A stretch of DNA of 64,000 nucleotides from Dichotomocladium elegans (taxonomy: Eukaryota > Mucoromycota > Mucoromycetes > Mucorales > Lichtheimiaceae). The position numbers and the translations under genes are program-made. Position 1 is the stretch's first letter, and every line of letters begins with the position of its first letter. Below are positions 1 through 64,000 of this stretch, one piece after another. The stretch covers positions 496,001-560,000 of the forward strand of contig JAIXMN010000021.1 in assembly GCA_025716815.1 (NCBI GenBank). Reading direction: 5' to 3'. Below the pieces are notes generated by a model. It was given only the letters and a program-made list of their open reading frames with translations, had not been told where the DNA came from and made no database searches.

Positions 1-646
1 TAAAGCTGACTTTATTGTATATAATTAGATCATTGTGTCTCTTGGAACATTTTCCATTGACGATCGCCCTTTTGATCAATTTGGAGATGTCTCTCGAATT
101 TCGTGGGACACTTGCATCTACAGGATACAGCGCCAAACTTGTTTCAGGGACACTCTTGCTTCTTCTTCCTTCTAAAGGATAGTGATGGCGTCTATAATAG
201 AGCGCCTTAGGATGGTTACTTATCTTAATGTCATGGCAACGTTGTCATGTCTGTTTGTGAAACATCCACCCAGACTTAAAGTCCACTGTTGCAGAATTCT
301 AAAACAGGAACACAAAGAGGTCTGGCCCAGCTATTAACCGATTACTCCGTTCCGATGACAGTTAGAAAATCGTGCCTTTGTTTAACGGAGCATATGCAGA
401 ATATTATATAGGTCATGTATTAGTCCGAAAATTGGGTCTTTGTTAAGAATCAGATTGTTTGCCGTCTGCATATACAATCGCAGTTGTTTCTTTTGTTTCT
501 ACTTTAAAGAACGCACTGATATCTTTACTCCCAGAAGTTACTTTTCTTGTTCGTTTTATGCCACGTCCGGTGCGTTTCTCACTGGCCGCTATCTTTCCCT
601 ACAAATGTTCTCGAGCGTAAGCAGTTTTTTGTAGTCATGTTTTTCA
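1..646. other. Intergenic, no gene seen
   Basis: No convincing coding frame on either strand. The longest open frame, about 440-634 on the plus strand, has no ATG start and no recognisable content. The stretch probably holds the 3' untranslated region of the minus-strand MutY gene and, at its left edge, flanking sequence of a gene outside the window. Confidence 0.5.
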
Positions 647-2590
647 TTAAAACGAAATGCATGCCTTATTTTCAAATTCTTCAACGAGTTTAAGCGCCTT
701 TTTTAAACCGGTTGGGATCGGCGACCGTTTGAGCTCAGCGAGGTCTATCCACCGTACGTTATTCTCACTGCTATTATTGCCGTTGATGACAAGGGCATCT
801 AGCGGCATATCAAGACGTATCCATTCGATATGGTATACTTTGCGGATATGTGAAAATAAATGGACCACGCTGCCGACATCTTGTCGTTGAATATTCCTGT
901 CCTCTGGCAAAGATATCCCATATCGGTCCTGAAGGAAGGCCGATGCACGTTCTGATCTCTCATTGTATGTTGTCTGCGTCGACGTGAGCTCAAGGCTGGG
1001 GAATTCCCATAGTCCTGCCAAGAGCCCTTTGGTGTAATCGTGTATGTGTTAAATTAAGCCATGCGAATTTAATCAAGGAAAAGAAATATGAACTCTACCT
1101 GTGGCAGGTCGCTTTGAAATCAAGAATTTAGGTATGCCATTGTCCTTTGTTTGCAGGATGTATACTGCGCACTCTATCGGTTTCCAAGTTATATGGGCGG
1201 GTGTTTAGGGAATAAGTACCATCACAACAACGCTTACCTTCATCTCGAGGTTTTTTCTTTTCCGGTTTTGCAGGGTATCTACAATGATTGAGTGTCTGAT
1301 ATGGCAGTGCATCGGGGTGTTTGTGTTACCGAGTCACAGCATAATCTTTCAGTTCCAAATCCGACTCAATGGCAGGACAATATTGACATTCTAAATAAAC
1401 CAAGGTTCCAGTAACCCCCAGAAAATGACATCAGCAAATTCCCAAGGAGTCTGTCTGATCCAGCACTTACCGTGGTCCCCACTCCGCTTCCGTTTTGTCC
1501 CATTTCCGTTTCCATCCCAGAACCCGGCCGTCATGAGCTGCGAGTATGTCCCAGTCTGCGCCAATGCCCGACAAGACTGACTCAACGGACATGCTGCACA
1601 GTTCGGTGATTGTGGGGTGCATATCCTTGCACCGAGCTCCATCATAGCCTGATTGAAGTCACCCGGACGATCCTCAGGCACAAGACTACCAGCAATGTCC
1701 CAAAACAATTCAACGACGTTTGCCTTTTTTGGGTCAGCCCCTATTGCCCGGAGTCTCGAGATTACACGGATCACATTTCCGTCCACAACAGGTGTCTTCT
1801 GGTTAAACACAATGGACGCTACAGCGCCAGCGGTGTATCTTCCAACTCCAGGGATATGCTGCTGAAGATCTTTGGCATTATCAGGCAGAATCCCATCAAA
1901 CATCTCGACAACCTTTTGAGCACCTTCCCATAATCGTCTAGCGCGCGAATAGTACCCGAGTCCTGCCCAGAGTCTATTGACTTGCTAATCGGGATAAATA
2001 TGTGTTTAGAAACCGATGAATCTTTGTAATCCCTCCATTTACCTCAATGTCAGCCTTTGCAAGGTCACGTATCGTTGGAAAGGCTTCCATCCATCGATTG
2101 TAATAGTCAATGACGGTCGCTACCTGGGTCTATCGCCGCAAACATCAGTCATCGAATTTAACAGATCTTCATCTTCTATTACATACGTACCTGTTGAAGC
2201 ATGATCTCGCTTACCCAGACTTAAGGAGTTTTTCCATGGAAACAACCATGAGTGTGCGACAAAATTCAAGACCAATCGTCTCCTCACCTTCATAAGCCCG
2301 TTGTCCTAACGCCTATATATAACCATAAAAAGCGTGGAGTCCTTGTTGTTAGAATAGTAATAACTAAAGAGACAAGATCTGGATGTAAATACCTGACGAT
2401 CTAGATCGAGACGGGTATCTTTACGCCATGGCATGTTGGTGCGCTTTGCGTGATCATACCACTTTAGCAGTTGCGTTTGAATCAAGGATCCCTCACTCGC
2501 CGAGATCAGGTGGTAGCTGGTACGATGATAAAGCCGTCTGCTCAGGACGCATTCCTCAATCGCAATGTCCGGTTCAGTATCGTCAACCAT
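647..2590 (-). CDS. A/G-specific adenine DNA glycosylase (MutY/MUTYH homologue)
   Basis: Base-excision repair enzyme that removes adenine mispaired with 8-oxoguanine. The gene is split into about eight exons. In protein order I see the N-terminal LLKWYDHAKR..PWRKD segment (about 2530-2400), then VWVSEIMLQQ and TQVATVIDYYNRW (2240-2040), LWAGLGYYSRAR (about 1975-1940), the helix-hairpin-helix GVGRYTAGAVAS with catalytic Asp in VVDGNVIRVISRL (1390-1903), the [4Fe-4S] cysteines C-X6-C-X2-C-X5-C (CTPQSPNCAACPLSQSC) and a C-terminal NUDIX-like 8-oxoG recognition domain with GLWEFPSLEL (647-1021). The chosen start is the first ATG of the N-terminal frame, at 2588-2590; the open frame extends upstream to 2620 but without an ATG. 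The exon structure between about 1020 and 1390 is least certain. It is divergent from the DNAJC11 gene. Confidence 0.9.
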
Positions 2591-3162
2591 CGTGTTATGA
2601 CAGCCGAAATGATAACACAAGTGATAAAAAATTAATGGTAGAAATAGGGAAGGTACAAAAAGAATTAAAAAAATGGGTTCGTATCCACTAGTACAAGGAT
2701 CAAGTCAGACTGTTTGCGCTGATGCATGACACAAAACCAGCTGTGATATTCTTTTAAAACGTATCTTCCACTCTTGGAGGAGGGCGAGGCCTGCCTATTC
2801 ATGGTTTGTCGCACACATCTAAGCGACTATCGTATGTTTCACGGTTTTGTTTCCAATCCTTTTGTATCATAAGAGTGCAAGTGAATATATGGGATAGCAA
2901 GACAAACCATGATCCAACCTCCTTCATATCATTTTGGAGCACGCGTTCTTTCCAAGAATCCCCATTCTTTGTTCGAAAAGAAACTCTCGCGCGCGCCTCG
3001 CGCTCGCGCACATATACACCCTGCGCGAACGCGACTCTTTTCTCCCCCACCTGAGGACTTAGGCGGAATTTAAAGTCATGACATGGGCCTGGGCTGCAGA
3101 CCAAGGACTGGCGGCCTTGAAAGAACCACAGTGCGTTAGGGTCGTTGCGTCTTTGTGACAGT
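2591..3162. promoter_or_regulatory. Divergent promoter region, MutY / DNAJC11
   Basis: About 570 bp separate the two divergent start codons, so both promoters must lie here. It contains a GC-rich stretch with CGCGCGC runs at about 2989-3010. The overlapping open frames at 2799-3104 on both strands lack family resemblance and I do not call them genes. Confidence 0.4.
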
Positions 3163-5857
3163 ATGGATCCTTACTTTAATGCACCCGAATCACATTCGAT
3201 CCCTGACGATGCCAATCTCGATGACGAAACGTTGTTGAAGCTCGAGCAAGATCTCGCCCCCAAGTCATCGAACTTTTATGGTGTCCTTAATGTGTCGAAA
3301 ACGGTACAAACGAACCTACAAGCATGACTGATCATGTCATAAAACAGTGGCTGACGATGACTGCATTAGGCAACCGAAGAAGAAATTAAAGATGCATACA
3401 AGAAACTATGCCGATTTTTTCACCCAGACAAGGTAAGGGTCAAGTGTAGCGCGGGCGGGGAGGGTGATCGCTTCTTCTCCTTCTTCTTTGTAACAGTAGG
3501 TGTCTTTAGCATAATAACCCTGACAACAAAACGTTAGCAGAAAGTCGCTTTCAAGTGATACAGAAAGCTTATGAAGGTTTGTATAAGGGAGGGAGAATAT
3601 CTAGTATGTTAGGCACAAGCAAATGGCTCAGTTGTTTCTTCTCTCCAGTCCTGAGCGATCCTTCGAAACGTGCAATTTACGATACCTACGGCGAAGAGGG
3701 TCTAAATGCAAAATGGGAAGTTGGACCAAAGTTTAAAACACCCGATGAGGTAAATAAACAAGAGGCAGCTAAGGATATGTGCTGGAGGTTTTCCTTTGGA
3801 AGGAGGAGGAGAAGAGAAATAACAAAGGCGGATTATGACCAGATGAGAGCCGAGTATGAGAAAACAGAGCGTTTGCTGCGCGAAAAGGAACTCGAGAATC
3901 TCGTCCGTTCTCGAGACGAATGCACATTGAGTATAAATGCGGCGGGCGTCTTTGATACGTATGAGCCGCCTGTATTTGCTGGATTCGGTCAAGCACCGAT
4001 TGCTCCAAAGAAACAGGGGCCTTTGCATTCCCTCCAGAAGGCTCAGATTGCTCAGCTGTTCATGCGCCACTCGTTCGAGGTAATGGTATACACAATCCGC
4101 AATTACCTCGGGGTGACTCACGGCACTGTTGTATACACTTATAGACTCAGCTGGGTCCCCAAACGCGCGTTGTGCTCGGAGGCTCGATGTTGTCACGTAA
4201 CGGTATGGGAGGTGGCAACCTAATGGGAACGGTTCGTCATACCGTGTCTCCAAAGTTATCGGTTGAGGTAAAGGAGAAGAGAAAAGTATATAGAAAGTAC
4301 GGCAAGTCGATTAAATTGGATTCTTGTTAGGGAAGCGCGACGTTCCTCCGGCCACGCGTGGTGACGTTCAAGACGAATTACAACATTTCATCAGATAGGT
4401 AATCTGTTTTGAGCTCCTCTACCCCCTTACGCATTTAGAAGTTGGACATTGTGCTCACATATCGGTAACCCAGCTTTGTGAATACGGTCGCCCAAACCCG
4501 TACTTTGTATGCTCCCCCTATTCTGACGGTCACCGCGGGCAGACGTTTATATGCCACTACTACCGGCTATATGACTTATCGTACTGGTGAATGGTCCCTT
4601 TTAGGATGGGGCGGGGATGTGTCAAGGAAGATGGACAGATCCTCTGTTGCACTAGGCCTTGCGGGGGGTAAGAAGGATGCTAGCTACAGTGTGGAGCTAC
4701 AGGTAACACAGCAAGTTCCAGGAGCGTGGGTATTTCCCCGAGACTCGCATTTGACTTTCTCGTCCCCAGACAGGCATTGTCTCCTCTCACCTTGCGATCG
4801 AGTATACGCGGAAGATGTTTGAGCGGGTGCAGTTGCGTCTATCAGGGGTGGTTTCGTTGACAGGTGGCCTGACGGCCAGTGTGGGCAGCGATCACAAGAT
4901 AACAAAGCACACCCGTTTTGGTATGTCGCTCGAATGCGGTGTGCCATCTGGCGTCCAAGTCAAATTCAGGTATATTGTGCTGCAGTTGCGGTGTTGACGA
5001 ATATCAGCTGATACCTTCCACAGAGTCGCTCGTTTAGGCCAGAAGCTCACTGTACCCATCATCCTCTCGCCAGAGTTCGATCTTGAACTGGCGTTCTTCG
5101 GTGCGGTTGTACCGGTGACCCTCATGGTTGCATTTGACCAGCTTGTTCTCAAGCCGAGACGTCGGAAACAGATCAAAGAGTGAGCATTATACGCGAAAAG
5201 CCACAAGCGCACGCACTGACCTTTTGGGTTTTTATTAAAATGAAAAAGGAAAATTGCTGAGCTGCGTGAACAGCATGCTGAATTTCTGGCCACGCGTAAG
5301 CAAGAGGCGCTTGATGGTCAACGCTTGATGACTGAGGTTGCGGCACGCAAGAGAAAAGTAGAAGAAAATAAGCAAGACGGTAAATCCATTCCAGGATGCT
5401 GGTAAAGGATGGCACCAGCTAACTACTTGAAATCGCAACTAGGGCTGGTTATCATCAAGGCATGGTATGGTCGCCTTGAGAACATTGATTTCGATAGTGA
5501 GGAGTTACCCGAGGAAGCAATCGATGTCACTGTCGTCCTTCAGTCGCTAGTTAACGAGTCGCGGGTGACAATACCAGGAGGGCATTCAAAGGTAGGCAAC
5601 GGGCCTCGTATCTAATGAAAAGAGTAGCTAACGTCCACAAACAGACAAACATTCTTGGGTTCTACGATCCGTGCCTCGGAGAACGCAAAGAACTCCGTGT
5701 CCAATATAGATTTCAACACAGGCTGCATACTGTAACTGTCGATGACAATTCGCCTCTGATATGTCCCATGCGGTGTAAGTTGTCAAGTGACCCTTACTGC
5801 AGATCTACGATTTACTAAAGGGTAACACTTTTTCCATTATTAGCACACATTGTTTAG
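3163..5857 (+). CDS. DNAJC11-family mitochondrial J-domain protein
   Basis: J protein of the DNAJC11 type, known in animals as a mitochondrial outer-membrane partner of the MICOS/SAM cristae-organising assembly. The N-terminal J domain is spread over three exons: FYGVLNVSKT (to about 3300), a short exon with the hallmark HPDK (3420-3432) and VLSDPSKRAIYDTYGEEGL (3640-3705). A charged coiled-coil follows, then a long middle region, LGWGGDVSRKMDRSSVALGLAGG, typical of the barrel-like part of DNAJC11, and the C-terminal DUF3395 domain (5410-5770: VTVVLQSLVNESRVTIP, GFYDPCLGERKELRVQYRF). The first ATG of the DPYFNAPES frame at 3163 is preferred; an in-frame non-ATG extension to 3145 exists. The last intron (5775-5843, GTAAGT..TAG) leads to a tiny final exon encoding SHIV and the stop, matching the conserved S-H-R-I end of animal DNAJC11. 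At least eight exons. Confidence 0.88.
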
Positions 5858-6023
5858 ATGGCTTTCTTTTTCTTGCGCATATAAAAATAAACTGTATTAG
5901 TTACACAGTTCGACGCTTGTTTCCCGAGATATCTAACTAGAAGGAACAAGAAAGAGAGTGGTTCCTTTCTCTCTCCTTTTCTCCAACCATTTGTATATGT
6001 GCCCAGTGCGCTAGAGAGAGGAA

Positions 6024-9000
6024 ATGGCATCAAATCCTCAAGACTATCGTTACTATTCCCCCGCCTTACGCAACCGAGTCCCGCCAAATGATCGAGTTGG
6101 AGGCACCAACGCTCCTCCGCCACCATCTTCAGAGCTTGATAGAACAGCGTTTCGCAACTCGCAGCGACCACCCTCGCATCAGACCCCTCGTCCACCACAG
6201 AACCCGCCTGAACGAGCCCCTCAGTGGTCTTCTAGACCATTACCAGGTCGACCTCCCCCAGTAGCAGGCACCGTACATGTCCCATCGCAGAATCACCAAT
6301 CGCGAGATCATCAGCATTCGCAGCCACCACCCGTCTCAATACGAAGATATGATGGAAGTCAATCTTTATCCTCGTCCTCTGGATCAGGGAGCCACATAAG
6401 CGATCCTGCTTCAGCTTTAGCTCCAGCTCCAGCTCCAGCTCCGGCTCCGGCTGTAGGTGCAGGGCGGCAGATGAATATCAGTCGTAGCCGTTCACTCACC
6501 CGACCTGACCGATACCGGCCTAAACCGGGCATGATTATACGCTCTATCCCACCAGTACCTCCACCTCACCAATACTACCAGCAACAAGTATTGCAGCAGC
6601 AGCAGCAGCAGATGACGGGGTCTGGTCCTAACCTACAACAGCGTCTGCGAGCGCAAGCCAATGGTTACGTGGTCCCACAACGGCAGCCGAATGTCCCTGT
6701 GCAGCCGATATCCAACAGTTTGATGACCCAGCTCCAGCACCAGAAACTGCGCCAGCAGCGGGAAGCTGGTCTTACCGGAGCTCGACCCATGAACTCACAG
6801 ATGAACCGAAACCCAATTCGCCGGCTTTCTCAGAGAAGACAACAACAGAGAATGCAACCCAAGGAGAAGGAATTGGAGAATGAACCGTCCGTTTTAACGT
6901 CTTGGTGGGCATGGGTGGCATATCTGGTAACGTGTTGTATCCCAGGATGGTGCCTCAAATCGTGCTGCCGCAAGCGAACGATGATTATGCAGCAAGCATG
7001 GCGTGAAAAGGTATATCTTTAAAGGAGAAAGAAAAGGGTGTGGTTAACGCAAATAGCGTGGTGTGTGTAGATTACTCTTGTCTTTTGCATTCTTCTTCTC
7101 TGTGGCGTTCTTATTTATATCACTTACGGGCTCAACATGACACTCTGCCCACAATCTGTGAAAAACTTTGCATACTCTGGTTCGGAGGGTGGTGCCCGGG
7201 GTCCCATTTACCGAAGTAACGTAAGGGTACTCGGCCGCGTGTACGAGCTCGACCGAATGAAAGCCTTTTTTGCCACAAAGGGCGTCAATCTCACCAATGA
7301 CTACGAGAATATGGATTTGAGTCCGATTTTCGATGGTGATACCGAGGGCAAATGCAGTCCCTTCGGCAACCGGCCTGGATTAGGTACCTGCACCCTTTAC
7401 AGCCAATATGGTAAGTTTGCTACTTCATCGGGGTCGACACAGCCAGACTGCTGACTTGGATACGTAAACAGGCGGCTGGATGACTCCCGAGAGAGGCTGC
7501 CTGAAGCTTGCAGACCTACAGGCCTACATGGAGCCAATTGGTACCTTGGGTTTTGAGTGGATTGATTTATCTGCGACTTACACTCATAGCTCCCTCGCCA
7601 TCCTGGGAAATACCGGTAAACCATTTTGAAAATTAGCACCATGCGTTTTGCTGAGAACTTAATACGGATCTTTGGATGCTGGGTTACTTTAGTAATCAAC
7701 ATCACGAACTATCAACGCAATGGCACCAAAATATTTGGTGATTACGTGGATACCGTCTTACAATCAGCTGCCGGGACCGATTTGTCCTACAGCTTGCTTT
7801 TTGAACCTTCAGGGCTTAGCGCGCGTGATTGCTTAATTGCCCGTTACAGTGTTGGCGTGATGGAGAGTGAGACCGGCGGATGCATTGCAGCCCAGATAAT
7901 TATGAACCTCATGCTTGCGGTTATCTGCGTCATGATTGTCATTCGGTACTCCATGGCACTGACGTTTCTCTGGTTTATTGCCGGCAGACTTGTCAAGCCT
8001 GGGGGTCGATCTAATTGGCTGGCTTGGCGCTCCATCAGCGGCGGCAACAATGATCCTGCAAACCATATCCCGGGCCCATATGCCTATTACCGGCCTAACA
8101 ATGTGATTTCGTCCTCGTCTGGCTCGTCCGCAAGCCTTGCATCCTCTCGCCGTAGCGAACACGCGGAACTGGCCGCCACGCATACCAACAGCACATCCAC
8201 TGGTATCGTCAAGACCGAATTGTACACGATCATGATGGTCACTTGCTACTCTGAAGGCCAGGAGGGCCTCCAGACTACCATGGATAGTTTAGCTAGAACA
8301 ACCTATTCCAAGAAACACAAGGTATATTTACTGCATATGAGGTTCTATGATAAGGCTAATGCGCGATTTATAATCTAGTGCTTCTTTGTTGTTTGCGACG
8401 GTATGATTACTGGCGCAGGGGAGACTCGATCAACGCCGGATATTGTCGTGAGTATGCTAAAACTGGATCCAACGATGCGAGAACCAAAGCCATCGTCGTA
8501 TGTCGCCATTGCCGACGGCGAAAAGCAACTCAACATGGCCAAAGTGGTAACAAAATGCGCTATCGATTGATTATCTTTGTTATGCATTTACGTATTTAAT
8601 TAACGCAACGTGTGTTTAGTATGCTGGCCATTACAAAAGGGTGCCGTGTATTGTGGTTGTCAAATGTGGAACTGAGGAAGAGGCAAACAAGCCTAAGGCC
8701 GGTAACCGAGGCAAGCGAGACTCTCAGGTAACCCATACACAGCCAACTTGCCAGCACCTCCTGGACAACGTCCTCCACCGGCTAAAAGATGTCAACAAAA
8801 ATAACAAACATTCTGTATTAAGCTCATTGTCATGCAATTCTTCCAACGTGTTTTATTCAATGACCGTCTGTCTGCCCTCGATTATGAAATCTTTTGGAAA
8901 ATGACTTGGCTCATGAAAGGAGTCACTCCAGATAAGTTTGAATTAGTCCTCATGGTAAAAGCCCGTCTACTGCTGTATATGGCAATTGTTATTCTCAACT

Positions 9001-10287
9001 CCCTTTGTTTTGATATTGCTAGATTGACGCAGATACGAAGGTGGCATCTGATTCCCTGACATACATGGTGGCTGCAATGGCCAACGATATTACCATAATG
9101 GGTCTCTGTGGTGAAACCCGTATTGCGAACAAACTCTCGTCGTGTAAGTGGGCCAGCGCCACATCCTAACTTGGAGCGAGAGCTTATTAATAATATGATG
9201 GGGGGGGGAATGTTGCGTTTCTTAGGGGTCAGCGCCATCCAGGTGTTTGAATACTATATTTCGCATAATTATGCTAAAGCATTCGAATCGCTCTTCGGCA
9301 TTGTTACTTGTCTCCCGGGCTGTTTTAGCATGTACCGCATCAAAGCACCCAAGAACGGCGCATGGGTGCCTATCCTCGCCAATCCGGATATTATCCTTGA
9401 GTATAATCAGAACATTGTCACAACCCTCCATGCCAAGAACTTGCTCTTACTCGGTGAAGACCGCTTCCTGTCAACGCTCATGCTGCGGACGTTTCCGCGT
9501 AGACAGATGATGTATGTTCCCCAAGCGCGCTGCAAGACCATTGTCCCCGACCGTTTCCGGGTCCTACTTTCGCAGAGACGTCGATGGATTAACTCCACTG
9601 TCCACAACCTCATGGAGCTCGTCCTGGTGTCGGACTTGTGTGGTATTGCATGCTTGTCGATGCAGTTCTCCGTCTTTGTAGATCTTGTTGGCACACTTGT
9701 CCTTCCCGCTGCAATTTGTTTAACCGTCTATCTGATCGTCAACACTGCCATCTCGAGTAATCCCCAGTGGCAGTCTCTCGCTCTCTTGATCGCTATCCTG
9801 GGCCTTCCAGCGGTCTTGATTTCAATCACGACATTCAAATATGTGTATATCTTGTGGATGCTTGGTAAGTTTCTATGCGCATTCTTCCATCCTCCCAACC
9901 CTCTCTGCTCTTTTTTGCGAATACACATTCACTCACGCATTATACTTTTCAGTCTATCTGGTTGCACTTCCTATCTGGAACTTTGTTCTGCCCGTTTACT
10001 CCTATTGGCATTTTGACGATTTCTCTTGGGGAGCCACGCGAGTCGTCGTTGGTGAGAAAAAAGACAAGGGTCATCTCGACGGCGAGGGTAAATTCGATCC
10101 ATCTCGTCTGGTAATGAAAAAATGGGAAGACTGGGAATCTGAGCGGGTTGGTCACTCCATCCTGTCACGAAGTCGCCCGGCGCTTCTCACGCCAACACCC
10201 CAGTCCCCACCACCTGCCGCTCCTACCCGCATGTCAAACCCTATCTTTGTAAATCGACAAATGTATTCTACTCCTTTAAAGTCTTAG
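6024..10287 (+). CDS. Chitin synthase, division 2 (class IV, Chs3-like)
   Basis: Integral plasma-membrane GT2 enzyme that polymerises UDP-GlcNAc into chitin. Exon 1 encodes a disordered Pro/Gln/Ser-rich N-terminus with a (Pro-Ala) hexanucleotide repeat (about 6412-6456) and a polyQ run, ending in the first membrane segment [17 protein letters not shown]. The second segment, [20 protein letters not shown], opens exon 2. The catalytic domain includes [14 protein letters not shown] (8215-8260), [12 protein letters not shown], the metal-binding IDADT (about 9024-9040), [36 protein letters not shown] with the EDR motif, and [19 protein letters not shown] with the processivity QxxRW motif (9570-9620). 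Terminal membrane helices and a Pro-rich tail follow. All catalytic motifs are present, so the enzyme should be active. The sequence after QRRRW resembles Chs3/class IV. At least nine introns. The ATG at 6024 is the first of the open N-terminal frame. Confidence 0.93.
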
Positions 10288-10408
10288 ATATATGTATATC
10301 CAGTTAATTAATATTCTTTCCTTTGTAATGAATACCAGAGCTCTTCCCTTCTTGTATCTCACTCCTCCCTCCAAAAAATATTGCTCTAATTTTAAGGTTC
10401 GCACTCTG

Positions 10409-10409
<1 letters not shown>

Positions 10410-10442
<33 letters not shown>
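10410..10442. repeat. (AT)n microsatellite
   Basis: An uninterrupted run of TA dinucleotides in the short convergent intergenic space between the chitin synthase stop (10287) and the MMTAG2-like stop (10444). It touches the end of the minus-strand gene. Confidence 0.9.
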
Positions 10443-10443
<1 letters not shown>

Positions 10444-10445
<2 letters not shown>

Positions 10446-12063
10446 ACTGGCCCCTCCTTTGTTGGCTTAATAGAAGCCTTTTTGTATATGGCGACGGTGA
10501 GCGACTTTGGTGTCGAGCTTGCTGCGGAGAAGATACCGAATGCTGCCTACGCGATGAAGGAGGTGACGGAGATCTGCTCGGCTGGCGATGCGGAGAGCGT
10601 CGCACTGGAGAGGGGGGTGACGAGCTGTCACGGTTTCCTTGAGAGTGTGGAGATTGTCGACTATGAGACCGCGAGCGTGAACGATATCGAGGAAGAGGTG
10701 AGCGACCTCTGCGTCTGTCTTTCTTTCGCGGCGTAGATGGCGAACGACTCCTACGACGGTCGCTCTTTCGTGGCGTAGATGGTGAACGGCTCCTATGACG
10801 GTCTCTCTTCCGTGGCGTAGATGGCGAACGGCTCCTACGACGCTCTCTCTTCCGTGGCGTAGATGGTGAACGGCTCCTATGACGCTCTCTCTTACGTGAT
10901 GCAGAGGGCGACCTGTGATTTCGACCACGTGAGCTTGCTGCCGAGTAACGAGCTTCTCTATCGATTGAGATGCTGAGACGGCGATGTGCCTGCTGTTTAG
11001 GTTGTGGTGACATGGATCTGTCAACCGGGGAACGTGAGCGATGTGGCCGGTTCTTTGTCTCAGTATCTCGACGATGATGCCGACTATGACGTGAGTGCAG
11101 GGGGGAATCATCACGGCGGCGATGATGATGGCTCTCGACAGATCTTGAGCGATGACGATGGTGATGCTTCTTTCTGTCAGAAGACGTCTTTTTGTGTTTC
11201 TTTGATTTCTTCTTCTTATCCTTCGACGAGCGCTTATCAGCAGGCTCATATTTATATGCAGCCGATGAAGATCCGGTTAGGGATGTACCACCGTAGTTGG
11301 GTTTAGATGATGTGTATGATCCTCCCTCATTCATGACCTCTACTGTCTGGCCACCTGCAGGTATCAATCTATTGGACCTATTCAATGACGATTTCAGGTC
11401 AGCACATTGATAGTTTCCTCGTCAACAGAGTATCCAACCTTCCGTAGCCCAGACCCTTTTCCTCATTCACTTTTTCCAAAGGATCGTCGTCTGAATCGTC
11501 GTTTCGCTTGATTGCATGGCGTAGCTCTTCCTCCGTCACAGTACTCTCAATAGTGCGTTTCTTTTTCACCCCTCTTCGAAATGTGAAGGAAGTAATTAAC
11601 ATCATGCGTGGAAATAGGTGATGAATGAACTTACAAAGCTACAGCCATAGCCTCAGCCTCAGCCTCTTTAATGCGTGCCAGTTCATCGCGGTGCAGACGA
11701 TCTTTGTCGTCCTTCGACTCCTTTGAGTACCAGGTCAGATCCTTGCCTTATAGAGTTTTCAGCGATTTTAAGAAATAGCATCGTGATTAGTCTAAAAGCT
11801 TTTAGCATACCTTTTTGCCAGCGACCGACAGGGGCCATCAATGAATGGCCGAGATAATATTCACGATATTTGTCTTCTTTGACATCTTCCCAGCTGAACT
11901 AGAAGAGAACGAGTCCGTAAGGACATGCGATACATTGATTATTTAAATGGTGTCCCTACTTGATCTTTTCCGCCACGAACACCTAGTAGAGATTATAGTG
12001 TTAGTTTTGATCAGATGTACAATTGCGTAAGTAGATCTTGCCTCCTCGAGAAGGATGGAACAT
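10444..12063 (-). CDS. MMTAG2-like protein (MMtag domain) with long RS-repeat tail
   Basis: Homologue of multiple myeloma tumour-associated protein 2, a nuclear protein of unclear function. The N-terminal MMtag domain is assembled from small exons: MFHPSRG (12042-12063), then VRGGKDQ (11960-11982), [20 protein letters not shown] followed by [10 protein letters not shown] (about 11900-11815), [20 protein letters not shown] (11760-11690) and a [19 protein letters not shown] exon (11590-11420). An intron with donor near 11441 and acceptor near 11379 then joins GYGR to [10 protein letters not shown] in the last exon, which encodes a Lys/His/Arg/Ser-rich tail. That tail holds at least four copies of a 14-residue unit [14 protein letters not shown], as in SR splicing proteins, so a role in RNA processing is likely (inference). 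The first intron appears to use a GC donor (12041-12040). The start matches the family N-terminus MFG.SRGGVRGG.DQ. A frame 10467-11249 on the same strand is a shadow. Confidence 0.85.
10726..10905 (-). repeat. 42-bp coding tandem repeat (14-aa RS unit)
   Basis: About four consecutive near-identical 42-bp units inside the MMTAG2-like gene, each containing GGCGTAGATGG(C/T)GAACG on the plus strand. They encode the repeated SPSTPRK plus RS/RD units. Units differ by a few substitutions, some synonymous, some changing Glu/Asp/Ser. Confidence 0.85.
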
Positions 12064-13845
12064 GGTTATGAGTAGAAAAGTGCAAGACAGGAAATCCTTC
12101 AGTGGGCGCAATTGGCCAGTCTGAATTTAAGCCACGACGTATTATGCTAGGAATGCACACACACACACACACACAAACACACACATCGATGTTACTTCCT
12201 GAGTACTTTATTTTCACAAAATAGACATGAAATAATGTCGTTCAAAATACAAAAAGAATGTGGCATAAAATTATACAAAATTTGCGTATCAACAGGTAGA
12301 AAGATTTCATTAATCAACAGAAAAAATAATCCCATCCCCATTACACTAACGACCTGGCTCATACCGGGCGTATCCAAATGTGCGCATGTTGATCCTATGG
12401 AGGGATTGGAGAGTGCACCATGAGCAACAGCATCACGGCGGCAGAGACAAAGCACGAACGGACGCCACAAGCAATGTCTGGGTACACTGGGAGCACAATG
12501 GCGGGCACTAAACCGGCGAAAAGGCGGGGAGCGCGGGAGACAAGGAAGACGACAGCAAAAAAAATGAGAGCATCTGGGGTGGAGGCAAAAGAACAGAGGA
12601 GAAGGCCCTGCCCGAAGGCAACCAAATCGCGGCCTCATCGGATGATGCGATTCCACTAGGGCCACACTTCTATGGCTCATCAAATATGGGTAGGATTGGT
12701 CAATCTGCAAAGGACAAAAAGCATTACATTCGAATAAAGAGCAAGTCGATATAAAGGTTCATACAGGATAACTAATGGAAGAGAGGTCAAGGAAGGATTT
12801 GATAAAGAGGAAATAGTTCGCTCAAAATTTCTATTATTTATGAGAAATCAGTCATCCATGTGATTGACACTGCTGAAACAAGTACCACGATGAATGAGAA
12901 TATATCTTCCTTCAGAGGACTTACGTCTACGACTCTCCTCGCTGCGCTGCTATTTCATGATGATTCTTATTTATCAGACTATGTTTTGCTGCAGACAAGT
13001 TTAAACGAGCCCTTTGATTTTTTCATATTATCATGATGATCAAGATACACACAGGCGATGACTCGGCTGCAAAACATTCCATCAAGGGTACGTGTTGTTG
13101 TGCGCCACGGCCTGCGTATTAAAACCACTACCGCATCAAACTTGCTTTCCCATATCGATGAACATGTGTGCACTTAGACACATCTGTTCCGCTGATGAGT
13201 TGCTCTATACGATCAGACAAGTGACCATTCACACATCAACAGCTATAGCGTCTATTTCTTCGTTTTGTCCGAGGTCCGACTTGATACTGCATGATTGCAT
13301 ATAGGGCTGATGCTCTTTACATATTAACAATCCTTTCGTTATATCCAAAGAAACTTGAGACCAATATTCATATCCATCTACATACCGTGATGGTCTCTGT
13401 AGAATTATCACAAGTCGGATCATCGTTTTCCCCCGTTACGACTGTTAACTAAACACCTGTAAAAATGAGGGACGAATCCTTCGAAAGCGCTCAACTTCAA
13501 GCTATTTGATGTTTCAGTGATTCGAGTCATCAGCGTCTCACTTTCCAAGAACATATTGCATTTTACTTTGCTCTTCACAGCCGGCCAAAACTGTTCAATA
13601 GGGAACGGTATATACCGGATACAGGAGCAATTTGATTGTCATCTAAAGCAAGCCTTGGGCGAGCTGCTGCTGCTTGCTTTTGTATTTGACCCATTTTCTT
13701 CCCCAGAAGTTCGTATCCATTATTTCATCGATTGACATTCACGAAGCTCCGAGCGCCACAAAACAAATAAAGCATAGAGGACAGTCTGGAAGTCAAATGA
13801 ATAGATAGTATTATCCGTACTGACAGTCAAGGCGGCAACAGAACG
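12064..13845. other. Unresolved region with short open frames
   Basis: No gene is called here. A GC-richer island at about 12395-12660 is open in several frames. On the minus strand one frame (12395-12625) is strongly hydrophobic, and on the plus strand the ATG frame 12420-12659 is Lys/Arg/Thr-rich, which is what antisense of a hydrophobic frame would give. A small multi-exon membrane protein on the minus strand is possible but I could not join exons convincingly. A (CA)n microsatellite lies at 12152-12186. Short ATG frames at about 12890 and 13033 on the plus strand are unsupported. Confidence 0.3.
12152..12186. repeat. (CA)n microsatellite
   Basis: A run of CA dinucleotides with one interruption (CAAACACACACA) in the space upstream of the MMTAG2-like gene. 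Confidence 0.85.
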
Positions 13846-14388
13846 ATGGATGCTCTCGCAAAAGAAAGAGATCAGCGCGAGCCATCTCGAAATTTATCCT
13901 TTACTGCTCTGACCAAATTTGAACAGACCAACCAAAAGTATGGGATTATCATCCCCCCGAAGCCGGCTGAGCTACGCACTGGAGATGAATATATGGAAAT
14001 CGGCAATAGAAAGAAGGTGACAATGTACCCAGAGAATGGAATCTTCTCCTTCTCGACTTGCCATTAATTTATTACCGACCACTCAAGGCCTGTGTCACCT
14101 CTGCAGCAGTAGCATGAGGGGAGGTCAGGATGACAGCTGACATGTTGATTATTTCCCGTGGATTTAAGCTTATAGGATGGAAGTTAGCGTACATGAACCA
14201 TATATATTGATGCATTGAATCATCATCAATGATATTTGGTGAGATAGTTACCCTACTGGTGTGAAAGAACGAAGAGAGAAAATAACACATTTTTTCTCTT
14301 CAATCCATCGGTTGAATCGGTGCTACAGCAGGCAGGACATGTGGCCGGCCGCAACGTCCTAGATGATGAGCCCAGCGTGATCATTTAA
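13846..14388 (+). CDS. Possible small hypothetical protein (76 aa, two exons)
   Basis: An ATG at 13846 opens a hydrophilic frame beginning MDALAKERDQREPSRNLSF and containing TKFEQTNQKYGIIIPPKPAE and EYMEIGNRKK. If spliced at AAG|GTGACA (exon 1 13846-14016) to the CTACAG acceptor before 14329, the frame continues as QAGHVAGRNVLDDEPSVII and stops at 14386-14388. Exon lengths 171 and 60 keep the frame. The intron would be 312 nt, longer than others here, so a missed middle exon is possible. Without splicing the frame stops at about 14067 (73 aa). No family is recognised. Confidence 0.35.
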
Positions 14389-14522
14389 TACGACGGGGTA
14401 CGTGGATCCCCAAATGAGCACCACGCACGCGCTCGTATTGGCGGGAATGATCTACGGTCAAAGCATTTCTGTATGATATATAAGCTGATCCACAACAAGC
14501 ATTTTCTGATTAGCCGACAGTG

Positions 14523-16136
14523 ATGTCGATAGGTCCTTTTGTTTATGCCACTCTTTCCTTCTTCACCATTTACTTGGTGTATTTGGCGTTCACTCTTGGA
14601 GACTTCTCGAGATGTCAAACTAGTCGACCTATGGCAATCATGTGGGAAGGATGTATTCGCTTCAGTGCTCCGCGGTCTATCGCAAAGCAACGGTTTGGGT
14701 ACTTTTTGCAAATAACCGATCTTCATGTACTGTATCAAAGTGATCAGCAGAAATCGATCGTAGCCATGTTAAATGAAACTATATAGATGGACAATGAATA
14801 CATGCAAGGCGCAAGCGAAGATTCTGGGTGTCATCAAAACCCGCGTTCAAGTCAGATGCTCAAGGTGGGCCGACTTGGCGCACCTGGACTCAAATGCGAT
14901 TCTCCTGTTAGTCTGGTGGAAGAGACTTTGGATTGGATTTCGCAGGAGTGGGAGGGTAAACTTGATTTTGTCATTTGGACAGGCGACAATGTTCGGTATG
15001 AAATTCCGCGAGAGTAAAGGGAATCAACCCTAACTAATAAGCTCCAATTTAGACACAACTGGGATCGGAGAAATCCGCGGAAACTGAGGCATGTCATGGA
15101 GCACAATCAACTTGCTACGGAGATGATGGCTGATCGTTTCCAAGGTGTTCCCATCATACCTACACTCGGCAACAATGATGTCTATCCGCACAACAGCGTT
15201 GTTGAAGATGACCATCTCTTGGAATTCTATCAAAAGCTTTGGTCAGCTTGGCTTCCGGCGGATAACATATTTCACAAAGGAGGATATTTCGTAACAGATG
15301 TCAGTGGGGGCAGTATCCGTGTTGTCTCCCTCAATACCATCTTCTTCATCAAGAAGAACAAGGCTGTCGGCGGCTGCGTCAATCCAGGGCCAGCACGGGA
15401 CCAGCTCATATGGCTCGAGAGGACTTTCCATCGAGCTCGAACAGACAAAGTTCACGTCATCATCATTGGTCATGTCCCCCCTTCACCTCGGGATTACCGA
15501 GGATCTTGCTTCAAGGCTTATATTGAGCTTGCAGTAGAATACTCTGATGTCATCGTCAGTCATCATTATGGGCACCTCAACATGGACCATTTTCTTCTCT
15601 ACAGCTCTGAATCGTCATCCGACCTCGCAAGAAATGCGTTCAATACCGTCAACCAAGAGGCTCTTGGCGATGGAGTCACTGTGAGCCGCAATATTCAAAA
15701 ATATGTTGGTTGGCTCTTCGACCTCTACGGATCTCTCAACATAGACGACGACGTTCTCGACCGTCCTCCATCCCAAGAAAACATGCCCTTAGTTGCCATC
15801 CAGGTCGCACCTTCCATTCTACCGACTTATCTCCCATCTATCCGCGTATATAAATATGCTTTACGGGACGAAGCCAATCCATCAGCCGCCCTCTTGGGCT
15901 ACACCCAATATTATGCCAATACAACACTCTGGGAACTCAACCATCCGGCTGAAAAGCTCAAATACATCATAGAATACACGACGGAAGAAGCCTATGGTCT
16001 CAGCGATCTATTTCCTGCAAGCATTTTTAAATTCGCAAAATATATGGTGGAAGGAGGAGATACTATGCGAACAAAATACATACAGAACATGTTCGTGAGG
16101 GCGAGAAACGACAGCATACCTGCCTTCATGTACTAA
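14523..16136 (+). CDS. Endopolyphosphatase (PPN1-like metallophosphoesterase)
   Basis: Vacuolar membrane enzyme that cleaves long inorganic polyphosphate chains. Three exons (14523-14726, 14787-14995, 15053-16136) give 498 aa. A single N-terminal membrane anchor lies at residues 5-25. The calcineurin-like metal and active-site motifs follow in order: FLQITDLHMD, a family-typical GCH..GRLGAPGLKCDSP segment, DFVIWTGDNVRHN, IPTLGNNDVYPHN, VIIIGHVPPSPRDY and SHHYGHLNMDHF. The introns are placed because unspliced reading breaks ITDLH|MD and NVR|HNW, both restored by consensus GT..AG removal in frame. All metal ligands look present. Closely related acid sphingomyelinase-like proteins are the alternative, but the TGDNxRHN and GNND-Y-PHN pair points to endopolyphosphatase. 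Confidence 0.9.
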
Positions 16137-16385
16137 TGCGAAGCAGTTCACATGATGAATATATAATTACCTTGCGTGTACGGTCGATAGAAATATCGTA
16201 ATCGCATCCAGCAATCTGTAAGTAGTTCAAACTCGCTAAGGATAAAAGAACATTTTATGGAGAGGAAGGTGAGATGGAATGGAACAAGAACGGAAACGGG
16301 GATAGGGTAAGAAAGTTAAGTGTAAGTGCAGGTGCAGGTGTAGATGTTTGTGTATGGAAGTGGGAATTGTACAATTTTCTCATTT

Positions 16386-17653
16386 TTAGATGTGAGTCTT
16401 TTCCAACTTTTTAACAAGCTCGTTCTCATCGTCTTGATCGATGTTTGGGCCGACCGATTCTTTATCTTTAGCCTCTTCGGCTTTCTCGACAAGCTCATCT
16501 TCACCGTCTGTTTCATCTTCTTCATCTTCTTCTTCATCGCTGTCAACTTCCTCCATGTCATCGAGTTCGTCCAAAGCATCTTCATGATCCCACTGACCCA
16601 AGGCAGCTATTAACTCCTGTGTCTCGCGCATTTCAGGGTCAAATTGGTTGCCGTTGAGCTCGATGTGTTTAAGGTCCTTTAGATGAACACGGACGGCTTC
16701 TGCAAGGACAAGGATAGCGTTCGCGCGGATCTCATTGTACTGAAGATAGAGATGGGTAAGCTTCGTATTACGGCCATCCTTCAATGACTCGGCAAGCGCA
16801 AGTCCACCTCGTCGGGATAGCAAGCAGTCGCTGACATTGAGAATCTCGAGCTTAGGCCAGCTTGGGAGGGCTTTAGCCAGCGCTTTGCTGCCAATTGCTG
16901 TGAAGGTATTGTCCTGTAAATCCAGGTGTTCCAAATCCTTGCAGGCCGTGAGGCCCTTGACAAGCTTAGCAACACCTCCGGATCGAATGCCATTCTGAGG
17001 CATACGAACCACCTTCAAAGTACCGTGCGCAGCAAATGCAGTACCTAAGAAGGGTGCCGAGCCGTCCTCTAAGCGATTGCGTCCGCAAACTACAGTGTGA
17101 AGCGTCGATTTGCGGTTCTCAGCGCGTGCCTTGTCAGCCCAGGCCTGTAGAGCCTTGGCGATCATCGTGCCACCCCCGATACCAAGACCATTGTTGTTCA
17201 GCCGCAAAATTTCGAGGGTCTTGTTGTTGGAGAGATAGTCAATGAGCGGTTGGGCACCAGCAGGACCAAACGCATTGTCACTTAGATCAAGCTCAACGAG
17301 TTTAGTATGCTCAAACGCATCGCAAAGGGCTTTCAATGCAAGGGGAATCTCGGAGAGCAGACGACCGGTAAAGATATCAGATAACAGAGCACGCTGAATG
17401 CAATTGTCAGTATTGAATTGGACCATTTTACTAAGCGTATTGTGTGGATTACCTTGAGCATCTTCTTTGACTTGAGTACGTTGGCCAATGCTTCTGCGGC
17501 TTCAACACCGATTGTGTTACCACTCAAACAAATCGTCTCCAGATCGTCCATCTGAGCAATAGTTTCGACAAATTCCTTGACATCATCGAAGGTATTGAGC
17601 TTCAAACCTTTGCCTTCAATCGAAAACAATTTTTGGTTGCTTAATTGAGCCAT
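16386..17653 (-). CDS. Ran GTPase-activating protein (RanGAP1/Rna1 homologue)
   Basis: Cytosolic GAP that triggers GTP hydrolysis by Ran and so sets the direction of nuclear transport. Two exons (17453-17653 and 16386-17393) give 402 aa, close to yeast Rna1 (about 390-400). Successive leucine-rich repeats are visible, for example LETICLSGNTIGVEAAEAL, LVELDLSDNAFGPAGAQPL, LEILRLNNNGLGIGGG and LEHLDLQDNTFTAIGSKAL; the last third turns into the acidic Glu/Asp tail typical of RanGAP. The RanGAP signature around SDIFTGRL is present: removing the 59-nt intron joins LK to RALLSDIFTGRL. It ends only 90 bp downstream... of the CINP-like stop in the same orientation, so it is the second of a tight same-strand pair. 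Confidence 0.93.
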
Positions 17654-17742
17654 CGCAAACTCTCTTTCTCAAATAAGGGGAAAAAAGAGAAGACGGTGTT
17701 GGTGTGCCGCGAGTCAAAAATTTTATTTTCTCAGTGGCCAAA

Positions 17743-18578
17743 TCAGGAAAACACTTCGATTTCGCAAAGCTCTTCAAATTCCCGGACGGCGTCGTCGTCG
17801 ATACTTGGGTGATGTATCCAGATCGACAGTAGAGCCAGCCCTTCCTCGCGGCTTTTGACATTGGTAAATCCTTCAGGCCCAAGCAATGAATCAAGGACTT
17901 TCTGGGCGTCTTCATACATATGCACAATGCTCTCGAAACGCGTCACTGCATACAAAACCAGGAAAGTAAACGTGAGCTTACGTGACGATGGATCCTTTTG
18001 CTTGCTAACTCACCAAATATACGCATTGGGCATGTCCTATATAGCGGCTCATGTTCCACAAATTCTTCTCCCCGAAGATCCCTGGAGCGCTTGCAAATCA
18101 TGCCTAATTCGGATAACTGCTGCTTCATCTTGTCTTGTTGTTTTTTCTTTATACGAAAAAAAGAAGTCGGTAATGGTAGAAAAAAAGATATCGTCCAACG
18201 CACCATCTGTTGTACTATTTTCCAAAGCTTCTCAAGATGCTGGCCAATGATCCAGCTCATTTTGGCATTGTATGCTTGCACAATATCTGGAAATTCGTTA
18301 CAGAGTCCAGGATGCCAGTATGACGGATCATCTACGTATCTTTTATTGACCAAAAAAGCGTATAAATGCCATTGAGACGCGTCAAAATTGTGTAGCCCTG
18401 CCAGGAAGACTACCATATATAAAAATATATCGCACCTAGACTGAATGACAGAATTGACAAGGGAATTGGCATCAGAGAACGCATCCTCTCCGATTTCTTG
18501 CCATGTTGCGCGTGCTCGTTTGAAATCGCCGAGAATGGTCTCTAAGCGTCGTTTCAAGGTCTCGATCGTTTGTGCCAT
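17743..18578 (-). CDS. CINP-like protein (CDK2-interacting protein family)
   Basis: Resembles human CINP, a small helical protein tied to CDC7/CDK2, ATR signalling and the SPATA5-containing 55LCC AAA+ complex. Four exons are inferred: MAQTIETLKRRLETILGDFK with ARATWQEIGEDAFSDANSLV (18578 to about 18438), then YVDDPSYWHPGLCNEF to QQM (about 18340-18207), DKMKQQLSELG through EEFVEHEPLYRTCPMRIF (about 18137-18015), and VTRFESIVHMYEDAQKVL with LALLSIWIHHPSIDDDAV (about 17946-17743). The pairs shared with human CINP are W.....DA.F..AN near the start, PLF/Y.T.P in the middle, and LS.W.HQP/HHP near the C-terminus, in the same order and spacing. Introns restore frame at each junction. Total about 180-190 aa against 212 in human. 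It is divergent from the UCS gene, with about 280 bp between. Confidence 0.72.
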
Positions 18579-18854
18579 GATTACAGAAAAACCCTGTCGT
18601 CACTTCCCTTTTATTTTTTCCAAAAAAAAGGGGAGTCTGAGTTTTATCATAGTTGGCATCTTTCTCCTTTTGAGCTACTCTTCCTAGCTATTCCCCAATG
18701 TCCAAAGGTAAAAAGAAAAATGATTGCCATCTTGCAGTTGTAACTAATCTTTTGGTTGAAATAAAGACGATACCCGGGAGGTGAGCTTCGGAAAAAGAAA
18801 ATATGCATTTGTTTGTTCTCGTACACCAATAACCCTCCCACGTTACGTTCCTAG

Positions 18855-21118
18855 CTGACGAACCAACTTGAGACGCTTACAAAAGGTAACGAAACGGGTA
18901 CCGTTTACTAGTGCCTTCCATCTGGCTGATACCCTTTCTCTCTCTAGAGTTATCAGATCACAGCGATGAGAATAAGCTGGTGTCACAGATCCTTTTAAAA
19001 CGCGCGATTGTGTATCAGCAGCTCGGAAACCTCGAACTAGCACGGGCCGACGTCCGGACAGCGATCCAGCGAAACCCAGCGAACGAAGATGCCAAAGAAC
19101 TGGCAAAGCAGTTGTTTAGCACCTCTTCATCCTTACCCGCGGAATCCTCGGCCAGCAAGTCCCCGGCTGCTACAGCGAGTGAAGACCAACTCGCACTTAA
19201 GCTCCAGAGTTATCTCAAGCAACTTGAAACAAACGACATCGAATGGATAAAATCATTCGTCAGATCCACCGATTTTATGGATGTCCTTGTGACATGCGGT
19301 GGATCAGACCATGTATCTACTCTCGCAAAGTCGACAGCCTATATGATTCTTACCAAGCTTTTCAACCCACCACCCAATTTGAAGAATTATCCCCTTCAAC
19401 TCATCATCGAGACATGCGCCAAATGCTTCTCACAATGTATCGATTCCGGGAAGAACAAGGAGAAACTCTTGGCATACACTACGCTATATGCAATTTTTGA
19501 AACAAGCATGACGATCGGAGCAGCTATCCTGAGCCAGGAAGGGACAGTCGAGGAGATGATGGATGTGATCGACTTCGAGATTGTGCCCGTCCAGACTGCA
19601 ATGGTCAATGTATTGGCAATTTCGTCCGCAGATAAAACTTGCCATAAACTTATTGTAAAATACGCCAGCCGATGGCTTGCCTATACAGCAACCCGTAGTA
19701 AAGACGAGCAGCTCAAGGCAATTGCGGGCACTACTTTGAGCAAGCTCCAGACGCACCAAAAGTATCAGGATAATACCAGTACATCTAATGAAAGCGACAA
19801 TAGTCTTCGAGAGGCGATGGATAAAATGAACCTTGACAATGCAGATCTGACAGATGCAATGTTGGGGACCATCAAGAACGCTAAAAATCATGATAACTCA
19901 GTTGTGTTGAATGCTGTTGAGGGTTTGGCCTACTCAACGCTCCAAACCGATACGAAGGAAACGGTAGCGAATGATCCTGTGTTGATCAAGAGCATTGTCA
20001 CTCTGGCACTGAACGCCGCCAAGTCGAATACCAGCAACCCTCTACTATTCGGCATTGGTACCATCTTTAGAAATATCACCATGTATAAGCCAGTCCTGAA
20101 TGAACAGCAACAACAAATGAAGAAGCTCCAGGATCTTGCCAATGCAAAGAATAAGAGCAAACAAGACGAAATCGAAGACCCGCGTGATCAGAACCCTGCA
20201 GTCGATGCCCGTGTGAGCTCGGCAGTCGATAATGGTGTAGCACTGGCTCTACTTGTGCTTGCCAAGAACTCCAGCGAGAACCTTCGCACAGTTGCAGCCC
20301 AAACTTACCTCAATCTTGTGACTCCACAATCTACACGCGGCAAGCTCCTGCAGCAGGGCGTTGTCAAAGGGCTGTTACCCCTTGCTACGGCGAAACAGGC
20401 ACCCTACCAGCTCTTAAGCGCCCAGGCTCTTGCACGGCTCGCGATTACAACTGACCCGCGCATAGCATTCGGTCCGCAGGTCAGCATGGATCTGGTTATA
20501 CCATTCCTTGCGCTGTGTAAGGACCAGGAACAACAGCTCGGACAATTTGAAGGCCTCATGGCGCTCACTAACCTTGCCTCAGTTGACGATAATGTCCGGG
20601 ACAAGATTGAACGTGAAAATGGCATGACAACGTTCGAGAATCTACAGTTCTCTTCGAATGAGATGATTCAACGAGCAGCAACGGAGATGATATGCAATAT
20701 GACTTTTTGCGATGCGGTATTTGACCAGTACAGCAAAAGCCAGAAGCGACTCAGATTACTTATGATCTTTTCGGACCACGAGGATCCAGCCACCCGGCGC
20801 GCCGCGTCTGGCGCCCTCGCCATTCTGTCTAACAGCCAGGAGGCTTGCGCGAATATGACCAAGGTCGACAGGGCTTATGAGCGGATCACGCGGCTTGTGC
20901 AGGTGGACGAGGAGGCTGATGTGCAGCACCGAGGCATTGAGATCATCCGCCTTTTGCTCGAACATCTTGGCAAGGAAGCAGTAGATAATCTTGTAACCGA
21001 ACAGGCGCATTTGAGACTTGCTGAAATTGTAGTCAAGTGTAAAGTTGATGTCGTTCGGTCAGCAGCGATGGATGTGTTGAAAGTGTTCGTGAATCAGGGC
21101 GTACAGATCAATAAATAG
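18855..21118 (+). CDS. UCS-domain myosin chaperone (UNC-45/She4/Rng3 homologue)
   Basis: Cytosolic co-chaperone that folds and stabilises myosin motor domains. The main exon (from 18948, after a CTCTCTCTAG acceptor) encodes LLKRAIVYQQLGNLELARAD, a TPR-like pair, then about 600 residues of ARM-like helices that carry the UCS region, including ASDDNVRDKIERENG-type repeats and HLRLAEIVVKCKVDVVRSAA near the end. A short upstream exon, 18855-18885, adds LTNQLETLTK in frame (31 nt, donor GTAACG). I could not find a convincing start exon upstream, so the 5' end given here is incomplete. About 730 aa seen, against about 790 in She4 and 930 in animal UNC-45. The N-terminal TPR block of animal UNC-45 looks reduced. 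Confidence 0.85.
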
Positions 21119-23276
21119 ACAGATATGAACGATTTCTCCTTCCCCTCCCCACACAACACACATCTACTCAGCTCAGTCCTTTTCTTTATGTTAAATGCTG
21201 TGGATGCGAAGGAGGCATATAGTATTAACTTCGTAGTCTAGTTAATAACTGTCAATTAAGCGAAACCCTTAACGTCACTTGGTCAGTATAGGAAGAGCAG
21301 CAGATCTCATATACGCACCCCGCCTATCCATAACTGTATGACATTTCCTTCCTCTTTTGATAGGAATACCTAATGTACCTTCCAGTACTACTGTGATAGC
21401 ACTCCCATGCGCCATTATTTCTTTTGCTCCAGTAAACAAAACAAATATAATAAAGAGCAGTGGGGGCAATATTCTTGAGAGTCCATCTTCAATTGAGGCT
21501 ACGCTATTTTTGCCCTTTCTTTTTGACGCGTACAGTAACTGAGGATCGATGCAGTTCAACATATTCCACTCAATTTTTACACTATTGCTCTGCATTGACA
21601 GAACATCAATTTGATCATGCTATGGTCATGGTACTTTTTTTTAGATGACCAACATCTACAAGAAGAACTACCCGAATCAAAGGAAGTTTTGATGGTCATA
21701 AGCTAATCCGGTTTCTTTAGGCATAGCCACGAAAATGCAGGCTCCTTTTCTTTGATATGACCAGTAGCGTTTCGTCAAATCCCAAAAACCCTGTTTCTCT
21801 TGACGGAGGTCTCGCTGGTTAACCATCGGTGGTGGTGGTGGTGGTGAATGACATTGGACATGATATATGTACATACAGATCATACACAAGGTTGATACGT
21901 GTTTGGTTTCTGTTATGTAGCAGGAGGTATGTACGCGCTCATTGGTGAATGATAACGATCTCCTACTAATTTCAGTAGAGTTGTTTGGCAAAACGAACGA
22001 CAGGTGACGATATGAACATGGATCCTTCATGAACTATAAAAAAATGTGTGTTACACTCCATCCACCCGTGTGCTATGAAACGGTAAAATGATCTCAGGTG
22101 GCTATGCAACGAATTGAGAATAGCGACATCGCTAGCTGGCAGCGTGTCACACTGGAAACAAATGCTTCCCGTGCGCACAATGAAAAAATAATAGGTAAAC
22201 ATAGGCAACGTCGGTAACAAAGCATCCACACACGCATCCATACATATTTCTCTATGTATATATAGTCAAGGTAATGTATCTTTCTATGTAATTGAGTGTC
22301 CTATATAACGGCGTGGCGATTACTATGTTTTGTACAGAGACCAAGTCCAAAGAAAAAAAAAAGGAACTGGGCAAATAAAAGGGTCTCGGCCACCTGCCTT
22401 TGCGGAGGTTCGATTGTGTGAAAGATTTGTTTCCGACGGCTACCACCATCTTCACCCGTCAACTTTAAGGAATCCAAGGGGCTTACGGAAATACTAATAT
22501 TTCGGGGATGGACACTGCTTGGCATTGTCTGTGGATGTCAGGCCATGTTTCTCGACGTATTTCAAAATGGCCTTCAGGCCTCCGTCACATATTTTCTCAT
22601 CATGCAGACGCGCAAGAGAACATGCAGCGCGATTAAGGGACGCCAGTTACGCAAGTGTTCTAAGAAAGCTGAAAAGAACGTCTATTGCAGATCAGGAGAT
22701 ATAGAAAATTCTGTGGTATTGGTGTTTGTTATCTTTTTTTTGCAGCTATAACCAATAATGAGCACCCCTTGTCCTCGCCCAAGGGAAAAAAGTTCTTGGC
22801 GCAGACAGAGGCAATGTACAGTCGGGGAGTGTGTATAGGCGAGAACATTGCCTTAACCACTCGTCAACTGACGAGAAAAGGAAAGAAGAGAGATACAATT
22901 CGCGTTACAAATACATACGCATTCGCCTTAGCTTGCTCAACTTTTTTGTTTCTAATTTTCCTGAGCCAACCAGCTCCCTTCTTGGCAACCTGCCACTCTC
23001 TTTAGCTACCCCTTATTCGATCATGGAACCCTCTTTCTGTCATTTTTCACTTAGAGCGCGCGTGACCCCAAATTTGGTCGCTTGCACACACACACACACA
23101 CACAACACCTTCTCCCGTCGCTCAAGATACCCAACTAGAGAAGACGTGCGCCCATACACAACTGCACGCATCTGAACATATATATATTTATAACTGAATG
23201 TCTGTCGGATCACTTTCTCTCTCTTTTTATCTTTCTTTTAATCGCATTTTTAATACCCAACACATATCACATACGC
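21119..23276. other. Intergenic, 2.2 kb, no firm gene
   Basis: Contains a (GGT)n run at about 21827-21845, poly-purine and AT-rich stretches, and many short unsupported frames. On the minus strand a 51-codon frame (22494-22646) looks protein-like in composition (ARLHDEKICDGGLKAILKYV) but has no ATG or acceptor upstream. Near the right end are a (CA)n run (about 23085-23106) and a T/C-rich stretch typical of fungal promoters, preceding the gene at 23277. Confidence 0.45.
21827..21845. repeat. (GGT)n microsatellite
   Basis: About six GGT units in non-coding DNA. Confidence 0.8.
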
Positions 23277-23819
23277 ATGGATACCCCGCCATACATTTTA
23301 GACGACAACAATGACGAATATAACGACGAACAACAGCTCCAGCTAATCTCTCCGGTTCTCTCGTTTTCTCTACCCGATACACCCTTATCTTTTGCAGGAG
23401 AAGAGGAGCATTGGGAAAGCGAATGGATTCTGGACAATAATGATTATCCCCTGGTGTTGGATCGGCAACAATCGGCAATGGAGTTATTCCCCATTGATAC
23501 GACGGCGGCCATTGATCTTCACAGTAATCTTGCGGGTCTTGGCATTTCGGTACCTGATCACCATCGAAACTCCATGTTCGCAGAGAACTTCCAGTCATTA
23601 CCCAGCAACGAAAGGGACAACCCTTTGGAGACCGTAAACGAATGGCCTTTTGTTCAGGACACCTACTACCGTCACCAAACGTTTCCGAAAAAGACGGATA
23701 TTCAAAAACGCAACAGCTTGAGACAACCAGTACGGCGGTTTTCCAGTAATAACAATACGACAACTGTAACGACCGGTCATGGCATGCGACGTCATTCAAC
23801 GCCAGATCGCTTTGTCTAA
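23277..23819 (+). CDS. Hypothetical protein, 180 aa, disordered
   Basis: A single-exon ATG frame of 180 aa starting MDTPPYILDDNNDEYNDEQQ. The N-terminal half is acidic with short hydrophobic patches (LISPVLSFSLPDTPLSF, WILDNNDYPLVL). The C-terminal 40 residues are basic and Ser/Asn/Thr-rich (RNSLRQPVRRFSSNNN) and end in RRHSTPDRFV. The RxxS sites (RRFS, RRHS) look like basophilic-kinase sites. No family recognised. Support for a real gene: length, ATG context, a T/C-rich upstream stretch and an ATATATATTTATAA element about 95 bp before the start. A minus-strand frame over the same DNA (23227-23868) is larger but reads as antisense noise. Confidence 0.65.
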   Translation: MDTPPYILDDNNDEYNDEQQLQLISPVLSFSLPDTPLSFAGEEEHWESEWILDNNDYPLVLDRQQSAMELFPIDTTAAIDLHSNLAGLGISVPDHHRNSMFAENFQSLPSNERDNPLETVNEWPFVQDTYYRHQTFPKKTDIQKRNSLRQPVRRFSSNNNTTTVTTGHGMRRHSTPDRFV

Positions 23820-25079
23820 GAGTTCTACTTCGTATCAAATCCTTTACAATCACTCGTTTTTTATTCATATTCTTTTTTTTGTATCTCTAATGTTTTTCCT
23901 TCTTGTATTATGTATGTATGCATTCCCCTTTCTCGTTGTATTTCATTTTCCTTCTTTTACTACTGCTCATCTTCTGTCGCTCTCTCATCCTATCGTTTCT
24001 TTCTTTCTCCGCCATCTTAAGCCGAATAACTATGTTTGTAGGCATTGTCGGTGTGATTCGGTATATGCTGTTATGTATTTTTTTGCCACCGTTACCCCCC
24101 GTTCATATATCTGTTTCTAACTTAAGCCATCATCCTTATGTATATACATTACACACAGCATCCGCTCACTCCCAATCTTCCAATATATCAATGATTAAAA
24201 AAGACATTTGCATACGCTTCTCGGGCTTTTTTCAATATGCTGATCCCATTTTCAATATAACGATGGGAATGTGTTAGATAATAGCTGCACTCGCAAAAAA
24301 AATAAAGCCCGTGCTATAGGTAGGTAACTAACCATCTGATTTCAGTTGGCCAAGTCATAATGTCCATGGACATAAACCTCATCTGTAGAACAAAGTATCA
24401 TTGTAAAGGGCGTCCACGGTAAGACAATCCTATTAAGGTATTAAGCAACTTCGATTGCCATGTTATATACTGTATTCGGTACCGTATTGAACCACTAATA
24501 CCATGTTGCCCTTGATGTTGTTTTTCTTGTCTTGCCACAATTCATCTGAGAAAAAGGAAGTATAAAGCATCATGCTCTTCGTTGTTTTTGTGAGTATCAA
24601 TGAGATTTTTCGAGGACGCAAAAAATGGTGAAACCTCGATCTGATCAAAACGTGACAGTATCACTGTTAGTGAATTACTTTCGAGCTAGTAGTTTGAGTT
24701 GGACTGTACCTTGATCATGTTTTTTTTCTAAGATATGGCAGCTGATTCAATGATCTCCATAGGAAATGGGGTCTGCTGACAAAATTGTTTGGTAATGACT
24801 TTTTGTGAGAGATGGAGATGACACTGTCTTTTGACATCGTTAAAATAACTTATTACCGTGTGCTCAAGACGAGCTCCACATCGTTGCGTATAGCAACTTC
24901 CATGAAAAGAAGATGTCGCCCAGAAAGCTCTGCAAACTCATGCCTATAAAGTTACAGGTCTGCTCCGTCAGCCCTATCGATTCCTTCCTTCTATACACAA
25001 TCCCCGAGCGAAAGGATACAGACGTTCTGAAGAACTAACGTCTAAGCGCAGTTGCACAACCTACACTGACCTAGGTAAG

Positions 25080-25260
25080 GCCAGGTCCTTCAAGCCGATG
25101 CTTGAGAAGACCTTGAGTGCAACAGCTGCTGCAAAACAACGATCAGTCAAGTGTTCAGTTAGTGCAGCTCTGGGTGCCGAAGTACAAAAATGATCTGGAG
25201 TGCGCTTCTAAGTACGAAACGTAAAATCAGGCGCCATTCGCGTATTCTCAATGAAGATCC
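25080..25260 (+). repeat. Degenerate dispersed repeat, copy A
   Basis: Matches copy B at 32750-32930 in the same orientation. Shared blocks include caag.cgatg.ttgagaag.c near 25091 (B: 32763) and cgtattc..atgaaga near 25241 (B: 32908), spaced 150 and 145 bp apart. Between them similarity is patchy. It probably is a decayed copy of a multicopy element. Confidence 0.5.
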
Positions 25261-27064
25261 AGAGTGCAGCCTGCGGTACTACTTGGTTTTCTGTTTACGT
25301 TCTTGAATCTGCTCTCTTCCGCAGAAGATCTTATGATTATTTAATAAGGAAATTTCATGAACGCGACCCATTGGCTTATGTGGTCTTGATGTCGTTTCCA
25401 ATGACCTAACGATGCTTTGCCATCTGTCGTGGCCTGCTACGGTATGAATATCTATTATGTTGTGTTATGTTTATACGAGGCTGTGTTATTTTATGTCCTA
25501 TAGACACTCAAATAAAAAAAACTGTAAAGATGTTTGTCATCTAAGCTATGAACTGGGTTGTGTGTGTGATCCCTGACATGTACGTATCATACCCTCCAGG
25601 ACCCTCGGAAAGACGGTAATCCTAGAAAGCTTTTGGAGAGGTAGTGCTGCATAAGCGTACGAAGTAGATGGATGACTACGTCGCCTAAAACCGGAGGAGT
25701 GGAGCGGGTACGGCGACAGCCAAGACCAAGACGACCATCGGATACATCTTCAGGCCGATCAAGCCAGTCATGATCCTAACCCTGGCCCTGATTCTGACTA
25801 CAGCACTAATTTCCATCAATTATCGCTGTTAACCTTAGGGTAACTACAGCCCTTTTGGGGCAAGCCCCCTTTCTTGGGAAAGGACAATATCTTGTAAGTT
25901 AACCGGGCGTGGAGAGATTTTGTGTTCCGTAGACTAACAAAGCCCAACCCGTAGATAATGACTCCTGTCGACTAGTAATACGGCAACCCGATATAATTTA
26001 CACATCTGCTTTTTCGTATGATCTTTCCTGCGCATGTGGTAAATGATATGATCAATAGACAATCGTAATTGGGATACTTTACAGGATGGTCAACTTCATG
26101 CATAGAAAGTAGCCGGGAATTTGTCAAGTTCAGGATTTCTTCGGTTTCTGCCTTAATAAAGAGAAATGTTGTTCACAAGGATGAAGGGATATCATACGCA
26201 CACACCTCCACGTGAAAACTGGTCTGGCCCCAGATACAGTACTAAGGTAGTACGCACGCCAGAGAGAGCTCTCTTTTTTTATCCCTGAGGCTTGTTTCAG
26301 CATCCTTTGATGACGACCAGGGCTCTCTCAGACACAGTTAATGCCTTCATATAGATTAATGACGATGTTCCTATCGACTTCAAGAAATAGATATGTTGCT
26401 CTCTAGTAAATCTATATTTGATGCTAATGGAATCATGTATATGGACTTCGTAATATCTGAGAGTGTTAGAGCTATGCTATCATACAAAATAAACAAGCGA
26501 TAATCTATTCAAAATTATACAACCTTCTCCAAGGACTGGATCAAAAGCTTCTATTCATAGATTATATATATATATAATATAGTAGCTTACTGATGTCCTT
26601 TTTAGCGGATATAATTTTTATAATGCGAGGCGATGTGGATATCAATTTGCATATGAAAACACTCGATGATGATTTCGATATATATATTCTACTTCAGCGT
26701 CCGTCTATACGAAAACCATTATTAGCGCTCAATACAATATCATTTCGCATGACATACAATGCATCCGTGAGCCATACTAATTAAGACCTAAGCTTTGATC
26801 CGGTGTGGTGTTTCATAGGAGCAAGTGTGAGGTAAAGAAATCCCGACGGTCGCAAGTCGATAAAGCCTATGGTTATAGAGCATTATTTTCTGTTTCTTTT
26901 TATGACTTTCAAAGACACCCGCACCAACTTCTGCACCCCTACATAAGAATGTGTTAGAGGGAGAGAGAATCTCCCATGCTCCCGGCAATAGTCATAATCA
27001 CCGACCGATCCTAATTGCTGTTTGCTGCCGTGCACTATTGGATACGCGTACTTTGCAGAAATAG

Positions 27065-27072
27065 TATAAAAG
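27065..27072 (+). promoter_or_regulatory. TATA box of the zinc-finger gene
   Basis: TATAAAAG lies about 110 bp upstream of the ATG at 27176, a normal distance for a fungal core promoter. If used, transcription would begin after the out-of-frame ATG at 27085, leaving 27176 as the first ATG of the mRNA or nearly so. Confidence 0.45.
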
Positions 27073-27175
27073 CAGCAGCTCGATATGAATATCGCCGTTC
27101 TCTCCCTGTCGATCCTATTACCCTTGACAAGCGAACAGTATTTGACATACACACAGAGACGCATATTTGGCCATC

Positions 27176-28058
27176 ATGTGGTCATCGCCGCTGTACGACC
27201 AAGATATCAGTCAAGGCCTGGATATCTCGCTAGCAGTGCCAACCTCGATAACAACGCTCAATGCTACGTCGATGCCAATAACAGGCCATTACATATATCA
27301 ACATTATGCCGAGAAATGCTGGGATCAGCATGATGCGCCTTTTAATTTGCCTTGTGATAACGCTCCGTGCCAACTATTGCAACAACAGCAACAACAACAA
27401 CAACAGTCGTTTGAGTCTCCTGTTCCATTATGCTTACCCATTATGAATGACAATCGGTACCCTTGTGGTGTGTCGGCATGTCGACTTCGTGAAAGAGCAA
27501 TTCCACTAATGTTCTCGGTAATCTATAGACCGCAGCTACTTTTTCAAAGATGATCTTCAGCCATGTGCGATATCCCCTCCTGAAGTGTGTGCGAACCTAG
27601 GGATAATATCCTCGCCGACATCCATATCTGCTACGTCGGGAGCAGCCGCTGCAGCAATAGAAGCAATAGAAGCAGAAGCAATAGGAGAGATACCTGTTTA
27701 TCATTATCATCACCATTCTATGGACTACTATGAGCAGGGCCTCGACGTTTTCGATGACGTCGATATGCATGCACCACCACCATCACCACCCTCACCGCAC
27801 GAATGGGTAGCAGGCCCTTGTCCTCCCTTTAGAACCGGCAGTTGCAAGCAAACAGTAACTGCAGAACATCATCTCTACGTGTGCACAAAGGGATGTGGCA
27901 AAGTGTTTCGACGGCGTGCCGATATGATTCGACACACGAAAACAACCAAAGCCCATTCATCGCTAAGACTCTTTGAGTGCGGTCTGTGCGGGAGCAAATT
28001 CACACGTAAATGCGACAGGAGCCGGCACTTGAAAAAAACATGCGTCCACAGGCGGTGA
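27176..28058 (+). CDS. C2H2-type zinc-finger protein, probable transcription regulator
   Basis: Two inferred exons, 27176-27456 and 27536-28058, give 267 aa. Exon 1 begins MWSSPLYDQDISQGLDIS and contains a nine-residue polyQ run (27380-27405). The intron starts GTACCC and ends CGCAG and joins MNDNR to YFFKDDLQPC in frame; unspliced, the first frame ends at about 27553 and the second has no ATG. Exon 2 has an Ala/Glu/Ile repeat, a His-rich patch, a Pro-rich patch and two zinc fingers at the C-terminus: CTKGCGKVFRRRADMIRH..H and CGLCGSKFTRKCDRSRH..C/H. Their spacings (C-X3-C-X12-H-X6-H and C-X2-C-X12-H-X6-H or H-X4-C) are not canonical. Nuclear DNA binding is inferred; the target and closest family are unknown. 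Confidence 0.7.
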
Positions 28059-30183
28059 AAATAAGTCGATCATCGTCAAGTCATTATTCCTCCCCAACAG
28101 CCCTTCCCCTTTTACCCAATCTTCCACCCATCATTCCTCCTCCTCCCCCCCCAAAAAAAAAGAAAAAGAACAAGAAGCCTCCCTAAAATTTATATCCCCT
28201 TTTTGGGAGTTATCATAGAACACACCTCACATGTAGCAGTTAGTACTATCCATTAGCCATTCTCCCTGTATGTCATCATACGTTTATGCCATATTCCCTT
28301 TTCTATATCCGTTAACGGTCTGTACGCCCACTCTGTTGTATGCCCGAACAGCAAAACATATGCATTGCAATTAAAACATTCATCACTGCGTAGACGAAGC
28401 TAAAAAAGCACATGTGTAATAAGCTGTAAAGATACCCCAACATTCATGGGCAAAAAAAAATATTATAGGCAGAGCATAAGTTTGCTTGTTGACTTAAAAT
28501 ACGTAGCACATCTAAAAATCACCGGTGACGCCAATCAGATTTTTCTCGATGATTACTACATCGAATCAAAATGGAAGTAATAGGTGGAGAAAACCAGGAG
28601 AGAGATCGGAACAGCCAAAGAATTTATATCCAGATACATTAAATCCAGTATCAATACATTGTTAGCTAAATACTACTTGGTTTAGCTTATTATGCACCGT
28701 CTTACTGATATTGTTTATTCAAGGCTAGACGGCATATTCATTTATATTCAAAACGTTTTTTTTCTTTCGTTTGAGAAAAGAGGTATAAATTCTTCTGTAG
28801 AGCATGATCTCTTTGGAAAAATTGCTGAACCGGAGATCGGGGCCCGTTTTGCGAACCAACCGAGGGCCACAAAGCATTTTACTTTCGAAAAATCCGGTGT
28901 GTGTATTGGATTAGCAAATTCAATTAATATTGCGCGGAGCATGGTTCGTACAAGGTGGTAGAAGCAACAATCCGGCAGTTGCCTTCTGTCCCTTTCTTAG
29001 ATCATCCATGTTAATATCATGCGATATTCGTCCTTATCAAGAAATGTACGTTTCTTAAAGACAATCACATCCATGCTCCATAGACATAGCCAATTAAGGT
29101 GTTTTCTTAGATCTTGGCATCGCTATTCCAGTTCACTGGCTGAAATTACGTATTTTTTAGTGGCGAAGCTGCATCGGTTTTCTACATATAAAAATCAACA
29201 GAGCCTCGCTTTGATACGTACTTTAAAGCATTCAATTTTCCTCAGAATCGGTTTCATACGTAAATTACTTTAGGACAGTTGACGAGCTCCGATCACTATC
29301 CAGAATAGCGGGACCACCCCTAGTTCAACATTTGTTAAAATGCTGTCAGAGTCTTTTTCATATTGTAATTTCCATCACTCTGCTAAACGGGCCTGTATTT
29401 CTAGCTTGGAATACCTGACGTTGTCCTGAACAGCAGACGTTTGTAGCTATGCATGAAGTTTGCTTCTTTCATTTGTATATCGATGTTATTAAGCTCAGGG
29501 ATATGGATGGCACAAAACTCAGAGTTACAGTACTCTTCGGAAGTAGCAATTGTTATTCTGTCAGGGAACAAAAGGACTGAACAATAGAGCACACGTCTGT
29601 GTCAAGGACGCACTGTATTCATCCAAGAACAGTCATCCTAATCAATGCCCTGTCCCAGTCCAACCTCATAAACAAAAAAGCTACGTACTGCTTATTTCAG
29701 AATATTGGATATGCACGTAAACAAAAGGGTCCGTACGCCCGGGAAAACTGACGTGCTTTTTTCGGAAGAGGGCTTGACAATCTCTTTGTACGGTATCTTT
29801 TGCTATGTAAGCGACATTCAATTGATCATCTGGTGCAGCTATTTCTAGGTAGAGAGACTTCGATTTTAATTGGTATCGCATATTGACATACGGTATCGTA
29901 AACGATCATTCCCAAAACTTGTCTATCTTCAATATCAAGGAGAGGATCAAGAAACCATTTAGTCCTGACAATGGGTGAAATTACATCTCTCTGAATTATG
30001 CTCTTGTAAGGTTCTAGTATTTCTCTTTTTTTTTTTACAAACGCATATATACTGTGTGCTTAGGTATGCAGCATTGACGATGCCTAATATAGGGTATTGC
30101 CATGGGTTATATGTGTTCTCTTTAGTCTTATTAATGTATGTTACATATTGGAGTGATATATATACTTGTTACTGATGGTATTA
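28059..30183. other. Intergenic, 2.1 kb
   Basis: Begins with the C-rich/A-rich 3' flank of the zinc-finger gene. ATG frames of 89 aa (28692-28961) and 84 aa (29019-29273) on the plus strand have no recognisable domain and AT-driven composition; they may be remnants of old coding sequence. Nothing else is seen. Confidence 0.4.
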
Positions 30184-31625
30184 CTAAGAGCGTGCTTTCA
30201 GTACTCCCGTATTGCCTTGTTTGTGAAGGTTCAATGATCGACCAGCTTTCGGTTTGTCCTTTGTGTCGATTTGATCCCCAGTTTTGTGCATATCTGCTGA
30301 TATAGGCTCAGGTATCTTTGCATTAGCTGCCAGCTGACTGCGAGTGACGTGTTTGATTAGCATTGTAGAAACTTCTTTTTCGATCGCTTCAATGGTCTCT
30401 TCTGTGCAGCACCCGATATAAGGTGTCAGGATGACGTTGGGGCAACTGCGCAAGGCCAGAAACGCATCGTCGTGTTGGTTTTCGGGATCCAATTCCAGAG
30501 CTGCACCTGCAAGATGGCCTGATCTGAGTGTTTTTACCAAGGCATATGTATCAAGACCGCTGCTCATTTCTGGTGCCATCGTATTAATCAGGTACGCGCC
30601 TGGTTTCATCTGTTTCAACTCGTGAGGACCGAGCCGGACGATCGAAGACGCATGCAGTGATACAAAGTCCGACGCCTGTAACAGCGCTTCAAGACTGTCC
30701 ACTTGCTGAGCGCATCCAAAGGGCATTAGGTTGTTTACGACATCATAAAAATAAACGCGCAATCCCAATGCTTCTGCTAGCATGGAAACCTGTCTTCCCA
30801 CACGACCGTAACCTACGATCCCGAGCACCTTGCCACGGATCTCAAAACAGCCCCGCGATATTTTTTGCCACATCCCGTTATGCATTTCCCGATTCCGGTC
30901 ACCCAGTTGCCTTGCAAGTGCAATGATATTGCCAATGACGAGCTCTGCAACTGAGCGTGCATGATTAAAGGTTGAAGAATAGACATGAACCTGCAAAAAA
31001 CATGTACTTGTTTGGTCTCTCAGAAATTCTGCAAAAGGATAAAATCATAACTCACGTCCTTCCTCACTGCGGCCTGGAGATCAATATGGGCTGGATTTGG
31101 TCCAAAACATCCAATTGCAAGCAAATTGGATGCATAGTTCAGAACTTGGTCTGTTATCCGGGATTTCGGGCCGACGCCGAGAATGTGTGCAGTCCGAATC
31201 GCAGCTAGAAGGTGGCTATGACGGTAGAGATGATGGGATTGTTCGCCAGGGACAAGTGCTTCACTGAACTTTTGTACCTGCTCATCCCGAAGCTCAGTGT
31301 GTAAGCAATAAACGTGTATCCATAGATATGAAGCGTTGGAAACGCCATTTGTCTTAAAACCACGTACCTGGAAACCTGCTTCCTCAAAAGCATCGACTAC
31401 TGTTTGGCCGATATTATCGCTTTCCAGTAAAACAGCTTTAAGTTCAGCCGCCTTAAACAGATTGAAAGCTTTAGGTTTGCTAGAGGGTATCGGCAGATGT
31501 TCGCGTCGCAGTGGCAGAGATGGATCATATTCAGAGGATCCAGTATCATGTGTCGTCGTTGCTGTGGTAGTTCTAGTAGTAATAATGGTAGTAGTAGCGG
31601 ATACAGTGTTTTTCGAGCTAACCAT
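30184..31625 (-). CDS. D-3-phosphoglycerate dehydrogenase-like protein, probable pseudoenzyme
   Basis: A SerA/Ser3-family protein of 428 aa from three exons (31368-31625, 31056-31277, 30990-30184; each exon a multiple of three). After a Thr-rich N-terminus (MVSSKNTVSATTT) the substrate-domain signatures are recognisable (ITDQVLNYASNLLAIGCFG, FNHARSVAELVIGNIIALAR). The Rossmann motif GIVGYGRVGRQVS (residues about 217-229) is intact, so NAD binding is plausible. The catalytic trio is not: the Arg of the family INASRG motif is Ala (LINTMAPE, about residue 299), the Glu of the FPxEP position is Asn (DPENQ, about 331) and the His of TPHIGGSTEE is Tyr (LTPYIGCCTEE, about 351). The ACT regulatory domain is cut after its first strand (LHKQGNTGVLKARS, then stop). 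Normal PGDH activity in serine synthesis is unlikely; a sensor or scaffold role is inference. The open frame shows no stop or frameshift. Confidence 0.88.
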
Positions 31626-34310
31626 TCTGATGGTGCCCTTGGGGTATAGATATGTGGCAAATGAGAAGAAAGCCAACAGCTTAGTCTCTCACTCTTTTTC
31701 TTCAGAATCAAAAGCCCGACTTCCACTTTTTTCCCCCCGAACCCCATCCTTTTTTTTTCACGGTCCTACAGCCAATTTTCTGCAGCCCACATATGTTATG
31801 CAATGCTTTATTGCACAGCGTGGACTTCTATTTTACAGCCGAGGATATGAGAGATATTCTGCGTCATTAAGTGAAGAAGATCCAGTCCCTTATTTCAATT
31901 CCGCCAATCGATCTGGTCATAGTTTCGTTCAACGTGACCTGGCGCACACAGACGCTTCCAAAGTCGCTGGAGTCCCAAAAAGTATAAATTCACGTGATTC
32001 TTCTACTGCATGATCGAATTTGGGAAGTGGTACCGCGGCCTATTGCGGTATTTTTATTTTGCGGCGAGGACATCCGCGCAGTTACAAGTTCCCGAGAAAA
32101 CAGGGGAGGAGCCATTAACCTCCTTCTTAATAAGGAACTCCGGTTCACTCACCCCTAAATATAACACTAGAAAAAATCGCGCACAACAAAACGAAAAGAA
32201 TGCAACAGATCTTCAGCGAGTAAGACGTTAATCCTCAGACCAATGAAGAAGCAATTGACAATCTTGGACGTGCATGATATTAAACGTTTTCAGTGTCCTG
32301 TATGTTTACATGATGCACTGTCAGCATTCGATATTTAAACCTTTTAACTAAATGTCATTGTAAAGCACGTAGCAAAGATACTCGGTACATCGGTAGAAGA
32401 AATACAGTACATTTCCTACCGCCCAGAATGTGAGTCTTTGGTAGTATATACTATCATTGCTATCAGGGAAACAGAGACTTTATTTGAGCAAGAGAACAGC
32501 ACAAAAAGTTTTACATCCTTACTTCATAATGTTGATGAGCGTGGTTGCCCTGCGCTTATATAGATTATCTCCATGAGGGGGAAGTATGCTCCCCAATATA
32601 TTTGTTCCCTCTCCGGATCCCTGCATAGTCTACCTTGCGACGGTTACTCTTCGATTGTTGCTATCTAAATTCCCAGGTGAAAAGATGCAGGCACTCAGAT
32701 GAAGGAACCAGATTCTACGCGCATCGATACAATTTTATTGATCAAGACAAAGTCAGATTGCTCAAGCTGATGTTTGAGAAGGCTTTGAGATCATCAGCTA
32801 CTGAAAAGCATCTAGGAATGCATGTTCATTCAGTATAACGGTGGGCACTGCACCACGAAAGCGAATCTGACGGTAATTTTTAGAAACGGCCAAGAGGAGG
32901 TTACTTACGTATTCCCGATGAAGAACATAAGAGTGCGTGATAGATGGAAAGTTATAGCTTAGCTATACGTAAAAAACCAAGAAGGCAAAATCGAGTCTTT
33001 GAGATGAGAGATGACTGATTTTCTTTTTATATGGGGATTTTTGTGGTTGGACGGATGATCAGATCGATTAATCCGGCAACACTGCACCCTGCTACCTCTG
33101 CGAAGCGCAATGACATGAACAATAGGGTTATGGCTGTGATGTGCTTGAAATAAATCGGGGCAAGAGAATCACAGCAATGAGCATACTTCTATTTTCAATC
33201 AATCATTTGCGTCATGCGATCATGGATATCACGCCATCAGTATATAGTATTGCAGTTCAATAGAGGCAATTTATGCGTGTAATAAGCCGAGCGGTTTGCG
33301 TGTGCGCCGATGAATATACAATGAAAGGATGATGTTAGCAGGTCAAGCCTATTTGTTTTCACACAGCAGGTTTTATTGCTCTTTTCCCGCCGGCTCACCT
33401 ATATTGTGCCTCCCCTCCATTCATCGAATGGAGAATGGCCCAAATATCTTGCTTATTGCATCTTAACCCTGCGACAACAAGGCCGGAAAACTCTTTAGGG
33501 GGGATTGCAGCAGGCAGCCTTTACGCTAGCAATTCACTCGTGACTTCCTGTGCCTTCTGCTGAGCATTCCTATGGGATTAATGTTTACATCCCCTTCCCC
33601 TGCCAACAGGCTGCCAGCGAAAAAATCTACCAGTAGCCTCTGCCTTCATCAAGCAACAAGTTGCGCAGAGTATGAGTTGGATCCATATCAAACATATGTT
33701 ACTGATGAGTCAAGTACCATCCCAAGTACAGTACAATAGAGTATTACACAATGAAGACCTCCGTGCGTTGCTACTCCCGTCTATCGTCATCAATGGAGGA
33801 AAGCCTTTTTTGTAGGGTGTGAACATGGTGGCTGACAATGTTCCTGTTGACAAAGCATGAAACGGGAAGTCATTGAAGCACAAAGAAACACTGCCCTCGC
33901 TGCTGACAATGATGTGTTCTGAGGTGTGCAGTGATTTCGATGCCTCTCTTGATGTCAGGATAACGACGACGTAGCCAGCGCAATTCATAGGCTACTCCGC
34001 TGCCTAAACTATTCAATAGTTGCACTGACTCTGAAGATAGCTGGTGTGACATCTAAAAATAGATGCTGCTTTCTTAATAAACGAAGCTCAGTCCGTCCCA
34101 GTCTATATATATAATCTTCCTTTTCCCGATCGTCTATTCTTATTGAACAAGTCAATGCGCCTTACATGACATTGGTATCTGAGTCAGATGACAGAGATTG
34201 TAGTACATACATAAATAAATGTAAAGAGATGGGACTGGAGAACATAGAGGAATAGTCTGGATATGGAGCAGCGTTAATTGACATGGAACCACATCCATAA
34301 AGCGAAAAAA
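31626..34310. other. Intergenic, 2.7 kb
   Basis: Upstream flank of the PGDH-like gene and then AT-rich DNA. An ATG frame of 73 aa at 32010-32231 has no support. Copy B of the dispersed repeat lies at 32750-32930. A short imperfect hairpin (CTCCATTCATCGAATGGAG, near 33415) is present. No other gene seen. Confidence 0.45.
32750..32930 (+). repeat. Degenerate dispersed repeat, copy B
   Basis: Pairs with copy A at 25080-25260, same orientation, with a few small indels. Around 32757-32810 it reads LLKLMFEKALRSSATEK in one frame and copy A reads FKPMLEKTLSATAAAK in the matching frame, so the element may derive from coding sequence. The start of the possible frame (32635) lacks an ATG. Confidence 0.5.
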
Positions 34311-34582
34311 ATGAAGACAGCAAGAACCTTGAAAGGCCGGAACGAAGTCATGCGCTGGGTTGTACGTAAACGGGTCAACCTGAAATCACTCGACATGGTA
34401 TGATACTCCGTTTTGTTGAACTTCTTGTAGGCACTTACAAAGGTTGTGGCCCCTGCGGCCGCGTGATATTGGTTGTCGCCATGGTCTCCGCGGTCCTCGC
34501 GGTCCTCTTGTTCTTTGTGTTCTTACGTTTCGCCGGTCGGGCTCAGATGCTCGCACTAGGGCACCCGGTGCGAAATTTTTGA
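34311..34582 (+). CDS. Possible small single-pass membrane protein (68 aa)
   Basis: ATG at 34311 reads MKTARTLKGRNEVMRWVV; splicing at TAC|GTAAAC (34366) to TTGTAG (acceptor ending 34430) continues as RTYKGCGPCGRVILVVAMV and a long hydrophobic stretch to LLFFVFLRFAGR, ending HPVRNF. Exons of 55 and 152 nt keep the frame. One membrane helix of about 22 residues flanked by basic residues is clear. Alternatively the 60-aa ATG frame at 34400 is used unspliced; both share the membrane helix. The local GC content is raised compared with flanks. No family is recognised. Confidence 0.4.
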
Positions 34583-35077
34583 TGGCACTGAAGGATCAGA
34601 GAGAAGATCGAGGATGATACAGTGCACGTCGCCAGATCTCGGTTCCACAGAACAAGCTAAGGACTGTCCTTCATCATGCTTTCTATGCAGCTTTGAAAAC
34701 TGAATGTTCATCAGCAGCTTCCGGTGGGGATTGAGTTGTTTCGTCGACATAGCGACGCCATTTGTAAGCGATCAAAGCAAAAGTGTTGCGGCTTTCGGCT
34801 GACTAACGAATGTCCATCGATGGGAATTTGTTCATCTACCGATGCAACTTTATACAATTTATGGGCCTTTTCTTTATCAATGTAGAAGTTATTTACTCGT
34901 ACGAGAAATTATATATATTTCGTAATATTGATAGTCGCTAACTAGATACAAACATTTCAGTAGCTAACAACATCAATATCCATTGGATAGGAGCACTGTG
35001 AGCTCGATCAGGGAATTAAAACTGTAATTTGTACATTCTGCCCTAATAGCTCGTCATTTTCAAGGACCCTCGAGCCC

Positions 35078-37323
35078 TTAGGCGGTCTGGTGCACCTTAG
35101 TAACTCTGCCGATAGCAATTGTCTTGCCTTCGTCACGAATAGTGAAGCGGCCAAGCTGGGGATATTGTTCAAAAGTCTCGACACAGATGGGGCCAGCCGT
35201 TTCAATTCTGGCGATCACCTTTTCACCCTGCTTGACGAATGGTGGCGGCCGTTTGGTCTTCTTGCCCGTCTTCTTGTCAATCTTATGCAAAAGAGCAGCC
35301 AAGGTAATTTCCTCGACAGCTGCATGGACGTGCATAACTGCGGTATAACCTGCGCAGATGATATTCTTGTGCTCAAGAATAGCCAACTGGGCTTCTAAAA
35401 CAGTGGTAGCCTTCACGGGGCTCTTCTTGTCGCACAGCACAAAGCCTGGAGAAACTTCCTGTTGTCATCATTGTTAATTTGAGCCATTCTATCGCTAGCA
35501 GTATATCAATTCTTACATCTTCCTCGACACCCTTCAAACGGAGACGAACATTGTCGCCGCAAATGGCATGCTCGACTTCATCTTCGGTCTCATTGTAGAT
35601 CGCGGTAATCTCACAGGCGTGCTAAGATTGGTGGTATGTAATTAATAACATGATGTATTTATTGGCTAATAACCTAGGTCTTCCTACCTTGTTGGGCATG
35701 AGAAGAACCGTCTGGTTCTTCTTGATGTGACCGGACTCGATTTTGCCAACAATAATGGTACCCATGTCCTACAACCGATATTTGTAATGAGCAATTGGTA
35801 ATTCCGATTTACCACCTAACCGCATACCTTATACTTTTCAGCAATGGGCAACATGAGAGGAGCATTGAGTTTTCGGTCCAAGGTCTTCATGGCGTCCAGG
35901 TACTCGAGGAGCGAAGGACCATCGAACCAGGGGCATACTTGTTTGCCGACACGGTCTTTGATATTAGCACCAGTATAGCCACTCACAGGGATGAAGAAGA
36001 CATCCGTCTTGGGGTTGTAACCAGTCTGTTTCAAGAAAGGAGTCAACTTGGTTAAGATCTCGTCGTAACTATGGTAGACATTAGTAATTTCGAGACAGCA
36101 TCGCCCATGATTTAGCATACCGAGCCTTGTCCCACTCGACTGTAGGATCGTCCATCTTGTTAACCGCAATGATCATCTTGTTGATACCTGAGGTCTTTGC
36201 CAACATCATATGTTCTCTGGTTTGACCGCCGCGCTCAAAGCCGGTCTCGAATTCACCCTTACGAGCAGAAATAACCATGACACCAACATCAGCCTGGGAA
36301 GCACCAGAAATCATGCTGGGAACATAGTTTTTGTGACCTGGGGCATCGAGGATGGTATAACGACGGTTGTCGGTTTCAAAATAAGCACGGCCGCACTCGA
36401 CAGTTTTGCCCTGCCATAAGACGTACATCAGCCCAGACGCTCCTCATACCTTATGACACAGTCTCCTCTTTCGTTGCACATTTATTTACCTTAGCACGTT
36501 CCTCAGTACCCGTATCAAGAGCCCAAGAGAGATACCAAGTCTCACGACCAGCATCCTTGGCCTCTTTTTCAATCTTCTCCATTGTACGCTTGTCCACCAT
36601 GCCCGTCAAGAACAGAATGTTACCGCCCATGGTCGATTTACCAGCATCTGTACCAAGGCATTAAGTCTATGTACTCGCCATTTGATCATTCTAGCTCTTT
36701 GGACAATGGAACCTACCGACGTGACCCATGAACACAATGTTGAGATGCTCTTTGCCATATAAATCTTGGAGGACTTCGTCATCAACCTGCTCCAACTCAT
36801 TGCTGACTGCAGCGGCCTTTTCGGCGGCCTTCTCCACAGCCTTCTCAGCCTCCTTCTTCGTAGCTTTCGATGAAGCAGCAGCAGGCTTAGCAGCCTTGGG
36901 GGCAGAAGTAGCGGCAGGTTTAGGGTCAGCCTTTTTGGCAGGTGCTATTATACAAGGACGAAATGAAGTATTGAATTAATGATGTTAAAATCGAGATGAC
37001 GTGACGGACGATGTCATTCTGCAGGAAGAAATAATGTATACTGCACCATGCAAAACTGGTGCACCAGTCTATGGTCCAATCTTTCCTGCATTATAACGGG
37101 CATGCTTTCATCGCAGCTTACCAGGTGGCTGTTGCTGAACGGGAGCAGGAGCGGGAGCGGGAGCAGGAGCAGGAGTAGGAGCCGCTGCAGCAGGAGCCGC
37201 TGGGGGAATGGCGAACGAAGGAACGAATTCCTTGGCAGCGAAGCTAGGCTTCCATTCTGATGCTTTCGGGTTTAGAGACAGCTTGGAGGTTGCTTTTGAA
37301 AGCGAATCGTTGTTCTGGCTCAT
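35078..37323 (-). CDS. Eukaryotic release factor 3 (eRF3/Sup35/GSPT1)
   Basis: Translational GTPase that, with eRF1, ends translation. About seven exons. The short N-terminus MSQNNDSLSKATSKLSLNPK carries two overlapping PAM2-like motifs (LSLNPKASEWKP and SFAAKEFVPSF) that bind the MLLE domain of poly(A)-binding protein, then a Pro-Ala repeat region and an Ala/Lys-rich linker. The GTPase domain shows GHVDAGKST, DAPGHKNYVPSMISG (switch II) and NKMDDPTVEW; the EF-Tu-like domains 2 and 3 run to the end (VGKIESGHIKKNQ, FVLCDKKSPVKA, GRFTIRDEGKTIAIGRVTK). No Gln/Asn prion-like domain is seen, unlike budding-yeast Sup35. Start at 37321-37323, the only ATG before the PAM2 region. The 500 bp beyond the stop, to the small gene at 34311, hold nothing recognisable. 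Confidence 0.95.
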
Positions 37324-38514
37324 GTCGACTTCCGAGTTTAAGCTAAGAAGGGCAAGGAAAAAACCGAAGGTTGTAAAATTTTCTACTAGTAAGCCATGTG
37401 ACCGCCGTTATTGGGCATTACACGCTTTACCTTTTTCATGATTATCACCCTGTGTATCTGCCATCAACCAGCCGAATGTTCCCTTTCGAGAGCTGTGCTC
37501 AAGCTACAGGATTCCAGTTTTTAGTCATTACCGGCAGGCAATGTCCTCTCTTCATATATCAAGTTTTGATGCCCAATAACCTACTCGATATTTACAAATA
37601 AAGTATATAGATGTATACACAAGTTGAAAGGATGGAGGAAGCACGCCGATGGTAGTCAGTTACAAATATTGCGGTTTTGCTTAACATAGTAAAGAGCATG
37701 GTTGATTCTCAAGAGGGAAGAAAATGCTTATAGCTATGGTATCAATATCGTGGACTTACTGTTTGCTCTGTATCCTCCCCTCAGAAGCGAATTACCCAAC
37801 AAAACAACCTTGTTGTGCCAGTTTTATTTTACTTTACAGTCCAAGCGCTGCTGTAATCTCTTGGCGTTAGATAGGCTTCGTTTTCACCGACTTCTTAAAG
37901 ACCTTTGTATGTCATTAATGCCCTATACTCGCAATAACAAAACGCTCGTGAACAACGACTTCGTATATGGCACGAATTCTCTATTCTGGTCCAAAAAAGG
38001 CATATTATTGAAGATAACCACCGGTTATATGGTCGCGTCATGAGGATTAAAGAAGGGAGTGATGTTGATTTCGGCTCTGATGCCAAGACGCCACTGCTAC
38101 TTGGAATCCATTCTCCTTTTGTTGCGTGAATAGCACGGGGTTTCTTTTTTTACATCTGCGATTATTGTGGCGCATCATTGATATTCATCTCTTTTTATAC
38201 CCGAACATAATTATGGAGCTTTTCGGGTGATGGCATGAGCGAGGGGTTGACGCAAGATTCAATAGAATCAAGCGCGTTCAAGTAATGTGCATAAGTGAAC
38301 GTATCAATGTGGATCTTGTTTTAGTACTGATACGAAACAGTGGTCGGAACCTAACCTCTTTTTGTGTACGAATGCAAAAATAAAAGGTTTTTCGTGCTTG
38401 CTTTGATTTATTTTTTTCCTTTCCTCTTCCTGCTTCTCTCTCCTTGTAGTCTTCAAACAACAACCTTTTGAAGAGGTGGTGTCTCCGAAAAGCCAAAGGC
38501 TTCAATTGTGAACA
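37324..38514. other. Intergenic, 1.2 kb, divergent
   Basis: Lies between the eRF3 start (-) and the membrane-protein start (+), so it must hold both promoters. No supported gene; the 113-codon frame at 37702-38043 has no family resemblance. Two T/C-rich runs near 38400-38450 precede the downstream gene. Confidence 0.4.
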
Positions 38515-40026
38515 ATGATACCACGATCCGATCGGTCGATCTTTCTTGCCCTACTTATAGTGGCCAACGTTATCCCCTTCACCAAGCAACAAGATGATGG
38601 CAGTGGGGGAGGTGATGGGGACCCTTATGATGACGGAAGCAGCAACAGCGACAGCAGCGACGACAGCAGTAGCGGTAGCCAAAGCGACTGCGCCCTCATC
38701 ACCGGACATAGTTGCAACGCAAACGGCATATGTAAATATTGTGCCATGTGCCTTGAGGACGAATGTATTCTAAGCAAATCCGTTGCGGCCAACAGCAGCT
38801 CAGAGGTGTCACAAACCGCGGCTGACTGTAGCTCACAAGCTGACACAAACGTGTATAACTGGTACGGATACTGCCTTTCGAGTGGCAACGACAATGACGG
38901 CGGTAAAGTGACGAAAACACACACACCAGAAGAGAAAAAGGGGATGAATTAAAATCAAAACAATGCATGCAATCCATGCATGTATTATGGGACCCTAGAT
39001 TATTGCGCAACCAGCGTTGAATGTTACCAATACCGGAAAACAACGAACGGCTCGAGTGTCTCTCACCTGTGGCAGAACCTGACGTGTGATGCCAATAGCT
39101 GCCTTCTTACAACCGCCCGCGGTGGTGCTCCACCTCCACCTGGACAAATTCCGCCTGTGAGTACCACGTCTCCTGGAGAAAATCAGGCTAGCAGCACGGC
39201 CGGCGCGGGAGAAGGGAATGATAACGAAAACAGCGGACATCACCACCATGAATTCACGCCACGCAGCGCTACAGCCATTGCTCTCATGGTGACATGTTCT
39301 TTTATTATTGTCGTTGGACTTTTGTGGCTAGCGCAGTTATGGACAAAGAGGCGCAAAAGAAACAGACGGCCAACACTTTCGGTTACATCTAGTATTCCGA
39401 GTAGCGCACCACCTTCATTTCAATCCAACAGCGGTGGATTGCTTGCCTCCGGTCTTGGCGCTAGTGCTGGTACGGCTAATGGTAGAGTTCCAGAAATGAC
39501 ACAATGGCGCCGGTTATCTCGATCCTCATCGCTGTCATCCCTCCATTCAGTCGAACCACTCCCATCATACTTTTCCCCGGATCCTTCGCCACCTAAGTAC
39601 GAACAAGCGATCGTCACGCAAATACGAGGATTGATGGCAGCACGTGGAACAGACGAGGGCAATGAAGAGAACGCGACGGAGCAATATCAGCATAACGATC
39701 CCCTTCCACCACCAATGTGGCTGCCCATTTATTTTACACCAAATCAATCTGCGTTTTCCTTTGGACGACTACGACGGCATCCCCCTTTTGCGGCGTCGAG
39801 TAGTAGTAGAGCGCAAACAGGGGCGTCGTCGTCATCGTCCTCAGCAGCAATTTCAGCTCACGAGCAGGACAATGCCTGGTCTGATCCAATGCGGGCATTT
39901 TGGTACCACCATCAACAACAACTTGAGCAGCTCAACCGGAATCATCAGAACCTACCTAGTCCGCAATCCCAGCAACAACCCCAACACCGTTCTGAAGACG
40001 AGGATCGTTCCTCTAGCAACACGTAG
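38515..40026 (+). CDS. Type I membrane protein with Cys-containing ectodomain and PPxY tail
   Basis: Two inferred exons (38515-38902, 38999-40026) give 471 aa. Residues 1-25 (MIPRSDRSIFLALLIVANVI) are a signal peptide. The ectodomain starts with an acidic Gly/Ser/Asp run and then has about a dozen cysteines (CALITGHSCNANGICKYCAM, DYCATSVECYQY, NLTCDANSC), several in C-X5-7-C pairs, and N-glycosylation sites. A Thr/Ser/Pro stalk and a His patch lead to one membrane helix (TAIALMVTCSFIIVVGLLWL) followed by a stop-transfer KRRKRNRR. The 250-residue cytosolic tail is Ser/Pro/Gln-rich with PPKY (PPxY, a WW-domain ligand of Rsp5/Nedd4 ligases) and phosphorylatable RRLSRSSS. The intron removes an in-frame TAA at 38950 and leaves GDYCATS. 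No known domain recognised; a cell-surface sensor or adaptor is inference. Confidence 0.75.
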
Positions 40027-41142
40027 TACCCCTGTGCAGCGATGGCGTATAATTATATTTGTTCGGTCTACTTAGAAATATCTTATTTCGTTGTGTAAAT
40101 ACCAATTGTCTTTATACCTCAAACATTTATCCTTTATATATTCGCAAGTTGTTTTGAATGGAACTCATACTTATTTACCATGCAAGCCATATGTAATTTG
40201 GGTTCATTATTATTGTCGGATACAGACTCAATTGTTAGCAAACAGCACCAACTGCCGTTCTGCTATCGTGTAGAGGATCGTTTTTGGACGTACGATCAAG
40301 TTTCCAGCCGTTGGAAATAGTGCTCTTCGATGATATAGTGGCAGCTTCTGGATGTCTATCTCACTTCCTTATGCTATTGTAAGCATGGACGTGTGAGTTT
40401 TGCTCACCATGTCCACCGAGAGAAGAGCATCCACACCTGCTCTTTCCCGTATCGATATCCATTAATAAATATCCCGAACAAGTACTTGTAAACAGGGTAC
40501 AGTTGATGTCTATTCCAGTTAGAGAACTTCATTAGCCCCGCATCCTAGCCAAAATGGCACAACAAGTGGTCATTTTCGCGAAACTGCTCCCTAACGCTGT
40601 CATCCTAGTTCCAAAATTGCGCTCAGCCACGTGGCAGAAATAGTTTGGCCGGGACCTTCTCTTCGCCGTCTTTATCTGAGAAAGAAATGTCAGAGCATTC
40701 AGCTGCATAAAATAAAATGTTATGATACGCATCAAAATAACTGAGAAATGCGCCTAGTAAAATCGCTAGAAAATGCTTACTATATAATACATGGAGCTTA
40801 TGGAAATGTTTTTTTTGCTCCTGGCTTCACGCGTTTTCCTATTATGAGATCTTTCATTTGATATGATTTAACAAATGGTGCATATAACCGCTTAAAGCGT
40901 CTGAATCTGCTTCTACTTTGCAACGAATACCCACTACCAGAAAGTTACACAAGGAAAAATGTCGTCATCGAGTCGCCACTTTGATTTGTAAGCAGACTGG
41001 TTTGCGCATAGAGCCAAATGAATTAATAAGCAAAAGCGTGTTCGCTCCCATTCGAGAAATTGATACATTAAAAACCCTCACCTTTTCATTGGCTTTTCTT
41101 CCTTGAATGCATTATACGCCTATAAAATTATATCCATAAAGC
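40027..41142. other. Intergenic, 1.1 kb
   Basis: No supported gene; a 62-codon frame at 40918-41106 lacks features. A TATAAAAT element lies at about 41121-41128, only some 15-20 bp before the first ATG of the bZIP gene. Confidence 0.4.
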
Positions 41143-41827
41143 ATGACTACTTCGCCATCTTCATTTATTGATATATTGGCCTTCTCCTCTCCACCGATAC
41201 AGGCTATTGATCATGCAGAACTTCTCCAGGACCTTGATCTCTGGGTATGAGATACGCACGCGTACCCACACAGGCACCATTTAAAACTCTCACGCCAATG
41301 ACTAATATGTGATCTGCATACAGACAAACGCCCAGTTTACTTTTGACATGGCCACCAAAGTGCCAGGCCAACACCAAGCCACGATACCCCTCCAATTCCA
41401 ACCTGAAACCATAGACGACACGGCTCTGAAATATCTCAGCTCGGAACAGCATACGTCGGCTATACAACCCCGTGCTATCCTTCCCAAAGTTGACGCCGTT
41501 GATGATATGACTAGATCCGTTTCAACGACACTTGCTGTTCCCAACGCAGTAACCAAACTAAGGAAGCGAACCGGTAGCTTCGATGATGACATAAGTAGTG
41601 CCGAAGAAGACAAACGGCGACGCAACACAGCTGCAAGTGCACGTTTTCGCGCTAGGAAAAAATTGCGTGAGCACGCCATGGAAACTGCCATAAAGGAAAT
41701 GACGTTGAAGTCGAGCAAGTTGGAAGAGCGAGTCGAAGAGTTGGAGCGTGAGTTACGATGGCTACGATCACTGTTGATTGGTGTGAAAAACGATACCACT
41801 AATGGAGCGGAAAGAAAGAGCGCATAA
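41143..41827 (+). CDS. bZIP transcription factor
   Basis: Two exons (41143-41244 and 41324-41827, donor GTATGA, acceptor TACAG) give 201 aa. Exon 1 reads MTTSPSSFIDILAFSSPPIQ with an acidic/hydrophobic patch (AELLQDLDLW) like an activation motif. The C-terminal third holds the basic region EEDKRRRNTAASARFRARKK and a leucine zipper (MTLKSSKLEERVEELERELR..LRSLL). The basic region N-T-A-A-S-A-R-F-R matches the fungal Cys3/Gcn4-like subgroup, N-x7-R type. It should bind DNA as a dimer in the nucleus; target genes cannot be told. Because the TATA element is so close to the first ATG, translation might instead start at ATG 41348 (MATKVPGQHQ). Confidence 0.85.
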
Positions 41828-42856
41828 CAGCATTAACACTCTTTTGAATTTCCTATTGCTCATGTACATATGCTTCTTCTTATTCTTCCTGTTTTACGTA
41901 TACCTGCTTTCCCTTTATGATCCTTTTTTATGCTTCCTTGTATTCCCTTAAAACGAATAATTTCCTTTTACAGCTGAAATTATCCCCAAGCCTCCTTACA
42001 TGACCATACCGGCAAATTAGATTCTTCTGCCTTCCTACATTTGAGTCTCTTCCTCCAAACCAAAGCAGGATCCTATATTTTTGAATCATAAGCTCACATA
42101 AGTAAAAGATTTATTTATCTAGAAATCTTATGATGATATAATTCATCGAAAGACTATATTATGTAGACGGACCACGCACATGCTTTAGGGAAACTCGACT
42201 ACGAAAATGATATCTATGGTCACATAAAATCGTTTGGGTGAGTCATCAGCGTTTTGGTTTCCTCGTATAGTGGCAATAATCCCGTAGGTCTCTTCCTCTT
42301 TTGAGATTATAATGCCTCGAAGGAAATAGCCATAGTACGACCCATGCGCCTGCAGCAAAAATGTTATGAGAATGATATTGATGGCAGCGCGTTACGATAG
42401 AAAAACGGATCCTATTTGTCCAAGGCAGAAAAGTTCGAACTTCATATATCTTATCATTTACTTTTATACTTTACTTTTATACATTACTTTTGTCATTTTG
42501 TAGACGATGGCTACATCTGTTTAGAAGGAAAACGAGAGAAAACAGACATCATAAAGAACTATAGGGGGGACATAATACTTCGGTATAACATATATACGTG
42601 TGAATGGAGCAACTGATAAGAGTCATGATGCAAAAACAGGGGAAGAAAAAGAAAGCACCAAGCTTTTCATATGACTCGCCCGATCTTTCGGTGTTGGCGT
42701 AAAAATCAAAGGAGAGCGTTGGTGCAGATTACGTTGGGTATCTGCCTTTTTTGGTGTGGGATAAGGGCCAGACCATAATGTGGATGAAAAAATGCGTATC
42801 GGTAGATCTATTCACCCTTGTCATACGACTTAGCATTTGGTTTACTTAAAGTTACT

Positions 42857-43303
42857 TGAGGGAAGTACGTCCAGTGCATCCCAAATAAAAGTGTATGTGT
42901 GAGCCACCCTCTCGGTGACCATGTGCCGTTCTGGTGGGAACTCGTTTCTGAAAACGAGTGTAATCACCCTCCCCGCGTGTTGTGGGACCCTGTTACACAA
43001 TTTGAAGTTTGGGAGAAGAAAAAGGGCTTTCAGAAAGAATTATGGGAGAGTTTTGAGGGCTTGGACAGGGATGAAAAAGATAGAAGCAAAGTTTTCTTAA
43101 AAAATATTTTAGCATTAGAGGTAAAATCCTCTCATTTCAGCAAGAGATGTACATATTCCATTCGATCGTATTTGCTGTCAAAAACTTCTTTAACAGCTGT
43201 TCTACGTACAGTTCGTTATCAAGGCAGTTCAGCACCAGGAGCGGAAGCATCTCCGGAAATAAGGAGTAAGATTTCTCATTGTATTTATCCATTGACGAAG
43301 TAG
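42857..43303 (+). pseudogene. Start-less open frame, possible gene fragment
   Basis: About 148 codons open after a TGA at 42856 and containing protein-like sequence (VPFWWELVSENECNHPPRVL, FQKELWESFEGLDRDEKD) but no methionine, so it cannot be a complete gene. It may be an internal exon or a remnant of a mobile element or older gene. No family recognised. An 8-bp inverted repeat (ACTCGTTT..AAACGAGT, about 42943-42962) lies inside it. Confidence 0.3.
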
Positions 43304-43519
43304 AGCGTCCCTCTAGGTGACCAGCCTTTCTGAGACAATATTATCTCAGAATACGTGGCCTGACAAGTTGATTAGCCAATGAGATAAATCACGGCGTTCA
43401 AGCGAGTAAAGATGGAGCTAGATAATATAGTGGAGGACGAGGTCCCGGCTACGATAACGCATTGTCGTACATTCTGGATCTTAGGATGTGCAAACGCGTC
43501 ACTGATTATGAATTAAGGT

Positions 43520-43536
43520 GCACGTTATTAACGTGC
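43520..43536. repeat. 17-bp perfect palindrome
   Basis: GCACGTTATTAACGTGC is self-complementary around one central T. It lies in a non-coding stretch with no clear neighbour gene; it could be a dimeric protein-binding site or chance. Confidence 0.6.
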
Positions 43537-44953
43537 CCCGAGTGCGCAGACAACATAGCCCTGCGCGTTCATAGGCAAACCCATGCATATATGCTCGCAG
43601 GAAAGGTTTTGTAACGCTCGGACGAGCGGCGGCCGTAGACTAGCTCTCCGAACCGAAACATTGTTTTCCCGGTGTAACCCTAGATTTTTTTTTATTTATT
43701 TGTTTATTTTTCGCATTGGAGAATGCAAAAGATGAATTCTTTGAACTGTCTATCGAAGCCATCGTAGAGATGGCTTGGTGATGCCCAGGATACCAATTGA
43801 AAAGCTAACGTTAGTATTTCCGCTTGCGCCACGCAAGGTGGCTTGAATAGAAAGTGCAATGACATATCTTTGTATAATTTGTATTGTAAAAATTTTCAGG
43901 AATGTTAAATGTTCTTGAGGCTTCCATCAGGGAACGCGGTTGTGTCCATCGCACGACTTCCACATCTACACAAAAAATTTATCTAGTTTCATACTCGGCT
44001 TTATAAGCTGGATGATTCCCCTTTGCCCCTTTCCAACTTATAGAAACCTTCATATTTGATAGAAGTCCAAGGTCGTTGGCCTGTTCGCAGCAAAATATTT
44101 ACCGGTTAAAAGCTGACTTTCGGTAAAAATTTGTCCGCCAAAGGCTTTTTTTTTTTTTTTTGCTGCGGAATAGTAGTATCAACAAATGAAGACACCGTGA
44201 ACTATTTCCCATAGCAACCCGGTTGCTAGCCTTACAAGTGACAAGTACGAAATCTAAACAGCCATATAATGTTGATCCACCTCTATTGCTTTTCGAAGTA
44301 TCTCTTTTTAAAATCTAATAAACATGCATGAAACGACTTTTGCATTTCTTTATGTATTATTAATTGCGCTCAACGTGAAACGTCATATGGTGGTACAACT
44401 ATGACGACTTGAGGAGACAGATGCACATATACACTTGCAGAAGATATTTACTGAAGCAATACGCAGAATTACTTGAAGTAAAATGCTTTAAAGGAGTTAC
44501 TATAGAAATGCACCTGTCAGAATAGATGACCTTTTTATGCCCTTTTTAAGCTCTTTATTCTTGTCATTTTTATTGTTTCTGGTGTTGTGTAACCTGGCGA
44601 TCGCCCGGCTCACTGAACGGGCCAGGTTTTGCCGTTTGATGACTGTTTTTCCGCGAAACGACAGAACCTACAAGAAGTTACACAAATCCGAGGGTTGTGT
44701 GACTTGTCAGATGCCTGTCCCGCACCATCACCATTTTGTTCTTCAGCACAAGGTCTTGCTGGTCAATTATGTAGAGTCCGTCTTTGGACGTGAAAGCGTC
44801 TCAAACACCCCTCGGAGAAGATTATTTAAGCGCGCAAATTCCCGCTTTGAGACCTTCTTGTTTTTTTTTTCTTTTTCTTCACCTTCTCTTTTTCTCTTAC
44901 GATCCCATTGTATCATAGTCCCTTCCATAGCACATCCTCCCCAAAAAACAGGC

Positions 44954-46804
44954 ATGGCTACGATCAGGTCATCATTGTCGTCAGCAGCGTTGCTGCTTTT
45001 ACTGTTCGCCGGGGCTGTGTCGGCTCAGCATAATATGCACATGAGCGAGGACCCTCCGATGCCTGCGTTCAACTCAACAGGCGAGGAGCCCATGTCATAT
45101 GCCTTGTTTCCTGAGAATAAGGGCTACTTTTACACTCATGTTATCTTTATGGTGCTTGCGTTCTGGATTCTAATGCCCTTGGGTATGTAAACAGAAATTA
45201 TAAGCGCCTGCGTGAGAGGACACGACAATTAATCGCGAATATCTAGGTATCATGTTTGGAATTGCACGATCCTCCCTCCATGTGCCCATCCAAATCCTAA
45301 CCTTTATCGTCGCCATGTTCGGTTACTTCTTTGGCAAGCTCTATGGTCACTCAGTTCCACACATGTATGAGGGCAACGTTCATCACTCGATGGGCTGGAT
45401 GCTTTTCTTGCTTATGATTGCCCAAATGTCTGTGGGTGTCGTCCGCAAGATTGCAAATGCTGTTGGGCGTGTTCAGGAGGCGCAATATGATAGACTGGAG
45501 AGTGTTCACCTGGTCAATCGTACAGCTACCTTATCCTCCACAGCATCGTCTTCCGATCATCGCAGTGAACATTCCGAAGAGACACTGCGTAACCACGGGG
45601 ACCATTTCGATTACCGTAAGAGTGAGGACGACGAAAACGAGATCACCATGTCCCCTGTTGATCTTGATGAAGAAGATCCCATCACTGCATGTTACCAGGA
45701 GAAACCCTCGCTTGTCAACCGTGCTTTTGACAAGATTTCACCCTATATCCCTGCTGTTGTCAAGAAAATCTTTATTGCGACTGCCTACAATCCTTTTACC
45801 AAGACCGTATGCCGTTATTGGCACACCATTGTCGGACGCTTGTTTATCCTGCTCATCTTTACCCAAACAGTGAGCGGCCTTGTCGTTTATCATGGCGTGT
45901 GCAGGTTAGTGGCATTTAAACAATGAGCGACCAAAAATTAACGAGCAGTATTTTTAGATCCTGGAGTGTGCTGGGATGTATTGCCCATTTAATCAAGGGA
46001 GGTATTTTCTACTTCTACGGTATCATTACCTTTGCTCGGTATCTCGGATCCTTTGCGGAACAGGGTTGGGCATGGAACCGCATCGATGGCGCAAACACGT
46101 TTAGCTTTGAAATGATCGAATCGTCGCTCATCTTCACCTACGGTATCACCAACACATGGCTGGAGCACCTTGGTCAAAATCCCGAATGGACACACAAAGA
46201 TTTTGAACACGCGAGCTTGGCATTCATGTGGTGGTGGTGCGGTCTTCTTGGCATTCTCGTTGAGAGTCGTGCACTACGCCGCCTGCTTGAGCGAGTCGTA
46301 TCAAACACTCCCCTTGAGGTGCCCCGCCACGAACAAAAGCAGACCTTCTCAATGAACCCCTTCCCAGGTTTGACAGTTTTCTTCACCGGTATCTCTATGG
46401 GCAACCATCATCAGGAAACTATCTATTCAACGGAAGTCCACTATCTTTGGGGGCTTTTGCTTGCGCTCGCCGCTCTCTGCCGTTTCATCACTTATATGTC
46501 GCTTTACCGCGCACCACCGACTTCTGCGAAGCCTAGTCGTCCACCTACTGAAGCCGTTGGTGCCTTCTTGATGATTGCCGGGTCTATTCTTTTCATGGCT
46601 TCTAATTCAGGCACTCTCACTTGGCTGCGCCGCAACGAGGTTGACAAGATGTTCTTGATGAATGTGTGCGTCGCCTTGACCGCTATGACGCTCGCTTACG
46701 TCTTTTTCTTTGTCATCATGAAAGCCTGGGCAATGAAACGTGAGATGTTGAAGAAGGCCAAGTTGCGTGGTGACCGTCTCAGCCAGCCGCCACAAGGAGC
46801 TTAA
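44954..46804 (+). CDS. Ytp1-family polytopic membrane protein
   Basis: Resembles fungal Ytp1 (DUF2427 and Ytp1 C-terminal domains), a membrane protein with cytochrome-b561-like helices but no assigned reaction. Three exons; introns near 45184-45246 and 45906-45957 restore PLG|IMFGIARSS and GVCR|SWSVLGC. The N-terminus is a signal peptide (MATIRSSLSSAALLLLLFAG) ending AVSAQ, then a Met/His-rich lumenal patch (HNMHMSED). At least ten hydrophobic helices follow, with conserved His/Gly pairs (YGHSVPHMYEGNVHHSMGWM, SMGNHHQETIYSTEVHY). A charged insert of about 80 residues (LSSTASSSDHRSEHSEE..MSPVDLDEED) sits between the two halves. The exact function, and whether haem is bound, cannot be said. The open frame extends upstream of 44954, but the signal peptide fixes this start. 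Confidence 0.85.
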
Positions 46805-47823
46805 TCCCTTTCTTCATCACACAAATCATGCCGCACATTCTCTTGTATAGCTCTCTAATACTCCCCCCCTTTATACACCGTTTAAATTTCCCCTTTTCTA
46901 CTCATTACTGACCTATCTCGTAACCATTTGTTGAGATAGGCTGATTTTTCTTGTCCTCTACCTTATCGCATATTATTACCAAGTTTGATACTTCATTCTT
47001 TATTGCTATTAATCATCCTTTCCTCATTACTGCAAATCAAGTGCTTTCAACAATAATATATTGACCCATTTGTATGAAAGATGGTGAGCAACAGCTCCTC
47101 TTTTTTCGTGCTTTCGATAGAGTGGATTTGACTCATCTTATTATCGCTTTTAAGAAGTCACATCTACACACAGCTTTCTCCGCGGCATTTATTGATATCT
47201 ACACCTCCTGGAACAATCATTTGCAGGAATTTGTTTCACTCATTTTTAAATCATTACCTTGCTTTACATCTGCATAAAGTGACCTCGCTTTACGTCGCCT
47301 CCAAGAAATAATACCGATCACATTATTTAGTTATACAAACAATGTATCATGCTGATCCCGCTATCAATCAACATTTGATGGATCCAGCATTGTGCTTTCC
47401 TTATCATGGTCTGAGCACCATATAGATTATATTAAATTGGTAGCCATATCCTCCTAGACGCAGGCAAGAAACTTATGTCATTAGCACTGTATGTTGATTT
47501 TACGTTATTTATCCATATATGGCAGTGTTACGAACCTTACATAACGTACGACACAAAGCTCTCTATGCAATATTAATCAGGTCATTACTTCCGAGCAGTT
47601 TAATAAACGAAGAGAGTCTAATGGCTTTAGACATTAATAGAAAAGAGGTAAATGTGTTCTTAAAACTCAATATGGCGTAACTACTATTATATACACAGGG
47701 GAGGAAAAGTATGCAATTGAATAATTTGAAGCTAGCAAAGATGTTTGTTTGTGTGTGTATATACTTGTGAGGGAAAACGTGCATGAAGGGGGAGTATTAT
47801 GGTTTGTTTTTGGAGCCATGTTT
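46805..47823. other. Intergenic, 1.0 kb, convergent
   Basis: Lies between the converging Ytp1-like and acidic-protein genes, so it is 3' flanking DNA. T-rich 3' flank at 46860-47060. No gene seen. Confidence 0.45.
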
Positions 47824-48859
47824 TTACCAGAACGAGAACATCTTACCAAAGGCGCTGGCCAGCCAAGACTTTCGTTCCACCTTTGGTTCATCAGTCTCGA
47901 TGGCCGTGGTTGCGTCGCTCTCCGAGTCATTCTCCTCTAACTCGTTTTTCTCATCGGTAGCGGCAGCATCAACGACATCTTTTTCAGTCTTAATGGAAGT
48001 AGAGGTGGGTTCCTTTTCGGCCGATTCATCAGTGCTAGCAGTTTCGTTTTCAGCTGTGGCGGCAATAGCAACTTCTTGCTTTTCTGTCACTTCGGTGGAA
48101 ACAGGATTGGCAGTCTCCTCCATGGACTCTTTTTTCTTGGTAGGCTGCTCAACATCATCATTAGCAACAGTAACGCCGGTGAGGACCTCTGTGTCAGACT
48201 CTGGTTTCTTAACATCGTCGATCTCGCTGTTTTCTTCCTCTTCTTCACCATCAGGTTCCTTGGGATTTTCAGATTCTTCAGCAATCTTGTTTTCCTCAAC
48301 GTCACCTTGTGTTTTGGTTGCCACCTTGTCATCTCCCTCCTCAGGCTCCTCGACATCAGTTTTCCCCTCGACGATGATTCCTGCAGTCACAGCAACATCC
48401 GCATCGAGCTCCATGGTATCCAAACCTTTGTCTTCGCTCACACTCAGGCTTGTGAAAGCGAAAAGAAAGCCATGTAAATGTTACTGCCGCGTGCTAGACA
48501 AAGTTATTTCCAAGGGCAGGGTCTTACCTCTCAACCTAGAATAACATTGGACCTTAGCCGCCGCGATGAAAGAAAAACAAAAAAGCTAGATGTCTTTCAT
48601 TGCTTACCTCAATCTCTTTGCTAGCGGCAGTATTCGGCCCTTTTTAGATGAAACGCGTTAAGCAAGCAGTCGATCAACCTTTCACCTGCATCGAGTACGA
48701 AAAAAAATTACCTCGACGGCGAATCATCTTTCGCCTGGGCTTCTGCGCTTTCTGTGGTTCCTCGACGACACCGCGTTTGCGCTTATTTCTCAACGCGTTT
48801 GTTATCGAAGCAGCAGCAGGATCCACAGCAACGAAAGATGGGACGCGATTGTCTTCCAT
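47824..48859 (-). CDS. Acidic low-complexity protein, unknown
   Basis: Four inferred exons: 48712-48859, 48608-48639, an 8-nt micro-exon 48528-48535 and 47824-48448; total 813 nt, 270 aa, frame intact. Exon 1 encodes MEDNRVPSFVAVDPAAASIT and a basic NLS-like segment (NKRKRGVVEEPQKAQKPRRK). The rest is Glu/Asp/Thr/Lys/Val-rich and disordered (EEPEEGDDKVATK, EEEEENSEIDDVKKPE), ending with a hydrophobic, aromatic WLASAFGKMFSFW. A nuclear protein is inferred. No domain recognised; the C-terminal motif may be a conserved short peptide. The micro-exon is needed to match phase between exon 2 and exon 4, and is flanked by consensus TCTAG and GTAAGA. Confidence 0.65.
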
Positions 48860-49515
48860 GATGAGATTTTTTAAAACCCCTTGTATGAGACCTGAAAAAA
48901 AAAGAGGAGGAAAATACGAGGCACAAAAAAATTAGGTACCCTTAAAATAATGAAGGTTGGTGCCACGGCTCCGAAAAAAAAAATTGGGGGGCAGCTGCCA
49001 ACGCTTCCCCACAACCTTTCTCACATCGCCCTCTTGAATTGAGGATAATTATGTAATAACTGTCTAGGGCAGGATATATGCCCAATAACATGCGTCACAA
49101 AATGTCCTGGATGAGTTCAACGGTTGAACGTCGCGATAAAGAAAGGAAGTAAAACAACGGTAGCGAAGTAGATATCGAGAATAACAGAGCAGAATCTATG
49201 CCGAAATGTGCGGGACAATGGTTTGTTCGAAAACATCTATGCTCCCCAATCAAATAGTTTTTAGCTGATATAACCTTTACACAATGGTTGAAGGCCCGAT
49301 GTTTGTATCCATCAAAAATGAGAAAACATAGAGATAGGTCTGGCCGAAAGATGAACAGCGCATTCGGTTGAAACGCAATAAAATTGGGCCAGAGTATGTG
49401 TGTGAATGCTTGAATTACATTCTTTCTCACCGCCTTCTCTTTCAAAGGACTGACTTATCCTCTTCTATCTACGCTAAACTTCCCAGTATCCTGCATTCAC
49501 GGATTCAGAATCTTA
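48860..49515. other. Intergenic, 0.65 kb, divergent
   Basis: Between the acidic-protein start (-) and the F-box protein start (+). A-runs near 48975-48990. Minus-strand frame 49095-49445 has no features. No gene seen. Confidence 0.4.
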
Positions 49516-51288
49516 ATGACTATTCAGCGGCTACCGTCAGAGCTTTTTGGTCGCATTGCAGAGCTGTTATCAAGGGGCGATCTCCATCAGTGCATCCTTG
49601 TCAATCGTACATTAAATACCGCCATGACTCCCTTTCTCTACCGTACCATTTCTGTGACAACAGCGGCAAATGTATTTCACAGCTTGAGTAAACTAAACGG
49701 CGCCTTTGTCCGTCAGCTGGTGGCAGAAGACGATGTACTCTCTCCGGAGGACATACAAACACTTTGCTCGCTATGCCCGAATTTGACTGAACTCGAGTAC
49801 GTCTGGCCAAATAAGGATACTGTACATACACCAGGAAGTCGCAGCTTCTTTCCCCGGTCACCTCCACTCCTGCTTCGACATATAGTTGACCCAAAGCGCT
49901 TAGTTAGTTTACAGCTCTGCTATCATGAAGCACGATACTGCGCCGAAGATATATCGATTGATATTGTATGTCAGTTCTTCTTTTCGCTCCTACGCCACCT
50001 ACCCTCCCGTTTGCACTCGCTGTCACTTGTCGGGCTGTTGCCAATATTGCAAGTGACACATTTGGAAGCGATCCACATGGCATGTCCATCTCTTACCCAC
50101 CTCACCATCGAAGGGTCCAACATGGTACTCACACCCAAGAGCCATAATACCGCTTGCCATCCACATCTCAAATCTCTCCGTATCGCATACCCATCTGGCT
50201 GGTCTCAGGCCAGCCAATGGATCTATTTCATCTTTACACATTATCCAAATATAGAGGTCCTTGAACTCGTCAATACTAGTAGCGTCCGCAATGTCTTTCG
50301 CCCGTTGCTCGCCGATGCCCGACTGACTGATGGCTTAGCCTACCCGCAACGCCTGTTCAAGCTTAAATTCCTCAAACTTGGCCCATATAACCCCGAATGC
50401 ATGATGCCGCTTACATATCTCCGTGCACTTGCAGAGGTTGACATTCAAAGCGATTGTGACTGGGACGTGATACCATGGCTCGAGGCCATCTGCGACAGAC
50501 TTAGGCGACTTTCATTTAACTTCCCGCGAATAAATAAGGACAAGGTGCTTCAGACGCTTGGCAAATTCCGCCATCTGGAGGAACTTGGACTTATTATTAC
50601 ATCGACACTGTCGCTATCCAATTTTTTCCTCTGGGGATGCCCACCTTCACTGCGTCGATTGACTTTATGCCAAGGCTACATCAGTTACGACACAGATCAC
50701 AGCAGTACCAGCGCCAGCTCTGTCAGTAAGATCATCCCTTCTGCTGGTATTACACACCTGGCACTCCATAACGCGTCAATTGTCGCTCCCGACGTACTCG
50801 AGACTGTCGTAGCAAGATGTCCTCTATTATCAACCATCGAAACATTTTGCTGTGTGTGGATTCTTTCTTCGATAGTTGATAAAGAACAACAGCATAAACT
50901 ACAGTTCAATTTTACGCAGCGCCAGCTTGACTTTTTCAGTATGACTTCATCATCCATCGCGGACCCTCAGGAAATGGAGCCATATGGAATCCAGCTTTAC
51001 AAATTTCACTTGTCATCACCAACAACAGATGAAGCATCTATGGCGAACGCATTTATAGAACGTACTGGATGTAAACGGATACGGGATGCACAGGGAGATC
51101 GACAGGCGCCATTATTTGTCACATTTGAGAACAGTACGCACGAAGAAGTTCACCGTGTCCAGAAAACACGGAGAAGGACAGGAATGCACACATACACTGT
51201 GGTGGAAAGCCCAAAAGAGACACCCTGGTGTATTGTTATTAGATGCAAGAGCATAAAGAAGATATGCATTGACGGACATCAGTTATGA
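49516..51288 (+). CDS. F-box protein with leucine-rich repeats
   Basis: Single exon, 590 aa. The N-terminal F-box is clear: LPSELFGRIAELLSRGDLHQ and CILVNRTLNTAMTPFLYRTI (residues about 5-45), typical of SCF ubiquitin-ligase substrate adaptors that bind Skp1. The middle is a run of irregular leucine-rich repeats (LCSLCPNLTELEY, HLEAIHMACPSLTHLTIEG, LEVLELVNTSSVRN, LRRLTLCQGYIS, VARCPLLSTIETF), as in many fungal F-box proteins. The C-terminus lacks other domains. The substrate is unknown. The ATG at 49516 immediately precedes the F-box. Confidence 0.85.
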   Translation: MTIQRLPSELFGRIAELLSRGDLHQCILVNRTLNTAMTPFLYRTISVTTAANVFHSLSKLNGAFVRQLVAEDDVLSPEDIQTLCSLCPNLTELEYVWPNKDTVHTPGSRSFFPRSPPLLLRHIVDPKRLVSLQLCYHEARYCAEDISIDIVCQFFFSLLRHLPSRLHSLSLVGLLPILQVTHLEAIHMACPSLTHLTIEGSNMVLTPKSHNTACHPHLKSLRIAYPSGWSQASQWIYFIFTHYPNIEVLELVNTSSVRNVFRPLLADARLTDGLAYPQRLFKLKFLKLGPYNPECMMPLTYLRALAEVDIQSDCDWDVIPWLEAICDRLRRLSFNFPRINKDKVLQTLGKFRHLEELGLIITSTLSLSNFFLWGCPPSLRRLTLCQGYISYDTDHSSTSASSVSKIIPSAGITHLALHNASIVAPDVLETVVARCPLLSTIETFCCVWILSSIVDKEQQHKLQFNFTQRQLDFFSMTSSSIADPQEMEPYGIQLYKFHLSSPTTDEASMANAFIERTGCKRIRDAQGDRQAPLFVTFENSTHEEVHRVQKTRRRTGMHTYTVVESPKETPWCIVIRCKSIKKICIDGHQL

Positions 51289-52253
51289 ACATATCGGCGA
51301 GCGGGAATAGTGTAGAATAATATAGGATGCTGGAACATCATTTCAATGTAAATACGACCGTAGAGTTAGAGAACTGCTGCTAATTAATGAGGATGAAAAG
51401 CTCTATGTATTCTGCTACAAGCTTTGTCGCTGAGAATGTATTAGTTGATATGTCCCTTTCGGGTATGGGGAAGATCGGCGACAAATGCTTTTTTGGCGCA
51501 CTATATACTTCAGAAGGAGTAGAAAGAAACTGGACCTAGGGTTCTACGGCTCCGATCTGGCAAACGACGAATGTTACACATCGCTTAAAGTGGAGATTTG
51601 CCGAACACTCGCTCCGGGATATTGAACACAAGCGAGAAGGAATCAGTAATTTGGGGGAGGGGACGGACGTATGTGCAAGTATATATATGTGCCATTTTAA
51701 AAATGACATTAACTATTATCGCGATGCATAGCAATAGCTCTTTATAACTATTGGTACGTAGACTTTTGTCTTGCACATCTTCACATAGCTCAGGAGAGGA
51801 TAGAAGACGGTGCTGGAGAGCAGCACTTTCCCAACGAAGTATACAGCTTCATCGTGTGTGCACTCAATGGATTAGTGACCCGAGTGAAGATTTTTCAATA
51901 TAGACGTGAATATTCAACAAGGACAAGGTCATCATGTATCTCTATATGATATCATTATACTTTTTACAAGGCGTCTAATATCCTCCCTTTCAATTCCTAT
52001 CCCACAACAACCCCCCCCCAATTCCCGGACAAGCAAATGGGTGGCACAAAGTCGCATCTCCTCTTGTAGCGAAACATGTGCCCACAGTAAAAACTGGTCA
52101 TCAACCACATGCAGCATTATAGTAGCCCAAAAAGGACACACACTATTTGCTCCCTTCTTTTCTCTTTCTTAACTCGACTGTCCTTTTCTACTCTCACTCT
52201 CCTTCTTCTTTTCTTTCTTCCACTTCTTTCTTCTCTAAAGGTGTTTCCCATCA
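51289..52253. other. Intergenic, 1.0 kb
   Basis: 3' flank of the F-box gene and promoter of the CEP104 homologue. A C-run (52011-52018) and a long T/C-rich tract (52155-52240) directly before the start are typical of fungal promoters. No gene seen. Confidence 0.45.
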
Positions 52254-55200
52254 ATGACAATTGTGCCACTGCCTTTTGAGATCGCACACTGCTCATCGTG
52301 GGACGACGACCATAGCCCTGAACAACTAGTTGCTTCAAGTCCTGGAAATCGCAAAGGATCGGATCGACTTGACGACAACAATGACTTTAGCGACACTGAC
52401 AGATTACCCAACAATAAAGTCAAGGGTTGGCAAACCCCAAAGTAAATAAGTCTTTATATCAAATGTTTTTCTCTTTTCGTCTGTCTAATTTTTTTTTTTG
52501 GATTGATAATTTTTAGGTGTCCCAACTATCCGCAGGATCTAATCATTCGGTTACTTTGTGGACCGGCTCGCATTTCTAAAGTCCAAATCCTCTCACACCA
52601 CTACAAGATTGCCACGAAAATTGATGTTTATATCGGGATCCTCAAAGATTCTCTCGGGGAATTAGACGACCCGATAGCACCTAATGAGGATGATGAAGAC
52701 ATGCTGATCGAGTTTACGCGGTTGGGGTAAAGCTATCACTTTAACTCTTCATATATTACACTTATTGAGCAAAGACGGTTTTTTAACAGTTATGTTTGCC
52801 TTGATAACAATGCACGAGCCCAGTATCGAGCGCGTGAGTTAAAATCAATAAAGGTGAACACAGATGGTGAATACGTGCGACTGGTCATCCGCAGCTGTCA
52901 TCGCAACCGATTGAACACCTACAATCAGGTAATTAATATAACGCAATGGAATTTCTTGTACAGGAAAAAAGGGCGTGGCCCAGGGGAAAGAGGGGGTTCA
53001 TTTTTTATTGTAGTATGGTGGTCTCACAAAAAGAAGACAACCATTGCTTCCGTTTCGAGTGTTGGTATGATAAGAGCTAAGAAACTTGCTATAATGCGAC
53101 TTCCTTTGTAGGTGGGTATCCTTGCTCTTAATATCCAGGGTCAGCCACTTCGTCAAGAACTTCATGCTGCGTCAGCAATTCCGGTAAGGAAGCAGAAAAT
53201 GAAGGATATTTCTAAGGTACCATGGCTGAAATTATTTCCAATAGGGACATATGGTTCATTACCTACAAAATCAACATGACGAGTCGAGCATGCTGAGCTC
53301 CTCAACAAGACGAACAAGTGTATCTAGTGGACAAAGCATGGTAAATCGTCTCTCAACTACCGGCGTTGTCGACATCGAAATTCAACAATGGATTGCAGCT
53401 TTGATTCACGCTGAAGAACAAGCTGCTCAAAGTAATACTCGCAAACCATTTTATATATGCTACCCAGATTATTAGATGCTCATGAAGAAATTAGACGAAT
53501 CTTATCAGGATGCTAAAGTCTTCAAGGCACTCAGCGATGAAATTTACAAATACGGCAAGAGGGTTACGGAATATGAAGCTAACAAGAAACGTGCGGTTGA
53601 ATCCAAGGATTATGACAAAGCCGAGGAATTTAAGGTTTTTACACACTACTTTACTTTTTTATGGTTTTTTGGTAGATTGGCTGACATTGTGATAGGCTGA
53701 GATCTGTAGAATTAAGATGGAAGCCGAGGGACTATTAAAAGATGCCAACATTCGTATCACGCGTGATGGCCGTGTTGTCCCTGCCGAACGATACGATGAC
53801 GCCGACGCTGACATGGTTGCCCAACCTTACGAAAATGAGCTCGTCAGTTCTCGCCAGGAAACGATTAGTGACCCAATGATAACCGATTACAATGAGCAGA
53901 GGTGCATGCCTCAAGATGATCTCTATGACGAAGCCATCGAGAAGTGGACCAATTTTGACGCTCTTCAACCCTCCCAGACTTCACCCACAGGAGAAGATTC
54001 TATGACTCGCCAAAGCTCCCCAGCTTCGTCCCTTTCAACCAACGCAGCTGACATGTTACTTCCCCCCCATTTGACCTCGTATGGCCAGGACACTCTAATC
54101 GGAGATGACCACCATGAGCATCATCATGATCACCACCATGACAACGTTGGAAAGCCTATTCATTTAGTCTCGCCATCGTTGTCTGCAGCAGTTGCGAGGA
54201 AGCACTCGCTCCGTGGCAACGTGAACCTTGATATGGATATTGTCGAAACTCCCGAGGAATCATCGGCTGTGGACCCCGAATGTGTACCCGAGCCATTGAT
54301 TGATGCAGAGCGGGCCAATTGCCGGATCCCGATCCGCGTGTTTGGCGAACAGGTGGTTGCCTGCATTCTCAGCGTCAAGGTTAAATGTCGTGAGCATGGG
54401 CTTCACTCGGTCGCCGACGCTGTCAAGTCCGCATGCCTCTTGGCGGAGACAAACCAACTTGACCAAATCGGTGACCTGATGAAATGTCCGGACGATGAAG
54501 ATGAAGAGAGCTCCAGTACTATATCAACGAGCACAGGTGGTGCGGATTATGATGAAGCTACGAATCGAAATGCCATGTTTATTAAGGCCACGCTCATGAT
54601 GATCCAAGAAGCTATCATGGATTCACGCGAACATATCATCAACTTGACCGTAGATATTTGGCGTGATGTAAATGGCAAGTATTTTAGTAGAAACATCTGC
54701 TGGATTGATATTTATGCATCTTGACTCTCTCCTTAGACCTGTGCGACATGGTGCCGCATGCGCTCACCTTTGGTCTGATGGAACGCGCATTCTCGGGTCT
54801 GCTGATGCGTAGCAATGATGCAAACTCACGCATCCGTCAGTCCGCTTCGGAGCTAATCCTAGACTTGGCTGCTAAATTCTCCAAAGAACCTTACTCGCTG
54901 CTCTCTTTATTCATCGGCAAGCCTGACCGAGTGATCCACAACCATAAGGACGCCAAGGCCCGCATTGAGCTCGTATCGTCAGCTGTCGGCTTTCTCTGTA
55001 TTAAAATTGACGACTGCCAAGGAACCATCCCTTTGGACAGTCTCATGGCTTTTGTGGTTACCTATCTCAACCACACGCACGACGATGTCCGACAGGCTGC
55101 AGTTGAGCTCGTGATCGAAATATCTGAGCAAGTCGGCTTCCCTGCGGTGAGCAAATACATCGATAAGGATCTTCGCTTGTCACTTGCCGAGACTGTTAAG

Positions 55201-56368
55201 AAAGTGGCCGAGAATGGATCGGCCAAAAAACAAGCGCCGAACGCTGCGAAAAAGCTCAACTCCAACAGTAACGCACTGGCAGAACTGCGCGCACTGGCTG
55301 CTGAGACCAACGTGCACAATAAAAAGCCTACAGCTTCTGCTGCCCGGGCGACAACAGCATCGTCTGGCGGCCCTGGTGCCACCAAAAAGAGACCAGTGTC
55401 TGACAAGAAAGGTACAACGACACAGCGTGGCACACCAAATGCTGCAAAGAAGGTTAGTAGTGCCGCAGAAAGACACATAAGAGCAACATCATATTAATCA
55501 GTGCCCGTAGACAACAGCGACAGCATCTTCTGCCGCCCGTGGCACCCGTGGCACCACGGCACCAAAAGCAGGTACTGCGACTAAGACAACTGGTGTTGAG
55601 GAACCTCCGTCCAAACAAGAATCGGATGACTCCAAAAAGTAACCTTGATTCAATAATATTTTTATGATAGCAGGAAAAGATAACATAAGCTTGTTTTTCT
55701 AGCATGTGCATATTTTGTGAAGAGATCAACCCGAATTTTAATGAGGATACGTTGATCTCTCACTACTACGATGAATGCCCAGTCCTCACAAGCTGCGTCC
55801 GGTGCCAGACTGTAAGCAACAGAACAAAACTCTGTTTTTATGTAACAAAAAAAGTGTCAGTATTGATTGTTGTCCCTGATATATTAGATTCTTGAAATAT
55901 CAACATTGAGCGATCACACTTTCACGGACTGCGCCAAGCGACATCTTGTTAAGCAGTGCACTCGCTGCAAGCAGCCTGTCCCTGTCGAGCAATGGCTTCA
56001 GCACACGCTAAAAAAGAATTGCGAAGGTATTGCCGCATCACCCTATTTAACACTTAATCATCCACTTAACGAACGGATGTATGTATATAGCCGTGGAGAA
56101 AGAGACAGACGTTCGTTGCCCGCTCTGCTTGGTAGTGATCGATCCGCCTACAGACAGCCAGTGGAAGGCTCACTTGCTTAACGGTGAAGGCTGTCCAAAG
56201 AATCCACGTCGTATCCGTCGCGCAAAGGCTGTTGCTGCTGCACCAGCCACCACTATGCCAACGTCCAGAGTAAAAGCCACCAAGTTTGAATCGGCTGCTG
56301 CTGCTCCAAAAACTGCCAGCAGAACAGCCACCAAGACACCGAACGCTACGCTCAGAAGAAAAAAGTAG
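52254..56368 (+). CDS. CEP104 homologue (TOG domain, CEP104 zinc fingers)
   Basis: CEP104 acts at ciliary tips and microtubule plus ends in animals and algae, where its TOG domain binds tubulin. Domain order here agrees with the family. The N-terminal jelly-roll domain (52254 to about 53110) has CPNYPQDLIIRLL, HHYKIATKIDVYIG, FTRLGYVCLDNNARAQYRAR and NRLNTYNQVGILALNIQG. Then come coiled coils (KKLDESYQDAKVFKALSDEI, ESKDYDKAEEFK), a linker with a His patch, a TOG array (about 54600-55210), an Ala/Lys/Thr-rich linker and the paired C-terminal zinc fingers CIFCEEINPNFNE, CVRCQTILEIS, CTRCKQPVPVEQW and CPLCLVVIDPPTDSQWKAH. At least eleven exons; each junction tested by eye keeps frame. Compared with human CEP104 the first domain has a roughly 20-residue insert. 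The gene is complete, with no broken frame. Confidence 0.9.
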
Positions 56369-57083
56369 AAAAGGACAAGACTCAAAAATCTGTGCCCCAG
56401 GGTCCTTATTCCAAATTTTGATACCTCCCCTCCAGCACCCGACTCACACAACACTATCATAATCAGGCAAATGAAACAATCACCAAATATATGCATTACG
56501 AAACAGTGAACCTTTTATTATTGGCATCAAAGAAAAAAGTATATTTGACGGAGGGAAGGGACTGGGATCTACCATAAACAAAATGATGTTAGGACACCTC
56601 GAACGATGAGCAATCCCCACACACCATCCATCTTGGGCTTGGAGTTTCTCTCTTTTTTTTTTTATCAGCGAACAAAGTTTTCGTCAAAAAAAAGTTATTT
56701 TTTTTCTTTGTTACGTGCTTGACTCTTAGTTCATTATCTCATCCCCAAAAAAATAAGAAGTAGTAACTCTCCCCCAAGTGGATGTCCCCGGTGGAAACAT
56801 AGAAAACTTACCTTTGTATAAAAGAGCTGTGTAGAATCCTTAGTGCAACACGCCAAGTTATTTTATGTTTTTCGGCCTCAAAAGCAGTCCTTTTTCTTTA
56901 AGCCACGAACGTTACTGAGAATGAAAAAAAAAAGCTGTATTAATGTTACTCCGCTACCAATACGGGTAAAAATGGGGCAATGGGCAAAAGAGCAAAAGGG
57001 GAAAAAAAAAAATTTATGCTCGTTCGAATTCAAAGAAATGCAACTTTTTAATGGGTGATAAATTATGTACATTTGATATTCGT
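56369..57083. other. Intergenic, 0.7 kb, convergent
   Basis: Between the converging CEP104 and DUF2828 genes. Several T- and A-homopolymer runs (56650, 56700, 56925, 57003). No gene seen. Confidence 0.5.
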
Positions 57084-59354
57084 CTAATCGACAAGTACCA
57101 AGTTTGAAAAGCTTGCGTGCTCCACCGCCTGTTTCATCGTCGATATCGGATCCAGCTCCTTAGCATCGGATTCGTCCTCTGCGTTCTCCTTCTCCCCAGT
57201 TTCTTTGTTTGTCTCCTCATCATTGTCGTCCTCGATCTGCTCCTGTTCGATGAAGGTTTTAAACATGGATCCTGAATATCCGGCAACCATGGCACATCCT
57301 CTGGTCTCTTTGGTGACTGGCTTCGGCGCGTCAGGGGCGAGACATGCTCCGGGACGGACAGCGGCCAAGTTCCACCACACGAGTTCGGGAACCTTATAGC
57401 CATGTTTTTCATAGGCTTTTTTGATGGTGTCGTAGTTGGTTTCCCATTTTTCTTCACCGTAGCCTTGGTTGAACTCCATGTCGGAGAAGACAAAGAGACG
57501 CTTGACCATATCCTCCTGTTTGAGCTTGTGTTTGATCGCCATCGGCAGGAGAAGCTCGAGGAACACCTTGTTGAAGTCTGTCGAGTACCCAACCTCACTA
57601 CGGAACAGCGCCTCGACCTGTTCATGCATGGCGGTGAGGTGACTAACCTGGACGACAGCCGGGTTTTCGGCAAATGTAATGATCATGCCGTTGAAGGGAG
57701 GTGCTGCAAACTCAGCGAGTAGGAGCGAGAGAGCAACGGCTGGCCATATCGGATCGATTCCCACAGAGCTCCCATACATGGATCCTGACATGTCACAGAC
57801 GGCCAATGCACTGCCGAGGTTACCGCCCTTGGTATCATTCCTGATCGAGTCGACAAGCGTTTTCCACTGGGCATCCGCGACTACATGCGACATCTCTAGT
57901 AGTTTGGCCTTCAGCTTCTCGTTATTTTGGACCGATTTTGGGATGGATATACTGTCTGTGGACCGGCAACGCTCGACGAGTTCGTGAGGCAGGAGGGTGG
58001 CGCCGGTGATGGTGGTCTTGCCAGAAGTCAGTTGGTTCATGTACTCAGCGAACCTGTCCTCAGCATGAACGAGGAAGTGTCCGCAGTTGAGGCTCATGCA
58101 CTTGCTCGGGACATGTGCAAAGTCGATCTTATCCCACTCGTTCCGTGACATCTTGCGCTCGGTTACGTCCAGCGCGGCGCGCAGCGGCGTGGTCACTTCT
58201 TTTCGGTACAGCTCACGCACCTTATTAAGGTAGTGGGCTCGGGACTCACCGGGGTCTTGGTATTGAGCAGGCGGGAAGAGTAACTCACTGATGGAGGTCG
58301 CCAATAGGGTTGATTTGTCATGGGACTTGGCCAGCGTGGGCGCCCATTTGCCTGCCAGGCTGATCTTGGTCGAGGAGGACCTGCAGCTTCGGAGCTGCTC
58401 GAGGTCACGGCGGAGCTGATCTGCAAACAGGCGGGCGGTGGTGAAATGCAGGCTGCGGTAGACCGGGTCGCTCGCGAGGAGGTCAACAAGGCGAGTGTGG
58501 CGCGCTTCACGTTTGGCGCGCTTCGCCTCAGCCTGCGCCTCTTTCTGGGCCTGTTGTTTCGCAGCTGTTGCAGCGTTGCGTTCTGCGCGTTTGGCAAGCT
58601 GCTCCTCCTGTGGCAATTCCTTGATCGACTTGTAAAACTGACGGGACAGATGGCGATGATCCTCATAACCCTTCCAGGGACGGCGTTCCTGGCGCGGGCA
58701 GTTGAGGGACTTGAATGTACCGTCTGCATTGGTTGGCCCCTCGATCTCACCTTCAACGTAGACCATACAGATGTTAAGCAAGTCCTTCCAATAACCATGG
58801 GATTTCAGGCGCTCAATATACTCGTCTTCAAGCATATCCCAGTCGTCCCCTGCCCGTTTCGCCTTGCTCTTCTCGTTCACATTGATTACGCCCTCAACGA
58901 GAAGGGGCATGTTACGGATAGCGGTCTGTGGGTGATTCTTGAGCAGCCAGCAAAAGGCCAGGTAGAAGCCATTGTTTGAGCTCCTACCACGATGGATGGA
59001 ACGCGTGTACCAGATGATGTGGAGCGTTAGCATCGGATTCTTGCGCCAGGCTTTGTCGAGCAGAGGGAAAATGAGTTCTGTGCTTCTGGATAGGCCAAGT
59101 TGATAGAATAGATCGAGACATTCATCATTCGTTGACCGATGCGTCACTGCGTTATTGGTCGTAAGCATTTTGTTCGCCTCTTCCATCATCGCGTCCACGA
59201 AAGGGTGCCGGGGAGTGGATTCCTTAGGACTGCCGATTCTGAGAGCTTCCAGGTTTAGTGGGTCCGATAAGGATGCGATCTCCAGCTCCAGCTTGGCCTG
59301 ATCGTGAAGAGACTCATAATAGGGGAGAAAGGCGTTGAAGGTGGCGAAGGACAT
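57084..59354 (-). CDS. DUF2828 family protein with vWA-type domain
   Basis: Single exon of 756 aa. The N-terminal half resembles the HEAT-like DUF2828 region (LDLFYQLGLSRSTELIFPLL, NPMLTLHIIWYTRSIHRGR, AFCWLLKNHPQTAIRNMPLL), a fold related to TROVE of Ro60. A Lys/Ala/Glu-rich helix follows (about residues 265-300). The C-terminal part is von Willebrand A-like: the MIDAS DMSGSM (AVCDMSGSMYGSSVGIDPIW), a threonine-containing strand (GMIITFAENPAVV) and LFVFSDMEFNQGYG. Such proteins are widespread in fungi, plants and bacteria with no settled role; RNA binding is inferred from the TROVE resemblance. An in-frame ATG at 59459 would add 35 residues that look untranslated, so the second ATG (59354) is chosen. 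The GC content is higher than in flanks. Confidence 0.85.
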   Translation of the reverse strand: MSFATFNAFLPYYESLHDQAKLELEIASLSDPLNLEALRIGSPKESTPRHPFVDAMMEEANKMLTTNNAVTHRSTNDECLDLFYQLGLSRSTELIFPLLDKAWRKNPMLTLHIIWYTRSIHRGRSSNNGFYLAFCWLLKNHPQTAIRNMPLLVEGVINVNEKSKAKRAGDDWDMLEDEYIERLKSHGYWKDLLNICMVYVEGEIEGPTNADGTFKSLNCPRQERRPWKGYEDHRHLSRQFYKSIKELPQEEQLAKRAERNAATAAKQQAQKEAQAEAKRAKREARHTRLVDLLASDPVYRSLHFTTARLFADQLRRDLEQLRSCRSSSTKISLAGKWAPTLAKSHDKSTLLATSISELLFPPAQYQDPGESRAHYLNKVRELYRKEVTTPLRAALDVTERKMSRNEWDKIDFAHVPSKCMSLNCGHFLVHAEDRFAEYMNQLTSGKTTITGATLLPHELVERCRSTDSISIPKSVQNNEKLKAKLLEMSHVVADAQWKTLVDSIRNDTKGGNLGSALAVCDMSGSMYGSSVGIDPIWPAVALSLLLAEFAAPPFNGMIITFAENPAVVQVSHLTAMHEQVEALFRSEVGYSTDFNKVFLELLLPMAIKHKLKQEDMVKRLFVFSDMEFNQGYGEEKWETNYDTIKKAYEKHGYKVPELVWWNLAAVRPGACLAPDAPKPVTKETRGCAMVAGYSGSMFKTFIEQEQIEDDNDEETNKETGEKENAEDESDAKELDPISTMKQAVEHASFSNLVLVD

Positions 59355-59756
59355 GATGCAGAAAAAAAGAGTAGAGAGGCCGCTTTTGGGAGAAGAGACC
59401 CGATGGCCTTTTAATACATTTTCGCATGGACTGCGGCATTCGCCGCAGCTGCCCAACATTGTTTAGACTCCGGGTGGATACTGCTGACCAACATATTGGG
59501 ACACCGGTGCAGCTTTTCAGTTGCCGAATACACCCTTCGGAATGCTGCGTAAATGGGCGAAGAGGTTTGTGTCACACTCAAGAGGGACATAGATCTCTGC
59601 CCTGCTTTCTGGTGCCACAAAACATCTTTATTGCATATAGCAGATAGGCTAAACACAAGGGCACGGTACGTGGGATAGCAGGAGAGGGAGAGAAAGAGAG
59701 GAAAGAACAAGACAAGTGTATATACAAGTAGGGTCATGAACTCACTACCAAGCTTA
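59355..59756. other. Intergenic, 0.4 kb
   Basis: Lies between the DUF2828 start and the Ariadne stop; both genes are on the minus strand, so it holds the Ariadne 3' end and the DUF2828 promoter. No other gene seen. Confidence 0.5.
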
Positions 59757-61906
59757 TTATTTGAAATCTACAAAGAAGCTCCATCGACCCTCCAACAGCC
59801 CCTTGGCGGTATCCTCGAGCAGAATCTCGCGGCGATGCTTGACGTACACAGACTTGTCAAGAACCTCTTGCCGCAGCTGGGTAATCCTTTCGCTATCTAG
59901 TGGCTTTTCCAAGAGCTCAGACAGCTGTTCGGTTGCCATCTCAAGGTCCCTTTGGTTGTCCTACAATAATAAAGTTGCTCAGCCCCTCCCCCCGCACTCG
60001 ATCTATCAAATGTTACAAAGTACCTCAAATATCACCGTCTCGTTCGCACGCGCGAGATAAAATGCAAACGCATAGGTCCATTTAAGGGTCATGCGACTCT
60101 GCACAGTGACATCAACCGCCTTCTTCAAGAACTGCACCTCAATCCAAGACAGATCGCTTGTCTGCTGCATCTCCTCCATTTTCTTCTCGGTCTTGCGATA
60201 TAAATCTTGGTCAAGCTTAGCCGACTGTTCATGATTGGCGTAGCGGTTGTAATACTGGATATATACACATGAAAATACAATGAGTAACAGTGGCGTAGTA
60301 AAGAGGACGCCAGATGGTTACATGAAGGTATCTTTCCAAGCTCGCACGCGACTTGGTCTGGCTCTCGCGTGCCTCAGAGCTACTCTTTTCGTCAAACCGG
60401 TTGCAACTGTACCAAGATGTACCATGTTCTGACCAGGGCCCTAAGTAACGATTCTGCTGTTATTTTTTGCTGATGATATATTTTGACGTTCCTTGTTCAA
60501 CTTGCCCATGCACACCCAACAGAATTCATAGCGGCACTTTCTACAGGTCATGTGGTTGCACCCACCGTTCTTCTCGATGGTAGACTGGCATTTGGGACAC
60601 TCTTTTGTATGTGCAGAGATCCAGTTTGCCGTTTCCGAGTCATCCTCACATTTTTTTAGCCATTTTTTGACAATAGTGCATATGGCCGGCTAGTAACCCT
60701 CGAATCAATACACGTCTCCCTTACAGCACACGTCATGGTCCTTATACCTGATGATCTGGCAGACCGCAGCCAAAGCAAAAGCGGTTGCCGCAGCTACACT
60801 GGACGGTGGGAACAATGGAGGTGAGGGAGGTGCTTGGAATATGGCATTCGATAGCGTACTCGCAGTCCGGGGCCGGGCACCATCGCAGATGATCATTGTC
60901 GTCCACAAATGTTCTGTTGAGAAGGGTGCGGTACCGCTCGTTCGTGTCAGAGTCCATCAGTTGCTTCACCGTCTTCTCGTCGACGATCACGTTGCACTTG
61001 TCCTGCATGCACTCAATACGTCGACTCTCGCCTTCGTTTCGTATCTTTTGTCGCAAGTAGTGCACATAGCACTCTGTGCAAAAGCGGTGTCCACATGCAA
61101 CAGACACTGTTTCGATTTCCGGATCGTCATTGCAGCACACATCACACGTGAAGGGTTCGTCAAGAGCCAAATCTTTGGCCTTAACAATCGCTTGTACACC
61201 GCTACCATCATCGTTCGCCGTCAGCACACCCGCGTCTCGCAACACCTTGTCAGGGACTTCCATATAACGTTCAAACAGCTTCTCTTTATTCCATCGGAAG
61301 TACCGAAGCAGAGTGGCCGAATCTTCGTTTGTCAGGCCTAGAGAATACAAGCATGAAAAACCCGAGATTCTCAGCCCGATAAAAAAAATGAAACCATGCT
61401 CTTCCCATTTCCTTCCTTTGCGACCCCCTCCTCTCTCCTGAGGTGAACTCTCCTTTCGATCCAGCAGGCGGTATAGTATGTATGTATATGGATATATATA
61501 ATATAGAAACCAAAGTCTTACCCAAAATAGAGGACACCTGGTCAATCTCTTTGGCTTGCATCTTCATCAGACTGCTGGTACTCTGAACGCTGAATTCGAC
61601 ATCGTAAGCCTTCATTTGCGGCTTTCCACTAAAGGCTCCGTCAAGACCCATATCGGTAGCGTCATAGTCTTCATCGCCTTTCATACTTCAATTAGCAAGT
61701 TGTCCCGGACTCCCAAAAGTAAATGTCCAAGACGTAATACCTGAATCGCCAATGGAGCTCGCTGACTCGAGGTCGCTGTCTTCATCCATCGTATCTTCGA
61801 GCTTTGCTCACCACCCGATTAAGAGTCAGCATGACAGGCCCGATTATTAAAAGAAGATAAGTTAACATACCATAAAGTTATCGTCATAATCACTGTCAGA
61901 GGCCAT
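59757..61906 (-). CDS. Ariadne-family RBR E3 ubiquitin ligase
   Basis: RING-between-RING ligase that passes ubiquitin from E2 through a catalytic cysteine. At least nine exons. The acidic N-terminus is assembled from short exons: [32 protein letters not shown] and [18 protein letters not shown]. Then comes the UBA-like part ([20 protein letters not shown]), RING1 [34 protein letters not shown], and RING2 [20 protein letters not shown] (catalytic Cys in GGCNHM) followed by YEFCWVCMG. The Ariadne domain follows ([52 protein letters not shown]) up to WSFFVDFK. Domain order and the long C-terminal helices match ARIH1/ARIH2. Cullin-linked autoinhibition relief is expected from the family. Start at 61904-61906 is the first ATG of the acidic N-terminus. 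Confidence 0.92.
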
Positions 61907-62691
61907 TGGAACCACACACACACAAAAGGGAATAGATAGAAAGGGAATAAGAGAGAAAGACGCAAGGAGAAAGATAGAGTGGGATAAAAGAGTTTAATGT
62001 ATGGTAACGGTGACTGTGCCGCAAAAAAAAGAGATGGGCAAGTCTGCATTGGCGGAGTCCCTGATCAAAAACTCGCTATTTTTCTTTGTGGTGGGGATAC
62101 CACCCGTCTCAAACCTTCGAGTGGGGTCTATCCTATATTCACACATGCACACAGATTAAAAAGATCCGCATAAGCAACACCTTAGAATAGAGAAATAATT
62201 GATATAAAGTCGAAATAATGGGAATCGTCGATGCATGTAGCAATATTTCGATGCCTTGTCAATGGTGGAGAGGCGTACCGAATCCTCTGCGGCTCCCTCT
62301 TCTCTTCCCCTGAAAGGTCGATCTGCATGCTACGTCAGCCATTAAATATCTTGGGCTGCGGTGGCTATCTGTTGTTCCTTTACTTCCGCAGCAAAGGAGA
62401 TCTGTCGGGTCCCCGAAGTTGCACCCGAGGGTAGATCGCCATTATTCCATTGTCATGACTCCATAGTTCCCCAATAAAACCCCCAACGGGATGATGGGGA
62501 AGACAGACTGAGAATGAGTCTAGCCGTCGGCGATCAGAAGAGGAGAGAAGAGGAGGCAGAAACAATGCAAAAATGACGATTTCAAAGTCACAGGCTCTGT
62601 GAGGAGAGGAGACCAAAGGCCTCAAGGAAAAAAAAAAAAAAAAACGAGTAAAATTTTAACTGCGTGTTTATCGTCTTGAAGGGTCCACACT
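61907..62691. promoter_or_regulatory. Divergent promoter region, Ariadne / eIF3h
   Basis: 785 bp between two divergent start codons. Contains a (CACA)n run (61913-61922), a purine-rich stretch (62520-62560) and an A-run just before the eIF3h start (62624-62644). Short frames in it lack features. No gene seen. Confidence 0.4.
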
Positions 62692-64000
62692 ATGTCCGAA
62701 TTGCCTTCTTCAGAACCCATCAAGTCCGTCCAGTTGGACGGTTCCGTAAGTCATCGCCACATCACGAAATGACTTTTAATGGTGCTCAATGCGAATTTTG
62801 TTCCTTGTTTTTTGCGTGTGTCTATCCAGGTTGTGCTTAAAATCATCAAGCATTGTCGTGAGTCATACCCGAGCGATGTCACCGGTCAATTGCTCGGTTT
62901 AGATGCAGAGGGCGTTCTTGAAGTTACTAGCTGCTTTCCATTCCCCACCGACACCGACGAGAATGCCAGTGGTGAGTATATACCAAAGGAATAGTGTGGA
63001 TGGCAATGAGGAACCACGAGGAGAACAGGAGAACGATGGGAATGCTCAATGAAGAACGGTATTAGCACAATATCAGCGCGACATGCTGCGATGCCTGCGT
63101 GCGGTGAATGTGGACAACAACACGGTCGGCTGGTATCGATCGGCGCATCTTGGCAATTTTGTGGATCCTAATTTGATCGATACTCAATTCAACTATCAAA
63201 AGTCACTCGGTGCCCATTCCGTTGTCATTGTCCATGACGTCTCCAAGAGCGCTGCCCAAGGAAACCTCAGTTTGCGTGCCTTCCGATTGACAGATGCTTT
63301 CATGAAGCAATACGAGTCCAGCAAATTCACGACTGAGAGGTATAGGATAGCGATCGATAAAGAGTGAGAGTGAGAGAGGATACGCTTACATGTCCGTGAT
63401 CTTCTTTAGCCTCGCCAAGGCCAAGTTGTCGTTCATGAATATCTTTGAGGAATTGCCGATTGAATTGCATAACTCGCATTTGGTGACTCTCATGCTCCAT
63501 AATATTGAGATGCCCAAGCTCGACGCAGCTCGCATCCGGTCCTCTGCCACCTTCAATTCTGCCCAGGCCGAGCTCGAGCAAGCCAAGTCACTCAATCCTA
63601 ACTTTGACGTCTTGGATCTCGAGCTGGATCCGTTCATGCAAAAGAACCTGGAATATCTGTTGGATTGCAGCGATGTGCAGCAGCAAGAGCTCAATAACTA
63701 CCAATACTGGCAGCGCAGTGTTGCCCGTGAGCAGGTCAAGATTCAGACGTGGCTTACGAAGAGAGTAAGTAATCGCGCCCCTCCCCTTTTTTATGCTTTC
63801 TACGGTGGAAGAAACAAGAAACTCATCCAGACCATCTAGCGGCAAGAGAATGCGGTGCGCGCCGAAAAAGGCCAGGCACCATTGCCCGAGGACGAAGTCA
63901 ACACGCTATTCAAGCTTCCTACTGAACCCAGCCGTCTTGATTCGATGATTCTGACTGCTCAGATGCATAACTTCACCAAACAGCTCAATCAATTCGCTGG
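62692..64000 (+). CDS. Translation initiation factor eIF3 subunit h, 5' part
   Basis: MPN-domain subunit of eIF3. Start ATG 62692 (MSELPSSEPIKSVQLDGS), then VVLKIIKHCRESYPSDVTGQ, LLGLDAEGVLEVTSCFPFPT, VGWYRSAHLGNFVD and AHSVVIVHDVSKSAAQGNLS. The JAMM metal motif is incomplete (YRSAHLG in place of the H-x-H of active MPN+ proteases), as expected for the non-catalytic eIF3h. Exons continue with SLAKAKLSFMNIFEELPIEL and LDLELDPFMQKNLEYLLDCS to the window end. At least five exons; junctions TTE|SLAKAK and TKR|RQENA restore frame. The gene runs past base 64000, so the C-terminus is missing. Confidence 0.93.

What the first reader, a model, noticed from the sequence alone, without database searches (positions are those of the whole stretch)
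30184..31625. Phosphoglycerate-dehydrogenase-like protein that has lost all three catalytic residues and most of its ACT domain
The Rossmann NAD motif (GYGRVG) is intact and the frame is uninterrupted, but the family's catalytic Arg, Glu and His positions read Ala, Asn and Tyr (LINTMAPE, DPENQ, LTPYIGCC), and the ACT domain stops after its first strand. Selection has kept the reading frame, which suggests a retained non-catalytic role, for example NAD or serine sensing, or hetero-oligomer control of the true enzyme.
Basis: partly seen in the sequence, partly recalled or inferred. Interest (0 to 1): 0.75.

Follow-up and report, generated by a model that had tools for sequence, protein, structure and literature searches.

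The report
Dead twin of serine-making enzyme
A mould carries, beside two normal copies of the first enzyme of serine synthesis, a third copy whose active site is gone but whose partner-binding arm is kept, and some related moulds carry partly disabled copies too, which suggests a non-working subunit kept to tune the working ones.

Summary
The minus-strand gene (three exons, 31625-30184; 428 aa) equals BX666DRAFT_2141426 of Dichotomocladium elegans. It is a 3-phosphoglycerate dehydrogenase (PGDH) paralog. Against E. coli numbering R240 and H292 are gone, E269 aligns with Asn (a one-residue gap could rescue a Glu), the substrate Arg R60 is lost too, and the ACT domain stops after its first strand. 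Two complete canonical PGDHs lie elsewhere in the genome. New here: (1) it is not alone. Of 218 PGDHs examined 210 have R/E/H; the other 8 are all from Mucorales. Seven of them, the window protein included, probably form one Lichtheimiaceae clade lacking the catalytic Glu (Q in five, M, N); Mycotypha lost the triad on another branch. (2) The arm with the two residues that in E. coli reach into the neighbour's active site (W139, K141) is its best-kept part: 24 of 27 conserved columns against 85 of 150 elsewhere. Synonymous sites there are near chance level, so selection and not gene conversion kept it. Best reading: a non-catalytic subunit pairing with canonical PGDH. Pairing is inferred, not shown; late decay and a homodimeric NAD-binding protein remain open.

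The parts
31368..31625 (-). exon 1 (residues 1-86): Thr-rich N-terminus and start of the substrate-binding domain
   Evidence: spliced model, identical to P0001
31278..31367 (-). intron 1 (90 bases, GT-AG), same position as in both canonical paralogs
31056..31277 (-). exon 2 (residues 87-160): substrate-binding domain, with ten extra residues (SHHLYRHSHL region, 31209-31238)
31161..31178 (-). GVGPKS, where PGDH has GIRSKT: substrate Arg60 lost
30991..31055 (-). intron 2 (65 bases, GT-AG), same position as in both canonical paralogs
30184..30990 (-). exon 3 (residues 161-428 and stop): nucleotide-binding domain and truncated ACT
30823..30954 (-). subunit arm SVAELVIG...RGKVL, best conserved stretch; holds W201 (E. 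coli W139) and K203 (E. coli K141), residues that in E. coli reach the neighbouring subunit's active site
30796..30813 (-). GYGRVG Rossmann motif, glycines intact
30565..30591 (-). LINTMAPEM: loop that holds catalytic Arg240 in PGDH; no Arg here, 3-residue insertion
30475..30495 (-). ELDPENQ: D264 to Glu, E269 aligned with Asn; followed by a 5-residue deletion
30406..30426 (-). TPYIGCC: catalytic His292 reads Tyr
30187..30240 (-). RSLNLHKQGNTGVLKARS: remnant of the first ACT strand, followed by the stop codon

Best explanation
The gene encodes a catalytically dead PGDH paralog that is kept as a non-catalytic subunit. By sequence it still has the 2-hydroxyacid dehydrogenase fold and the nucleotide-domain arm through which PGDH subunits pair. 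I propose that it pairs with one or both canonical PGDHs of the cell: it lends its Trp and Lys to the partner's active site, has no working site itself, and brings no ACT domain. A mixed dimer would have one working site and one ACT domain; two such dimers could join through the canonical ACT domains into a half-active tetramer with changed activity and serine cooperativity. Shown here: the residue losses, the missing ACT domain, two intact canonical paralogs, preferential conservation of the arm, relatives that lack part of the triad. Inferred: folding, pairing with the canonical enzyme, the regulatory effect.
For: Residues that one chain supplies to its own site (R60, R240, E269 as aligned, H292) are all changed, while the two lent to the neighbour (W139, K141) are both kept (roles from passages of PMC6300728). 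W and K stand in 218 of 218 PGDHs, the 8 triad-losers included. Arm: 24 of 27 conserved columns kept against 85 of 150 in the rest of C50 30-385, p=0.0011; best 44-column run at C50 139-182, 0 of 5000 permutations as high. At unchanged residues of the arm 13 of 33 and 15 of 33 codons are identical to the two paralogs, against 0.30 and 0.32 expected by chance over the gene, so the arm was kept at protein level and not copied. Two canonical PGDHs with R/E/H and full ACT. No stop codon against a neutral mean of 7.3. Precedent: dead paralogs that pair with and activate the live enzyme (PMC5201418, abstract; PMC3663545, start of abstract in the listing).
Against: No direct evidence of pairing; no structure could be predicted and the interface was not mapped on one. 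The arm could be kept for homodimers or folding; W139 matters for oligomer state as such. W and K are invariant in all 218, so their being kept says little alone; 4 lost and 2 kept has a chance probability near 1% if each conserved column is kept at 109 of 177 (my estimate). Of the 7 other triad-losers, tested as the window protein was, three show no arm excess (p 0.22, 0.47, 1.0) and four R/Q/H ones a weak one (27 of 27 in the arm; p 0.047, 0.047, 0.027, 0.027). GC3 is 0.437 against 0.693 and 0.635 in the canonical paralogs and 0.454 GC for the window, pointing to weak expression or relaxed selection. The end branch is about 35 times the median (2.31 against 0.066), 14 times.
Confidence: 0.45

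Rival explanations
1. A gene in late decay: constraint was lifted recently, codon bias and the ACT domain are already lost, and the open frame is left over.
For: Very long end branch, truncated ACT, GC3 near background, no other listed hit above 48% identity.
Against: No stops; exon 3 aligns as one uninterrupted tblastn match; splice sites and intron positions intact; family-conserved sites and the arm kept while synonymous sites are near chance level.
Confidence: 0.2
2. A homodimeric NAD(H)-binding protein acting as sensor or scaffold, comparable in kind to CtBP or plant ANGUSTIFOLIA, without contact with canonical PGDH.
For: GxGxxG and the Asp of YFYD kept; 25 of 33 conserved columns kept in C50 185-245. 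ANGUSTIFOLIA is a 2-hydroxyacid dehydrogenase homolog lacking catalytic residues (PMC6303947, passages).
Against: D264 and HVPE-loop residues changed; K141 would have no evident reason to be kept, though one residue is weak evidence.
Confidence: 0.25
3. An enzyme with changed chemistry that uses other residues.
For: The five R/Q/H relatives keep Arg and His; Gln replaces Glu in most formate dehydrogenases (PMC6303947, passages). P0014, the one R/Q/H protein tested, passes the NCBIfam PGDH cut-off.
Against: Applies to the relatives, hardly to the window protein, which lacks the Arg, the His and R60.
Confidence: 0.07
4. Assembly or gene-model error hiding an ordinary PGDH.
For: Six other annotated proteins of the 218 (four of them R/E/H) also stop just after the first ACT strand, probably by a missed intron, so the truncation alone could be suspect.
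Against: No downstream ACT exon found; model equals the public annotation; exon 3 matches without frame change and no other minus-strand frame shows the motifs. The lost R and H lie inside an uninterrupted exon.
Confidence: 0.03

Closest known systems
Type II PGDH (E. coli SerA, yeast Ser3/Ser33; PDB chains 8pio, 8pir, 8pin, 1yba, 1psd)
   Same: Two-domain 2-hydroxyacid dehydrogenase, GxGxxG, subunit arm with Trp and Lys; intron positions of the canonical paralogs of the same genome
   Different: R60, R240 and H292 lost, E269 aligned with Asn, ACT cut after its first strand. The organism of 8pio/8pir/8pin was not shown by the tool; that 1yba and 1psd are E. coli is recalled and agrees with the residue numbers in PMC6300728
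PGDH paralogs of Lichtheimiaceae with R/Q/H (Zychaea, Fennellomyces, Phascolomyces, two Circinella) and R/M/Y (Lichtheimia ornata)
   Same: Probably the same clade (96/99, 96/97); all lack the catalytic Glu and have a changed GTN loop
   Different: All six keep R60 and R240, five of six keep His; the R/Q/H five have ordinary branch lengths. Four of six are full-length; the two Circinella predictions end at the same point as the window protein
Mycotypha africana P0194 (G/Q/Y)
   Same: Arg, Glu and His all replaced; keeps Trp and Lys
   Different: Groups with Rhizopus-type copies; full-length with ACT; keeps R60
Trypanosomatid AdoMetDC prozyme and dead deoxyhypusine synthase paralog
   Same: Dead paralog beside a live enzyme
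   Different: Other enzyme families; heteromer demonstrated there, only inferred here
Plant ANGUSTIFOLIA and 2HADH subfamily X4
   Same: 2-hydroxyacid dehydrogenase relatives that lack catalytic residues (AN), or His and Glu in about half of X4 (PMC6303947, passages)
   Different: Other subfamilies; not compared by sequence here

Membership tests
Phosphoglycerate dehydrogenase, type II (functional enzyme) | Catalytic Arg240, Glu269, His292 | tested here: not met
   Met/Ala, Asn, Tyr; the Glu assignment depends on one gap
Phosphoglycerate dehydrogenase, type II (functional enzyme) | Substrate Arg60 | tested here: not met
   Gly; the only one of 218 without Arg there
Phosphoglycerate dehydrogenase, type II (functional enzyme) | Trp139 and Lys141 lent to the neighbouring subunit | tested here: met
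Phosphoglycerate dehydrogenase, type II (functional enzyme) | C-terminal ACT domain | tested here: not met
   stops after first strand; no Pfam ACT match, no downstream exon found
Phosphoglycerate dehydrogenase, type II (functional enzyme) | NCBIfam NF008759 score of at least 404 | tested here: not met
   280.6; P0014, P0008, P0194 and canonical P0130 pass
D-2-hydroxyacid dehydrogenase superfamily | Pfam PF02826 and PF00389 over cut-off | tested here: met
   107.4 and 41.7 bits
Dead-paralog regulatory subunit (prozyme-like) | Catalytic residues lost while the protein is under selection | tested here: met
   no dN/dS on the branch itself, synonymous sites saturated
Dead-paralog regulatory subunit (prozyme-like) | Intact catalytic paralog in the same genome | tested here: met
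   L001 and L002
Dead-paralog regulatory subunit (prozyme-like) | Conserved subunit interface | tested here: inconclusive
   arm kept, interface not mapped on a structure
Dead-paralog regulatory subunit (prozyme-like) | Physical heteromer that changes activity | not testable with these tools
   needs co-purification and kinetics
Pseudogene | Stops, frameshifts or broken splice sites | tested here: not met
   none inside the model; early end of the ACT domain is the only truncation

The most novel reading that the evidence does not exclude
In Lichtheimiaceae, and separately in Mycotypha, PGDH has split into a catalytic and a non-catalytic subunit: a two-part first enzyme of serine synthesis, in which the dead subunit completes the live subunit's active site in trans and resets its feedback. 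In Dichotomocladium the dead subunit has gone furthest, dropping its own substrate site and its serine-sensing domain.
Probability: 0.22. Interest if true: 0.75.

Novelty: new variant of a known kind. Interest (0 to 1): 0.5.

Why it matters
PGDH commits carbon to serine and is studied as a regulated oligomer. Natural paralogs that have lost the Glu only, Glu and His, or the whole triad, while keeping the residues lent to the neighbour, would be a natural experiment on how an enzyme subunit becomes a regulator, testable by ordinary co-expression and yeast complementation. I found no PGDH pseudoenzyme described in four searches of an open-licence paper library; the three different papers they listed were checked by passages and deal with other matters.

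Tried and rejected
Pairwise codon model: synonymous sites are saturated between the window gene and both canonical paralogs, so there is no usable dN/dS. I used neutral simulation, conserved-site enrichment and local codon identity instead. Coding DNA of the other fungi is not in the collections offered, so no branch test among relatives.

Placement of the window protein. A tree of 65 of the 201 proteins then held (chosen by me: Mucorales and near relatives plus six outgroups; active-site columns removed) put it in the Lichtheimiaceae clade at 96/99, but joined it to the other long branch, P0008. Without P0008 a quick tree moved it out. A mixture-model tree of 30 rows without ACT columns put it back (96/97; 93/84 without P0008). 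AU tests do not reject a group with the D. elegans canonical copies (p 0.086, 0.286, 0.244) nor one with the Mycotypha protein (p 0.179). At 38 sites diagnostic for the R/Q/H group it shares 10, has the canonical residue at 11 and another at 17; 8 canonical proteins checked share 0 to 4, but the Mycotypha protein, outside the clade, shares 11 and P0008, inside it, 8, so this count does not settle it. Raw identity is highest to Zychaea R/Q/H in one alignment (53%) and to the canonical D. elegans C79 copy in another (54%). Membership is probable, not shown.

Gene conversion from a canonical paralog as cause of the kept arm: rejected. Hidden ACT exon or frame error: none found. tRNA and Rfam scans of the window: no match.

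Sampling: the 218 proteins are the union of the best 120 of three searches, each of which scored about 8000 candidates; they are relatives of the queries and no random sample. Clusters stand for more sequences, and some are metagenome predictions. Families and orders of the odd proteins were looked up (for Circinella on C. umbellata).

Full report
What is there. The window lies in a 39.4 Mb, 122-contig genome; the public protein identical to the gene product names it Dichotomocladium elegans, a fungus of the Mucorales, family Lichtheimiaceae. The gene is on the minus strand in three exons, 31625-31368, 31277-31056 and 30990-30184, with GT-AG introns at the same two places as in the two canonical PGDH genes of this genome, L001 on contig C50 and L002 on contig C79; my spliced models of these equal the public proteins P0130 and P0011. 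A search of the genome with the R/Q/H protein P0014 finds these three PGDH-type genes and, besides, one weak match on contig C90. The product has 428 residues, matches Pfam PF02826 (107.4 bits) and PF00389 (41.7 bits), and its best matches among solved structures are PGDHs.

The losses. Aligned to 1yba (E. coli numbering), the residues that make a PGDH active site within one chain are changed: Arg60 to Gly, the Asn of the GTN loop to Ala, Arg240 to Met or Ala (no Arg in the loop), Asp264 to Glu, Glu269 to Asn as aligned, His292 to Tyr. The Glu call depends on gap placement, since a Glu sits one residue upstream; the Arg and His losses do not. A 4-residue deletion removes part of the HVPE loop and a 5-residue deletion follows the Glu site. 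The ACT domain ends after its first strand; the His of its HxN motif is kept and the Asn reads Gly. No ACT exon was found downstream. Six other annotated proteins of the 218 (P0005, P0022, P0028, P0029, P0041, P0166) end just after the same strand; I take this as an intron position missed in annotation, an inference, and the canonical D. elegans copies have no intron there. The window protein scores 280.6 on the NCBIfam PGDH model, under its cut-off of 404; canonical P0130 scores 561.6.

Not alone. In 218 proteins (the union of three lists of 120 best hits) 210 have R/E/H; 5 have R/Q/H, and one each M/N/Y (window), R/M/Y (Lichtheimia ornata) and G/Q/Y (Mycotypha africana). All 8 exceptions are from Mucorales, 7 of them from Lichtheimiaceae. 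Phascolomyces and Mycotypha have a canonical copy besides the odd one (P0018 with P0021; P0032 with P0194; names, residues), as D. elegans does; for the others I did not check. With active-site columns left out, the R/Q/H five and L. ornata form a clade (SH-aLRT 99, quick tree without the window protein), and the window protein joins it with 96/99 (65 rows) or 96/97 (30 rows, mixture model, ACT left out), 93/84 without L. ornata. Against this, a quick tree without L. ornata did not recover it, and AU tests exclude neither a group with the D. elegans canonical copies nor one with the Mycotypha protein. Mycotypha itself groups with Rhizopus-type copies and is then a separate loss. The R/Q/H five have ordinary end branches (0.017-0.078, median 0.066), so they look constrained without the catalytic Glu; Gln is also what most formate dehydrogenases have there and does not by itself mean inactivity (PMC6303947, passages).

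What was kept. The review PMC6300728 (passages) gives Lys141' of the neighbouring subunit as a cationic residue of the E. [quoted passage not shown] Both residues are kept in the window protein, as in 218 of 218 sequences. The stretch around them is its best-kept part: 35 of 44 residues identical to canonical C50 against 133 of 312 in the rest of C50 30-385 (p=3.8e-6), and 24 of 27 conserved columns against 85 of 150 (p=0.0011, conservation judged on 55 canonical sequences). By region, conserved columns kept are 26 of 55 (C50 30-140), 24 of 26 (arm), 25 of 33 (185-245), 27 of 45 (246-344), 6 of 16 (345-385) and 5 of 23 (370-446) (judged on 57 canonical sequences, hence 26 arm columns instead of 27). 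The same arm test on the 7 other odd proteins gives p from 0.027 to 1.0: the arm excess is strong only in the window protein, because the others have lost little elsewhere. At residues shared with the canonical paralogs, codons in the arm are identical in 13 of 33 and 15 of 33, not far above the chance level of 0.30 and 0.32, so this is protein-level selection over a long time and not copying.

Selection. Evolving the canonical coding sequence (residues 30-395) without selection to the same identity (49%) gave 7.3 stops on average, never fewer than 1 in 500 runs; the real gene has none. Retained residues are enriched in family-conserved columns, 112 of 175 against 55 of 149 (p=1.4e-6). Against this, third-position GC has fallen to 0.437 from 0.64-0.69 and the end branch is 14 to 35 times the median, so expression may be low and constraint is weaker than on the enzymes.

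Mechanism. The pattern, own site void, neighbour-directed residues and pairing arm kept, serine domain lost, is what a non-catalytic subunit in a mixed oligomer with canonical PGDH would show. I give this 0.45. A homodimeric NAD-binding protein (0.25) and late decay (0.2) remain. Pairs of live and dead paralogs are known in trypanosomatids (PMC5201418, abstract; PMC3663545, start of abstract). In yeast the N-terminus of Ser33 is phosphorylated in a TORC1- and Pib2-dependent way (PMC12234008, passages); whether the Thr-rich N-terminus here is regulated is unknown. Searches for PGDH with pseudoenzyme (2 papers), with Mucorales (0), 2-hydroxyacid dehydrogenase with pseudoenzyme (0), and serine biosynthesis with inactive paralog (2 papers) found no such protein; the three different papers were checked by passages. 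A search for PGDH with heteromer listed 12 of 23 papers, none on PGDH mixed oligomers by title. The library lacks most subscription journals.

Limits.

Noticed in passing
P0003, P0014, P0021, P0028, P0029: A PGDH paralog with ordinary branch lengths in Zychaea, Fennellomyces, Phascolomyces and Circinella with Glu269 to Gln and the GTN loop changed to ATE; R and H kept. It may be an enzyme with changed substrate or pH range.
   Followed up: partly
P0194, Mycotypha africana: Full-length PGDH paralog with Arg, Glu and His all replaced (G/Q/Y), placed outside the Lichtheimiaceae clade, beside a canonical copy P0032.
   Followed up: partly
P0005, P0022, P0028, P0029, P0041, P0166: Six annotated PGDHs end just after the first ACT strand, at nearly the same point as the window protein; perhaps an intron missed in annotation, or in Circinella a real truncation.
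   Followed up: partly
P0008, Lichtheimia ornata: R/M/Y paralog predicted with a long N-terminal extension of roughly 140 residues; could be a gene-model fusion.
   Followed up: no
window 31209-31238: Ten extra residues (SHHLYRHSHL) in the substrate-binding domain, absent from the sequences shown; checked by eye on the sequence, no in-frame GT-AG boundary removes them.
   Followed up: partly
window 35078-36169, minus strand: Reading frames resembling translation factor eRF3/Sup35 (name recalled, not searched).
   Followed up: no
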